In this document: in pieces, positions 1 through 39,169 of the stretch
Numbering within the stretch: the first letter of the stretch is position 1
How the letters are laid out: each line of letters starts with the position of its first letter
From: a virus
Virus record (IMG/VR): IMGVR_UViG_3300015245_000718
Span: 1 to 39,169 of that record
Length of the DNA stretch: 39,169 nucleotides
Reading direction: 5' to 3' (one strand)
The notes under the pieces: generated by a model
The model's input: only the letters and a program-made list of their open reading frames with translations
What the model was told of the DNA's origin: nothing
The model's database searches: none
Position numbers and translations under genes: made by a program

Positions 1-378
1 ATGACAACGACGCACGGGGCTGTGTACCGATCGATAGCCTGGATCATCACGCTGGTGTTCGCGCTCAGCGCCTGCACCTCCCTGCAAGGCGTGCCCATGC
101 CTGCCGAGCCGGGCAAGACGCCCGCCGTGAAGGTCGGCGAACAGGTCGAGGTGACGAACAAGAAAGGAGAGACTCTGAAGTTCCGCGTCACGGCGCTCGA
201 GCCGGACGCGCTGGTCGGCAAGAACGTTCGCGTGCCGTACACGGACATCAGCATCCTGCAGGTCGAGCGCACCGATCCCGCGCAGACCGGCGTGACCGTA
301 TGGATTGTGGCTGGTGTGATCCTGACGGGCCTGCTCATCTATGCCCTGGATCACACGAGTCCAGGAATCCAGGAGTGA
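1..378 (+). CDS. Small host lipoprotein with C-terminal membrane segment
   Basis: This 125-codon gene lies outside the prophage. Residues 1-24 form a signal peptide ending in the lipobox LSAC, so Cys25 would be lipidated. The middle (about 45-90) is a polar, beta-rich stretch, and residues 98-117 form a second hydrophobic segment, so the protein may be anchored at both ends. The first base of the window is the A of an ATG, so an upstream start cannot be excluded. I do not recognise the family. It resembles short envelope-stress type lipoproteins, but no function can be assigned. Confidence 0.6.
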   Translation: MTTTHGAVYRSIAWIITLVFALSACTSLQGVPMPAEPGKTPAVKVGEQVEVTNKKGETLKFRVTALEPDALVGKNVRVPYTDISILQVERTDPAQTGVTVWIVAGVILTGLLIYALDHTSPGIQE

Positions 379-388
379 GGCCGTCCGC

Positions 389-417
389 TTGACAGCCCCA
401 GGGGGCGCGCCGAGAAT
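389..417 (+). promoter_or_regulatory. Candidate sigma-70 promoter of the tRNA gene
   Basis: A perfect TTGACA box (389-394) and a GAGAAT box (412-417, 4 of 6 consensus bases) are separated by 17 bp. The GC-rich stretch just after the -10 box is typical of stable-RNA promoters under stringent control. The tRNA begins about 30 bp downstream. Function is inferred from motif and position only. Confidence 0.5.
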
Positions 418-446
418 CGGCCGCCTTTTCGCCCGGCCGGATCAAT

Positions 447-523
<77 letters not shown>

Positions 524-533
524 AAACAATGAC

Positions 534-1544
534 TTAGGCGCGCTTCTTTCTCTTGTGCGCTGCGGGTGTGACCAGAACCCGGTCGGCGTAGGCCCGCAGA
601 TGACCGGGCGAGAGGTGCGCGTAGCGCCTGACCATCTCGTAACTCGCCCAGCCGCCCATCTCTTGGAGGACGGAGAGCGGCGTCTCCGCCTGTATCTGCC
701 AGCTCGCCCACGTGTGGCGCAGTTCGTGGAATCGAAAGCCCGGGGCGCCTGCCCTGTTGCAGGCCGTTCGCCACGCCTTCGTCACGACGTACTTGATCGG
801 CTCGCCCTGGTAGCTGAATACGTGCGTCGCGTGCTTGCCCTTCCACCGCTTGATGACGCGCACCGCATCGGAGTTGAGCGCGACCGGGATTCCGCGCCCC
901 GCCTTCGCTTGTGGTCCGGGGATGTAGGCCGTCGCGCGCCGAAGGTCTACGCGGTCCCAGGTGAGGCCGGTGATGTTCGACTTGCGAAGCCCGGTTGCCA
1001 CAGCAACGCGCGCGAGGTCCGCGCTGTGCGGCGGCAGAAGCTTGACGAGCGTCTTGAACTGCTTGCGCGTGAGCCACCGCGGCTCCCCGAGTTCGCGCCG
1101 GTACATCGGGAACTTCGGCACGCTCTCCAGCCAGCCCCACTCGTCGCGCGCCTTGCGCATGATCGAGCGCAGCACGCCCAAGTAGTAATTGACCGTGACC
1201 TTGCCCAAACCCTCCAGCAACTTCGCCCGTGCCGCATCGATAACGGTGCGATCGATTGCGCGCAAAGGTGGATTGCCTGAGTTCTCGATAAACCACTTGA
1301 TGATCCCTTCGTCTTTCGCCTTCGTCCGCTTCTCGGTTTCCTTGAGCCACCGCTCGCCCGCTTGGCTGAGCGTGTGGAACGTCTCGCCTAGCTTTGCTTC
1401 CCGCCAGTAACGAGCGCGAAGTGCGGTCTCGAATTCCTCTGCCTGCGCCCGGTCTGTGGTGCCGGTGCTGATGCGAATCGTTCTGCCGCCGACTTGGAAG
1501 CGACACCAAAAACGTCGTGAGCTGGGTCTGCGGTAGAGCGACAT
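534..1544 (-). CDS. int: Phage tyrosine recombinase (integrase)
   Basis: This 336-residue protein catalyses integration and excision at the tRNA site. Catalytic residues visible from the chosen start are Arg187 (in ATGLRKSN), the box His273-Glu-Leu-Arg276-His277, Trp299 in GGWAS, and the nucleophile Tyr308 in RRYAH. The N-terminal part (about 60-150) fits a SAM-like core-binding domain. The frame stays open upstream to 1652, but those 36 residues are arginine/proline-rich junk-like sequence and overlap the excisionase, so the ATG before SLYRR was preferred. The gene ends 10 bp from the tRNA, the usual place for a tRNA-targeting integrase. Confidence 0.93.
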   Translation of the reverse strand: MSLYRRPSSRRFWCRFQVGGRTIRISTGTTDRAQAEEFETALRARYWREAKLGETFHTLSQAGERWLKETEKRTKAKDEGIIKWFIENSGNPPLRAIDRTVIDAARAKLLEGLGKVTVNYYLGVLRSIMRKARDEWGWLESVPKFPMYRRELGEPRWLTRKQFKTLVKLLPPHSADLARVAVATGLRKSNITGLTWDRVDLRRATAYIPGPQAKAGRGIPVALNSDAVRVIKRWKGKHATHVFSYQGEPIKYVVTKAWRTACNRAGAPGFRFHELRHTWASWQIQAETPLSVLQEMGGWASYEMVRRYAHLSPGHLRAYADRVLVTPAAHKRKKRA

Positions 1545-1720
1545 CGGACGTTCTCTTGCGCCGTTGCTTTCAGGTGCTCTCTCAACTGGTCGGCATCGAA
1601 CCGCCAGTCCTTCCCGAACCGGGCGGCCGGGATTCTGCCACGGCGCGCCCACTCGGTCACAGTCTCAGGGGAAACCCCGAGAATGACCCCAGCGGCCTTG
1701 CTGTCGATGGCGTTACTCAT
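1388..1720 (-). CDS. Excisionase-like winged-helix DNA-binding protein
   Basis: Residues about 9-50 form a MerR/excisionase-type helix-turn-helix with the pattern LGVSPETVTEWARRGRIP followed by a WRFD wing. This is the 'excisionase family DNA-binding' type that bends att DNA and steers recombination. The ATG at 1720 has a purine-rich GAGAGAG upstream; a TTG two codons earlier is also open. The frame runs 157 nt into the integrase gene in a different phase, adding a polar tail of about 50 residues. The HTH part is well supported. The length of the tail depends on the stop at 1388 being real, and int expression would be coupled to translation of this gene. Confidence 0.75.
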   Translation of the reverse strand: MSNAIDSKAAGVILGVSPETVTEWARRGRIPAARFGKDWRFDADQLREHLKATAQENVRCRSTADPAHDVFGVASKSAAERFASAPAPQTGRRQRNSRPHFALVTGGKQS

Positions 1721-1744
1721 GCCCAACTCTCTCGCTCGGAACTG

Positions 1745-3274
1745 TCATGCCGCACGTTCGGCAACCAATTCGCTGAAATTCGCGCGCACAAGAGATTCTG
1801 ATTGCACTGGCGGCACAGCATTGCCGATCATCCATACCTGATCTCTCTGGGTGAGCGGCTTGCCCTCGTACTCCGGGTCAAGCACGTAAGCATCTGGCAG
1901 GCTCGTAGCCCTGGCGAGTTCGCGTGGTACGAGCATTCGCATGCCGATATCGGTGATCACATAGGGCTCACCATCAACTTCTACGGTGACCAACCCGAAG
2001 CGGTGTTTCGTAGTAACCGTGCCTAATGGCGATTCAAGGCGAGGGTCCTGGTCGGTTCCGTAGTATTTGATCAAGAAAGCGTGGACGAGGGCGTGATGGT
2101 CCTTCGTCGTGATCGTGAACATGGGCGAGCGCAGGTCGGAGCCATCGTTCTCGTGTCCGCCGTAGTGACGCGCGAGGAACGCGGCCACCAGCGCACCCTG
2201 ACTGCCTTTCGCTGTGATCGTCGGATAGGGCTGCTCGATATCGCGGACGCGCGGGGCTTGCCCTTTGCGTTCGCCGTTGCGTGTGTTGATCAGAGTCGGG
2301 GAGATCAGCGCGAAATGTCCGCCCTTGACATTCGCGCACAGCGTGCGTAACGGCTCGTCGGCGCGGAAGTTCCGTTGACTCGAGGCATTCGCATGCTCAG
2401 TCAAGAACGGCATGACGAGCGCATGATGAGTGCCGGACGCGCTCACCGTGCGCAGCGGCTCAGCGAGCCTGCTTGCGCTTCGATCGATATGGGAACCATC
2501 CGTGCCGCGCATCGTGACGATGAAGGGTGCCGGGTTGTTGACTACGTATCGCATGATCCCGCGCGCGATACGTCGCATGGTTGCCTCTACCAATGGGCGC
2601 TTGCGCTCGAAGATAGAGGGGCACGGAATTGACCAGTCAATGCATTGAGCCGCAGTTCGATAGGGACTGGCTCCGGGGCCGTGTGAGGCTTCCGGAAACA
2701 CGATCTCCTCGCCATCGCTCCGCGCGATCACAAACAGTCGTTTGCGCGACGTCGGTGCGCCGTAGTCGCAGGCACGCAGTTCGCGCATATCGACCTGGTA
2801 ACCAAGATTCTCGATCATCCGATGCCAGCGGCGGAATGTCTGCCCGCGTCGCACCGGGTCAGGCTTGCCGTTATCGAGTAACGGACCCCAATCGGCGAAT
2901 TCCTCGACGTTCTCCAGCATTATGATGCGTGGGCGCCTGACTTTAGCCCAGTGAACGACGCTCCAGGCGAGTCCGCGGATGCGCCTGGCGCGATTGCGGT
3001 CACGGAACGGTTTGCCGCCACGCGCCTTCGAGTGGAAGGTGCAATCCGGGGAGAACCAGGCGAGCCCCACGGGTGAGCCGCGCCCCACGCGACGCGGATC
3101 GAGGCTGCGAATATCTTCGTGCCAATGATGCGTGTACGGATGATTTGCCTTGTGGACCGCGAGCGCCTTGGCATTGTGATTGATCGCATGATCTACCGGA
3201 CGACCGAGCGCCCACTCGATGCCGGTAGATGCCCCGCCACCGCAAGCGAAATTATCTACGACGATTTCACTCAT
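1745..3274 (-). CDS. DNA (cytosine-5) methyltransferase
   Basis: The 509-residue protein transfers a methyl group from S-adenosylmethionine to cytosine C5. Motif I is seen as NFACGGGAS (8-16). The motif IV catalytic cysteine is Cys78 in FSPDCTFHS, a P-D-C variant of the usual P-P-C. Motif VI is ENVEEF (121-126). The C-terminal part carries motif IX/X-like sequence (IGNAVPP). A lone phage enzyme without an endonuclease probably protects phage DNA from host restriction or alters expression; the recognition site cannot be read. Its ATG overlaps the stop of the upstream 30-codon gene as ATGA. Confidence 0.9.
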   Translation of the reverse strand: MSEIVVDNFACGGGASTGIEWALGRPVDHAINHNAKALAVHKANHPYTHHWHEDIRSLDPRRVGRGSPVGLAWFSPDCTFHSKARGGKPFRDRNRARRIRGLAWSVVHWAKVRRPRIIMLENVEEFADWGPLLDNGKPDPVRRGQTFRRWHRMIENLGYQVDMRELRACDYGAPTSRKRLFVIARSDGEEIVFPEASHGPGASPYRTAAQCIDWSIPCPSIFERKRPLVEATMRRIARGIMRYVVNNPAPFIVTMRGTDGSHIDRSASRLAEPLRTVSASGTHHALVMPFLTEHANASSQRNFRADEPLRTLCANVKGGHFALISPTLINTRNGERKGQAPRVRDIEQPYPTITAKGSQGALVAAFLARHYGGHENDGSDLRSPMFTITTKDHHALVHAFLIKYYGTDQDPRLESPLGTVTTKHRFGLVTVEVDGEPYVITDIGMRMLVPRELARATSLPDAYVLDPEYEGKPLTQRDQVWMIGNAVPPVQSESLVRANFSELVAERAA

Positions 3275-3363
3275 GCACAGAGTACCGTTGTTTCCGTTCC
3301 GCCGATGCAGCCTGGTGCGCGGATCTGACAGGTGCGGCCACGGGCAGCGTCACGAAGATTCAT
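3271..3363 (-). pseudogene. Truncated DUF1364 gene (30 codons)
   Basis: The frame begins MNLRDAARGRTCQIR and continues through a cysteine-containing stretch to ETTVLCA, then stops. This matches, from memory, the conserved N-terminus of DUF1364 proteins (about 90-100 residues, Cys-rich, phage recombination clusters), which continue past the ETTVL motif where this one ends. The start overlaps the DUF1367 stop as ATGA (3360-3363) and the stop overlaps the methyltransferase start as ATGA (3271-3274). It is therefore a broken gene by homology yet perfectly embedded in the translational chain. It may be translated as a 30-residue leader peptide. Confidence 0.6.
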
Positions 3364-3785
3364 GCCGCAAGTTCCTCAAGCACCGCCTCGCGCAATGCAT
3401 CGCTGTCGATGCCGCCTGCAATCAAACACAACTCGCGTAACGCACGTTCAAAGAATTGATCGAAGCTGCCTTGGGTCATGCGCGCATAGCTGATGGAGCC
3501 TGGTACCTTGACAACTTCTCCGGTGCTGCGAATGACAACCTCACGCACGATACCGAGCTTCACCTTGAGTTCGACGAGCAAGTCTTCGGGTGAGTCCCAC
3601 TGGCCAGTCGCCTGCCACACGGTCGTGATGAGGCGCCAGAACTTCCGATGCATGGCGCCGTTTCGCGGCTGACGGATCTCGCACAGTACCGGCTCGCTCA
3701 GCTTCAACTTGCGCAGCGCACTGCTCGCCATTTCGTCGGCAGCGATGAGCGATCCGCGAATATCCTTTTGCAGCCACACTTCCAT
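3360..3785 (-). CDS. DUF1367 family phage protein
   Basis: The 141-residue protein starts MEVWLQKDIRGSL and contains PRNGAMHRKFWRLI, the signature of DUF1367. The family is common in the recombination/early regions of lambdoid phages; its function is not established. It sits directly after the exonuclease gene (1-bp overlap) and before the DUF1364 stump (ATGA overlap), the usual DUF1367-DUF1364 neighbourhood, which supports both calls. The frame is open further upstream, but that part overlaps the exonuclease and lacks family similarity. Confidence 0.8.
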   Translation of the reverse strand: MEVWLQKDIRGSLIAADEMASSALRKLKLSEPVLCEIRQPRNGAMHRKFWRLITTVWQATGQWDSPEDLLVELKVKLGIVREVVIRSTGEVVKVPGSISYARMTQGSFDQFFERALRELCLIAGGIDSDALREAVLEELAA

Positions 3786-4468
3786 TAGGCGGCACGCTTC
3801 CTGAGCCCGTAATCCAGGGCATAGAGTTCGCGCATCAGCACGAATGAGCGTTTGGCGTCTTCGAGTTCGCCAAAGAAGTGGTGCGCGAAGTCGGCGGATT
3901 CCTTGGCGACACGCAACAGATGAAACCCCTTTGGGGTCCAGTCGGATGCGCATTCCTCCAACAACAGCGCGTAGGCGGCGAGCTGGATCAGCATGTCCTG
4001 GTAGACGGCATTCGAACTCTTCCAGTCGAGCAGTACGACACGTCCCTTCATGTCGCGGCCAATCGCATCGACAGTGCCGCCGAACTGGTAACGCTCTGAT
4101 ACATACGAGCGCTCGGTGGCGATGATTTCGATACGTGATTGCTCGTGCCACTCGCCGAACTGTTGGAAGGCGTTTGATGCCTTTGCAATCACATCGTCCG
4201 AGGCGGCAATTGTCGGCGTGGGTTTGCCGAGAATGAATGCCTCGATCATGTCGTGGGCGATGGTGCCGGCTTCTCCAGCTTTCTCGACTACATCGTACAA
4301 GTGGCGCGGCGCTTCCTTGCCTTGTGCCACCATGCGCTCATGATCGCGGCCAGTCTTGTAAGCCCATTGAATCAAGCCGCCCGAATCCTTGAAGCGGCCA
4401 ATGACGGTAGTCGTACCGGGGATCTTGTCCCCCGCGGCGTTATGGTAGCCTTGTGATGGACGGCCCAT
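3785..4468 (-). CDS. PD-(D/E)XK exonuclease (RecB/Cas4-like fold)
   Basis: The 227-residue protein carries the nuclease core: His72 (AGTIAHD), Glu119 (ATER), Asp134 (GGTVDAIG), Asp148-Trp-Lys150 (LLDWKSS) and the QLAAY helix near 162-166. These are the metal-binding and catalytic residues of the RecB-type exonuclease family. No cysteine cluster for an Fe-S centre is seen, so it is not a typical Cas4. With the SSB-like gene just upstream it forms a phage recombination module, probably resecting DNA ends for strand annealing or recombination-dependent replication. Confidence 0.85.
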   Translation of the reverse strand: MGRPSQGYHNAAGDKIPGTTTVIGRFKDSGGLIQWAYKTGRDHERMVAQGKEAPRHLYDVVEKAGEAGTIAHDMIEAFILGKPTPTIAASDDVIAKASNAFQQFGEWHEQSRIEIIATERSYVSERYQFGGTVDAIGRDMKGRVVLLDWKSSNAVYQDMLIQLAAYALLLEECASDWTPKGFHLLRVAKESADFAHHFFGELEDAKRSFVLMRELYALDYGLRKRAA

Positions 4469-4470
4469 GG

Positions 4471-5070
4471 CTAAAAAGGAATTTCGTCATCGAAATCATC
4501 TTTGTCCGCAGCAGGCGCCGTCGTCTCTGACGCGCCGCCACCGTCCGCAATCTTCTGTCGCAACCACTCAGGCAGCTGGTCGAACATCTGCGGCTCATCG
4601 GGGGAGTACTTGATGAGCGTGTTTTCGGCGGCTGGTCTGGCGTCTCCTTTCTTGAGGCCCATGATCCCGGTGATGTTGGCGTAGGTCTTTCCGCCCTCGG
4701 TGTTATGCGCGACCATGATCTGGCACGCAGTGCCGAGAATCTTGAAAAGGTCGAAGCCTTCTAGTTCTTCCTTGGCGAAAGCCTTGCCGCGCCAGTTCTC
4801 GAGGTCGCGACGCAGGGTGGCTTTCTCAGAGAGCGAGGCCGTGTAGAAGCGCCCAATGGTCATCGGGCCTTCGTGCGGGTGTCCTTCCTTGTCAGTCCAC
4901 TCGATGCGCTCAGAAGGGATTTCCCAACGCAGGTAGACCTTCCGTTGTGGCTTGTATTTCCCGCCCGGCTGCACTCCGCAGTCGCACACCAGGTTGCAGA
5001 CCGCTGCGTGGACGCCCTGCGGAACCTTCTTGAAATCCTTCCCGCCGTTGTCCTTCACTGGAAGAGGCAT
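4471..5070 (-). CDS. Single-stranded DNA-binding protein-like, acidic SSB tail
   Basis: The 199-residue protein ends in DDFDDEIPF, the acidic C-terminal tip used by SSB proteins to recruit partner enzymes. The body (about 15-150) is beta-rich and compatible with an OB fold, but I do not recognise a named SSB family, so it is called SSB-like. A GGAG ribosome-binding site lies 8 nt before the ATG. It is followed 2 bp later by the exonuclease gene, which argues for a joint role in phage recombination or replication. Confidence 0.7.
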   Translation of the reverse strand: MPLPVKDNGGKDFKKVPQGVHAAVCNLVCDCGVQPGGKYKPQRKVYLRWEIPSERIEWTDKEGHPHEGPMTIGRFYTASLSEKATLRRDLENWRGKAFAKEELEGFDLFKILGTACQIMVAHNTEGGKTYANITGIMGLKKGDARPAAENTLIKYSPDEPQMFDQLPEWLRQKIADGGGASETTAPAADKDDFDDEIPF

Positions 5071-5197
5071 TGCTGTTCTCCATGTTCATTAGCGTTTCAT
5101 TCGCGGGACTACCCCGCATCAACCGTTCTGTTTCCCATTGCTCACGCAGTTGCAATTCAACTGCGTGCCAGCAGGCGAGTTCAGCGTCCTCGTCCAT
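4910..5197 (-). CDS. Doubtful small protein overlapping the SSB-like gene
   Basis: An ATG at 5197 overlaps the stop of the upstream gene and opens a 95-codon frame starting MDEDAELACWHAVELQL. The first 40 or so residues look protein-like and fill the gap between the upstream gene and the SSB-like start. The last half lies inside the SSB-like gene in another phase and reads like a shadow. Either this is a small gene with a long overlapping tail, or the gap is untranslated. No family recognised. Confidence 0.35.
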   Translation of the reverse strand: MDEDAELACWHAVELQLREQWETERLMRGSPANETLMNMENSNASSSEGQRREGFQEGSAGRPRSGLQPGVRLRSAAGREIQATTEGLPALGNPF

Positions 5198-5537
5198 GGC
5201 TGCTCGATCGGAGTTGGACCACATTGCCCGTACGCGCATGCAGCGCAGCACGGAACTTGGCATTAGGACGATTGGCGACGCACGCATTGCGGACATGCCT
5301 CGCGAGGCGCATCTGAAACGCGCGGAAGATGTCGATGCCGGCGCCGGAGAGTTCGCCGCGCAGGTCGGGGAATACGTAGCGCAACCGCGAGGCGCGTTCC
5401 CAGCGCAGCCGCAATTCGATGTTGCGAAGCTGATCGGTGCGAAAGATCGGATGCAGATCATCGACGCTGCGGCAGAGGACGGATAGCCACTCGGCTTTTG
5501 CGCGTTCAATGACGGTGCGGATGGGATCGTCGCTCAC
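5181..5537 (-). CDS. Hypothetical early phage protein
   Basis: The 118-residue frame starts with GTG at 5537, which overlaps the preceding stop as GTGA, the same junction type as elsewhere in this operon. An ATG 21 nt upstream (5558) is the alternative. The protein is basic and helical, with RDQL/LRLRWERASRL-type amphipathic stretches and no motif I recognise. Lying between two well-supported small genes, it is probably real. Confidence 0.55.
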   Translation of the reverse strand: MSDDPIRTVIERAKAEWLSVLCRSVDDLHPIFRTDQLRNIELRLRWERASRLRYVFPDLRGELSGAGIDIFRAFQMRLARHVRNACVANRPNAKFRAALHARTGNVVQLRSSSHGRGR

Positions 5538-5782
5538 GCGTCCCTCGTCTCGAGCCATGCCTGGTCGACTTGGGCGTTGAACGAAGCCTCGCGCGCTCTC
5601 ATGGCCTCGTACTCCTGGTACGCGAAGTCATTCAGTTCCTCATGGAACTTGTCGAGGAAGTCGTGGATCAGTCGCGCTGAATTCATTGCCGCCCATCCGC
5701 TCGCCTGACCTTCGAGTCCATCGAACAGCGCTTCCGGGATCAGCGGGTAACGCGCGCGGCGTGTGATCGGCACGGCGTTCAT
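5534..5782 (-). CDS. Hypothetical helical protein
   Basis: The 82-residue protein begins MNAVPITRRARYPL and is predominantly alpha-helical and acidic in its second half (DKFHEELNDFAYQEYEAM). The ATG at 5782 forms an ATGA overlap with the stop of the upstream small membrane protein, which fixes the start; longer upstream readings overlap that gene. No family recognised. It ends in a GTGA overlap with the next gene. Confidence 0.65.
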   Translation of the reverse strand: MNAVPITRRARYPLIPEALFDGLEGQASGWAAMNSARLIHDFLDKFHEELNDFAYQEYEAMRAREASFNAQVDQAWLETRDA

Positions 5783-5919
5783 CGCTTGTCCTTCGCCATC
5801 GATGCGATCACGCGCCCGAAGACGGATACGAGCGCACCGGCCAGCAGAAAGTAAAATGCGATGGCACCGAGCCACACCAGCAACACCGCGAAATCATGAG
5901 AGAGAGTGGTGAGGCTCAC
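5779..5919 (-). CDS. Small single-span membrane protein (46 aa, GTG start)
   Basis: The frame starts with GTG at 5919 (GTGA overlap with the upstream stop) and ends in an ATGA overlap with the downstream ATG. These two junctions support it despite its size. Residues about 9-34 are strongly hydrophobic (FAVLLVWLGAIAFYFLLAGA), followed by a basic tail ending in AKDKR, so the C-terminus should be cytoplasmic. Small early membrane proteins of phages often affect host membrane functions or superinfection, but nothing specific can be read here. Confidence 0.65.
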   Translation of the reverse strand: MSLTTLSHDFAVLLVWLGAIAFYFLLAGALVSVFGRVIASMAKDKR

Positions 5920-6056
5920 GACCGCACCGGCTTTGCAGGTGTCGACAATTCGACGCTCTCAATATGGCGACCGAGATCCGGTTGCCAGATAAAGCGTATG
6001 ACCACGCGGCAGCCCAGGTGGGTGAAGTAGGAAATCTGTTCGTTTGGTGTGCTCAT
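5916..6056 (-). CDS. Hypothetical protein, 46 aa
   Basis: The frame starts MSTPNEQISYFTHLG and contains a short beta-rich stretch (CRVVIRFIWQPDLGRHIESVEL). The ATG at 6056 overlaps the preceding stop as ATGA and the stop overlaps the next start as GTGA. No known family. The longer open frame upstream overlaps the first gene of the operon and is not expected to be used. Confidence 0.6.
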   Translation of the reverse strand: MSTPNEQISYFTHLGCRVVIRFIWQPDLGRHIESVELSTPAKPVRS

Positions 6057-6259
6057 CGTGATTCCCTTGTGCGCCCTCCAGCGGCAACCTGCATCGGACG
6101 TGGTAGGGCAACGCCGATCACTTCCTCGTGTTGGCGGCGCAAGTCCTGAATGGCGAGCGCATCCTTCAGCGCCCGCTCTTGGGCGGCTCTCATTGCGGCT
6201 GCAATGCGCTCCTCGAAAGAGCAATCTGGGCAGGAACAGCACATGACGGTTAGGACCAT
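6053..6259 (-). CDS. First gene of leftward operon, CxC/C-rich N-terminus
   Basis: The 68-residue protein starts MVLTVMCCSCPDCSFEERI. The four cysteines in the first 14 residues could bind a metal, and the rest is a helical, possibly coiled-coil stretch. The chosen ATG at 6259 lies exactly 7 nt after the -10 box of PL and has no ribosome-binding site, so the mRNA would be leaderless. An in-frame ATG at the MCCSC position (6244) is an alternative start. It ends in an ATGA overlap with the next gene. Confidence 0.6.
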   Translation of the reverse strand: MVLTVMCCSCPDCSFEERIAAAMRAAQERALKDALAIQDLRRQHEEVIGVALPRPMQVAAGGRTRESR

Positions 6260-6309
6260 GTGCGGGAGTATATACAAGCATTATTGTTGCGGTCAACAAG
6301 TTTGCTTGT
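6257..6309 (-). promoter_or_regulatory. Leftward early promoter PL with two operators
   Basis: On the minus strand TTGACC (-35, 6291-6296) and TATACT (-10, 6267-6272) are 18 bp apart, and the first ATG follows 7 nt later. A dyad ACAATAATGCTTGT (6274-6287) fills the spacer, and a second, ACAAGCAAACTTGT (6296-6309), lies at the upstream edge of the -35 box; their centres are 22 bp apart. The first copy has an almost identical counterpart at PR. A repressor bound here would block RNA polymerase. Confidence 0.8.
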
Positions 6310-6357
6310 GCATGGTTGCGCACGCGCAGGCTGCGCTCAAAACCTCGGGCGCAGAAA

Positions 6358-7158
6358 CTATCGGGGCGTTAGCCTGAAGTAGATGCCGGTTTGCTGAGGT
6401 CTGTTGATGGCGAGAAGGATCAGAGTGGCCTGTTGGCCATTGCTGCCTGGGATCAGCCAGGCGCTGCCGATGTACTGGCCTTCTTCTATGAAGCGCAGCG
6501 TCGCGCCGCAGTTGAACGCTGATATGTTCAGGGCGTAAATCGACATACCATCGGTACGTTCGGATAGCTGACCGTCGAAGCGACAGCCGTTCGTGTCGAA
6601 TCCTGTGAGCAGACCTACTACGTCGATATCAATCTGTGCGCTGTAATCGATGTTATTACTGCCATCCGTGGTGAACGGAATGATGTCGCGGTACTGCCAA
6701 TTCCGTTGAATTGTGGCTAGCGGTGGTGCGTTTGTGCTTCTGGAAAACAATCTCACTCCATCGCCAAACCAATCGGTCGATGTCATGGATTTCTGTACGC
6801 GGATGTTTCTTTGTTCGGCCGGCGGATGAGCGCCGGGTGAATGTGATATTGGCTGTGGCAAGCCACCAAGCGCTAGTTGGTTGAGGATGAGCACCGCATC
6901 ACTGCCAGAGATCCTCCACGTACCAAATCCAAGGTGCAAAATCCCGCTAAATACAGCCTCTCCGTTTGGCTCGATGACCATCTCGCCAGCTTCAATTACC
7001 GCGTTGTTGGCGCTGATTTCCAGGTCGTAAAGACCTGCTGGCGGTATGGAGCCTGTAGGCTGTGAAGGCGGTGGTGGACTTTGTATTGGGGTATCGTGCG
7101 ATCCGCCGCCGCAGGCCAAGAGCGCACAATATGCGAGAGCAACAAGCGTGCGTTTCAC
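6358..7158 (-). CDS. Lipoprotein co-expressed with the repressor (lysogenic conversion candidate)
   Basis: The 266-residue protein has a type II signal peptide with lipobox LLAC (Cys16) and then a low-complexity proline/serine linker (residues about 24-36). The rest is beta-rich with two cysteines near the C-terminal third that may pair. The GTG start overlaps the repressor stop as GTGA, so it should be made in lysogens from the repressor promoter. Lipoproteins in this position in other temperate phages can mediate superinfection exclusion or alter the host surface; that role is inference here. No family recognised. Confidence 0.75.
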   Translation of the reverse strand: MKRTLVALAYCALLACGGGSHDTPIQSPPPPSQPTGSIPPAGLYDLEISANNAVIEAGEMVIEPNGEAVFSGILHLGFGTWRISGSDAVLILNQLALGGLPQPISHSPGAHPPAEQRNIRVQKSMTSTDWFGDGVRLFSRSTNAPPLATIQRNWQYRDIIPFTTDGSNNIDYSAQIDIDVVGLLTGFDTNGCRFDGQLSERTDGMSIYALNISAFNCGATLRFIEEGQYIGSAWLIPGSNGQQATLILLAINRPQQTGIYFRLTPR

Positions 7159-7631
7159 TTGTCAACGAGCTCCGGATGATCGGCAATCAGCTTCGCCGTA
7201 ATCTTTTCGGCTGCGCGGTTGAACTGCCCATTGCTCGCGCGCATGGAGACAGCAACGGTCTGGACGATGCTGCGCAGCGTGAATTGCCAATGATGGGGTA
7301 GCTCACGAAATGCCTGCATAAACGCGAGATCGTTGTGGTCTTGGCTCGACATTGGGCCGCGTGATCCTTTCTCCTCTCGCATCGGACCGATGCCGTAGGC
7401 GAGCCATAACGGATGGACGTTGAGCGCCGCAGCAATGATTGGCGTGTATTTCGACGCCTTGCGCTGGTCGTTGAGAATCTGATTTAGAATCTGCTGGCTG
7501 ATCTTCGGCCCGCCAATCTTGCCGCACGCGTTAAGTAGATCCTTCTCACTCATCGTATCCGACATTGCGGTCCAGCAACGACCGCCGATCGTCTTCTCAT
7601 CTTTCCTGCCACGCGCCGACTTGCCAGCCAT
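7155..7631 (-). CDS. CI-like repressor without peptidase domain
   Basis: The 158-residue protein has an XRE-type helix-turn-helix at about 28-80 (KISQQILNQILNDQRKASKY ... ALNVHPLWLAYG), the form found in many phage repressors. The C-terminal half is helical and lacks the Ser-Lys peptidase motifs of LexA/CI, so RecA-stimulated self-cleavage is not expected. Induction may use another route. It is divergent from cro across an operator region. ATG 7631 was chosen because a weak promoter ends 8 nt upstream; a TTG at 7688 and an ATG at 7565 are alternatives. Confidence 0.8.
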   Translation of the reverse strand: MAGKSARGRKDEKTIGGRCWTAMSDTMSEKDLLNACGKIGGPKISQQILNQILNDQRKASKYTPIIAAALNVHPLWLAYGIGPMREEKGSRGPMSSQDHNDLAFMQAFRELPHHWQFTLRSIVQTVAVSMRASNGQFNRAAEKITAKLIADHPELVDK

Positions 7632-7639
7632 GAGGGGAC

Positions 7640-7702
7640 AGTACAAGAGCGCTTGTTGACTGTCATACAACGATACGGGTTGACTCAAACAATAATCCTT
7701 GT
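7640..7702. promoter_or_regulatory. Right operator region between repressor and cro
   Basis: Two copies of ACAA-N6-TTGT occur: ACAAGAGCGCTTGT (7643-7656) and ACAATAATCCTTGT (7689-7702). A weaker dyad CAAC-N7-GTTG (7668-7671/7679-7682) lies between them. The right copy sits inside the PR spacer; the left copy overlaps a possible repressor promoter on the minus strand (TTGTAT, 19 bp, TGTACT at 7640-7645). This layout allows repression of PR and autoregulation of the repressor, as in lambda OR. Confidence 0.7.
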
Positions 7703-7719
7703 GTAAAATCCGTCACATG
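7679..7719 (+). promoter_or_regulatory. Rightward early promoter PR, leaderless start
   Basis: TTGACT (7680-7685) and TAAAAT (7704-7709) are 18 bp apart, and the cro ATG begins 7 nt after the -10 box. No Shine-Dalgarno sequence precedes the ATG, so transcription probably starts at or next to the A of the start codon. The 41-bp block is 78% identical (32 of 41) to the PL block. Confidence 0.8.
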
Positions 7720-7962
7720 CCAAAGCGACATGTGACCGCCCTGAAGCGCGCGATTGAGATCGCTGGCGGTCAAGCCAAGCTCGCCGCCGCAATCCGCGAG
7801 GACATGGATCGACCTAGCGTCAGTCAGCAAACCATCTCCTATTGGCTGCGCAATGAAAGCCTCATCGAGGCGGAGTGGTGGCCGGCCATCGAGCGTGTCA
7901 CTGAAAATAAAGTCACACGCAAAGATTTGCGGCCTGATGTGTTCGGCAAACAGGCTGCCTGA
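7717..7962 (+). CDS. Cro/YdaS-family regulator
   Basis: The 81-residue protein has a helix-turn-helix (GGQAKLAAAIRE ... SVSQQTISYWLRN) followed by PAIERVTENKVTRKDLRPDVF, a signature of Cro/YdaS-like phage regulators. It is the first gene of the rightward early operon, divergent from the repressor, and should bind the shared operators to shut down the repressor promoter. The ATG at 7717 was chosen over an upstream TTG because it matches the expected transcription start and the family N-terminus. Confidence 0.85.
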   Translation: MPKRHVTALKRAIEIAGGQAKLAAAIREDMDRPSVSQQTISYWLRNESLIEAEWWPAIERVTENKVTRKDLRPDVFGKQAA

Positions 7963-8004
7963 GAGCACTTACTTGTTCTTACCTTTTCCATGTAAGGCCA
8001 AGTA

Positions 8005-8400
8005 ATGATCTCGCAACACGACTTATTCCATGACTCGATTCTTGATGCTATCGGGGCCGATGTGGCTGCAGCTGGCGGCTTCAAGAAAGTCGCTACGCGT
8101 CTATGGCCATCTATGGAACCGACTCTCGCCGCGCAGAAATTGCGATCCTGTTTGAATGCAGATCACTCGCAGAAACTCGATATCGAAGAATTGCTGCTGA
8201 TCAAGGCTCTCGCCAAAGAGACCGGTTCTCAAGCCACGATAAGCTACGAAGCACAGCAGCTCGGCTTCGCTGTGACCTGGCTCGAGCCGGACGATGAGCG
8301 CAGCTCGCTCGACCGTCGCATTGCCGACGGAATTGAAAGCCTCAACAAGTTACTCGGCCACCGAGAGCGCAAGTTCGGCCCGCTGGCGGTGGCTAAATGA
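8005..8400 (+). CDS. CII-like phage regulatory protein
   Basis: The 131-residue protein fits the phage regulatory protein CII family: SQHDLFHDSILDAIGADVAA, then a helical DNA-binding part (FKKVATRLWPSMEPTLAAQKLRSCL) and the conserved LDIEELLLIKALAKE stretch. It lies second in the rightward operon after cro, the position of lambda cII. It is expected to activate repressor or integrase transcription when lysogeny is chosen. AAGG 7 nt upstream of the ATG is a ribosome-binding site. Confidence 0.75.
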   Translation: MISQHDLFHDSILDAIGADVAAAGGFKKVATRLWPSMEPTLAAQKLRSCLNADHSQKLDIEELLLIKALAKETGSQATISYEAQQLGFAVTWLEPDDERSSLDRRIADGIESLNKLLGHRERKFGPLAVAK

Positions 8401-8464
8401 TCAATGGCGCATCCGTACCGCACGCCATGGCGGTGCTCCAGAGAACTGGAGCTGCGCCAACCCG

Positions 8465-8791
8465 ATGACTACGCAGCTCGATTTGCTCGCCGACTATCCC
8501 CGCGCTCGGCGCAGCGATCCAGAAACGTCGCACGAAGCTGCCGAACGCATCAAGTCAAACGGCAACCTGAGCCGCCAGCAACACGCTGCGCTCGCGCTCG
8601 TTCGCTGTCACCCTGGGTCAACGACGTGGGAACTCGCTGAATACCAGTCGCGCGAGAGGGGTGAAAACGTATTCCATGCTGAGCGCTGGATCGGGCGTCG
8701 GTTGGGTGAACTTGAGCCGATTCATATATCGAAAGGCACGCCAAGGATTGTGCGCGGACGATCTGCGCATGCGTGGTGGGCTAATCGATAG
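8465..8791 (+). CDS. Winged-helix-type early phage protein
   Basis: The 108-residue protein starts MTTQLDLLADYPRARRSDPETSHEAA and continues with a helical region (SRQQHAALALVRCHPGSTTWELA) that looks like a winged helix, ending in a GRSAHAWW tail. The 'DPETSHEAA' opening is frequent in small phage proteins near replication genes. The start was placed at this ATG because the upstream in-frame part overlaps the CII-like gene and is not protein-like. Function unknown. Confidence 0.65.
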   Translation: MTTQLDLLADYPRARRSDPETSHEAAERIKSNGNLSRQQHAALALVRCHPGSTTWELAEYQSRERGENVFHAERWIGRRLGELEPIHISKGTPRIVRGRSAHAWWANR

Positions 8792-8807
8792 CTTCGAATG
8801 AATTCAG

Positions 8808-8827
8808 TGTCCCGTCGCCTCGGGACA
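8808..8827 (+). promoter_or_regulatory. Hairpin after the winged-helix gene
   Basis: TGTCCCG (8808-8814) pairs perfectly with CGGGACA (8821-8827) around a 6-nt loop. No T-run follows, so it is not a classical terminator. It may slow or process the early transcript. Confidence 0.4.
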
Positions 8828-8910
8828 TAAATATCCGGGCGCGCCTCAGGGGGGATGCTTCCCGCAGCAAGGCGAAAACTTAAGTGCTGCGCAGGCTGAT
8901 TGGGCTCACG

Positions 8911-8995
8911 CGGGTGTAAGCCACGCGAACTCAACTCTCGGCGATGCCGTAGGGGTAAGGGGTTCGTGTGGGTCTACGGGGTGTAAGGGGTAGAT
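8911..8995 (+). repeat. G-rich direct repeats upstream of the replication gene
   Basis: The non-coding stretch holds TAAGGGGT at 8956-8963 and 8984-8991, with related GGGTGTAAG and TAGGGGTAAGG units around them. The repeats are 28 bp apart. They lie directly before a replication-type gene and could be binding sites for it (an origin), or may only provide ribosome-binding purines for the GTG start. Confidence 0.35.
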
Positions 8996-8999
8996 AAGA

Positions 9000-9410
9000 G
9001 TGAAGAGAGGAGAGACTTTTCTTCCGGAGTTCTTCCAACTCTCGGAGTCTACGTGCACTTGGCTATCACAGAGATATCCAGCCATCGACGGCGGCGAAAC
9101 GCTCGCGATTTTCTGCGACAAGGCTCTGGCTCGCGGCTGGCGGTATCGGGATTGGCAAGCCGCATTTCGCAACTACATCCGAAATGCCATGCGTTTCGGC
9201 GGCGTCGCCTACAAGCAGATTGCACGAGACATGGACCCGAAGTGGCAGACGGTATTGCACGAGGCACGCAAGGCCGGGTTTCGCGAGCCGCGCGAGCTAG
9301 AGACACCAGGCGGCTATCGAACGGAGCTTGAGCAGTGGCAACGCGATCCGCAGCGACGAAATGTGCTGACTCTGCGCGCACAAAGCGTATTGAAGCGCGT
9401 GCCTCACTGA
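9000..9410 (+). CDS. Phage replication-type protein (C-terminal domain like)
   Basis: The 136-residue protein starts with GTG and contains DKALARGWRYRDWQAAFRNYIRNAMR, a pattern typical of the C-terminal part of phage origin-binding/helicase-loader proteins. It is shorter than a full O-like protein (about 250-300 residues), so it may represent only that domain. AAGGGG lies upstream of the GTG. Its place after the CII-like gene and the G-rich repeats fits a replication role, but no partner helicase is present in the prophage. Confidence 0.6.
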   Translation: MKRGETFLPEFFQLSESTCTWLSQRYPAIDGGETLAIFCDKALARGWRYRDWQAAFRNYIRNAMRFGGVAYKQIARDMDPKWQTVLHEARKAGFREPRELETPGGYRTELEQWQRDPQRRNVLTLRAQSVLKRVPH

Positions 9411-9430
9411 AGCCTCTGATTGTGAAGGCC

Positions 9431-9520
9431 ATGTCTCAAGAGGAATACGGCACCTGGATGCGGCAGAAATTTCCGTGGCCGCCCGAGGACTATTTGCCGA
9501 CGAGGAGGGGAGGACCGTGA
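9431..9520 (+). CDS. Very small early protein (29 aa)
   Basis: The frame MSQEEYGTWMRQKFPWPPEDY runs 29 codons. A GAAGG ribosome-binding site lies about 6 nt before the ATG, and its TGA overlaps the next ATG as TGATG. These two facts support translation despite the size. The peptide is amphipathic with a WPPEDYLP tail; no family recognised. Confidence 0.45.
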   Translation: MSQEEYGTWMRQKFPWPPEDYLPTRRGGP

Positions 9521-9708
9521 TGAAAGCCAAGCTTGTATTCGTCAATAAGGTGGCGCGCAGGGTGCTGGTCGACGGTTTCGAGTTGCCAGGCGTACTTGAC
9601 TTTCGGGTGATCTATCGACCGAACGAAGTCGGCGAAGTGGTCGTGACATTGCTCGCTGAAAACATCGAGTTCGTCTACGAGACCGAACCGTTGGGCAGAG
9701 GCGCGTGA
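9520..9708 (+). CDS. Hypothetical beta-rich early protein
   Basis: The 62-residue protein begins MKAKLVFVNKVARRVLVDG and is mostly beta strand by pattern (VDFRVIYRP, EVVVTLLAENIEFVYE). GGGGAGGA before the ATG is a strong ribosome-binding site. It overlaps the neighbours on both sides as TGATG, indicating a tightly coupled early operon. Family unknown. Confidence 0.65.
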   Translation: MKAKLVFVNKVARRVLVDGFELPGVLDFRVIYRPNEVGEVVVTLLAENIEFVYETEPLGRGA

Positions 9709-9992
9709 TGTCTCGCCATGCGATGAAAAGGGACGCAAACGAACCGGCGCTGGTCGCTCTGGCGCGCACACTTGGCGCCTATATGGTCAGGCTCGATACG
9801 CCTTGCGATTGGCTTTGCGGCTACCGTGGAGACTGGTTTCCGGTCGAGTGCAAGAATCCCGAGGGCAAGAACCGTCTGGAGCCCGCGCAGATTGAATTTC
9901 AAACCGAGTGCTACAAGCGTTCGCTGACGATCCGATATTGGCGCACGTCGAGTGACGTTCTTCGGGATCTGCACGCGAAGGCAACAGCATGA
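9708..9992 (+). CDS. Small PD-(D/E)XK nuclease, resolvase-like
   Basis: The 94-residue protein has the compact nuclease pattern of phage VRR-NUC/Holliday-resolvase-like proteins: DANEPALVALARTLGA, then DWLCGYRGDWFPVECKNPEG, in which Asp and Glu-Cys-Lys form the active site, followed by LEPAQIEFQ. It probably cleaves branched DNA late in replication or before packaging. ATG 9708 overlaps the preceding TGA; a GTG one codon earlier is possible. Confidence 0.75.
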   Translation: MSRHAMKRDANEPALVALARTLGAYMVRLDTPCDWLCGYRGDWFPVECKNPEGKNRLEPAQIEFQTECYKRSLTIRYWRTSSDVLRDLHAKATA

Positions 9993-10192
9993 GTGCTGAC
10001 GGTTCGAGACATTGGAGCGCAGTCAAGGTATGGAGTAGCCGTGAGTACGTAACGGAGAAAGCTCAGCGCCTCGCGCGCGAAATTGCCTCGATGAAGTACT
10101 ACCCCGACGGTGTGACCTATCTCACCGACGCAGAGCGCCACGCGATCCGAGAGTGGGTGAAAGCCAAGCCTTGGAAGCGAGGTGCCTATTGA
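9989..10192 (+). CDS. Hypothetical early protein
   Basis: The 67-residue protein starts MSADGSRHWSAVKVW and is helical, with a basic C-terminus (VKAKPWKRGAY). It overlaps the nuclease gene as ATGA and the next gene as TTGA. No family recognised; position suggests an early regulatory or accessory role. Confidence 0.6.
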   Translation: MSADGSRHWSAVKVWSSREYVTEKAQRLAREIASMKYYPDGVTYLTDAERHAIREWVKAKPWKRGAY

Positions 10193-10383
10193 GCCGACCG
10201 CGCAAACTGTCCGAAGAGGACGTCGACGCGATATTGTCCTGGACGCGCTTGCGAAAGACTCGCAAGCAACTCGCGATCGACTACGGGGTCTCAGAGGCCA
10301 CCATCAAACGCCTGGTTTCTGCGGGTGGGTACCAAGAGAAGGGAGCAATCACAGATGAAGAATTCGAGGCGCTAGTCCGGTGA
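10189..10383 (+). CDS. Small helix-turn-helix protein (TTG start)
   Basis: Reading from TTG at 10189, which overlaps the upstream stop, gives 64 residues. SEEDVDAILSWTRLRKTRKQ leads into LAIDYGVSEATIKRLVS, a resolvase/sigma-type helix-turn-helix. The family-like N-terminus begins right at the TTG; a longer upstream start would overlap the preceding gene by 36 nt. It probably binds DNA in early or delayed-early control. Confidence 0.6.
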   Translation: MSRPRKLSEEDVDAILSWTRLRKTRKQLAIDYGVSEATIKRLVSAGGYQEKGAITDEEFEALVR

Positions 10384-10856
10384 CGCCTGAAAGACTCCTG
10401 GCGCTGACCGCCGCAGGGACCGTGCAACTACCTAAGCTACCGACGGGTCCGCGACCGGAATGGACGGTCGCTGAGGCTGGCATGGCGGGTTGCATGGTCG
10501 AACGCGACCACTGGTACGCGTTGCGATTTTCCTACGCGGGTGATGACTCGGTGCGACCCGAGCTCGAGACGTCATTGCGCGCATGGGCCTCGAAGCGCAT
10601 CACACGCCGCTGCTGGCCGATGGTGACGCTCTCAGCGCCGCCGTATCGATACGACGTGGTATCGATGCACCTCGATGAGGAACGCCACGCACGCGTCTTT
10701 AACTCGGCGCACGGGCTGCGCCCGCTTCTCATGGACTCAAGTGACCAAAAATGGTGCAGAACCTTCCAGCCACTCTATGAAGAGATTCGGCTGAAGTATT
10801 TGGGATGGCTGTCGATGGGCCGCTCGCAAATGCTGGGATGGCTCCAATGCGAATGA
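10380..10856 (+). CDS. Unknown protein in the late-regulator (Q) position
   Basis: The 158-residue protein uses a GTG start overlapping the previous stop (GTGA). It is the last gene before the late promoter/terminator region. The C-terminal half ends in an amphipathic helix pair (YEEIRLKYLGWLSMGRSQMLGWL) that could be a helix-turn-helix. No sequence signature of lambda Q was recognised, so the antiterminator role is inferred from position only. Confidence 0.6.
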   Translation: MTPERLLALTAAGTVQLPKLPTGPRPEWTVAEAGMAGCMVERDHWYALRFSYAGDDSVRPELETSLRAWASKRITRRCWPMVTLSAPPYRYDVVSMHLDEERHARVFNSAHGLRPLLMDSSDQKWCRTFQPLYEEIRLKYLGWLSMGRSQMLGWLQCE

Positions 10857-10931
10857 GTAGGCCCCTTCGGTCAATGAAAATCGTGAAACGACCCAAAACG
10901 GGTCAAAACAAAACGAGTGTGCATTAGCTAC

Positions 10932-10960
10932 TTGACTGAATCTCATTGAAATAGTAGGTT
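10932..10960 (+). promoter_or_regulatory. Candidate late promoter (PR'-like)
   Basis: TTGACT (10932-10937) is followed after 17 bp by TAGGTT (10955-10960), a weak -10 box. It lies just after the last early gene and about 35 bp before a terminator hairpin, as PR' does relative to tR' in lambda. The adjacent AT-rich stretch contains a further small dyad (10890-10904). Confidence 0.45.
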
Positions 10961-10996
10961 CCGCACCCAAGGACAACTGCGCCTTGTCGATTTTAC

Positions 10997-11016
10997 AGCC
11001 CGCCATCGTGCGGGCT
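10997..11016 (+). terminator. Hairpin terminator, tR'-like
   Basis: AGCCCGC (10997-11003) pairs with GCGGGCT (11010-11016) over a 6-nt loop, followed by ttcgtcgttt. The stem is GC-rich and the tail only moderately T-rich, so it is a fair Rho-independent terminator. It would stop transcripts from the candidate late promoter unless an antiterminator acts. Confidence 0.6.
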
Positions 11017-11045
11017 TCGTCGTTTCTGGAGGCTCCACAAATGCG

Positions 11046-11225
11046 ATGAAGAGTCGAGGCGCACGCGGTCGCAGCAAGTACTTCACCCGTGTCCGATCTC
11101 GTTACCCGCGCCTTGCACCGCGTCCACTTTCAGAATCTGAACTCGCTGAATGGTATCGGCGGCTCGATCAGATCATTCAACGCACCCCCCTAAGGCCCAG
11201 GTTTCAATATCTCGGGCCTTATTAA
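11046..11225 (+). CDS. Small basic protein (59 aa) in the late leader
   Basis: The frame begins MKSRGARGRSKYFTRV and ends FQYLGPY before TAA at 11223. It is strongly basic at the start and has a helical ESELAEWYRRLDQII segment. A GGAGG site lies upstream, but the nearest ATG (11041) opens only ATG-CGA-TGA, whose stop overlaps this ATG, so translation may depend on termination-reinitiation. The terminal codons lie inside the first tandem hairpin. No family recognised. Confidence 0.45.
   Translation: MKSRGARGRSKYFTRVRSRYPRLAPRPLSESELAEWYRRLDQIIQRTPLRPRFQYLGPY
11192..11220 (+). terminator. First of two tandem hairpins
   Basis: AAGGCCC (11192-11198) pairs with GGGCCTT (11214-11220) around a 15-nt loop, followed by attaa. 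It overlaps the end of the 59-codon gene. With the next hairpin it forms a double terminator ahead of the late genes. Confidence 0.5.
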
Positions 11226-11231
11226 CGCGCG

Positions 11232-11260
11232 CGGCTCGGTAATCCCGGGCCGTTTTTTTT
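11232..11260 (+). terminator. Strong Rho-independent terminator
   Basis: CGGCTCGG (11232-11239) pairs with CCGGGCCG (11245-11252), one G-T wobble, 5-nt loop, followed directly by eight Ts. It lies only 10 bp before the first late gene, so late transcription must read through it, which points to antitermination. Confidence 0.85.
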
Positions 11261-11270
11261 GTGAGGTGAT

Positions 11271-12389
11271 ATGGCTGCCTGGCGCCTGCTGCTAATTGGA
11301 ATTGCACTGTGTGCACTGATCGCGCACCAGGCCGAGGCGGGTATGCAGTATTCGCCGACGCCAGGCACCGGCTATCAGCCGCTCGATGCTGCCACGGTAA
11401 AGGGCAAGATCAACGTGCGCCTGGTCCCTGATCCAGCGGGCGGCACGTGGACCTTCAAGCTCGATGGCGCGGTTGTCGGAACCTCGCAGACTGTGGTGCC
11501 GATCGCGATGCCGGAGGATACCGAGCTATTTGACACTACCTCGGTCGCCGACGGCTCGCATCAGCTCGTCGTTACAGCCAGCGGGCAAGCCTCACAGTCT
11601 GCGACTTTCACCGTCTCGAACGCCGTCGCCCCGCCGCCTCCGGTCGCCTGTGCTCCGCCCGCGACGCCCTCGCCAGCGACCGCGCGCTTCAACCAATGTG
11701 CCCCGCCCTCGGTCGATCAATGGGGGCAGGGACGCGCCTGCACGGCGGATTGCGCCGGGACCACTTGGGTCTGTGACGAATGGACGCCGACCGCGCCGGG
11801 AGCGGACGACTGCAAGGCGGCGGTGCTCCCGCCTCCACCTCCGCCGCAGGCGCAACGCCCCGCCTGTTGGCCCCTCAAGCAGAACGCGAAGCTCGAGATC
11901 GCCGGCGTTGAGTACGTCGCCTTCTGGGCGTGTGACCTGCCGAAGGGAGTGTCCACCTATGCGCTTTTCTTCGATTGGGCCAAGGCTGCCGCCTGGGCGA
12001 CGCAAGGCCTGCGCACAGCGGCAGAGTATGACGCAGCGTTTGCCACCGTCGGGCGCGCGCTCACGGCGGACGAAGCCGCTCGCATACCTGATCTCGTATC
12101 CCGATATGGGCCACGTGCCGTGGTCGCGGCCAACGGTACTTCGCTTACTCGCCCCGTCTACGCCGCGAACGCCGACGGCACTCGAAATCCTGCGGCGCTC
12201 CCCAGCACTCAGGCGCGAGTGGCTGTCGGCGCAGGCTGCAACACGAATCGGCGTCTCATCGACGCCGCTGGGAAAGGCACCGCTTACTACTCGGTCGAGG
12301 GGCGCGAGAACGTAGCGACCGTCGCGGCCGATCAGCTGGGGCCGGTCTACGCGCTTTGCACCCGGAGCGATCCCGTCGGGACGAACTGA
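11271..12389 (+). CDS. Secreted cysteine-containing protein heading the late operon
   Basis: The 372-residue protein has a clear signal peptide (MAAWRLLLIGIALCALIAHQ, cleavage near AEA-G24). Residues 25-115 look like an Ig-like beta domain, then a proline-rich linker, a cysteine-rich stretch (about 140-185, six or more Cys), a second proline-rich linker and a C-terminal domain of about 170 residues. The GTGAGGTG ribosome-binding site follows the terminator. Export of a protein from a phage late operon is unusual; it may act in the envelope or be a virion-associated accessory. Family not recognised. Confidence 0.75.
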   Translation: MAAWRLLLIGIALCALIAHQAEAGMQYSPTPGTGYQPLDAATVKGKINVRLVPDPAGGTWTFKLDGAVVGTSQTVVPIAMPEDTELFDTTSVADGSHQLVVTASGQASQSATFTVSNAVAPPPPVACAPPATPSPATARFNQCAPPSVDQWGQGRACTADCAGTTWVCDEWTPTAPGADDCKAAVLPPPPPPQAQRPACWPLKQNAKLEIAGVEYVAFWACDLPKGVSTYALFFDWAKAAAWATQGLRTAAEYDAAFATVGRALTADEAARIPDLVSRYGPRAVVAANGTSLTRPVYAANADGTRNPAALPSTQARVAVGAGCNTNRRLIDAAGKGTAYYSVEGRENVATVAADQLGPVYALCTRSDPVGTN

Positions 12390-12467
12390 TCCCGTGAAAG
12401 GCGATGGGTGGCAAGCCGGAGATGGAAGCCTCGCAGGCGGCCCGAACCCGACGAGTAGCGGGGTCAT

Positions 12468-13073
12468 ATGACAGCTCTCGCTACTGACGACTTCAACAGG
12501 GCCGACGGCGCGCTCGGCGGCAATTGGGGCTCATCGCTCCATGCCCAAGCGATCACCATCGTCAGCAATGCTGCGACCACGTCCGGCGCAGGGGGCGATG
12601 CCGCACACCGCTATACGGCGGTCACCGCGCCCGATGACGGCTACGTTCAAGGCAGACTCCCGGTCACGCATGCCGACGGGGTAGGCGCTGGATACGGGGT
12701 TATCTGGCGGGCTTCCTCTGGCGGGACCTACTACCGCTTCATCTTCAGCGCGAGCGGTTACTCGTTAGACCGCTTCGCAAGCGGTTCCTTCGGCGCGACC
12801 GTCGCCAGTGGGAGCGGGACGACATTTGCTGCCGGCGATATTGGCAAGATGAAGTGGGTCGGCAATGCGTGGACGCTCTACAAAAATGACGTGCAGTTTG
12901 CCACCGGCACCGACGGGAATATCGCCTCCGGCAACGCCGCGGGCCTTGCGTATTCCAGCACCAGTAATGCCGCCGACAACCTTGATGATTTCGAGTTCGG
13001 CGATTTCCAGAGCGCGTTCGTGCCTGACCCCCCGTTTGTGCGAGCGAACCAGAATCCAATTCTTGCGAGGTAA
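12468..13073 (+). CDS. Concanavalin A-like/laminin-G-type virion lectin
   Basis: The 201-residue protein begins TDDFNRADGALGGNWG, the hallmark of lectin/glucanase-type beta-sandwich domains found in phage tail and accessory proteins. The pattern of alternating strands (GYVQGRL, GYGVIWRASSGGTYYRFIF, WTLYKNDVQFA, DNLDDFEFG) covers nearly the full length. It probably binds surface glycans as a virion decoration. It follows the secreted protein after 78 bp. Confidence 0.75.
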   Translation: MTALATDDFNRADGALGGNWGSSLHAQAITIVSNAATTSGAGGDAAHRYTAVTAPDDGYVQGRLPVTHADGVGAGYGVIWRASSGGTYYRFIFSASGYSLDRFASGSFGATVASGSGTTFAAGDIGKMKWVGNAWTLYKNDVQFATGTDGNIASGNAAGLAYSSTSNAADNLDDFEFGDFQSAFVPDPPFVRANQNPILAR

Positions 13074-13076
13074 GTC

Positions 13077-13334
13077 ATGCGATACGTCATCGTGACCACA
13101 GGCGGTGAATACTTTACGCAGTTCGAAATCATTGAGACGCGCGCCATCACTCTGAATGACGTGCTGATCGGTCACGAGGATATCCGCCTGCCGAAATTCG
13201 ATGCACTGCGCGCGCCCCAGGCCGCGAAGTTCGATTCCGAGCAGGATGCGCGAGATCAAATGGCGAATGCGCTGCCGCGCCACGGCGGGCCGGACGCATT
13301 CAAGGGCTGCACCGTCGTATCCACTGAGGACTGA
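13077..13334 (+). CDS. Hypothetical virion-block protein
   Basis: The 85-residue protein starts MRYVIVTTGGEYFTQFEI and has a short beta-rich N-terminus then a helical stretch with acidic residues. It lies 3 bp after the lectin-like gene and 6 bp before the next, so it is co-translated with them. No family recognised. Confidence 0.65.
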   Translation: MRYVIVTTGGEYFTQFEIIETRAITLNDVLIGHEDIRLPKFDALRAPQAAKFDSEQDARDQMANALPRHGGPDAFKGCTVVSTED

Positions 13335-13340
13335 TTCACT

Positions 13341-13826
13341 ATGTTCATCGGACCGTGCTATATCCTGAAGAATCTCGGCGTCTCGATCTCGACGGCCATC
13401 ACTGTGATCCAGCTCAAGGCTGGCGTGAACGGACCGATCGAGATCCTGCGCTCGAGCCTCACCAACGGATCTGTGGCGACGTCGGCGCAGTACGCGGCCG
13501 CGCTCCTGATGCGCAAGACCGCGGGCGCCACCGTCACGACGGGTGTTGCGGGCACAACGGTGCTGAAGCAGAACCCGGTCAATCCGACCACTGACGCATC
13601 GCTCGGCACTACGGCGACCGGCATCACGGCCACCGGCGAGGGAACCAACGGCGAAGAAGCGGTTACCCGCGGCTTCAATGATCTCAATGGTGCGGAGTGG
13701 CTGGCGACGCCAGAGGAGCGAATCCTCGTCGCCCAGGGCGGCATCATTGCGCAGACCTTCAAGGTCGCGCCGCAATCGGCCACCCGCTACGGCGAGATCT
13801 CGTTCCGCGAGCTCCGCGGCGGATAA
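13341..13826 (+). CDS. Hypothetical virion protein, beta-rich
   Basis: The 161-residue protein begins MFIGPCYILKNLGVSISTAI and is rich in Thr, Ala and Gly with a repeated TTG/ATG pattern (TTGVAGTTVLKQ, TTATGITATGEG). The C-terminal half ends in an IIAQTFKVAPQSATRYGEISF strand set. The composition fits a small virion decoration or fibre-associated protein; function is inferred from context only. Confidence 0.65.
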   Translation: MFIGPCYILKNLGVSISTAITVIQLKAGVNGPIEILRSSLTNGSVATSAQYAAALLMRKTAGATVTTGVAGTTVLKQNPVNPTTDASLGTTATGITATGEGTNGEEAVTRGFNDLNGAEWLATPEERILVAQGGIIAQTFKVAPQSATRYGEISFRELRGG

Positions 13827-14186
13827 ATGGACCCGGCGGCGATCTATAAGACGCCGCGGCCGCACGAGGAGGAGCGTCCTCGTCCTGGCGATCTGGCAGA
13901 GATACGCCGCTCTCACTGCAAGCAGGAGAGCGGCCTTCTCGTGCAGGTCATGGGCGAGCCACACCTCGCCTTCGTCAATTGTGCGGACTGTGGCCAGGCG
14001 GTTACGGAATGGATCGTCGAGGTCCACTGCAACCATGCGGATTGGATAAAGACATCAGGGCCGTGGTTTTATCCGATTCATTGGCTGAAGCGCCTCGATC
14101 CAAATGATCCGGTGCAGTACGCGCGCCTGCGCAGTTACACGTTCCTGCAGCCAACGGCTGAACAGATTGCGGCTGCCAATCGATGA
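13827..14186 (+). CDS. Hypothetical protein with possible zinc site
   Basis: The 119-residue protein has a Cys near residue 30 (SHCKQ), NCADCG around residue 53 and VHCNH around residue 68, an arrangement that could bind zinc. The C-terminus (WLKRLDPNDPVQYARLRSY) is helical. It starts directly after the previous stop and overlaps the next gene as ATGA. Not recognised as a known family. Confidence 0.65.
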   Translation: MDPAAIYKTPRPHEEERPRPGDLAEIRRSHCKQESGLLVQVMGEPHLAFVNCADCGQAVTEWIVEVHCNHADWIKTSGPWFYPIHWLKRLDPNDPVQYARLRSYTFLQPTAEQIAAANR

Positions 14187-15208
14187 GCACTGGCATCTAT
14201 CGTCAATATCCGAGCCAGCAGCCGCAGCGGCCATCACTCGCGCCGCAGCTGACGCCGGCGAGCGGCTTCTATCCGTTCGGCGGGCCGCTGATCGCTCGGA
14301 TCTCAGCGGCTCCAGTCTGGCCCGTGCAGCAACCGCAGCCGGGCGTTGCGGCGATTCTTGCGCCGGCGCCGACGTTGGTGCCAGTAGGGAAATCGACGAC
14401 CTGGCGGCGCGATCCTTATCCGGTGCAGCGGCCCGACACCGAGGTCGCGTTTTTCAACACGCCACCGTCGGGCTTCTATCCGTTCCAGGGGTCGACGCCG
14501 CAGGAGATCATCCGGGCGCAGGATGAACGCGCCACACTTGTAACGGCCGGCATTGCAGCCTTGCTGCCGGCGCCACAGACCTATGTGCCACAGTCAGCCG
14601 TGCAGGCTCCGCAGCGGCAGCCGTATCCGATACAAATCACGCCCGGCGAGATTGCGCCGTTCCTCAGTCCCTCGGCACCGGATTCGCCGATCAGCTCGCC
14701 GACCTATTGGGCGGCAGCATATCGGCGCGATTTCACTGCGATCGATTTGCCGGCGCCCTGGCTTGCTCCCTTCTCAGTGCAGGCGGACTCTGTGCCCGCT
14801 GCCGAAATGTTGACCTGGTCGCGCGAGCCGGCGCGCAGCCCAGGCATTCTGGCACCGTGGCTTGCACCACTCGTCGCACCGGCCGCGGTTTTCGTTCCGG
14901 CGGCTGCGGCGATCTCCTGGTCACGTGAGATTTCGCGGACACAGCAGCTCGAGCGTCGCGTCATTTCGACGCTGGTCGACTATGTGCCGCCGGCGAAGCT
15001 TCAAGGCTGGCAGGCGAGGGCGGAGGTACGGCCACGACTCGCATGGTCGCTGAGCGCCGTATTCATTCCGCCGCCGGTAATCACCGGGCCGGGTGTTGTT
15101 GGATTGCACCTTCTGACGCCGGCGAGCGAACGTTCACTCAGCATCACCTACGGAGACGCGCGCCTCATGGTCTCTGCAGCAGACGGCCGGGTGATCGGCA
15201 ATGGCTGA
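14183..15208 (+). CDS. Proline/alanine-rich repetitive phage protein
   Basis: The 341-residue protein is built from imperfect units containing GFYPF, a W-R-(D/E)-P motif and stretches such as LAPWLAPLVAPAAVF. SGFYPFGG (about 28-35) recurs as SGFYPFQG, and TTWRRDPYP, LTWSREPAR and ISWSREISR are related. The C-terminal 35 residues (LHLLTPASERSLSITYGDARL) look like a small folded module. Such low-complexity proteins may form flexible virion linkers. No function can be assigned. It overlaps the neighbours on both sides. Confidence 0.7.
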   Translation: MSTGIYRQYPSQQPQRPSLAPQLTPASGFYPFGGPLIARISAAPVWPVQQPQPGVAAILAPAPTLVPVGKSTTWRRDPYPVQRPDTEVAFFNTPPSGFYPFQGSTPQEIIRAQDERATLVTAGIAALLPAPQTYVPQSAVQAPQRQPYPIQITPGEIAPFLSPSAPDSPISSPTYWAAAYRRDFTAIDLPAPWLAPFSVQADSVPAAEMLTWSREPARSPGILAPWLAPLVAPAAVFVPAAAAISWSREISRTQQLERRVISTLVDYVPPAKLQGWQARAEVRPRLAWSLSAVFIPPPVITGPGVVGLHLLTPASERSLSITYGDARLMVSAADGRVIGNG

Positions 15209-15683
15209 TACCAAGCGTCTTTACGATGAGCGGACGAAGAAGCCTGGCGAGGCCGTCACCTACGAAATCCCATGGTGGCTGTACCTCGGCCACACGTGGC
15301 GCCCGGGCGAGCGATTCGTCACGACGACGTACGTGCGGCCATCGCGCCCCAACGGGTTCGAGTATGAATGCACGACGGCCGGGCAGACCGGAGCGCGTGA
15401 GCCGACATGGCCGACGACGGTTGCGCTCACGGTCACCGATGGCTCGGTGATCTGGACCTGCAGGGCGATCGGCAACAATGCTGTCGACACGATCAGTGGC
15501 AATGGCAACTGGGTCGGCGAGACGGGCATCACCGTTGCGAATCCGCAGACTGATGCCATAAAGCAGCTGAGCAGCGCTCGGGTATCGGCGGGAACGGCAG
15601 GGCAGACGTACTTCATCACCTGCACAATCGTGACGACGGGCGGGGATACCTACATCTTCACGCTCAAGCTGAGCGTTGAATGA
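15201..15683 (+). CDS. Phage tail-associated domain protein
   Basis: The 160-residue protein carries PSRPNGFEYECTTAGQTG followed by EPTWPTTVALTVTDGSVIWTC, a short module repeated in many phage tail, fibre and baseplate accessory proteins. The C-terminal part (about 100-160) is a beta-sandwich-like segment ending LKLSVE. It probably belongs to a virion accessory complex. It overlaps the preceding gene by 8 bp and the next as ATGA. Confidence 0.7.
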   Translation: MADTKRLYDERTKKPGEAVTYEIPWWLYLGHTWRPGERFVTTTYVRPSRPNGFEYECTTAGQTGAREPTWPTTVALTVTDGSVIWTCRAIGNNAVDTISGNGNWVGETGITVANPQTDAIKQLSSARVSAGTAGQTYFITCTIVTTGGDTYIFTLKLSVE

Positions 15684-16204
15684 TCAAGATTGATGTACGT
15701 CTCGATATTGCTGGGCTCAAGCGCCAGTTCGCGGGGCTTGAAAGGAAGATCGATCAAGCCGCGGCAGCGGCCATTAACCGTACTGCAGAGGCCGTGCGTA
15801 CCGAGGCGGTCCGTGCCATCGCTGCCGAGACCAGCATCAAGCAGAAGGATGTGCGCAAGCGCATCTATATCAGGCGTGCGAGTAAGGACAAGCTCATCGC
15901 CTATGTCGACGCTTACCCCTATGCACCGAATATCGGGCGCTTTGCCGCAAGCCAGAAGGCTGCGGGCGTATCCGCTAAGGCGTGGGCGCGACGCAAGATA
16001 TATCGGCACAGCTTCCTGCTGCATGGTAGGGCTGTGGTCCGCGTTGGGCGAGAGCGCTTCCCACTCAAGGGACTACGTGGACCCAGCGTGCGAAGAACGT
16101 TCATGCAACGTAGCGTGATCGCAGGGCTACAAGCCGTGGCACGACAGACATGGCGCGGTCGCATCGCGCATGAGATCAAGCGGCGGCTGCAGCAAGGCAT
16201 ATGA
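15680..16204 (+). CDS. Minor tail protein Z-like
   Basis: The 174-residue protein matches the GPZ pattern of phage minor tail proteins: an N-terminal helix (AAAINRTAEAVRTEAVRAIAAET), then IKQKDVRKRIYIRRA, and a basic C-terminal region with FPLKGLRGPSV. In lambda, Z sits between FII and U; here the FII-like and U-like genes are adjacent and Z is displaced to upstream of the terminase. It probably acts at the tail end that joins the head. Confidence 0.75.
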   Translation: MIKIDVRLDIAGLKRQFAGLERKIDQAAAAAINRTAEAVRTEAVRAIAAETSIKQKDVRKRIYIRRASKDKLIAYVDAYPYAPNIGRFAASQKAAGVSAKAWARRKIYRHSFLLHGRAVVRVGRERFPLKGLRGPSVRRTFMQRSVIAGLQAVARQTWRGRIAHEIKRRLQQGI

Positions 16205-16235
16205 ATGCTCGGGTCCTTCCTGGCTCAAAGCAAAC

Positions 16236-16252
16236 GGGTGGCAGCGCCGCCC
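16236..16252. other. Candidate cos/packaging dyad upstream of terminase
   Basis: The 90-bp gap between the Z-like and terminase small subunit genes contains GGGTGGC (16236-16242) and GCCGCCC (16246-16252), an imperfect hyphenated palindrome (one mismatched pair) over a 3-bp centre. This is the place and composition expected of a cos nicking site next to a Nu1/A-type terminase. It is a positional inference; the termini are not visible in a prophage. Confidence 0.4.
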
Positions 16253-16294
16253 CGAAATATCACTAGCTCCAGCGCTCCATAGGTTGTTGTTGCG

Positions 16295-16900
16295 ATGAGT
16301 GATTTTGAGCCGAAGCTCCTGCTCAACAAGACCCTCACAGCGCGAACGCTTGGGATCTCGGTTCAGGCTTTTACAAACTGGGGACTCAAACCTCATCAGC
16401 GGACCGCGCGCGAGGCTCTCTACTATCTGCCGACCGTGATCGAGGAGCTGCTTCGTCGGCGCGTGCCGGATCAGGATGCGGAGCTCGATCTCGAGCAGGA
16501 ACGCGCTCGCTTGGCGAGCGAACAGGCTGACAAGACAGCGCTGGAGAATGCAGAGCATCGCGGCGAGCTCGCAGATCTCGACACGATCGCGGAGGAGCTT
16601 GGCCACATGCTGGCTTCATTTCGGGCACGTCTGCTCGCCGCGCCTTCGAAGCTCGCGCCCTTGGTGAACCCAGAGAATCCGAACCTTGCTCGAGACATCA
16701 TTGCCGGAGAGCACGAGCGGATCCTCGCTGAGCTCGCGGCCTATCAGCCAGGCACAGGCTCGATCGAATACGCTGGCGATGCTGCAGGCGATCCTGCCGC
16801 TTCTGCGACCGCCGCCCCGGCTAACGGTAAGCGAGTGGGCGGACCGGCACCGCCAGCTCAGCCCAGAAAGCAGCGCGGAGCCAGGTCAATACCGCACTGA
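16295..16900 (+). CDS. Terminase small subunit (Nu1-like)
   Basis: The 201-residue protein has an N-terminal helix-turn-helix-like segment (TARTLGISVQAFTNWGLKP) resembling Nu1/DUF1441 small subunits, a charged coiled coil (about 65-95, DLEQERARLASEQADKTALE) for oligomerisation and an Ala/Pro-rich C-terminus. It recognises the packaging site and recruits the large subunit. It overlaps the large subunit gene by 122 nt, so its last 40 residues lie in the shared stretch. No clear ribosome-binding site is seen. Confidence 0.8.
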   Translation: MSDFEPKLLLNKTLTARTLGISVQAFTNWGLKPHQRTAREALYYLPTVIEELLRRRVPDQDAELDLEQERARLASEQADKTALENAEHRGELADLDTIAEELGHMLASFRARLLAAPSKLAPLVNPENPNLARDIIAGEHERILAELAAYQPGTGSIEYAGDAAGDPAASATAAPANGKRVGGPAPPAQPRKQRGARSIPH

Positions 16901-18665
16901 TCGGGTTCCGTTCGTTCGCGGGATCATGGAAGCGTTCACGGATGTCGCGGTTCGTGAGCTCTGGGTGATGAAGTCTGCGCAGGTCACATGGACCACACTC
17001 TGCGAGAATTTCATCGGCTATCACGTGGATCAGGATCCGGCACCGATCCTATTGGTGGAGCCGACGCTCGACCTCGCGGAAGCATTTTCAAAGGACCGCC
17101 TGGCGCCAATGATCCGCGACACGCCGGTCCTGCGTGGGAAGATCGCGGACGCGCGCTCGCGCGACAGTGGCAACACGCTTCTCCATAAGCGGTTCCCGGG
17201 TGGGCATCTGACGCTTGCCGGTGCGAACGCGGCATCGGGTTTACGAGCGCGTCCGATTCGGATCGTTCTTTTTGATGAGGTCGATGCCTATCCGGCCAGT
17301 GCTGGAACGGAGGGTAATCCGATCAGCCTGGGCAAGAAGCGCCAGACCGCGTTCTGGAATCGACGCACTGCCGGCGGATCGACGCCGACCATCAAGGGTG
17401 CGAGCCAGATTGAGGAGAAGTTCGAACTCTCCGATCAGCGCTACTACTTTGTGCCGTGCCCGCACTGCAAGGAGATGCAGCGTCTGTTCTGGGCGCAGGT
17501 GAAGTGGGAGGACGACAAGCCGGATACGGCGCGCTACGTCTGCAGGAGTTGCGGCGCGCTCTGGAATGATGGAGAGCGGATCGCTGCGCTTGCGTTCGGC
17601 GAGTGGCGCAGTTCGAAACCCTTCACGGGTATTGCTGGCTTTCACATCTGGGAAGCCTATTCGCCATTCGTGCGGCTCGAGGAAATGGTCCGCAATTTCC
17701 TCGAGGCAAAAAAGCTGCCCGAGACTTTGCAGACGTTTGTAAACACCTCCCTGGCCGAGACCTGGGAAGAGACGGGACAGACTGTAGAGCCCGAAGGCCT
17801 GCTCGCCAGGCGCGAGCCCTACGGCCCCGGCGAGATCCCCGCCGGCGTACTGATGCTAACGGTCGGCGGCGACGTCCAGGACGACCGGATCGAGTGCGAG
17901 CTCCTCGGATGGGGTGCGGATGAGGAGTGCTGGATCCTCGAAAAGCATGTCATCCGCGGCGATCCCGGAGACCGTCGGCTGTGGAAGGAGGAGGTCGACG
18001 AGTACCTCAAGCGGCGGTATTCAACTGAGGACAATCGCAAGCTCGGCATTGAAGCTGCAGGCTTTGATTCCGGTGGCCACCATACACAGGCGGTGTATGA
18101 CTACTGCGTCGCGCGTCGACGCTTCCGCATCTGGGCGGTCAAGGGCCAGGCAGGTACGGGCAAGCTCGCATGGCCCAAGAAAGCCTCGCGTGTATCGACG
18201 TCGCGAGTGCCGCTCTTCATCGTCGGTGTCGACACGATCAAGGCCACGCTCTACGGCCGGCTCGAGAAGGTCGCCCAACCTGGTGCGGGCTATATACATC
18301 TGCCTGAGTCCGCTGATGTGGAGTTCTGTCGTCAGTTCACCAGCGAGACGCGGCTACACGCTTACGTCAAAGGCCGCCGGGTCACCGTATGGAAGCCGCG
18401 CGTCCAGGGCATTGCGCAAGAAGCGCAGGATTGCTGGGTTTACGGTTACGCGGCATTCATCGGCCGCGGCGGCCCTCGGATCATCGGTCAACGGCTGAAA
18501 CGAATGCCGAGAGCGCCGAGAGCGTTGCAGGCGGATAAGCCGTTGGCGACAGAACCGGAAGTTGAACCGACGCCGCCTCCGCCGCCAGATCCGTTCCGCC
18601 AGGGAAAGAAACATTGGGCGAGTGAGAAGAAGCCGTCTTGGGTCAAGCGTTGGAGGAAGTGGTAG
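16779..18665 (+). CDS. Terminase large subunit, lambda gpA family
   Basis: From ATG 16779 the protein has 628 residues. An ATPase P-loop-like segment is LWVMKSAQVTWTT (61-73), with a Walker B IVLFDEVDAYP further on. A zinc-ribbon pattern CPHC ... CRSC and the nuclease start LTVGGDVQDDRIE follow. The family cuts concatemeric DNA at cos and pumps it into proheads. A longer reading from 16686 would add 31 residues inside the small subunit gene; the chosen ATG precedes the conserved PRLTVSEWADRHRQLS segment. Confidence 0.9.
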   Translation: MLQAILPLLRPPPRLTVSEWADRHRQLSPESSAEPGQYRTDRVPFVRGIMEAFTDVAVRELWVMKSAQVTWTTLCENFIGYHVDQDPAPILLVEPTLDLAEAFSKDRLAPMIRDTPVLRGKIADARSRDSGNTLLHKRFPGGHLTLAGANAASGLRARPIRIVLFDEVDAYPASAGTEGNPISLGKKRQTAFWNRRTAGGSTPTIKGASQIEEKFELSDQRYYFVPCPHCKEMQRLFWAQVKWEDDKPDTARYVCRSCGALWNDGERIAALAFGEWRSSKPFTGIAGFHIWEAYSPFVRLEEMVRNFLEAKKLPETLQTFVNTSLAETWEETGQTVEPEGLLARREPYGPGEIPAGVLMLTVGGDVQDDRIECELLGWGADEECWILEKHVIRGDPGDRRLWKEEVDEYLKRRYSTEDNRKLGIEAAGFDSGGHHTQAVYDYCVARRRFRIWAVKGQAGTGKLAWPKKASRVSTSRVPLFIVGVDTIKATLYGRLEKVAQPGAGYIHLPESADVEFCRQFTSETRLHAYVKGRRVTVWKPRVQGIAQEAQDCWVYGYAAFIGRGGPRIIGQRLKRMPRAPRALQADKPLATEPEVEPTPPPPPDPFRQGKKHWASEKKPSWVKRWRKW

Positions 18666-19217
18666 ATGACGATCTCGAGCGCAGTTCCGAAGACACTCAT
18701 CGCGGGAGATACCTGGCGATGGACTCGGGATTTGAGCGGCAGCTATCCCGCGCCGACCTGGACCGTCACGTATCACTTCGAGAAAGAGGGTGCGAGTTTC
18801 AAGGCGGACGCCGTTGCATCCGGCAGCTCGCACGCGATCTCCATCGCGGCCACGACGACTGCGGGCTACAAGCCTGGCCGGTATCACTGGATGGCGCGAG
18901 CGACGGACGGGTCGGTCAGCGAAACAGTTGCAGGCGAGGAGGGTTGGGTAGACGTCAAACCGGATCCAGCGGCTGCTGGGTCGACGGACTGGCGATCCGA
19001 CGCTCGCAAGATGCTCGATGCGCTCAACGCAACCATGATTGGCAAGGCCTCGAGCGATCAGCTCGCCATGACGATACAGGGTAGATCGCTCTCGCGGTTC
19101 AGTCCGCTCGAGCTCAGGCAGTGGCGCGACGAGCTCAAGCGCGAGGTGGCCAACGAGGAGAAGGGAGATGGTCCCGGATCCATTGGTCCGCTGAAAGTGA
19201 GGCTCAATCGTGGGTAA
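18666..19217 (+). CDS. gpW-position head-tail joining-type protein
   Basis: The 183-residue protein lies exactly between terminase and portal, where lambda W is found. The N-terminal half (about 5-100) is a beta domain beginning IAGDTWRWTRDLSGSYPAP, and the C-terminal half (DARKMLDALNATMIGKAS, then GRSLSRFSPLELRQWRDEL) is a helical hairpin like that of head-tail connectors. It is longer than gpW (68 residues), so it is a two-domain relative or an analogue. Assignment is from position and helix pattern. Confidence 0.6.
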   Translation: MTISSAVPKTLIAGDTWRWTRDLSGSYPAPTWTVTYHFEKEGASFKADAVASGSSHAISIAATTTAGYKPGRYHWMARATDGSVSETVAGEEGWVDVKPDPAAAGSTDWRSDARKMLDALNATMIGKASSDQLAMTIQGRSLSRFSPLELRQWRDELKREVANEEKGDGPGSIGPLKVRLNRG

Positions 19218-20844
19218 CTGGTGGCAGACACCGCTCGGCGAGGCGCGTCTCAAGGAATTGCAGCAGCAGTCGGAAATGCAGCGGCCCGCTGCGGTTTCTG
19301 CCAAGAGGGTGCTACCTCGCCGCAGAATTCTGCAGCGTGCGTACCAGAACGCGCGCTATTCGCGCCTGCAGAACGATTGGAATCCTGGCGACACGAGCGC
19401 CGATTCCGAGCTCGCGCAGAGCCTCAAGGTGCTGCGCAATCGCTCGCGCGCCGTCGTCCGCGACACGAGCTACGCCAAGCGCGCCAAGAGTGCGATCGTC
19501 ACCAACGTGATCGGCTCCGGCATCCGCATGCAAGCGCAGGTTCGCACCTCGCGCAAGGAGTTGAGCGCCCGCATCAATGGCGGAATCGAGGACGGTTTCG
19601 CTCGTTGGAGCGAGGCGGAGAACTGTCACACCGGTGGGCGGCTGTGTTTCGCAGACTTCGAGCGCACCGCGGTGGGCGAGATTTTCGAGGCCGGCGAGGT
19701 CTTCGTCCGGTTTCACTATCGGCGCTTCGGCAACTCCGAAGTGCCACTCGGCCTTGAGCTGATCGAGGGCGAGCGCGTCGCGGATCAGCTCGATTCGGCT
19801 GTCGGATTCATGAATGCGAATCGTTTTCGCCTCGGCATCGAGTCAGACGAGTTCTATCGGCCGCTCTCGTATTGGATGCGCCGCCGGCATCCGACGGAGA
19901 TCCGCGCCTTTGGCGATTTCGATTCGATCGAGCGCATCAGCGCGGCCGATATCGTTCACCTGGCGTGCGTGGATCGCTGGCCGCAGACGCGCGGTGAGCC
20001 CTGGATGCATACCATCCTGCGGCGCCTCAATGACATGGACAGCTACAGTGAGGCGGAGATTGAGCGTGCGCGTGCGCAGGCCTGCATCGTCGCGGCGATC
20101 GAGAGCGGCGAGGAGGCTGCGGACATCGGCGAGGAGCAGGAGGACGGTAGCATTCAGTTCGAGCTTGAGCCGGGCGTCATCCCGAAGCTCGCACCGGGCG
20201 AAAAGCTCAACTCGCAGCCGATGACGGCGCCCAACCCGCAGCTTGACCCGTTTATGCGGTACATGGTGAGGGAAGCGGCCGCCGGCATCAGCATCTCTTA
20301 TCCGTCGCTCTCGGGCGACTACTCGCAGAGCAACTATAGCTCGTCACGCATGGGTGCCGGCGACGAGCGCGATCACTTCAAGCAGATCCAGCAGTTCTTT
20401 ATCCGCGCCTTTCGATGGCGGGTGCACAAACTTTGGATTCAGCAAGCGGTGCTCGCGCGGACGCTCCCCGGGATCTCGATCGACGAATACGTGGCGACGC
20501 CCGAGAAGTTCTGGCAGGCGCGTTTCCGGCCGCGTGGCTGGAGCTACATTGATCCTACCAAGGAAGTTCAGGCCTACAAGGATGCCGTCCGTTGCGGGTT
20601 CATGACACAACAAGACGTCCTCGATAATTTCGGCACGGACTTCGAAGAGCTGGTCGAGCAGCGCAAAAGGGAACTCGAACTCGCGGGCGCCGCAGGGCTG
20701 GTTCTCGACACTGATCCTTCGCAGGTTGCGGCTTCCGGTAGTACACAGTCGGCTCCGGCTCCGGCGGCGGATGTAACCACGAATCCGGATGATCAGGCAC
20801 CGGCAGAGCGGTCCAACCACCTGAGGTTAATACATGATCAGTAA
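19210..20844 (+). CDS. Portal protein, lambda gpB family
   Basis: The 544-residue protein opens with a basic segment, then the family pattern LQNDWNPGDTSADSELAQSL, LRNRSRAVVRDTSYAKRA and GSGIRMQAQ. It forms the dodecameric ring through which DNA enters and to which the tail joins. It uses GTG at 19210, overlapping the previous gene by 8 bp. An Ala/Pro-rich tail of about 40 residues ends the protein and overlaps the protease-capsid gene by 11 bp. Confidence 0.9.
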   Translation: MGNWWQTPLGEARLKELQQQSEMQRPAAVSAKRVLPRRRILQRAYQNARYSRLQNDWNPGDTSADSELAQSLKVLRNRSRAVVRDTSYAKRAKSAIVTNVIGSGIRMQAQVRTSRKELSARINGGIEDGFARWSEAENCHTGGRLCFADFERTAVGEIFEAGEVFVRFHYRRFGNSEVPLGLELIEGERVADQLDSAVGFMNANRFRLGIESDEFYRPLSYWMRRRHPTEIRAFGDFDSIERISAADIVHLACVDRWPQTRGEPWMHTILRRLNDMDSYSEAEIERARAQACIVAAIESGEEAADIGEEQEDGSIQFELEPGVIPKLAPGEKLNSQPMTAPNPQLDPFMRYMVREAAAGISISYPSLSGDYSQSNYSSSRMGAGDERDHFKQIQQFFIRAFRWRVHKLWIQQAVLARTLPGISIDEYVATPEKFWQARFRPRGWSYIDPTKEVQAYKDAVRCGFMTQQDVLDNFGTDFEELVEQRKRELELAGAAGLVLDTDPSQVAASGSTQSAPAPAADVTTNPDDQAPAERSNHLRLIHDQ

Positions 20845-22900
20845 CTTCTACCGCGATGCGAGGCTCGGACGGAGTACGAAGAACGAGGATGGCGATCTCA
20901 TCGTCGAGCTCGCCATGGCATCAGAGGAGCCTTACGAGCGGTGGTGGGGCGTCGAGATCCTCAAGATCAACGACAAGTCCGTGCGCCTTGAGCGACTCAA
21001 TGATGGCGCAAGCCTTCTCTTCAATCACGATTGGAACGATCTGCGCGGCGTGCATGTCGCGAAGTCGACGCGCGCAGACCCGGACAATGTGCTGCGCGGC
21101 AAGGTGCGAATTCAATCGGCGACCCAGGTCGGTCGAGATACCGTCGCGCTCGTCAAGAGCGGTGTCCTCACCAAATCGAGCGTGGGCTATCGGGTCCATA
21201 GGGTCATCGAAAAGGCCAAGACCAAGCAGGGTGAAGACAAGGAACGCGAGATTGATGGCGACGCCTTTGAGCGGATGATCCGATCACTCGAGGAGAGCGG
21301 AAATAGCACGCGAGCGGCCTTTTGCCGCGAACTCGACTCCGTCGCCGGACCGATTGATCGGTCGGAGGACGATCCGACCATCTACTACGTAGTTGATTGG
21401 GAGCCTCACGAGAATTCGCTCGTGACGATTCCCGCTGATCCCACCGTCGGGGTGGGGCGAGGCGCGCGCCAGCGTGGCGAGCCGAAATTGCGATTGATCC
21501 CCAAACAGAGTGAGGTTACTACGATGGACGAAGAACGTTCGGCGGCGGTTGATACAGCCGACGCTACCACTGGCGCGGCGGATCCCACCGCTGACATTCA
21601 GACTCGCGTCGTGCAGGCGTCTGCAGGCGGGGGCAGCGTCATCGATCATGAGAAGGGTCGCAAGGCCTCCATCATCAAGCTCGGCAAGCTCAACAAGATC
21701 GATCAGCGACAGGTCGATCGCTGGATCACTGAAGGCGCCAGTCTGAACCAGGTCGCAGATGACCTGGTGCTGATCCTCGGGGAACGTGGTGCGACCAATC
21801 CAGAGAGCGCTTCGCGCTTGGACCTGACGGCCAAGGAGACGCAACGCTATAGCCTGAGCCGTGCGATCCTGGCCGTCCGCGACAGCAACTGGAAGAAAGC
21901 CGGCTTCGAGGCGGAATCCAGCCGCGCGATCTGCGAGAAGCTCAACAAGGTTCCGGATCCGAATCGTTTCTATGTGCCATTCGAGGTGCAGCAGCGGGCG
22001 ATCGGCCCGGAAGTGATGGACATGGTCGTGCGCCACCTGGCCTCGAAAGGGGTCCTGTATCGCGACTTGACCTCTGCCGGCGCGAGCGGTTCACAGTTCC
22101 TGGTGAGCACCACAAATCTCGGATTCGTGGAACTCCTGCGCAATCTGTCCGTAATGCTACGGATGGGAACGACGGAACTGCCAGGCCTGCGTGACAACAT
22201 CACCATTCCGAAGCAGAGCGCGGCTGGCACGGCCTTCTGGCTCTCGACTGAAGCCACTGCAATCACGGAAAGCCAGCCGACCTTCCTCCAGCTCGCCTTG
22301 TCGCCGAAGAACGTCGGTGGCTACACCGAGATCTCCCGGCAGATGCTGCTGCAGTCAAGTCCGCAGGCGGAAGGTCTGGTCACGGCGGACCTCGCCGCGA
22401 TCGTCGCCCTCGCAATCGACGCGGCGGGCCTCAATGGTTCCGGCGCCGCGGGTCAGCCGCTGGGCATCATCGGGACAGCGGGCATCGGCTCGGTCCTTGG
22501 CACCACGCTCGGCTATCCGGGCATCGTCGAATTCCAGACGGACACGGCTGGCGGCAATGCTCTCTTCGATTCCTCGGGCTATGTCAGCACGCCAGCCGTA
22601 GCTGGTCTGCTGAAGCAACGGGTGAAGTTCACATCCACCGCCTCACCGATCTGGGAAGGGCAGCTGATCAATGGCCAGGTCGACGGCTATCGCGCCCTGG
22701 CATCGTTGCAAATGCCCGCAGCCAACATGCTGTTCGGCAATTTCGCGACGGTGCTGCTCGCTTCCTGGGGGGTCCTCGAGATCGAGGTCAATCCCTACGC
22801 AAACTTCCCGGCGGGTATCGTCGGGGTTCGCGCCATGGCCTCGGTCGACATCGGCGTGCGCTACCCGACGGCGTTCTCCCTCGCGACGACAATCACCTGA
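20834..22900 (+). CDS. Prohead protease-major capsid protein fusion (HK97 fold)
   Basis: This 688-residue gene joins two proteins that are separate in HK97. Residues 1-215 match prohead proteases, with the catalytic His65 in LLFNHDW, Ser115/Ser116 in LTKSSVGY and the family ending WEPHENSLVTIPADP. Residues about 231-350 are helical and charged, like a scaffolding delta domain. Residues about 360-688 match the HK97-type capsid protein (TIPKQSAAGTAFWLSTE, FGNFATVLLASWG). An internal ATG at 21524 with GTGAGG upstream could make the 458-residue capsid part alone. Confidence 0.9.
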   Translation: MISNFYRDARLGRSTKNEDGDLIVELAMASEEPYERWWGVEILKINDKSVRLERLNDGASLLFNHDWNDLRGVHVAKSTRADPDNVLRGKVRIQSATQVGRDTVALVKSGVLTKSSVGYRVHRVIEKAKTKQGEDKEREIDGDAFERMIRSLEESGNSTRAAFCRELDSVAGPIDRSEDDPTIYYVVDWEPHENSLVTIPADPTVGVGRGARQRGEPKLRLIPKQSEVTTMDEERSAAVDTADATTGAADPTADIQTRVVQASAGGGSVIDHEKGRKASIIKLGKLNKIDQRQVDRWITEGASLNQVADDLVLILGERGATNPESASRLDLTAKETQRYSLSRAILAVRDSNWKKAGFEAESSRAICEKLNKVPDPNRFYVPFEVQQRAIGPEVMDMVVRHLASKGVLYRDLTSAGASGSQFLVSTTNLGFVELLRNLSVMLRMGTTELPGLRDNITIPKQSAAGTAFWLSTEATAITESQPTFLQLALSPKNVGGYTEISRQMLLQSSPQAEGLVTADLAAIVALAIDAAGLNGSGAAGQPLGIIGTAGIGSVLGTTLGYPGIVEFQTDTAGGNALFDSSGYVSTPAVAGLLKQRVKFTSTASPIWEGQLINGQVDGYRALASLQMPAANMLFGNFATVLLASWGVLEIEVNPYANFPAGIVGVRAMASVDIGVRYPTAFSLATTIT

Positions 22901-22916
22901 GCTGACGTTTCAGCTC
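22899..22916 (+). promoter_or_regulatory. Hairpin at the end of the capsid gene
   Basis: GAGCTGA (22899-22905) pairs perfectly with TCAGCTC (22910-22916) around CGTT. It begins within the capsid stop codon region. Without a T-run it is more likely to stabilise the 3' end of abundant capsid mRNA or partly attenuate transcription than to terminate it. Confidence 0.45.
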
Positions 22917-22997
22917 GTCCCTCAATAACTGGATCAGCTAACGATGCTGCTCGCGGCAGGATCTCCTCTTGTCGCGGGCAGCTCTACGGAGACTCAA

Positions 22998-23333
22998 ATG
23001 GCTCAGGAAAAGATTGTGCGGGTGAAAGTCCTGCGTGGTTTTTATGCCAATCGGCAAGGCTCCTACGGCGTGTGCAATCCGGGAGACGTCATCGATCTCG
23101 ACCGCAACACGGCGGTGATGATGGTCGCCTCCGGAAAGGCGGAGGAGTCCAAGGAGGAAATGAAACACGATCCGCATTGGCAGCCGGACCGCATCAAGAA
23201 TCCGCCGCAAGATCCGGTGCAGTCGCAGATTGCCGCTCTGACTCAGGCGGTGGCCGCGCTCGGCGAACTCGTGAAGACGCTGGCCGCGCCCGCGGCGCCG
23301 GCGGATGAGGACGGCAAGAAGAAACGCGCCTGA
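22998..23333 (+). CDS. Small head-region protein
   Basis: The 111-residue protein starts MAQEKIVRVKVLRGFYANRQ and has a beta-rich N-terminus with YGVCNPGDVIDLDRNTA, a pattern seen in small phage proteins downstream of capsid genes. A proline-rich stretch and a helix rich in Ala (about 75-100) precede a basic tail. ACGGAGAC before this ATG serves as ribosome-binding site; an earlier ATG at 22944 gives a weaker N-terminus. Confidence 0.65.
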   Translation: MAQEKIVRVKVLRGFYANRQGSYGVCNPGDVIDLDRNTAVMMVASGKAEESKEEMKHDPHWQPDRIKNPPQDPVQSQIAALTQAVAALGELVKTLAAPAAPADEDGKKKRA

Positions 23334-23368
23334 AGTTCCTGCCTCACTTTTTTCGGAGGTCTAAGACA

Positions 23369-23731
23369 ATGCTTGGTAACGAAGCCACTGCCAGCACGAA
23401 GACGCAGATGCTGCCGGCCGCCTCGCGCGGAGCCGGTGCGGCCAATGGCGCCTACCTTGATGTGTCGCAGTTCGAGGGCGATCTCTGCTTCGTCTTCAAT
23501 ACCGGCGCCGTGACGGGCTCGGTCGCCTACAAGGTCCAGGATGCGGACGACACCGGCGGCACGAACGTCGCGGATGTCGCCGGCGCGACGCTCGCCGGAG
23601 TGCAGAATGCCGACGGCGCCATCGTGATCCGCAAAAGCGCTATCCGAAAGGCCGTGCGCGTGGTAGCGACGGTGACGGGCGGCCCGGTGCTCTGCTCGTC
23701 CACACTGGTGAGCCGTCCGAAGAATCTCTGA
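23369..23731 (+). CDS. Head decoration-type protein
   Basis: The 120-residue protein has ANGAYLDVSQFEGDLCFVFNTG and a chain of short strands (VAYKVQDADDTGGT, GAIVIRKSAIRKAVRVVATVTGG). It follows a strong ribosome-binding site (CGGAGG) and precedes the FII-like gene. Position and beta-rich make-up suggest a capsid-associated or decoration protein; lambda D itself is not recognisable. Confidence 0.6.
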   Translation: MLGNEATASTKTQMLPAASRGAGAANGAYLDVSQFEGDLCFVFNTGAVTGSVAYKVQDADDTGGTNVADVAGATLAGVQNADGAIVIRKSAIRKAVRVVATVTGGPVLCSSTLVSRPKNL

Positions 23732-24024
23732 TGCTCCAGACGGACGCGGACCGCCTGGAATCGCTCAAGGCTCTGGACGGTGAGATCGTTCTCGTGCAAG
23801 GCGGTCAGAACTTCTGGGCGATATTCGACAACGAGTTCGCCCTCCAGGAATTCGCGGCCGGTGGCCTTGAGGACCGCGCGCCCATGCTCCAGTGCAGGAC
23901 CTCGGACGTTGAGGCATTGAAGATCGGCAAAGACACGGCGCTGCGCATTCGTGGAAATCCATTTACCGTACGTCGCCATGAGCCTGACGGTACAGGGATG
24001 AGCCGACTCATCCTGAACTCCTGA
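23731..24024 (+). CDS. Head-tail attachment protein, lambda FII-like
   Basis: The 97-residue protein ends FTVRRHEPDGTGMSRLILNS, a pattern of small head-tail attachment proteins (lambda gpFII type). It is expected to close the head and form the docking site for the tail. It starts at the A of the preceding stop (1-bp overlap) and stops overlapping the next ATG. Confidence 0.7.
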   Translation: MLQTDADRLESLKALDGEIVLVQGGQNFWAIFDNEFALQEFAAGGLEDRAPMLQCRTSDVEALKIGKDTALRIRGNPFTVRRHEPDGTGMSRLILNS

Positions 24025-24482
24025 TGCCGACTCATCGCGTACAGCAGATCATGGATGCGATCGTGGCCGCTGCGGTTGCGAACGGCACATTCGGTCAGAA
24101 CGTATTCATTCAGCGCACGCTCTCACTCTCGGAATACGACGGGGAGTTGCCGGCGCTCTGCGTCATGTACGGCGATGATGATCCGTTCTCCGAACTCGGC
24201 AATGACAACATGGCGTTCATCGACAGCCTTGCGGCCTTCGAGCTGACACCCTATGTGAAGGCCGATAACGAGAAGGCGCTCGCCACCGCGCTCCTCGAGA
24301 TGCGCCGGCAGATCCATATAACTTTGATGGCCGATGCCACGCTCGGCCTCGGCTTTGTTTTCGGCGTGCGCTACGGCGGCGCGGAGAAGCCCAACATCAG
24401 CCAGGAGGGCGGACGCCTGGCGGGCGCCCAGCTCAATCGCTGGTTCGTCCCGTATCGCATGAACATCACCGATCCAAGTTGA
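24024..24482 (+). CDS. Tail terminator protein, gpU-like
   Basis: The 152-residue protein has an N-terminal helix (HRVQQIMDAIVAAAVA), the beta segment LPALCVMYGDDDPF, a central helix (KALATALLEMRRQIHITL) and a C-terminal strand pair (LNRWFVPYRMNIT), as in gpU/minor tail terminators. It caps the tail tube and sets the point at which the head joins. Position directly before the tube protein supports this. Confidence 0.75.
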   Translation: MPTHRVQQIMDAIVAAAVANGTFGQNVFIQRTLSLSEYDGELPALCVMYGDDDPFSELGNDNMAFIDSLAAFELTPYVKADNEKALATALLEMRRQIHITLMADATLGLGFVFGVRYGGAEKPNISQEGGRLAGAQLNRWFVPYRMNITDPS

Positions 24483-24491
24483 GGAGAACCG

Positions 24492-25439
24492 ATGGGCGGA
24501 CTGCGACTCAGTAACGAGGTCATCCTCGCGAAGACGGAGACGACCTACAACACCGACGCCGTCCCGGTGGCGGGCACCAATGCAATCCTGGTGCGTAACG
24601 TCGACATGAAGCCCGAGGGGCTGCGCATGGTCGATCGCGAGGCCATTCGCGGGAGCCTGGGTCAGCTGCAGAAGATCTATGGCGGTCAGCTCAAGCGCAT
24701 CACCTTCGAGTGCGAGGTGAAGGGCTCCGGTGCGGCTGGCACGGCTCCTGAAATCGGTCCGCTGATCGAAGCCTGTGGGTTCGACGAGGCGCTCGCCGGC
24801 GGCGTGTCGGCGACCTACAAGCCAGAATCAGCCGCGCACGAGTCCATCACGATCTACTACTTCGAGGGTGGCCGAAAGCGCCATATCCTCACGGGCTGCC
24901 GCGGCACCTTCACGATGCGCCTGGATGCCGGCGGGATCCTGCTCCTCTCCTTCGAATTTGTCGGACACTTCAACGAGCCGACCGATCAAACCCAACCTTC
25001 GCCGACCTACAACTCCCAGGTGCCCAAGGCCGCGCTCGGTCTCACGGTGTCCGTCAATGGTGTCACCGCCATCGTCGCCAAGTCCTGGCAGTTCGTGCTG
25101 AACAATACCCTGGCGTTGCCCCCGAGCATGGCGGCCGCCGACGGGTACGGCGAGGTCATCATCACCAAGCGCGACGTGACTGGCGAGATCGTCATCGAGT
25201 CCGAGCTCGATAGCGTGATAGATATCGATGCGCTCTTTTCAGGAGGCACCCGGTTCGCCTTCGCCTCCGGGACCATTGGCGGCACCGCGGGCAATCGCGT
25301 GACCGTGACGACGCCGGCGAGCAGCACCTACGTCACCGACCAGGAGCTGCAGGACGCCGACGGCCTGCGCTTGCGGCGGGTTCCCCTTGCGGTGGATGAC
25401 TCGACCGCCGATCAAGAGCTGTCAGTCGTATTCACATAA
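24492..25439 (+). CDS. Major tail tube protein
   Basis: The 315-residue protein has features of phage tube proteins: LRLSNEVILAKTETTYNTDA at the start, alternating beta segments, and an Ig-like C-terminal part (about 180-315) including VIESELDSVIDIDALFSGG. AGGAGA lies upstream of the ATG, one of the strongest ribosome-binding sites in the operon, as expected for the most abundant tail protein. It lies between the terminator and chaperone genes. Confidence 0.85.
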   Translation: MGGLRLSNEVILAKTETTYNTDAVPVAGTNAILVRNVDMKPEGLRMVDREAIRGSLGQLQKIYGGQLKRITFECEVKGSGAAGTAPEIGPLIEACGFDEALAGGVSATYKPESAAHESITIYYFEGGRKRHILTGCRGTFTMRLDAGGILLLSFEFVGHFNEPTDQTQPSPTYNSQVPKAALGLTVSVNGVTAIVAKSWQFVLNNTLALPPSMAAADGYGEVIITKRDVTGEIVIESELDSVIDIDALFSGGTRFAFASGTIGGTAGNRVTVTTPASSTYVTDQELQDADGLRLRRVPLAVDDSTADQELSVVFT

Positions 25440-25442
25440 GCC

Positions 25443-25784
25443 ATGGAACTCAATGGCAAGATCCTGCCGCAGTGGATCGACGTCGAGACCGACGGCGAAA
25501 AGCTGCAATTCCTCTGCGCGCCCCTCACCTCCGCGCAGTTCCTCAATCTGATCCCGCACTTCAATCTCACCGTCAATAACTGGACTGGCGATGGCACGCT
25601 GCTTGCGTGCAAGTACGCGGTCCGCGATTGGCGCGGGATTACCCACGATGGCCAGCCGGTCCCCTACACGGAACGCGATCTCGAGCGGTTCTTCGAACCG
25701 ATGGAACGCCATACGATCCTGCGCGGTCTGGCAACACAGATCACGCTGCGATCGAGTCTCACGGAGATCGAAAGAAAAAACTGA
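25443..25784 (+). CDS. Tail assembly chaperone G
   Basis: The 113-residue protein is the zero-frame product, ending LTEIERKN before TGA at 25782. It is acidic and mixed alpha/beta as in gpG analogues. With the frameshifted GT product it binds the tape measure and recruits tube subunits. The gene starts 3 bp after the tube stop, so translation is coupled. Confidence 0.8.
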   Translation: MELNGKILPQWIDVETDGEKLQFLCAPLTSAQFLNLIPHFNLTVNNWTGDGTLLACKYAVRDWRGITHDGQPVPYTERDLERFFEPMERHTILRGLATQITLRSSLTEIERKN

Positions 25785-26080
25785 TCCTGGCCGTTGCCTG
25801 CGCCACTGATCCCAACTGGGCGCGCTGCGGTCAGTGCGATTGCGTCGACGGTGTTTCGCCGATTGCAAATCGCTGGGAAATAAAGGGCGTCCTCTCCACC
25901 GACCGCTGTCCGCGCAGAAGCCTCCCCTCCTCAATCTGGTTCTGGACGGACCTCTTCCAGCATTACCGCGGGCAGCATCTTTGGACTGCCGGCGGCATTG
26001 CCGATCAGCCGGAGATTTATCTCGAGGCCATGCGCGTCATCGAACACTGGATTACGGAGCTGAGCAAACCCGATGCCTGA
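25443..26080 (+). CDS. Tail assembly chaperone GT (-1 frameshift product)
   Basis: Slipping back one base on the heptamer at 25775-25781 joins G to the downstream frame. The fused protein has about 212 residues. The T part begins KLILAVACATDPNWARCG and contains four cysteines in 17 residues, then a WEIKGV segment and a helical C-terminus (LEAMRVIEHWITEL). The T frame has no start of its own that matches the family. The GT fusion is a conserved feature of long-tailed phages. Confidence 0.85.
25775..25781 (+). promoter_or_regulatory. Programmed -1 ribosomal slippery site A AAA AAC
   Basis: The heptamer fits X XXY YYZ and is in phase with gene G (codons AGA AAA AAC), directly followed by the TGA stop of G. 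The -1 frame is open for another 99 codons. A stop codon right after the slip site, with GC-rich DNA beyond, should further slow ribosomes. Confidence 0.88.
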
Positions 26081-27764
26081 CGTCAAAGCCAGCGTTGCCA
26101 TCGTTGGCGAAAACCAGGTGGCTGCGGCCTTTCGTGGTGCGGTACGCGATGCGCAGTCCGCCGCGGACCGCATGTCGAGCCTCTTCAAGACAGCGTTTGC
26201 AGGCATCTCGGTGGCGGCGATCGCCGGCCTCGTCAAGCAAACGATCAATCTCGGCGAGCAGATCGGCCTGGCTGCACAGAAGGCGGGACTCGGCACCAAG
26301 GACTTCAGCGAGCTCGCCTACGCCGCCAAGCGCGACAACATAGAAATCGAGGCCTTGAGCAAAGCCTTCAAGGCGATGCAGGTCTCGCTGTCGAATGCCT
26401 CCCAGGGCGGCAAAGATCAGACGCTGACGCTCCATGCCCTCGGCCTTGAGTTCAAGGACCTTCAGGGTCTGAAGCCCGACCAGCAGTTCGAGCTCCTGGC
26501 GCAGCGGATCAGCGAGCTCAAGGATCCCGCCGATCGCACTCGCGCGTCAGTGGAACTGTTCGGTAAAGCCGGCGCGGACCTGTTGCCGATGTTCGAGAAG
26601 GGCGCCGCCGGCATACGCAAAGCCAGGGAGGAGGCCAAGCAGCTCGGGCAATCTTTCGATGAGACGACGATCAATCATCTGCGTGAAGCGGAGGAGGCCG
26701 GCAAGAAACTTGAGGCCTCCTGGGGCGCATTCGCAGTCACGATGACCGCGAAAGTGTCTCCAGCTATTGCGTCGGTACTCGACAAGCTTCGCATCATGGC
26801 CGGCGGTGCGAGCCAAATCGAGAGTCTCAAGGGGCAAATCGAAGATCTGGAACAAACCGGCGCGCGTCTTGCCAATTGGGATCCGCAGGGCTTCGCACGT
26901 ATTCTGAAGCAGATTTCCGCAGCCAAGCAGCAATTGTTCGAGCTCGAGCAGGCTCGGCTTACTGCAGAGCATCCCGACCGCCGCTCCATGCCAGGCGCTC
27001 AGGAACAGAAGGCGCCGGGGTTTGCCGCGGCCAGTGCCGCCGAGAACGCCGCGAAAGAGGCTAAGAAGTGGAACGACTGGTTCACCAAGCAGCGCCACGA
27101 CACGGAGGACAAGTTCGACGCCGCCTACATCGAGAAGTCGGTCGACACCGAAGCGGCGGCCGCCGAGCGCAAGAACGATGTCTATTTCCAGGCGATGAAG
27201 GAGCGGCGTGACGGCGAGCTCGCGGCGGAGAAGTATCAGACGGAGCAGCTGCGCAACTTCTATGAGCAAGTCTTCGAAGACGTGCGCATGAGCGGCACGT
27301 ATTCGTTCAAGCAGCTGGGTAAAGCAATCCTCGCGGAGCTCGCGAATCGTCAAATCCTCAAGGCGATAGATACCATCAGCACTGCGCTCGCGCATGTTGG
27401 CGGGGGCAAGTCAGGCGGTGGCGGCGGGTTCTGGAACTCGCTTGGTTCATTGTTCGCCAGCGTCATCGGCGGCGGTAGTTCGGGCGGTGGCGGTGGCAGC
27501 GGCGGTAGTGGTGGAGTGCCGGCCTACGCCACTGGAGGCTCGTTCACCGTAGGCGGTCGCGGCGGTACGGACGCAAACCTCGTGGCCTTTCGCGCGACAC
27601 GCGGCGAGCGCGTGAGCATTTCGCCCGACGGCGGTGGTGGTGCTGTCCACATAACCAATAACGTTACGCAGAGAGAGGGCGAGAACGGGCTGGCATTGGC
27701 CGAACGCGTGTCGGATATCACGATCGCGCGGATGAGGGATCTAAAGCGACGTGGCAGGTTCTGA
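26073..27764 (+). CDS. Tape measure protein
   Basis: The 563-residue protein has the features of tape measures: long helical stretches, a hydrophobic segment (about 45-60, FAGISVAAIAGLV), many Ala/Lys/Glu heptads and glycine-rich linkers near the C-terminus (about 448-490). It ends with a conserved HITNNVTQREGENG-type segment and a basic tail. By the usual 1.5 angstrom per residue, a tail of about 85 nm is expected. It overlaps the T frame by 8 bp and the next gene by 1 bp. Confidence 0.88.
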   Translation: MPDVKASVAIVGENQVAAAFRGAVRDAQSAADRMSSLFKTAFAGISVAAIAGLVKQTINLGEQIGLAAQKAGLGTKDFSELAYAAKRDNIEIEALSKAFKAMQVSLSNASQGGKDQTLTLHALGLEFKDLQGLKPDQQFELLAQRISELKDPADRTRASVELFGKAGADLLPMFEKGAAGIRKAREEAKQLGQSFDETTINHLREAEEAGKKLEASWGAFAVTMTAKVSPAIASVLDKLRIMAGGASQIESLKGQIEDLEQTGARLANWDPQGFARILKQISAAKQQLFELEQARLTAEHPDRRSMPGAQEQKAPGFAAASAAENAAKEAKKWNDWFTKQRHDTEDKFDAAYIEKSVDTEAAAAERKNDVYFQAMKERRDGELAAEKYQTEQLRNFYEQVFEDVRMSGTYSFKQLGKAILAELANRQILKAIDTISTALAHVGGGKSGGGGGFWNSLGSLFASVIGGGSSGGGGGSGGSGGVPAYATGGSFTVGGRGGTDANLVAFRATRGERVSISPDGGGGAVHITNNVTQREGENGLALAERVSDITIARMRDLKRRGRF

Positions 27765-29368
27765 TGACTGATCTCATCTTCCCGCCAAGTGTCCGCATAT
27801 CAAGATCCAGGGTGGATCTGGTTTCGAACACTGCGGCCTCGCGGTCCATCTTCACCGGAGCCACGCGCAGCGTGTCGCGGGCGGGCGATCGTATGCGGAT
27901 TGCTCTCGCCACCACCGCGGCTAGTGATCGCGAGACGTACTCGAGCCGCGCTGCGCTCAAATCCTTGCGCGCTGCACTGCGTGGCATGGGTAATCGTTGC
28001 TACGTGTTCGATCCGTCTTATGCGATCCGCGGATCTTTTCCTGCTGCCGAGCTGATCCCGAATAACGACTTCTCTAATGGCACAAACGGTTGGAATTCGG
28101 TCAACGCCGCGTTGACGGTTAGCGATCGAGTCATGCGCGTCACGGCGACGACGCCTGCGGCCAACGTATCGCTTTACCAGAGTATTGCATTGCCGGTTCT
28201 TTATGCACCTTTTGTTCTGCGTTCCATGATCATGGATGGCGCGCAATCTGCCGGCCGAACGATTGGCGTGGCAACAAACGGCAGCATACAACAGGTTAAC
28301 GATTATCAGACTTTGCGTGGCCTTAGAACCGCCAGTTTCGTAGCCGTCAGCAATAGCCCGCAGAATCAGTACCCTGCTGTGTTTGCCGATTCGAGTGGAT
28401 TCTCCGCCGGAGCCTATGTATCCGTTCCGTGGTGCTCACTCTCGAGATGCGCATTCGTCGACAACGCTCCGAACCAATTCACACAATCGGACGCCATTGA
28501 TCACGCGGACTGGACCAAGCTCGGATCGACAGTAGACGCGAACGCATTCACGACCTTTGATGGATCGGTCACGGGCGAGCGCATCAGGGAAGACACCTCG
28601 ACGGGCAGTCATTCTGTCCATCAGGACGAAACCAAGCCTGCAGCTGCCGAAGAATGGTGTCTGGCCGGTGCGTTTCGAATCGGCTCCGATAGTAATGCGC
28701 GGACCCGGGTGTGCCTGCGCGTGCAGGACACTTCGACCACGGATTTCTTCCAGGCGATCTTTGACGTTAGCGGCGGTACAGTCGTCTCGACATCCACGAC
28801 GGGCGTGGCGGCCAACGCTCGCTCCTTCATCCGGTCGTTGGGAAGTGGCTGGTGGTACTGCGCAGTGGTTGGGACGACGGATACCGAAACCACTGTGCGC
28901 GGGCGCGTTCTACTTGTGCAGAGTGGAACGACGGTTTCTTATACCGGCGTGACGACTGGCGATATCGGCGTCGGCCGGATGGCTTTCGCGAAATCGTCAA
29001 CGCCGATTCGTCTCGGGCAGACCACCACGGTCACCGATTCTGATGGTGTGCCGCAGACGGGTTCTTCTCTGTACCTCAAAGGTCTGCCCGTCAGCATCAA
29101 TGGATTGGTGCTTCCCGGCGACTTGTTTGAGATCCCGACTTCCGGGCTGCATCGTGCCACGACGCCGTTGAATTCTGACGCGGCTAGCTTGGGTTATCTG
29201 CAATTCGAGCCAAACCTCCGGAGCGCAGGTATCACGGACAATACCCCCGTCATCTTCCAGACTCCGATGGCGCGCTGCGTTCTTGCCGACAACGAAGGCG
29301 GATGGAGCGACGAAGCGGGCGGTCTCAGTGATTTCGATTTCGTGTTCGAGGAGTCGCTCGACGCATGA
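27764..29368 (+). CDS. Distal tail protein with inserted carbohydrate-binding-like modules
   Basis: The 534-residue protein has a split scaffold: residues 1-95 (DLVSNTAASRSIFTGATR, YVFDPSYAIRG) and from about 420 to the end (GSSLYLKGLPVSINGLV, FDFVFEES). Between them lie two insertions resembling carbohydrate-binding modules: ELIPNNDFSNGTNGW (about 96-230) and DHADWTKLGSTVDANAF with GERIREDTSTGSHS (about 240-410). In other phages such insertions help to bind cell-wall sugars. It follows the tape measure, the position of distal tail or minor tail proteins. Confidence 0.8.
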   Translation: MTDLIFPPSVRISRSRVDLVSNTAASRSIFTGATRSVSRAGDRMRIALATTAASDRETYSSRAALKSLRAALRGMGNRCYVFDPSYAIRGSFPAAELIPNNDFSNGTNGWNSVNAALTVSDRVMRVTATTPAANVSLYQSIALPVLYAPFVLRSMIMDGAQSAGRTIGVATNGSIQQVNDYQTLRGLRTASFVAVSNSPQNQYPAVFADSSGFSAGAYVSVPWCSLSRCAFVDNAPNQFTQSDAIDHADWTKLGSTVDANAFTTFDGSVTGERIREDTSTGSHSVHQDETKPAAAEEWCLAGAFRIGSDSNARTRVCLRVQDTSTTDFFQAIFDVSGGTVVSTSTTGVAANARSFIRSLGSGWWYCAVVGTTDTETTVRGRVLLVQSGTTVSYTGVTTGDIGVGRMAFAKSSTPIRLGQTTTVTDSDGVPQTGSSLYLKGLPVSINGLVLPGDLFEIPTSGLHRATTPLNSDAASLGYLQFEPNLRSAGITDNTPVIFQTPMARCVLADNEGGWSDEAGGLSDFDFVFEESLDA

Positions 29369-29544
29369 GATACGAGGTCACGATTTGGTTTCTCAGTCCG
29401 CTCGCCGAATGGGGCAATCGCGCGCCGGCCGCCAATGAGATCTTGGTGCGGCGTCGTTTTCGTTGGCGATTGTGGGCGCAGGCCTGGGCGGCGAATGCAA
29501 TCAGGGGATGGAAGTATGTGGCCTATGAGGTAAAGCGCGTGTGA
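29365..29544 (+). CDS. Small tail-cluster protein (59 aa)
   Basis: The frame starts MRYEVTIWFLSPLAEWGNR and is rich in Trp and Arg with an amphipathic helix (FRWRLWAQAWAANAIRGW). Its ATG overlaps the distal tail stop (ATGA) and its stop overlaps the next GTG (GTGA), so the gap between the two tail genes is precisely filled. No family recognised. Confidence 0.65.
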   Translation: MRYEVTIWFLSPLAEWGNRAPAANEILVRRRFRWRLWAQAWAANAIRGWKYVAYEVKRV

Positions 29545-30179
29545 CTCGTTTCGCCGCGGCTGCCAACACTACTGCATCAGGTCAAGCGCACGTCCCCTAT
29601 CGCATCTTCGTCGATCTCGATTTCGCCAGCGGCATCCTTTATCTCTGCTCCGGCGATCGTCCCTATACGTTCAACGGGCACACCTACGATGCGCTGGGGA
29701 AGCTCGGAGCTGTCTCCAACATCGAGGAGTCGGCGGACCTGGGACCTGACAAGCTCGAACTCACTCTTTCCGGCGTTGACAACTCGCTCCTGGTGACGAC
29801 GCTCACCGAGAAATATCACGGCCGAAGCGTTTCCCTCTACGTGGGATATGTGGATGCCAACACCACGGACCTGGTTGCTACCCCGCAGCTCCTCTGGGAA
29901 GGCCGCATGGATACAATGGGGATACGTACTGACGAGGGCGGCTCAACTATCGCTCTCACCTGCGAGAATCGCCTGATGCTTTGGAACAAGCCTTCGGGGT
30001 GGAACTACACGCACGAAGACCAGGGACTCCTATCTACAGTGAGCCCGGACGATTTCTTCGACCAGGTCGAGGCGATCCAGAACAAAACGGTCAAGTGGGG
30101 AGGCATGGTCGTCACCACGGGTGGTGGTGGTGGTGGTGGTGGTGGTGGTGGACGACCAGGCACGACCAGGCCCTCATGA
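29541..30179 (+). CDS. Tail hub/baseplate-type protein
   Basis: The 212-residue protein has YRIFVDLDFASGILYLCSGDRP and LELTLSGVDNSLL, characteristic of a tail-tip hub family (DUF2163-like N-terminal region), with WEGRMDTMGI and a beta-rich body. The C-terminus contains ten GGT codons in a row plus GGA (Gly11). It lies between the distal tail and the peptidase-like genes, where lambda L is found. GTG start overlaps the small gene upstream. Confidence 0.7.
   Translation: MTRFAAAANTTASGQAHVPYRIFVDLDFASGILYLCSGDRPYTFNGHTYDALGKLGAVSNIEESADLGPDKLELTLSGVDNSLLVTTLTEKYHGRSVSLYVGYVDANTTDLVATPQLLWEGRMDTMGIRTDEGGSTIALTCENRLMLWNKPSGWNYTHEDQGLLSTVSPDDFFDQVEAIQNKTVKWGGMVVTTGGGGGGGGGGGRPGTTRPS
30120..30149 (+). 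repeat. (GGT)10 trinucleotide repeat
   Basis: Ten perfect GGT units encode a polyglycine run near the end of the hub-type gene. Changes in repeat number would keep the frame, so it can vary linker length but not switch the gene off. Confidence 0.95.
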
Positions 30180-30583
30180 GAGTTGAAGGTTGGCCAGAGA
30201 TTCTGGCGGCGAACATTGAGAGCGTCAGGGAAACGCCGTTTTCCTATGGTTCGCACGACTGCTGCCTATTCGCGGCGGACGCGGTAGCAGCGATCACCGG
30301 CATCGATTACGCGGCCTCAGTGCGTGGCTATACGTCCAAGGAGCAGGCGCTCGCGATCATTGCGAGCTTCGGCTCGATGCGGGATATGGTCACAGCGATC
30401 ACCGGCGTCGAACCTGTGCACCCTTCACGCGCGCACCGCGGCGATTTCGTTCTTGGCCGCGCCGGCGATGAAGAGTGGATCGGAATCTGTATCGGCCGTT
30501 ATTTTCTGGGGCCGGCTGAGGGGAAAATCGGACTCGTATTTGTTCCCATGTCACTTGCCATCGATGCCTGGAGGATCGAGTAG
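30176..30583 (+). CDS. Papain-like/NlpC-type small tail protein (gpK position)
   Basis: The 135-residue protein contains FSYGSHDCCLFAADAVAAITG, resembling the Cys-nucleophile region of phage NlpC/P60 or DUF6950 proteins, followed by YTSKEQALAII and HRGDFVLGRAGDEEWIG. The Cys near residue 29 and His near 92 could be catalytic. In lambda the equivalent position is K, a peptidoglycan hydrolase in the tail tip. ATGA overlap with the preceding gene fixes the start. Confidence 0.7.
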   Translation: MRVEGWPEILAANIESVRETPFSYGSHDCCLFAADAVAAITGIDYAASVRGYTSKEQALAIIASFGSMRDMVTAITGVEPVHPSRAHRGDFVLGRAGDEEWIGICIGRYFLGPAEGKIGLVFVPMSLAIDAWRIE

Positions 30584-33046
30584 ATGGCTGTCCCGGCGAT
30601 TGCAGCCGTCGCGCAGATCGTCGCCGCCGCCGCCACTACGAACGCGATCCTCGCGGCGATCATCGAGATAGGCCTCTCAATCGGCCTTTCAAAGCTCAGC
30701 CAGCGGCTCGCGGGGAAACCCAAATACGACAAGTTTGGTCCACCGCGCGATGTCACAATCCGAGGGACGGTGCAGCCGCGCCAGCTGGTCTACGGGCAGA
30801 CCAAGACGCCGGGCTATATCGCCTTTTACGGTGTCTCCGGTCTACCGGAGGCGAAATATCTCTGGTTTGTGATTGTCTGGGCCGGACACCAGTGTGAAGC
30901 AATTCAGGATCACTGGATTGACGCGCAGCTCGTGCCAGATACCGAGATCAATGGCAGTACTGGCGAAGTCACTACTGCAAACTTCGTCAACGGCACATCC
31001 AAGCTCTTCATCTGGAAACACCTCGGCACGCATTCGCAGGCTGTCGATGCAAATCTCGCTGCAGCCTTCGGCGTGCCCTGGACTACGACGCACAAGGGAT
31101 CAGGTATCGCTTACTCGGTCGTCCGCCTGGAAAAGGACGAGAAGGTCTATCCGAGCGGGGCGCCCAATTCCATTTTCGGGCTCGTAAAGGGCCGGCGACT
31201 TTACGATCCGCGCAAAGACTCAACGAACGGCGGGTCTGGATCGCACCGCTACGCGGATGCCACGACTTGGGAGTGGTCAACCAATGCAGTGCTGGCGCAG
31301 CGCGATTATATCTCTGGCGGCGCGATCGTTTACAGCCTGACGAATCCTGATAAGCGGCTCGCGGTTGGGGAATCGGATGTTCGCATCGACGATGCATTCG
31401 TCATCGCAGGAGCGAATATCTGCGATGAGACGCCGAGCATACCGCCGGCGTCACCCGCGACGACGCAGCGACGTTATACGTGCGACGTCCAGCTTTCCTG
31501 TGGAGACACACACCAGGAAAACATTGCGATCCTTCTGTCCGCTACGAACGGCCACCTTTCCTATGTTGGGGGTAAATATCGCCTTTACGTTGGCGCCTAC
31601 GATAGCCCGGCCATCGCACTCAACGAGGATGATATTCAAGGCAATGTTGAGATCCTCACCCATCCGCAAGGCGAGGATGTTTACAACCTGGTCAGCGGGA
31701 CCTTCTTCGATGAAGCGCGCATGTGGGAGGAGTCCTCTTTTCCGGCTCGCACCAATTCGAGCTACGAGACGGACGATGGAGGACAGAAGCCGCGCCCCAT
31801 CCAGTTGCCAGCGACGCGCACCAGCTATCGCTGCCAAAGGATCGCCGAGCAGATCCTCAAGCAGAGTCGCAATAAGATCCTTGTCGAATTCACGCATCTC
31901 TCGCCTAAAGCGATGCAGATCGCGGTCTGGGAGACATTCTCAGTCTCCATCTCGGAATACGGCTGGGTAAATAAAGTCCTTCGGTGTCTGAGGTTCCGCT
32001 TTCTGGCCGACGGGTTTGTGGCGATTACGGCTGGGGAGGAGAGCTCGGCAGCCTATGCTGACCCAGCGGTCGCCGACTACGCGGCACCCGGCGCAGCAGT
32101 CTCGCCACCGCCGGAAATAGAATCACCTTCAGCGCCCATCAACTTCACCTCCCAGGGCGTGAGGAACGGTATTCAATTCGCCTGGCAACTGCCGACGGTC
32201 GGCCGGCTCAATTCGACGGTCGAGCTCTGGGAATACACCTCGGTTAGTCCCTTCTCGAGCGCGACCAAGATCTGGGAAGGCTTCGCATCCGGCAAGTTCA
32301 TCAGCAAGACTGACACGACACAGCGTTATTACTGGATCCGACTGCGAGCGGATGGGCAGCGTGTCAGCGCCACGGTGCCGAACGGAGACGGTCTGCCGGG
32401 TAAGGCCTCGGTAGTTGACACCGCGCTCACGGCCAGCGTTTTGCCAGGTAGCGCGACGGGTAGCGACGACGATCTCGATGGGCACGCGACCACGAATTCG
32501 GTGACGGTGACGCCGGCCGGCGGCATACCGCCGTATACCTATGCTTGGACGTTCGCCGCAGGCGGCACCAATATAGGCGCTAATTCGCCGACCTCAGCCA
32601 CGACGACATGGCATGACATCACGGCAAATTTGACGGCGGGCGAAGTGCGCACCGGCACGGCGCGATGTACGGTGACCGACAATGCGTCGGCAACCTATAC
32701 CGTGGATGTTGCCGTACAGATCTCGCGGCCGAGTGCGAGCATTACTTCCAGCGTCACGCCGAGCTCGGTCTCTGGCTTCAAGCTCAGCAATAGTCCGGCG
32801 ACTGTCACCTCTTCCACCGCAACCTGCGCAGGGGCACCCGGCGGTGGCACGTTCTCATGGCGTCGAGTATCCGGAGATTCATCGATCACGGCGAATAATC
32901 CAACGAGCGCGGCCACCAAGTTCAGCGCGACGGTGGCGCCCTATTCGACGGTGGTTACGAATTTCGTTTGTGACTACACGCAGGGCGGCAATACGGCCAC
33001 AAGCAACGAAGTGCAAGTGACCCTGATCTGCGAGGGAACCTCCTAA
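30584..33046 (+). CDS. Central tail tip/host specificity protein (gpJ-like)
   Basis: The 820-residue protein is the largest of the tail tip. It starts with a hydrophobic helix (about 3-38), then the phage tail-tip core (RGTVQPRQLVYGQTKTPGYI, YLWFVIVWAGHQCEAI). Residues about 510-600 look like a fibronectin-type domain (SAPINFTSQGVRNGIQFAW). The last 200 residues contain two PKD/Ig-like repeats (GGIPPYTYAWTF; GGTFSWRRVSG). It probably forms the tip that binds the receptor. It overlaps the stop of the opposite-strand lipoprotein gene by 4 bp. Confidence 0.82.
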   Translation: MAVPAIAAVAQIVAAAATTNAILAAIIEIGLSIGLSKLSQRLAGKPKYDKFGPPRDVTIRGTVQPRQLVYGQTKTPGYIAFYGVSGLPEAKYLWFVIVWAGHQCEAIQDHWIDAQLVPDTEINGSTGEVTTANFVNGTSKLFIWKHLGTHSQAVDANLAAAFGVPWTTTHKGSGIAYSVVRLEKDEKVYPSGAPNSIFGLVKGRRLYDPRKDSTNGGSGSHRYADATTWEWSTNAVLAQRDYISGGAIVYSLTNPDKRLAVGESDVRIDDAFVIAGANICDETPSIPPASPATTQRRYTCDVQLSCGDTHQENIAILLSATNGHLSYVGGKYRLYVGAYDSPAIALNEDDIQGNVEILTHPQGEDVYNLVSGTFFDEARMWEESSFPARTNSSYETDDGGQKPRPIQLPATRTSYRCQRIAEQILKQSRNKILVEFTHLSPKAMQIAVWETFSVSISEYGWVNKVLRCLRFRFLADGFVAITAGEESSAAYADPAVADYAAPGAAVSPPPEIESPSAPINFTSQGVRNGIQFAWQLPTVGRLNSTVELWEYTSVSPFSSATKIWEGFASGKFISKTDTTQRYYWIRLRADGQRVSATVPNGDGLPGKASVVDTALTASVLPGSATGSDDDLDGHATTNSVTVTPAGGIPPYTYAWTFAAGGTNIGANSPTSATTTWHDITANLTAGEVRTGTARCTVTDNASATYTVDVAVQISRPSASITSSVTPSSVSGFKLSNSPATVTSSTATCAGAPGGGTFSWRRVSGDSSITANNPTSAATKFSATVAPYSTVVTNFVCDYTQGGNTATSNEVQVTLICEGTS

Positions 33047-33450
33047 TACTGGATCTTCGTCACTTTGGATTCGGCGACCAGGATCTGCACCTGTGCGCGG
33101 GTAGACTGACGCGAGAAGTAGGTATAGAGCTTGCCAGAGGGTGCGTCGTGAACGCTGCCGAAATCATCCGGCAGTCCGTAGGCACAAAGCAGCATCTCTT
33201 CGGTGTCACCGACTGAGATCGCCTGGTGAGTGACGTGATACCACTGCCTCTCAGTCCAGTTCACCCGTGATCTGATTTCCTTCTCGATCGCGGCATCCTT
33301 CGCGTCGGATGCTCGCCATTGTGCGCAGAGCTCGGTCACCGGTCGCTCCTGGAGTGATGGACTGCTCGCGGGCACGAGCTCGGCGTGGTGCATCGTGCAC
33401 GCCAGCGAGGCGATGAGCATTGTCGCGACTATAGAGAAGAGACGCGTCAT
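33043..33450 (-). CDS. Moron lipoprotein, possibly BamE/OmlA-like
   Basis: The 135-residue protein has a lipoprotein signal (lipobox SLAC, Cys18). The C-terminal part (ISVGDTEEMLLCAYGLPDD ... LYTYFSRQ ... VTKIQY) resembles the SmpA/OmlA small outer-membrane fold. It starts with ATGA overlap after the upstream membrane gene. It runs against the late genes, so it is likely expressed in the lysogen as a conversion gene. The BamE relation is from pattern only. Confidence 0.7.
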   Translation of the reverse strand: MTRLFSIVATMLIASLACTMHHAELVPASSPSLQERPVTELCAQWRASDAKDAAIEKEIRSRVNWTERQWYHVTHQAISVGDTEEMLLCAYGLPDDFGSVHDAPSGKLYTYFSRQSTRAQVQILVAESKVTKIQY

Positions 33451-33653
33451 GTTTGATCTGCCTTCTTCTCGGCATCGGCCGGCTTGAGTTTGTTCAGGGC
33501 ATTGATGATGGAGCCACCCGATAGACAGACCGCGCCGAGCGTGCCGAGCACAGCTGACAGGATCAGCCCAATCATATTGGTGAGCGAAGTGAGTCCGACC
33601 ACTAAGGAGAAAAGCCAAGCAAGGATGCCGATCAGCCAGAGAAATTCGGCCAT
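33447..33653 (-). CDS. Small two-span membrane protein paired with the lipoprotein
   Basis: The 68-residue protein has hydrophobic segments at about 3-28 and 30-50 (LTNMIGLILSAVLGTLGAVCL), then a charged tail ending in KADQT. It is the first gene of a two-gene reverse operon coupled to the lipoprotein gene (ATGA). The pair might alter the envelope, for example to exclude other phages. A holin role is less likely given strand and position, but cannot be excluded. Confidence 0.65.
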   Translation of the reverse strand: MAEFLWLIGILAWLFSLVVGLTSLTNMIGLILSAVLGTLGAVCLSGGSIINALNKLKPADAEKKADQT

Positions 33654-33769
33654 ATTCGTTACGTGCTCCGTTCCCTGAAACCGCTACACATTACCTCGGA
33701 TCACTGGAGATTTCATGCTTCGCTACATAATGGCGATGAGCAATTTGCTGCTCTCCTACAGGTTCTGAC

Positions 33770-34027
33770 ATGACCGACCCAGAACTGAGCGGGGTCTTGT
33801 CGCAGGTCATCGTCTCCGCTCTCGTCGGGTTCCTGGCTGGAGGCCTCGGTGTGTGGGTCACGGTACAGGTCATGAAGCACCAGATCACCTGGCTCAAGGA
33901 GGAGATCAACAAGCTCGCCAAGCAACAAAGCGATGAGTGGCTCTACGTGCACAGCCGCATCGACGGGCTGGATGGTCGGATCGCCGAGCATCTTTCACAT
34001 CACGCACATGCGAGGTTTCGCGAGTGA
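33770..34027 (+). CDS. Membrane protein with coiled coil, first lysis gene
   Basis: The 85-residue protein has one transmembrane segment (about 10-34) and a charged coiled coil (WLKEEINKLAKQQSDEW ... HSRIDGLDGRIAEHL). Similar proteins occur just before endolysin genes as accessory holins. It overlaps the lysozyme gene as GTGA. Its exact part in lysis timing is not known. Confidence 0.7.
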   Translation: MTDPELSGVLSQVIVSALVGFLAGGLGVWVTVQVMKHQITWLKEEINKLAKQQSDEWLYVHSRIDGLDGRIAEHLSHHAHARFRE

Positions 34028-34443
34028 ACGTCAGGCAGCTCATCGAGATGCACGAAGGCCGCGTGGCCCACGCCTACGAAGATAGTTTGGGCCTACTAAC
34101 AATCGGAGTCGGGCACCTGATCGACGAGCGTCGCGGCGGAAAGTTGCCGGATGCGATTATCGATGCGCTGCTCGACTTGGACATCCAGGAGCACGCCGCC
34201 GAACTGTTTGCATCGCTCCCGTGGGCGCGCGATCTTGATCCAGTGAGGCAGGCGGTACTCGTTGATATGCATTTTAACCTGGGTCGCGGCCTGCTCGGCT
34301 TCAAGGAAACGCTGCGCCACTTCCAAGCCCATGAGTGGGAGGCTGCGGCAGAAGCGATGATGGAAAGCACCTGGGCGAAACAGGTCGGCGCTCGAGCGAC
34401 GCAACTGCGGGACATGGTACGCACAGGGGAATGGCCTAAATGA
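34024..34443 (+). CDS. Phage lysozyme (GH24 muramidase, T4 type)
   Basis: From the GTG at 34024 the 139-residue protein shows the catalytic triad Glu11, Asp20 and Thr26 in exactly the T4 lysozyme numbering (MHEGRV, YEDSLG, LTIGVGH). It hydrolyses peptidoglycan. No signal peptide or SAR anchor is seen, so it needs a holin for access. Flanked by small membrane protein genes on both sides, all joined by overlaps. Confidence 0.93.
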   Translation: MNVRQLIEMHEGRVAHAYEDSLGLLTIGVGHLIDERRGGKLPDAIIDALLDLDIQEHAAELFASLPWARDLDPVRQAVLVDMHFNLGRGLLGFKETLRHFQAHEWEAAAEAMMESTWAKQVGARATQLRDMVRTGEWPK

Positions 34444-34703
34444 AAACACTCGTCGGCCACCAATCACTCACCGCCGCGATTCAAATTGCCCTGTCAGTCG
34501 TCTTCATCGGCGGCTACTTCGGCGTGCTGCTCCTTTTCATGTACGGCGTGGTGCGCGTGCCAGTCGAGTACAAGGAAGCGTTTATAGCGCTCCTCGGGGT
34601 CATCACGGCGAGCGTGGTAGGTATCTGCAATTTCTGGTTCGCCCGCCAGCGCCCGAACGATCCTCTGCCATTGAGGCCGCCTGAGCCGCCGAGCACGACA
34701 TGA
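34440..34703 (+). CDS. Holin (class II-like)
   Basis: The 87-residue protein has two transmembrane segments (about 12-36 and 46-66) separated by a short loop and a proline-rich charged tail (PLRPPEPPSTT). This fits a holin that opens the inner membrane for the lysozyme. ATGA overlaps join it to the lysozyme and Rz genes. Confidence 0.75.
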   Translation: MKTLVGHQSLTAAIQIALSVVFIGGYFGVLLLFMYGVVRVPVEYKEAFIALLGVITASVVGICNFWFARQRPNDPLPLRPPEPPSTT

Positions 34704-35194
34704 GCCTAAAGCTATGGCTGTATGTCGGTGCCGCTGGACTTGCGCTCCTGCTCATCACTGGCAGCTACGTCAAAGGAAGAAGCGACGGCGCCGACAAGGT
34801 TCGCGCTGAAGTCGCCCTACAGGTGCAGAAGGCGAATGAACATACCCTGCAAATCGAGACACAAGCCCGCGCCGCGAGCGCTGAGGTTGACCGTGACTAT
34901 CAAGCGAAACTGGCTGAACTCGATGCTCGCTACCGCGATGCTGTTGGCCGCATTGGGCCTGTGCGCGTGCGCCAGTGTCCCCGTGGTGGCGAAGTGCCCG
35001 CAGTTGCCGGAGCCGCCAGCGGCGATCATGGTGCCGCCGGTCGAAACGAACTTCCTCGAGCGGCTGGAGACGGTCCTGACGTCGGGCCGGGGCTCGTCGA
35101 GCTCGTCCGCGACGCCGACATCCAGACCGTAAGGCTGATCGCCTGCCAGGACTACGTCGTCAAGGTCCAGAGAGCGTTTGCCGCCAATCGCTGA
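34700..35194 (+). CDS. i-spanin Rz-like protein
   Basis: The 164-residue protein has an N-terminal membrane anchor (about 4-20), then a long coiled-coil periplasmic part (KVRAEVALQVQKANEHTLQIE ... AKLAELDARYRDAVGRI) and a Gly/Ala-rich segment that coincides with the embedded lipoprotein gene. It ends with LVRDADIQTVRLIACQDY. It spans the periplasm and, with the o-spanin, disrupts the outer membrane in the last step of lysis. Confidence 0.8.
   Translation: MSLKLWLYVGAAGLALLLITGSYVKGRSDGADKVRAEVALQVQKANEHTLQIETQARAASAEVDRDYQAKLAELDARYRDAVGRIGPVRVRQCPRGGEVPAVAGAASGDHGAAGRNELPRAAGDGPDVGPGLVELVRDADIQTVRLIACQDYVVKVQRAFAANR
34893..35132 (+). CDS. o-spanin Rz1-like lipoprotein embedded in Rz
   Basis: In the +2 frame within Rz lies a 79-residue lipoprotein. 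It has signal MTIKRNWLNSMLATAMLLAA, lipobox LCAC (Cys26), then proline-rich CPQLPEPPAA and PPVETNFLERLETVL. The GTG start has GAGG about 7 nt upstream, better than the ATG at 34923, which lacks the positive n-region. Fully nested Rz/Rz1 pairs are known in many phages. Confidence 0.8.
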   Translation: MTIKRNWLNSMLATAMLLAALGLCACASVPVVAKCPQLPEPPAAIMVPPVETNFLERLETVLTSGRGSSSSSATPTSRP

Positions 35195-35385
35195 TAAGCG
35201 CGCCTCGCAATCCGTTCGCGCGCCGTTGCCTCGCGGGCAATGTGGCCCTTGATGCGCTCATCTTCAAACCGGGCACGAAGCCACTCCATAGCTCGCTCGC
35301 GCCCTTCTGGGTCAAGGCACTTCAATTCATCGTATGCGCCACGAATGGCGAGAATCTCGATTTCATCGGTTGAAATGTCGCTCAC
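35152..35385 (-). CDS. Hypothetical helical protein, end of right-end operon
   Basis: The 77-residue protein begins MSDISTDEIEILAIRGAYDEL and is acidic then basic and helical (RERAMEWLRARFEDERIKGHI). Its start overlaps the preceding gene's stop as ATGA. It converges with Rz, overlapping by 43 bp, and is the last gene of the nine-gene minus operon. No family recognised. Confidence 0.6.
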   Translation of the reverse strand: MSDISTDEIEILAIRGAYDELKCLDPEGRERAMEWLRARFEDERIKGHIAREATARERIARRAYQRLAANALWTLTT

Positions 35386-35615
35386 TGTCCACTCCCTGAC
35401 ACGGTTACAGAATCACGTAACGTCTCAAGCACCACAGACCAGACGCAATTCATGCAGCACACGGCGTCCTGCCCGCCAACCGATCCGCTGTGCAGATCAT
35501 CGCAGCCGCATGCGGGACAGACTTCCGGCACCTTGGCGAGCAACGCATTGCGGTCGGCTTCATCTTTCTCATCATCGTCGCGGATGTCTTCCGGCCCCAT
35601 CGGCAAATCACTCAT
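35382..35615 (-). CDS. Zinc-ribbon-type protein
   Basis: The 77-residue protein has CPACGCDDLHSGSV then VCCMNCVW, two CxxC knuckles about 18 residues apart that can bind one zinc. An acidic N-terminus (DDDEKDEADRN) precedes them. Such small zinc-ribbon proteins can bind nucleic acid or RNA polymerase. Part of the right-end operon. Confidence 0.65.
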   Translation of the reverse strand: MSDLPMGPEDIRDDDEKDEADRNALLAKVPEVCPACGCDDLHSGSVGGQDAVCCMNCVWSVVLETLRDSVTVSGSGQ

Positions 35616-35635
35616 TGGCAGTCACTCCTGCGGTT

Positions 35636-35830
35636 TCAGCGTTTCAACGGCAGCAGCGCCAGCTCATTCATCTGCCGCATCCATTCAAGTACATCGTCAT
35701 CCTTGAGGAGCGCGGTTAACGCTACCTCGTCGAATGCGTGACCGGCCGGAGAATGCGATTCCAGCATATGCACGATGATCGAGCCGAGCTTCGATAGAAG
35801 TGCCGGCGATGGTTTCAATGGTTTGCTCAT
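35636..35830 (-). CDS. Hypothetical acidic helical protein
   Basis: The 64-residue protein starts MSKPLKPSPALLSKLGSIIV and continues as an amphipathic helix series (DEVALTALLKDDDVLEWMRQMN). ATG at 35830 overlaps the upstream stop (ATGA). Not recognised. Confidence 0.6.
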   Translation of the reverse strand: MSKPLKPSPALLSKLGSIIVHMLESHSPAGHAFDEVALTALLKDDDVLEWMRQMNELALLPLKR

Positions 35831-36036
35831 GTTTGCCCCTCGTCTGCGCTGTCATGCATGGTTACGGCCCTGAGGTTGCAGTCCTTTACGAACCGCATGC
35901 GTTTCTGTCCGTCGAGGCGAATGGCATGGCGGCCTGACGCTGAGACCTTCACATACGTTGCTGGCCAGTCCGTGTCGTAGTAGCTGGATTCGCCTCGCTT
36001 GGTGAAAATCACGCGCATTCCTGGCTCGTATCTCAT
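35827..36036 (-). CDS. Hypothetical small beta protein
   Basis: The 69-residue protein begins MRYEPGMRVIFTKRGESSYYD and is SH3/KOW-like in pattern: short strands (YVKVSASGRHAIRLD, QKRMRFVKDCNL). It may bind nucleic acid or protein, but no family is identified. Coupled to the next gene by ATGA. Confidence 0.6.
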   Translation of the reverse strand: MRYEPGMRVIFTKRGESSYYDTDWPATYVKVSASGRHAIRLDGQKRMRFVKDCNLRAVTMHDSADEGQT

Positions 36037-36048
36037 CGCACGATTACT

Positions 36049-36519
36049 TTACCCGTAGTCGATCAGTTGCGTTCTGGCCGCGACGTACAGCGGATGGCGC
36101 GGGGCGCCGTTCTTCGTTCTGCCTAGGCACTTGATGGGGCGATCATCGAGGTTGCCCATGACGCTATCCGCGTGAAGCTCGCTCACCATTCGGTTAGCAC
36201 CCCAAGCCGCCACTACCAGATCGGATTCAATCGCCATCTGCCGCAAGTGCAGCGTATTGCCAATACCCCAAGGCTCAGGGTGGCGCTGTAGGTCATTCGG
36301 ATCGGTGGCGCGCAATGCGAACAGGTTGCCTACGAGGATCGCTCCATAACCCCAATCTCGCGCGAACAATATGCAACGCCTGATCGTCGGGTCGTCCTGC
36401 TCGGAATCGGCCGTACTTGGATTCAGCATGACCCACAGCACGCACTGTTCCGCTGACCAGCGCCGACCAAGGCGGAAGCGGTACGCGCCGCATGGCGAGA
36501 TGAGTGCGGTTTTATCCAC
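36049..36519 (-). CDS. DUF1643 family protein
   Basis: The 156-residue protein matches DUF1643: WVMLNPSTADSEQDDPTIRRC, DWGYGAILVGNLFALRATDP, and VVAAWGANRM. The family is scattered in bacteria, plasmids and phages; no reaction is established. A conserved Asn-Pro-Ser-Thr-Ala and several Asp/Arg suggest a nucleotide-related fold. It uses a GTG start and overlaps the upstream gene by 8 bp. Confidence 0.85.
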   Translation of the reverse strand: MDKTALISPCGAYRFRLGRRWSAEQCVLWVMLNPSTADSEQDDPTIRRCILFARDWGYGAILVGNLFALRATDPNDLQRHPEPWGIGNTLHLRQMAIESDLVVAAWGANRMVSELHADSVMGNLDDRPIKCLGRTKNGAPRHPLYVAARTQLIDYG

Positions 36520-36724
36520 GCGGCTCGGTTGCGCTGACAGGTCGTATGACGTCCGACCACGGTTTCAAACTCTCCTCGGTCTCGCCTTCAGGCCAGAAAA
36601 AGCACTGGGTGCGTAGCGGGCACAGCAGCGCCATTACCCCGGTCTGCACCGGAGCCCCGCACTTATCGCAGGTCGGGCACGTCGGCGTGTGCCGGTCGCC
36701 GCACCAGCAGAGGTCATGTTCCAT
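36512..36724 (-). CDS. Cysteine-rich (zinc-binding) small protein
   Basis: The 70-residue protein has CWCGDRHTPTCPTCDKCGAPV, with six cysteines in about 15 positions, and a further two at about 35 and 41. It can bind one or two metals. The ATG at 36724 was preferred because longer readings overlap the upstream gene completely. No family recognised. Confidence 0.6.
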   Translation of the reverse strand: MEHDLCWCGDRHTPTCPTCDKCGAPVQTGVMALLCPLRTQCFFWPEGETEESLKPWSDVIRPVSATEPRG

Positions 36725-36896
36725 TGTGAAGTGCTCTCGCTTGCCAGCCGAGCCATAGATAGTCCAAGTGTTGGAGTTCGTAGCCGTGCTGGTTGCGAGA
36801 TTCTTTGATCTCGGCGCGGTCCATGCCCCAATCATCGTGAAGCATGCGCTCGAATCGCTGCCGCTCAGATGGTCTGCGCTTTTTCTTGGGTTTCAT
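36714..36896 (-). CDS. Hypothetical basic protein
   Basis: The 60-residue protein starts MKPKKKRRPSERQRFERML and has a basic N-terminus followed by DWGMDRAEIKESRNQHGY and a Trp-rich end. Start overlaps the upstream stop as ATGA. Its basic head suggests nucleic-acid binding; otherwise unknown. Confidence 0.55.
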   Translation of the reverse strand: MKPKKKRRPSERQRFERMLHDDWGMDRAEIKESRNQHGYELQHLDYLWLGWQARALHNGT

Positions 36897-37102
36897 TTCT
36901 GCCCCGCTGACGCACTAACAGTTGAACTGGTAGTTGAGCTAATCACGGCTGTGCGCGGCTCACGGAATGGATGCCGCCACCAATGCCACAAGCGGCGAAG
37001 CTGCCACCAAGGCGGGCGCTCAAGTCGCAAGTCTATATGCAGCACGTCTCCAACCTTGAATGAATGGCTGGTACTTGTAGTGATCTCGCATGGTTCGGTC
37101 AT
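36893..37102 (-). CDS. Hypothetical protein
   Basis: The 69-residue protein begins MTEPCEITTSTSHSFKVGDVL and has a beta start, a basic Trp-rich middle (WWQLRRLWHWWRHPFREPR) and a Ser/Thr-rich end. It is coupled by ATGA to the next gene. Real because of these joints, but no family is recognised. Confidence 0.55.
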   Translation of the reverse strand: MTEPCEITTSTSHSFKVGDVLHIDLRLERPPWWQLRRLWHWWRHPFREPRTAVISSTTSSTVSASAGQK

Positions 37103-37117
37103 GTAACAGCCGTGTCT

Positions 37118-37594
37118 CTACCCGCTGTTCTTCGTGAGTTGAAGGACATTCGACTCCTCCGGTGGCGGCAACAGGTTCGCGGCCTGCGCAGCATCGAGTA
37201 CGCGCCGGCCATCCTTGAGCAGCATGTGCGGCATGAATGCCGCCTCGAAAGTCAGCACGCCGCACTCGACCGCCGTGGTCTGTCCCTTCACCCAATCCCG
37301 CAGGACTGAACACACGCTGATCCTGGCCTGCTCCAGCGCCTTCTCCTCGCGCTTTCGCTGCGTTTCGCCGTAGCCCTTGAGATGGCCTTGGCTCTTGAGT
37401 AGAGCCTGCGCATAGCCCTTCCAGCTCGCCTCGAGATGCACCTGACGGTCGCGCCACTTGAAGGCCACGATCATGCAGCCGCGCTCCTGATCGACCATCG
37501 AGCCGAAGGACTGGCAGCCGAAGGCTGATAGCGTTTTCTGCATCTCATTGATGGCCCGATCGCCTGCGGTCGCGGTTTCGTAGGGAATGCTCAT
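37118..37594 (-). CDS. First gene of right-end operon, phage hypothetical
   Basis: The 158-residue protein starts MSIPYETATAGDRAINEMQKT and has a DUF-like mixed fold: AFGCQSFGSMVDQERGCMIVAF then RQVHLEASWKGYAQALL. AAAGGTG before the ATG is a good ribosome-binding site, so this is a separate translation start rather than a coupled one. It opens the nine-gene leftward operon. Function unknown; similar proteins occur in prophages. Confidence 0.7.
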   Translation of the reverse strand: MSIPYETATAGDRAINEMQKTLSAFGCQSFGSMVDQERGCMIVAFKWRDRQVHLEASWKGYAQALLKSQGHLKGYGETQRKREEKALEQARISVCSVLRDWVKGQTTAVECGVLTFEAAFMPHMLLKDGRRVLDAAQAANLLPPPEESNVLQLTKNSG

Positions 37595-37653
37595 GTATCA
37601 CCTTTGGAATCAGGAGTATTGCGTCCCACTGTTGCTAATGCCTCAATGGGCGC

Positions 37654-37911
37654 ATGGAGAAAGAAAGGTACGTCAGCGCCGGCAATGCTGCACAGACCCT
37701 CGGGATCACGCTCGAGGAAGTGATCGAATCCATCAAGCGCGCCGGGATCAAGGATCTCATCGGCGGCGAGTACGGCGGGGGCCTGGTGGGTGCCCGACTG
37801 GCAGCTTACGAGGACCAAGGCGCGGCGACTGGTGTGCCCACAAGTGTGTCCTACCACCCTGCAATAGAGCCCGCCACAGCCCCGCCAGCATGGCGAATTT
37901 CAGGGGTTTGA
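37654..37911 (+). CDS. Small divergent protein near attR
   Basis: The 85-residue frame starts MEKERYVSAGNAAQTLGITL and has a helix-turn-helix-like stretch (AAQTLGITLEEVIESIKRAGI). The second half becomes low in structure (PAIEPATAPPAW). It is divergent from the right-end operon, with only 59 bp between the two starts, so it could regulate it. It is less certain than its neighbours. Confidence 0.4.
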   Translation: MEKERYVSAGNAAQTLGITLEEVIESIKRAGIKDLIGGEYGGGLVGARLAAYEDQGAATGVPTSVSYHPAIEPATAPPAWRISGV

Positions 37912-37947
37912 GCAGGGTTCTGCGGTGCTTTCAGGGGGCGTATGTGC

Positions 37948-37989
37948 TTCATAACCCCTAGGTCGGCGGTTCGACTCCGCCCCTCACCA
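37948..37989 (+). repeat. attR core
   Basis: A perfect copy of the 42-bp tRNA segment at 479-520. It is followed by GTTTTCC, not by the CCA that follows the left copy. The tRNA 5' half is absent here, so this is the displaced original 3' end. Confidence 0.93.
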
Positions 37990-38059
37990 GTTTTCCGCGC
38001 AGAAATCAAGAGGGAGTTTGGCCGAAGTTGCGCCAAAACCTGATCACTACATCCACCAA

Positions 38060-38085
38060 CGTCCGTCCACGTCCATCGACGTAGA
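38060..38085 (+). repeat. 10-bp periodic repeat beyond attR
   Basis: ACGTCCGTCC, ACGTCCATCG and the partial ACGTAG follow each other with a 10-bp period. The run lies about 70 bp outside attR in host-side DNA, next to a fragment of an AlpA gene. It may be a residual arm-type recombinase site or a protein-binding array; its role is unknown. Confidence 0.55.
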
Positions 38086-38103
38086 CAAATTTTGGCGCGT
38101 ACC

Positions 38104-38232
38104 CTAAGGCGAGAAGCGCCGACTCAGTTCTATCCGCCCTGCTATCCATGCCTGAACTTCGTGCTCGATCCATGCGACCGCGCGTCCACTCAGCCTGATG
38201 CGACTCGGAAATCGTCGCTCGGACTCCGGCAT
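38104..38232 (-). pseudogene. Truncated AlpA-family regulator
   Basis: The 42-codon frame reads FPSRIRLSGRAVAW then IEHEVQAWIAGRIELSRR. This is the typical C-terminal half of AlpA-type phage/island regulators, which activate integrase or excisionase genes. The N-terminal helix is missing and stop codons occur in frame upstream, so it is a fragment. It lies outside the prophage and belongs to an older mobile element at the same tRNA. The 181 bp between it and the next gene hold nothing I can identify. Confidence 0.6.
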
Positions 38233-38413
38233 GTCACTGACCGGCTAGGGCGGCGCCTTGTAAGTCTAAAATGGGACTAACCCGTAGAGATAAGGTGATC
38301 GCGGTATTTGGCATTCCCGCCCAGAGTCTCTTGCGACAACGCCAGACCGGGCGGCAAGGCTTGCCATCAAAGCGCGATCCTGACGGCACCTCTGAATTTG
38401 CGCTCCGCGCCTG

Positions 38414-39169
38414 TCAGATTCTGTACTTCAGAACGATATTTGAGACCAAGTCATCCACGAAGTCGATGACCTTAGGTGGCTTTATCGTGATGCCCGAAGG
38501 ATGAGCCGAGGAATTCCTCGTCCCAAGCTTTTCGTCAAGGATTTTTCGAACGTCGTTGGAAATGACGTTCGCGGAGCGCGTGAACTCGATAAGCTTGTTT
38601 TCCGGAATGTCGCTGAAATCATCGCGCGTAGTGATGCCCGTTACCTTGACGCGCTTGTCGGTGTTCTTGCCGAGAGCGACGTTGAAGGCGGTCAGATGGT
38701 GCGCCATCACGTAAGATATCAGATGGTCTATCGCGAGAATCCAGCACATGACAATCGTCGCGCGGTTCGCGCCGATTTCGAAGCAGTCGATGGTTTCCTT
38801 CAAGAAGTCCTTCGCGGGTCCCGGGCTCATCTTCGCTTCAAGCTTGCGGGGCTCGGCGTTCGCCTGAACGACGACATGCTCCGCGCCAAGCTGTTTTGAC
38901 AACTGCTCGCGGTAGTGGTGCTGGAGCCTGTAGCCTCCTTCGGCCTTGACGTACATCCCTTCGGTCACGCCCTCGGAGAGGAACTGCGCGGTTCTCGTCG
39001 GCGGCGTCAGGTCACACGCCGTGAAGCAGGCGTCCACGCCCTTGCGCGAGGCCGTTGGTTCCTGCAGCTCGACGGTCAGGTAATAGACAAAGAGCCCGAC
39101 CAGCTCCCTTGGTGGCAGTTGGTCGGGGTTTTCAACCGAGGCATAGAACCGCTTCGCACCCTCGCTCAC
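38414..39169 (-). CDS. HEPN-like host protein, possibly partial
   Basis: The frame reaches the end of the window (GTG at the very edge), so its start may lie beyond it; 251 residues are visible. The protein is helical. Near the C-terminus it has TRNSSAHPSG with Arg218 and His223, the R-x4-H ribonuclease motif of HEPN domains, preceded by the helix VISNDVRKILDEKLG. HEPN proteins are often RNA-cleaving toxins or defence proteins. The call rests on this motif and the helical pattern. Confidence 0.6.
   Translation of the reverse strand: MSEGAKRFYASVENPDQLPPRELVGLFVYYLTVELQEPTASRKGVDACFTACDLTPPTRTAQFLSEGVTEGMYVKAEGGYRLQHHYREQLSKQLGAEHVVVQANAEPRKLEAKMSPGPAKDFLKETIDCFEIGANRATIVMCWILAIDHLISYVMAHHLTAFNVALGKNTDKRVKVTGITTRDDFSDIPENKLIEFTRSANVISNDVRKILDEKLGTRNSSAHPSGITIKPPKVIDFVDDLVSNIVLKYRI

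Follow-up and report, generated by a model that had tools for sequence, protein, structure and literature searches.

Predicted leaderless cro and cI, and a plausibly leaderless PL gene, in a lambdoid immunity region with a YdaS-type Cro

The immunity region analysed here raises the question of which of its promoters produce messages that begin at the start codon itself. The lambda cI message transcribed from PRM is leaderless, and accounts of lambdoid phages usually present leaderless translation as a peculiarity of cI. For this phage, a preliminary description of the window (the whole stretch of 39,169 nucleotides) had claimed instead that both divergent lytic promoters, PL and PR, share a 41-bp block and give leaderless messages, a combination that it judged unusual.

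The region is a lambdoid temperate phage immunity region with 434-like operators and a YdaS-type Cro (Table 1). The repressor gene is divergent from cro, a cII-type gene comes next, and repeated operators are found at PL as well as at PR. Cro scored 65.7 bits against PF15943 (YdaS/Cro), whose curated cut-off is 30, which places it in this family. A self-cleaving CI with an S24 protease domain is typical but not universal for lambdoid regions; a profile search of the 158-aa repressor detected neither a protease domain nor any Pfam domain. For a short repressor of this kind, RecA-stimulated cleavage may not be the induction route. A putative lipoprotein gene, for which no Pfam or PHROG match was found, sits between cI and PL. 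Since its start overlaps the stop of cI, the two genes are likely co-transcribed and expressed in the lysogen, and the location is reminiscent of rex in lambda or of superinfection-exclusion genes. No named phage was matched by BLAST with the immunity region, CI or CII, and none has a large terminase closer than about 50% identity; single-sequence searches of viral contigs mostly found no relatives. Elsewhere in the window, on the minus strand, lie a phage DNA methyltransferase gene (1745-3274; PHROG 116, E 5e-88) and a 251-aa open reading frame (38414-39169) that runs to the right end of the record.

Table 1. Predicted genes, promoters and operators of the immunity region (positions in the window)
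Feature	Position	Strand	Description	Basis or score
Second leftward ORF	5916..6056	-	46 aa; SD-like AAGGG before ATG	sequence
First leftward ORF	6053..6259	-	68 aa; Cys-rich N-terminus; starts at PL ATG	open frame
PL promoter	6267..6296	-	TTGACC (6296-6291), 18-nt spacer, TATACT (6272-6267)	12.4 bits; 7 nt before ATG
OL1 operator	6274..6287	-	ACAATAATGCTTGT; inside PL spacer	palindrome match
OL2 operator	6296..6309	-	ACAAGCAAACTTGT; 1-nt overlap with PL -35	palindrome match
Putative lipoprotein gene	6358..7158	-	266 aa; lipobox LLAC; GTG start	overlaps cI stop (GTGA)
cI-type repressor gene	7155..7631	-	158 aa	weak matches to PHROG transcriptional repressors
PRM promoter	7638..7666	-	ATGACA (7666-7661), 17-nt spacer, TACTGT (7643-7638), 6 nt to cI ATG	7.3 bits
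OR3 operator	7643..7656	+	ACAAGAGCGCTTGT; fills PRM spacer	palindrome match
Putative degenerate OR2	7667..7680	+	ACAACGATACGGGT	6/8 specified bases; spacing 24 and 22
PR promoter	7680..7709	+	TTGACT (7680-7685), 18-nt spacer, TAAAAT (7704-7709)	13.5 bits; 7 nt before ATG
OR1 operator	7689..7702	+	ACAATAATCCTTGT; inside PR spacer	palindrome match
cro	7717..7962	+	81 aa; YdaS family; predicted leaderless start at 7717	PF15943, E 3.2e-18
cII-like regulator gene	8005..8400	+	131 aa	phrog_24214, E 1.2e-21; phrog_101 CII-like, E 5e-6

The shared block is real. The minus strand at 6297-6257 and the plus strand at 7679-7719 share 32 of their 41 bases (P about 6e-12 for a single comparison). When the PL block was slid over both strands of the window a score of 32 was reached only at 7679, the next best being 26 and 23. 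PL reads TTGACC-18-TATACT-7-ATG and PR reads TTGACT-18-TAAAAT-7-ATG; as previously described, the -10 box ends 7 nt before the ATG at both, and an SD-like motif is absent upstream of either. A sigma70-like promoter scanner run over positions 5500-9200 returned PL and PR as its sole two matches, with 1.8 matches expected from shuffles, so that the scan by itself is no proof. The ten bases that follow the -10 box (CCCGCACATG at PL and CCGTCACATG at PR) agree at eight positions (P 5.6e-4), and the likeness crosses the ATG before falling to 5/40 beyond it. Similarity had been said to stop at the start codon and before the -35 box. The first of these limits holds, and the second is slightly wrong: the ungapped likeness continues upstream past the -35 box, over 53 nt at 74%, because a second operator sits there.

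Repressor operators, overlooked in the preliminary description, account for most of the shared block. The palindrome ACAA-N6-TTGT has four occurrences in the 39-kb window (0.14 expected), all of them here: two at PL and two at PR. The four predicted sites carry by sequence the pattern of what we take to be the 434-type operator, a 14-bp palindrome bound by CI and Cro. The degenerate OR2 is a putative third OR site whose spacing fits that of relatives: in L031, where every site is perfect, the OL spacing is 22 and the OR spacing 24+22, and the spacings in the window match. The same module, consisting of a -35 box, an operator in the spacer, a -10 box, 6-7 nt and an ATG, with no SD, is present at PL, PR and PRM; the operators, the geometry and its conservation across phages are evident from the sequences. 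A leadered counterpart of the module is seen in L018, L021, L023, L027 and L028, where the promoter likewise carries an operator in its spacer but lies 17-21 nt from the ATG, several of these loci having a purine-rich SD.

Comparison with other phages makes it very likely that cro of the window is leaderless from PR. Viral and genome contigs were searched with patterns of operator and promoter elements that leave out the start codon, and many phages matched; in matches with a YdaS-type cro, the ATG lies 11-15 nt past the operator (about 6-8 nt past the -10 box) and no SD is present. Many other pattern matches (e.g. L003, L004, L010) look like chance occurrences inside coding DNA and were left uncounted, and L001 was rejected as a Cro relative because its likeness is restricted to the C-terminus. 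The closest Cro relatives identified by protein search (L155, L158 and L160) are leaderless or nearly so, with 8-10 nt from the -10 box and no SD; in L155 and L160 this distance is 10 nt, and a leader of a few nucleotides is possible. As a third line of evidence, a protein profile was used to collect a sample of YdaS-Cro genes from whole genomes, and the best promoter of each was chosen by weight matrix. This promoter ends 5-9 nt before the cro ATG in 14 of 15 Xanthomonadaceae (0.81 expected from shuffles, P 2.6e-17), in 6/20 Gammaproteobacteria (P 0.0024) and in 4/7 loci from the order of the Hoeflea genome (P 0.0012), compared to 13/206 control ORFs, the P values being optimistic since the loci include kin (L065 and L069, for example, are similar) for which no adjustment was made. 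In a set of 41 cro starts, partly picked for their leaderless geometry, an SD-like 4-mer precedes one.

These results suggest that leaderless cro is a recurrent trait among related prophages, and a common one in Xanthomonadaceae with a YdaS-type Cro. Stenotrophomonas tumulicola is among the prophage carriers identified. It is not universal for YdaS Cro, as named phages of this type in Pseudomonas, Vibrio and Providencia, as well as Rac, have SD leaders. We found no survey of leaderless cro in the open-access literature. In phage PY54, the cI and cro mRNAs both begin at AUG by RACE (PMC4488713). Thus, of the earlier claim that both lytic promoters are leaderless, the part that concerns PR and cro is borne out by the comparative evidence and PL is plausible only; as for both being unusual, this is true of PL, relatives of which are leadered, and does not apply to cro, given the Xanthomonadaceae prophages and PY54.

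The cI gene of the window is likewise predicted to be leaderless from PRM, and we consider this likely. The same geometry was seen at cI in L007, L014, L038, L041, L155, L158 and L160. In the CP-933P prophage, where YdaS serves as Cro, the message of the CI analogue PaaR2 is leaderless by RACE (PMC8630535).

Leaderless PL is the unusual part, and the claim of two leaderless lytic promoters in one phage is both unusual and unproven. In relatives with a locatable leftward gene, this gene starts 29-80 nt past the operator, mostly behind an SD, whereas PL of the window lacks such a leader and the first ATG falls at the predicted transcription start. We regard a leaderless PL as plausible and somewhat more likely than not, albeit atypical compared to relatives. 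The main competing explanation, which we hold to be possible yet rather doubtful, keeps PR/cro and PRM/cI leaderless and gives PL a leader, the ATG at 6259 being a matter of chance and the first translated frame being the 46-aa ORF at 6056 with its SD-like AAGGG. The SD leaders at PL of most relatives are in line with it, as is the expectation that an ATG falls by chance 6-8 nt past the -10 box at about 3/64 per promoter, or ~0.7 times among the 15 tabulated PL promoters. Yet the likeness of PL to PR extends through CACATG in the ten bases compared above and, by eye, is absent in relatives with a leadered PL. The frame opened by this ATG tells in both directions: it runs for 68 codons without interruption, which has a chance of about 0.11, it terminates within an ATGA shared with the start of the following gene, and its middle third has a strong and typical codon-position bias, while its overall codon score is weak, similar to that of two neighbouring accessory genes, and searches for homologues returned none that were convincing.

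L016, in which an ATG lies 6 nt after both -10 boxes, was considered as a second doubly leaderless case and dropped, since an AGAAGG farther downstream may precede the true start of its PL gene. Among other relatives (L007, L158, L160, L038 and L041), a predicted hairpin pairs the SD of the first leftward gene, for instance GCCTCC...GGAGGC in L007 and CCTCCC...GGGAGG in L160; fold z-scores of the PL leaders range from -3.7 to +0.5 with hand-picked ends, and these hairpins are a lead only. Weak hairpin pairing is possible in the first bases of the 68-aa ORF of the window.

The exact position of the 5′ ends bears on a second alternative, in which very short leaders of 1-5 nt are used with ordinary 30S initiation. 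The distances of 8-10 nt in L155, L158 and L160 would accommodate such leaders, and in CACATG of the window transcription might alternatively begin with the A that lies two bases upstream of the start codon. We nevertheless consider this reading improbable. The base at -1 is a pyrimidine (C/T) in 39/41 cro starts compared to 48% of control ORFs (P 7e-11, for starts partly picked for their leaderless geometry, though not for the -1 base). This is what +1 at the A of the ATG would produce, and the typical distance from the -10 box points to that base as well; the ends mapped by RACE in PY54 fall exactly at AUG (PMC4488713). Finally, that the block is shared as operator and promoter core only, the closeness of the ATG having no role, is very improbable and already disfavoured for cro: operators do account for most of the block identity, but the protein-sampled loci mostly have operators that differ from ACAA-N6-TTGT, including the 14/15 Xanthomonadaceae in which the geometry recurs, and the leaderless geometry is therefore not the by-product of one operator.

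The explanation that we favour, and consider likely overall, is that one module is used three times, yielding leaderless cro, cI and PL ORF messages. The module would drive cro from PR and cI from PRM; in this phage it would also drive the first leftward ORF, from PL. RNA polymerase would initiate on the A of the start codon itself or no more than 1-2 nt upstream, and ribosomes would have to engage the 5′ AUG of the resulting leader-free messages. CI and Cro would compete for OR1-OR3 and OL1-OL2, a repressor bound within the spacer blocking the polymerase. The actual 5′ ends, repressor binding and leaderless translation are what we infer from these features.

Known systems share parts of this arrangement. 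Like lambda and 434, the window has cI divergent from cro-cII and operators at both PL and PR, and lambda has a leaderless cI; it differs from them by its YdaS-type Cro, its predicted leaderless cro (and probably PL gene), the two OL sites that are seen, and its repressor with no detected protease domain. The telomere phage PY54 shares cI and cro messages that both start from AUG; it differs in that its prophage is a linear plasmid, a single Cro operator, OR3, lies far from the cro promoter, and no PL counterpart is reported there (PMC4488713). The PaaR2-YdaS-YdaT region of CP-933P shares YdaS as Cro, a short CI analogue without a peptidase motif, a leaderless CI message and a PL region with related repeats, whereas other repeats serve as its operators, leaderless cro is not reported, and a toxin-antitoxin pair is carried (PMC8630535). 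The Xanthomonadaceae YdaS-Cro prophages (L035, L038, L062-L075) share a cro ATG located 6-8 nt after the -10 box with no SD, but mostly have other operators, and PL is leadered in L035 and L038, the two examined.

The surprise, then, is the recurrence of leaderless cro across prophages and not that one phage does so: the lytic regulator is predicted to be leaderless, under differing operators, in most sampled Xanthomonadaceae YdaS-type prophages and in several further lineages. This raises the question of whether the initiation mode (70S ribosome or initiation-factor status) weighs on lysis and lysogeny symmetrically for both regulators. Any coupling of early translation to ribosome state, as put forward in the preliminary description, is something that we infer. 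As a tentative proposal, which we think may well prove wrong, cI and cro might both be leaderless by selection throughout a large class of temperate phages of proteobacteria, such that the CI:Cro ratio would follow ribosome state through one initiation mode while cII and the leftward genes stay conventional; the phage studied here would add PL, placing three decision promoters under one module.

Follow-up and report, generated by a model that had tools for sequence, protein, structure and literature searches.

The right end of this prophage carries nine small genes transcribed leftwards, against the late genes, and raises the question of whether they form a locus with its own regulation and a role against host defences, as a preliminary description proposed, or belong to the accessory complement of the phage. 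We find that these genes are a real operon of an unremarkable kind, an accessory region such as lambda-like prophages carry, in which two mobile families are placed among genes without known relatives. The useful outcome is a specific and testable reading of one of the two, DUF1643, a family found in phages, SCCmec, an ISL3 element and many chromosomes.

Genome organization and attachment sites

The record is that of a lambda-like prophage within an IMG/VR viral sequence of 39,169 bases, the whole of which is referred to here as the window. The left part encodes a CI-like regulator, a CII-like activator, an exonuclease, an Orf/NinB-type recombination protein, a DNA methyltransferase and an integrase, and the late genes, coding for terminase, portal, major head protein, tape measure, endolysin and Rz, are on the plus strand. 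A perfect (100%) 42-bp repeat at positions 479-520 and 37948-37989 corresponds to the 3′ end of tRNA-Met; the left copy (attL) is inside the tRNA-Met gene (447-523), and the right copy constitutes attR. The integrase gene (534-1652, minus strand; PHROG match 5e-63) points to attL, and the nine-gene operon adjoins attR on the prophage side. Because the integrase gene reads towards attL, the operon is situated downstream of it across attP on the phage circle, and in the same direction. In comparisons with named phages at the DNA level, near-neighbour sequence is confined to the DUF1643 stretch.

The leftward operon

All nine leftward ORFs are present between 37594 and 35152, at the place and on the strand previously described, and their orientation opposed to the late genes is confirmed. 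When chains were defined as same-strand ORFs of at least 55 amino acids with junctions of -15 to +25 nt, the chain from 37594 to 35152 has nine members, compared with a maximum of six in 300 first-order Markov sequences; the antisense strand of the late genes gives chains of only 2–4 members, and the opposite strand at the operon itself gives three. The proposal of a nine-gene leftward operon is thus upheld. The junctions range from -11 to +20 nt, with overlaps at five of the eight (4, 8, 11, 4 and 4 nt) and gaps of 12–20 nt at the other three, such that the earlier statement that nearly all of the genes overlap is slightly generous. Codon usage is typical for the first gene (gene 9, 37118-37594), whereas the small genes score close to zero and gene 8 (36893-37102) scores below it, and the smallest ORFs are therefore supported mainly by their membership of the chain; for gene 5, support comes from its protein family.

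The genes are numbered here from the last (gene 1) to the first (gene 9), and all are on the minus strand. Gene 9 encodes a 158-residue protein of the phrog_17260 family (PHROG match 3.4e-13). It is followed by gene 8, a 69-residue orphan with a weak coding score, and gene 7 (36714-36896), which overlaps gene 8 by 4 nt and codes for a basic protein of 60 residues with no family assignment. Gene 6 (36512-36724) encodes a 70-residue cysteine-rich protein (CWCGDRH..CPTCDKCG), its start having been revised from 36835 to 36724 from the chain analysis, and gene 5 (36049-36519) encodes the DUF1643 protein of 156 residues, a candidate base glycosylase of the uracil-DNA glycosylase (UDG) superfamily. 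To the left of these are gene 4 (35827-36036; 69 residues, an orphan), gene 3 (35636-35830; 64 residues, no family, overlapping gene 4 by 4 nt), gene 2 (35382-35615; 77 residues), an orphan that is also cysteine-rich (CPACGCD..CCMNC), and gene 1 (35152-35385; 77 residues), whose 3′ end overlaps the convergent Rz gene (34700-35194, plus strand) by 43 nt. Several functional labels given previously to these proteins fare unevenly. Genes 2 and 6 are cysteine-rich by sequence as described, but neither matches a zinc family above cut-off, the zinc-ribbon match of gene 6 being below it. The KOW-like character of gene 4 is apparent by eye only and finds no family in profile searches, and the same searches give no family support for the helix-turn-helix gene proposed at 37654-37911. 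This 85-residue ORF is on the plus strand, divergent from the operon and pointing at attR, and its codon score is as high as those of the training genes. Lying between attR and gene 9, it would, if expressed, oppose a single transcript reading through this region.

Relatives were found for just two of the nine genes, 5 and 9, each of which recurs widely and independently of the other. Genes 2, 4, 6 and 8 and the 85-residue ORF were scanned individually against viral contigs and have no relatives there; for genes 1, 3 and 7 the comparison covered the profile families and the retrieved viral loci, and gave no match. The complete set of nine, which the preliminary description had suggested looking for in other prophages, was not found co-inherited elsewhere. 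Because genes 5 and 9 recur independently and the others are without relatives found, the nine genes are not a conserved system.

Distribution of DUF1643

The assignment of gene 5 to DUF1643 made earlier is well founded. It matches PF07799 with 136.4 bits against a cut-off of 22.5, over positions 1-134 of 134 (8.3e-40), has a PHROG match of 1.4e-53 (phrog_3230), and keeps all of the invariant residues with no sequence difference from the family; it is thus a bona fide member of DUF1643, a family without an assigned function (PMC9226611). The family is spread across bacteria and archaea. Relatives are encoded in at least 583 viral-contig stretches and 146 phage records match; Pseudomonas phage LKA5 and Stenotrophomonas phage AXL3 each have a homologue. 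The family is present in three of the 149 Bacillota genomes and in 11 of the 79 from cyanobacteria, tandem copies included. DUF1643 is a mobile, standalone family whose viral members number in the hundreds. In nine viral records (L007, L033, L037, L042, L046, L056, L064, L075 and L096) the DUF1643 gene is near the integrase gene and on the same strand, and in several others, e.g. L029, L060, L065 and L080, the two are convergent or divergent. L007 contains DUF1643, integrase and a gene 9 relative all on one strand, with DUF1643 and the gene 9 relative flanking the integrase gene. In cellular genomes the neighbours of DUF1643 are unrelated to each other and none is conserved or defence-enriched, and a defence-island context was accordingly rejected. 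Two types of mobile element are known to carry the family: in SCCmec elements it accompanies the element's recombinases and a gene for an inhibitor of Ung (PMC7581432), and an ISL3 insertion sequence carries it as cargo (PMC13231603).

Predicted fold and active site of DUF1643

A confident AlphaFold2 model of gene 5 (pLDDT 90.8, pTM 0.88) has no Foldseek match in the PDB below E 1e-3, and hmmsearch against PDB sequences returns only a chance GTPase match. There is no match to PF03167 (UDG), and a Pfam search up to E 1 returns DUF1643 only. In structural alignment of the model with VIA-align, six different UDGs account for 31 of the 50 rows, with Z of 5.3–6.3 over 119–129 of the 156 residues (model positions 6-155), although the tool itself counts a Z of about 6 as noise. 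This result alone is no proof, since a Z near 6 can come from a common arrangement, and Toprim and DNPH1/MilB folds have nearly equal Z, but over about 100 residues.

The pattern of conservation points in the same direction. Among 166 DUF1643 sequences N65 is present in 100% and N33, D43 and H142 in 99%, and in 15 divergent members (about 25% identity) only N33, P34, D43, N65, G107 and H142 are invariant. The order beta1-NPS, beta2-N, beta3-WG, beta4-HP is the strand and motif order of the UDGs, whose motif roles have been described (PMC5387724). First, an Asn-Pro follows beta1 as in motif 1 (N33-P34, 99%; GINPS in L007 and L221). Secondly, the invariant N65 is the last residue of strand 60-65, which is where beta2 of the UDGs ends in the motif 3 Asn (N123/N80). 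Thirdly, H142 (99%) corresponds to the His of the motif 2 His-Pro after beta4 (UDG H187/H155), in a register taken from topology and not from residue-level superposition; several divergent members have HPS here, and most members have RHPLY. The invariant residues of DUF1643 thus appear to include the UDG catalytic set. With the UDG superfamily, and especially families 1–4 and UdgX, DUF1643 shares the strand and motif order, the Asn at position 3 of motif 1, the motif 3 Asn and the motif 2 His-Pro; it differs in its shorter core (156 residues), in having, in most members, RHPLY rather than HPS, and in giving no significant sequence or Foldseek match.

Profile comparisons do not separate the UDGs from other folds. 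The profile-profile Z over shuffles is 1.1–3.0 for UDG families, against 6.2 for the nucleoside deoxyribosyltransferase (NDT) control and 3.7 for Toprim, so that the UDG similarity does not rise above that of unrelated Rossmann-like controls. An hhalign match between DUF1643 and UDG families (P 0.013–0.05) was dropped as support because it was equalled or surpassed by the NDT and Toprim controls. The higher NDT score, together with the presence of DNPH1 and MilB among the VIA rows, could be taken to indicate that DUF1643 is a nucleotide or nucleoside N-glycosidase or is deoxyribosyltransferase-like (NDT/DNPH1 fold), and that its target is the nucleotide pool and not DNA. We consider this very unlikely; the NDT profile alignment sets the first core strand of DUF1643 against the second strand of NDT, the NDT/DNPH1 structures align over about 100 residues compared with about 125 for the UDGs, and the invariant DUF1643 residues show no sign of the region with the acidic nucleophile that is typical of NDT. 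DUF1643 is probably UDG-like, although with a Z of only about 6, and with profile comparison failing to separate UDG from control, this is put forward as a supported hypothesis only. A DUF1643 protein of this kind would be a UDG-superfamily-like base N-glycosylase, with a predicted Asn-Asn-His active site formed by N33, N65 and H142.

Position and proposed transcription of the operon

Gene 9 points to a link between the operon and the integrase side of the genome. It has relatives in 23 viral loci with 48–79% identity, and in all five of the records in which an integrase can be recognised (L005, L007, L018, L020 and L022) the relative is beside the integrase gene and on the same strand, either within about 2.2 kb of it or at the opposite end of the record and codirectional, as here. 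Codirectional continuation of the integrase gene across attP is thus seen in the coordinates, in the att repeats and in the gene 9 relatives. Because the operon is codirectional with the integrase gene across attP, and gene 9 relatives are beside integrase genes, these nine genes are most likely the accessory, distal portion of an early operon on the integrase side. In the circular phage genome, transcription would proceed from the recombination genes through the integrase gene, across attP by read-through, and into genes 9 to 1; integration would divide this unit and strand the accessory piece at the other end of the prophage. Lambda offers a parallel in gene order only: its left operon continues past int into the b region, with int and attP followed on the circle by codirectional accessory genes. 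A search of 34900-38100 found no sigma-70-like promoter, and the stretch between the integrase gene and att has no terminator-like site, which together agree weakly with read-through from the integrase gene.

An independently regulated, moron-like operon could account for the same nine genes, with its own promoter in 37594-37700, control by the 85-residue protein, and lysogenic-conversion or superinfection functions. The 85-residue ORF and gene 9 are divergent with a gap of 59 bp, the codon usage of the ORF is coding-like, and a plausible ribosome-binding sequence (AAAGGTG) is upstream of gene 9, all of which would fit such an arrangement. However, the promoter search found no sigma-70-like sequence before gene 9, the 85-residue protein is without helix-turn-helix family support or relatives, and the gene 9 relatives are genes of integrase-side operons, and we therefore regard an independent operon as possible but unlikely. 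Continuation of the integrase-side early operon is the more likely arrangement, and the separate regulation proposed previously holds only in that the operon is set apart from the late genes by its orientation. We give an even chance to the combined reading, in which the operon is the distal accessory part of an integrase-side (pL-like) early operon and DUF1643 is a UDG-like base glycosylase.

An AlphaFold2 model of gene 9 (pLDDT 85.7) has an alpha-beta-beta-beta-alpha arrangement with a long helix, and Foldseek searches of PDB and BFVD give no match below E 1e-3. The top VIA row is T7 Gp1.2, with a Z of 6.3 over 76 residues, which is within the noise band, and this likeness was set aside; T7 Gp1.2 is an inhibitor of the E. 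coli dGTPase.

The proposed counter-defence role

Anti-restriction proteins are often found among the small early orphans with which an early operon ends, which is the setting that would favour a counter-defence operon of small proteins blocking restriction, CRISPR or abortive infection. PADLOC matches none of the eight operon-region proteins scanned (a set that omits genes 1 and 7), and the very weak Lar-like zinc-ribbon match of gene 2 (PF14354) is far below cut-off (11 bits against 28.6, E 0.53). With the gene set not kept as a unit elsewhere, and with no defence-linked neighbours of DUF1643, the proposal of a counter-defence or host-modifying locus is not supported, and such a role is very unlikely.

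Comparison with other glycosylases and mobile elements

The nearest functional precedent for a UDG-like DUF1643 is the excision of bases by UDG-superfamily enzymes in conflicts between phages and bacteria, as with the antiphage effectors Brig1 and Brig3 (PMC11078745, PMC13160076), which are set beside DUF1643 here for function and not by sequence comparison. The Brigs were found in defence islands, whereas DUF1643 moves between genomes, occurs commonly in phages and other elements, and has no conserved cellular neighbours. A parallel with the Brig3-BapA pair, in which an ASCH partner would stand beside DUF1643 as BapA does beside Brig3, was dropped, the neighbouring RPILFSGP/TRR family having no Pfam match. 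If DUF1643 is a base glycosylase of a phage early operon, it could remove an abnormal or modified base, either cleaning the phage's own replicating DNA or attacking that of a competitor. The more particular suggestion, that DUF1643 is an unrecognised UDG-superfamily family, disseminated by hundreds of phages and mobile elements, which is here co-expressed with the integration genes and, as a prophage counterpart of Brig, attacks the DNA of the host or of competing phages by excising its modified bases, we consider unlikely.

In SCCmec, the DUF950/DUF960/DUF1643 genes place DUF1643 with recombinases in a mobile element, as it is on the integrase side here (PMC7581432); DUF950 (SaUGI) and DUF960 are unmatched among the operon proteins of this prophage. 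If DUF1643 is a base glycosylase, then mobile elements keep a base-excision enzyme beside their recombinases, which would bear on how these elements deal with uracil or with modified DNA, as well as on the pairing of DUF1643 with an Ung inhibitor in SCCmec.

Relatives of the operon genes in other genomes

In the viral locus L007, DUF1643 is immediately followed by a gene (2491-3381, + strand) whose product contains a RGCGHGCAYCYVP motif and, as judged by eye from its sequence, appears to be radical-SAM-like. In 10 loci, a gene of the DUF5131 family lies no more than 3 kb from DUF1643. The cyanobacterial genomes G185, G223 and G227, which are small at about 2 Mb, contain tandem, divergent DUF1643 genes, in groups of two or three; these correspond to loci L227, L228, L231 and L234-L237. 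Two members of the gene 9 family are present in a single phage, L017 (6001-6459 and 8734-9156, both + strand), the second sharing only about 28% identity with gene 9 of the window.

Genes near the attachment sites

In the left operon, immediately upstream of int, is a DNA methyltransferase gene (1745-3274, - strand), which matches both type II and DruM/DrmMII methyltransferase models. Beyond attR lies a host-side gene transcribed leftwards and truncated by the end of the record (38414-39169, - strand); PADLOC matches it weakly, at E = 9e-4, to PD-T7-3.
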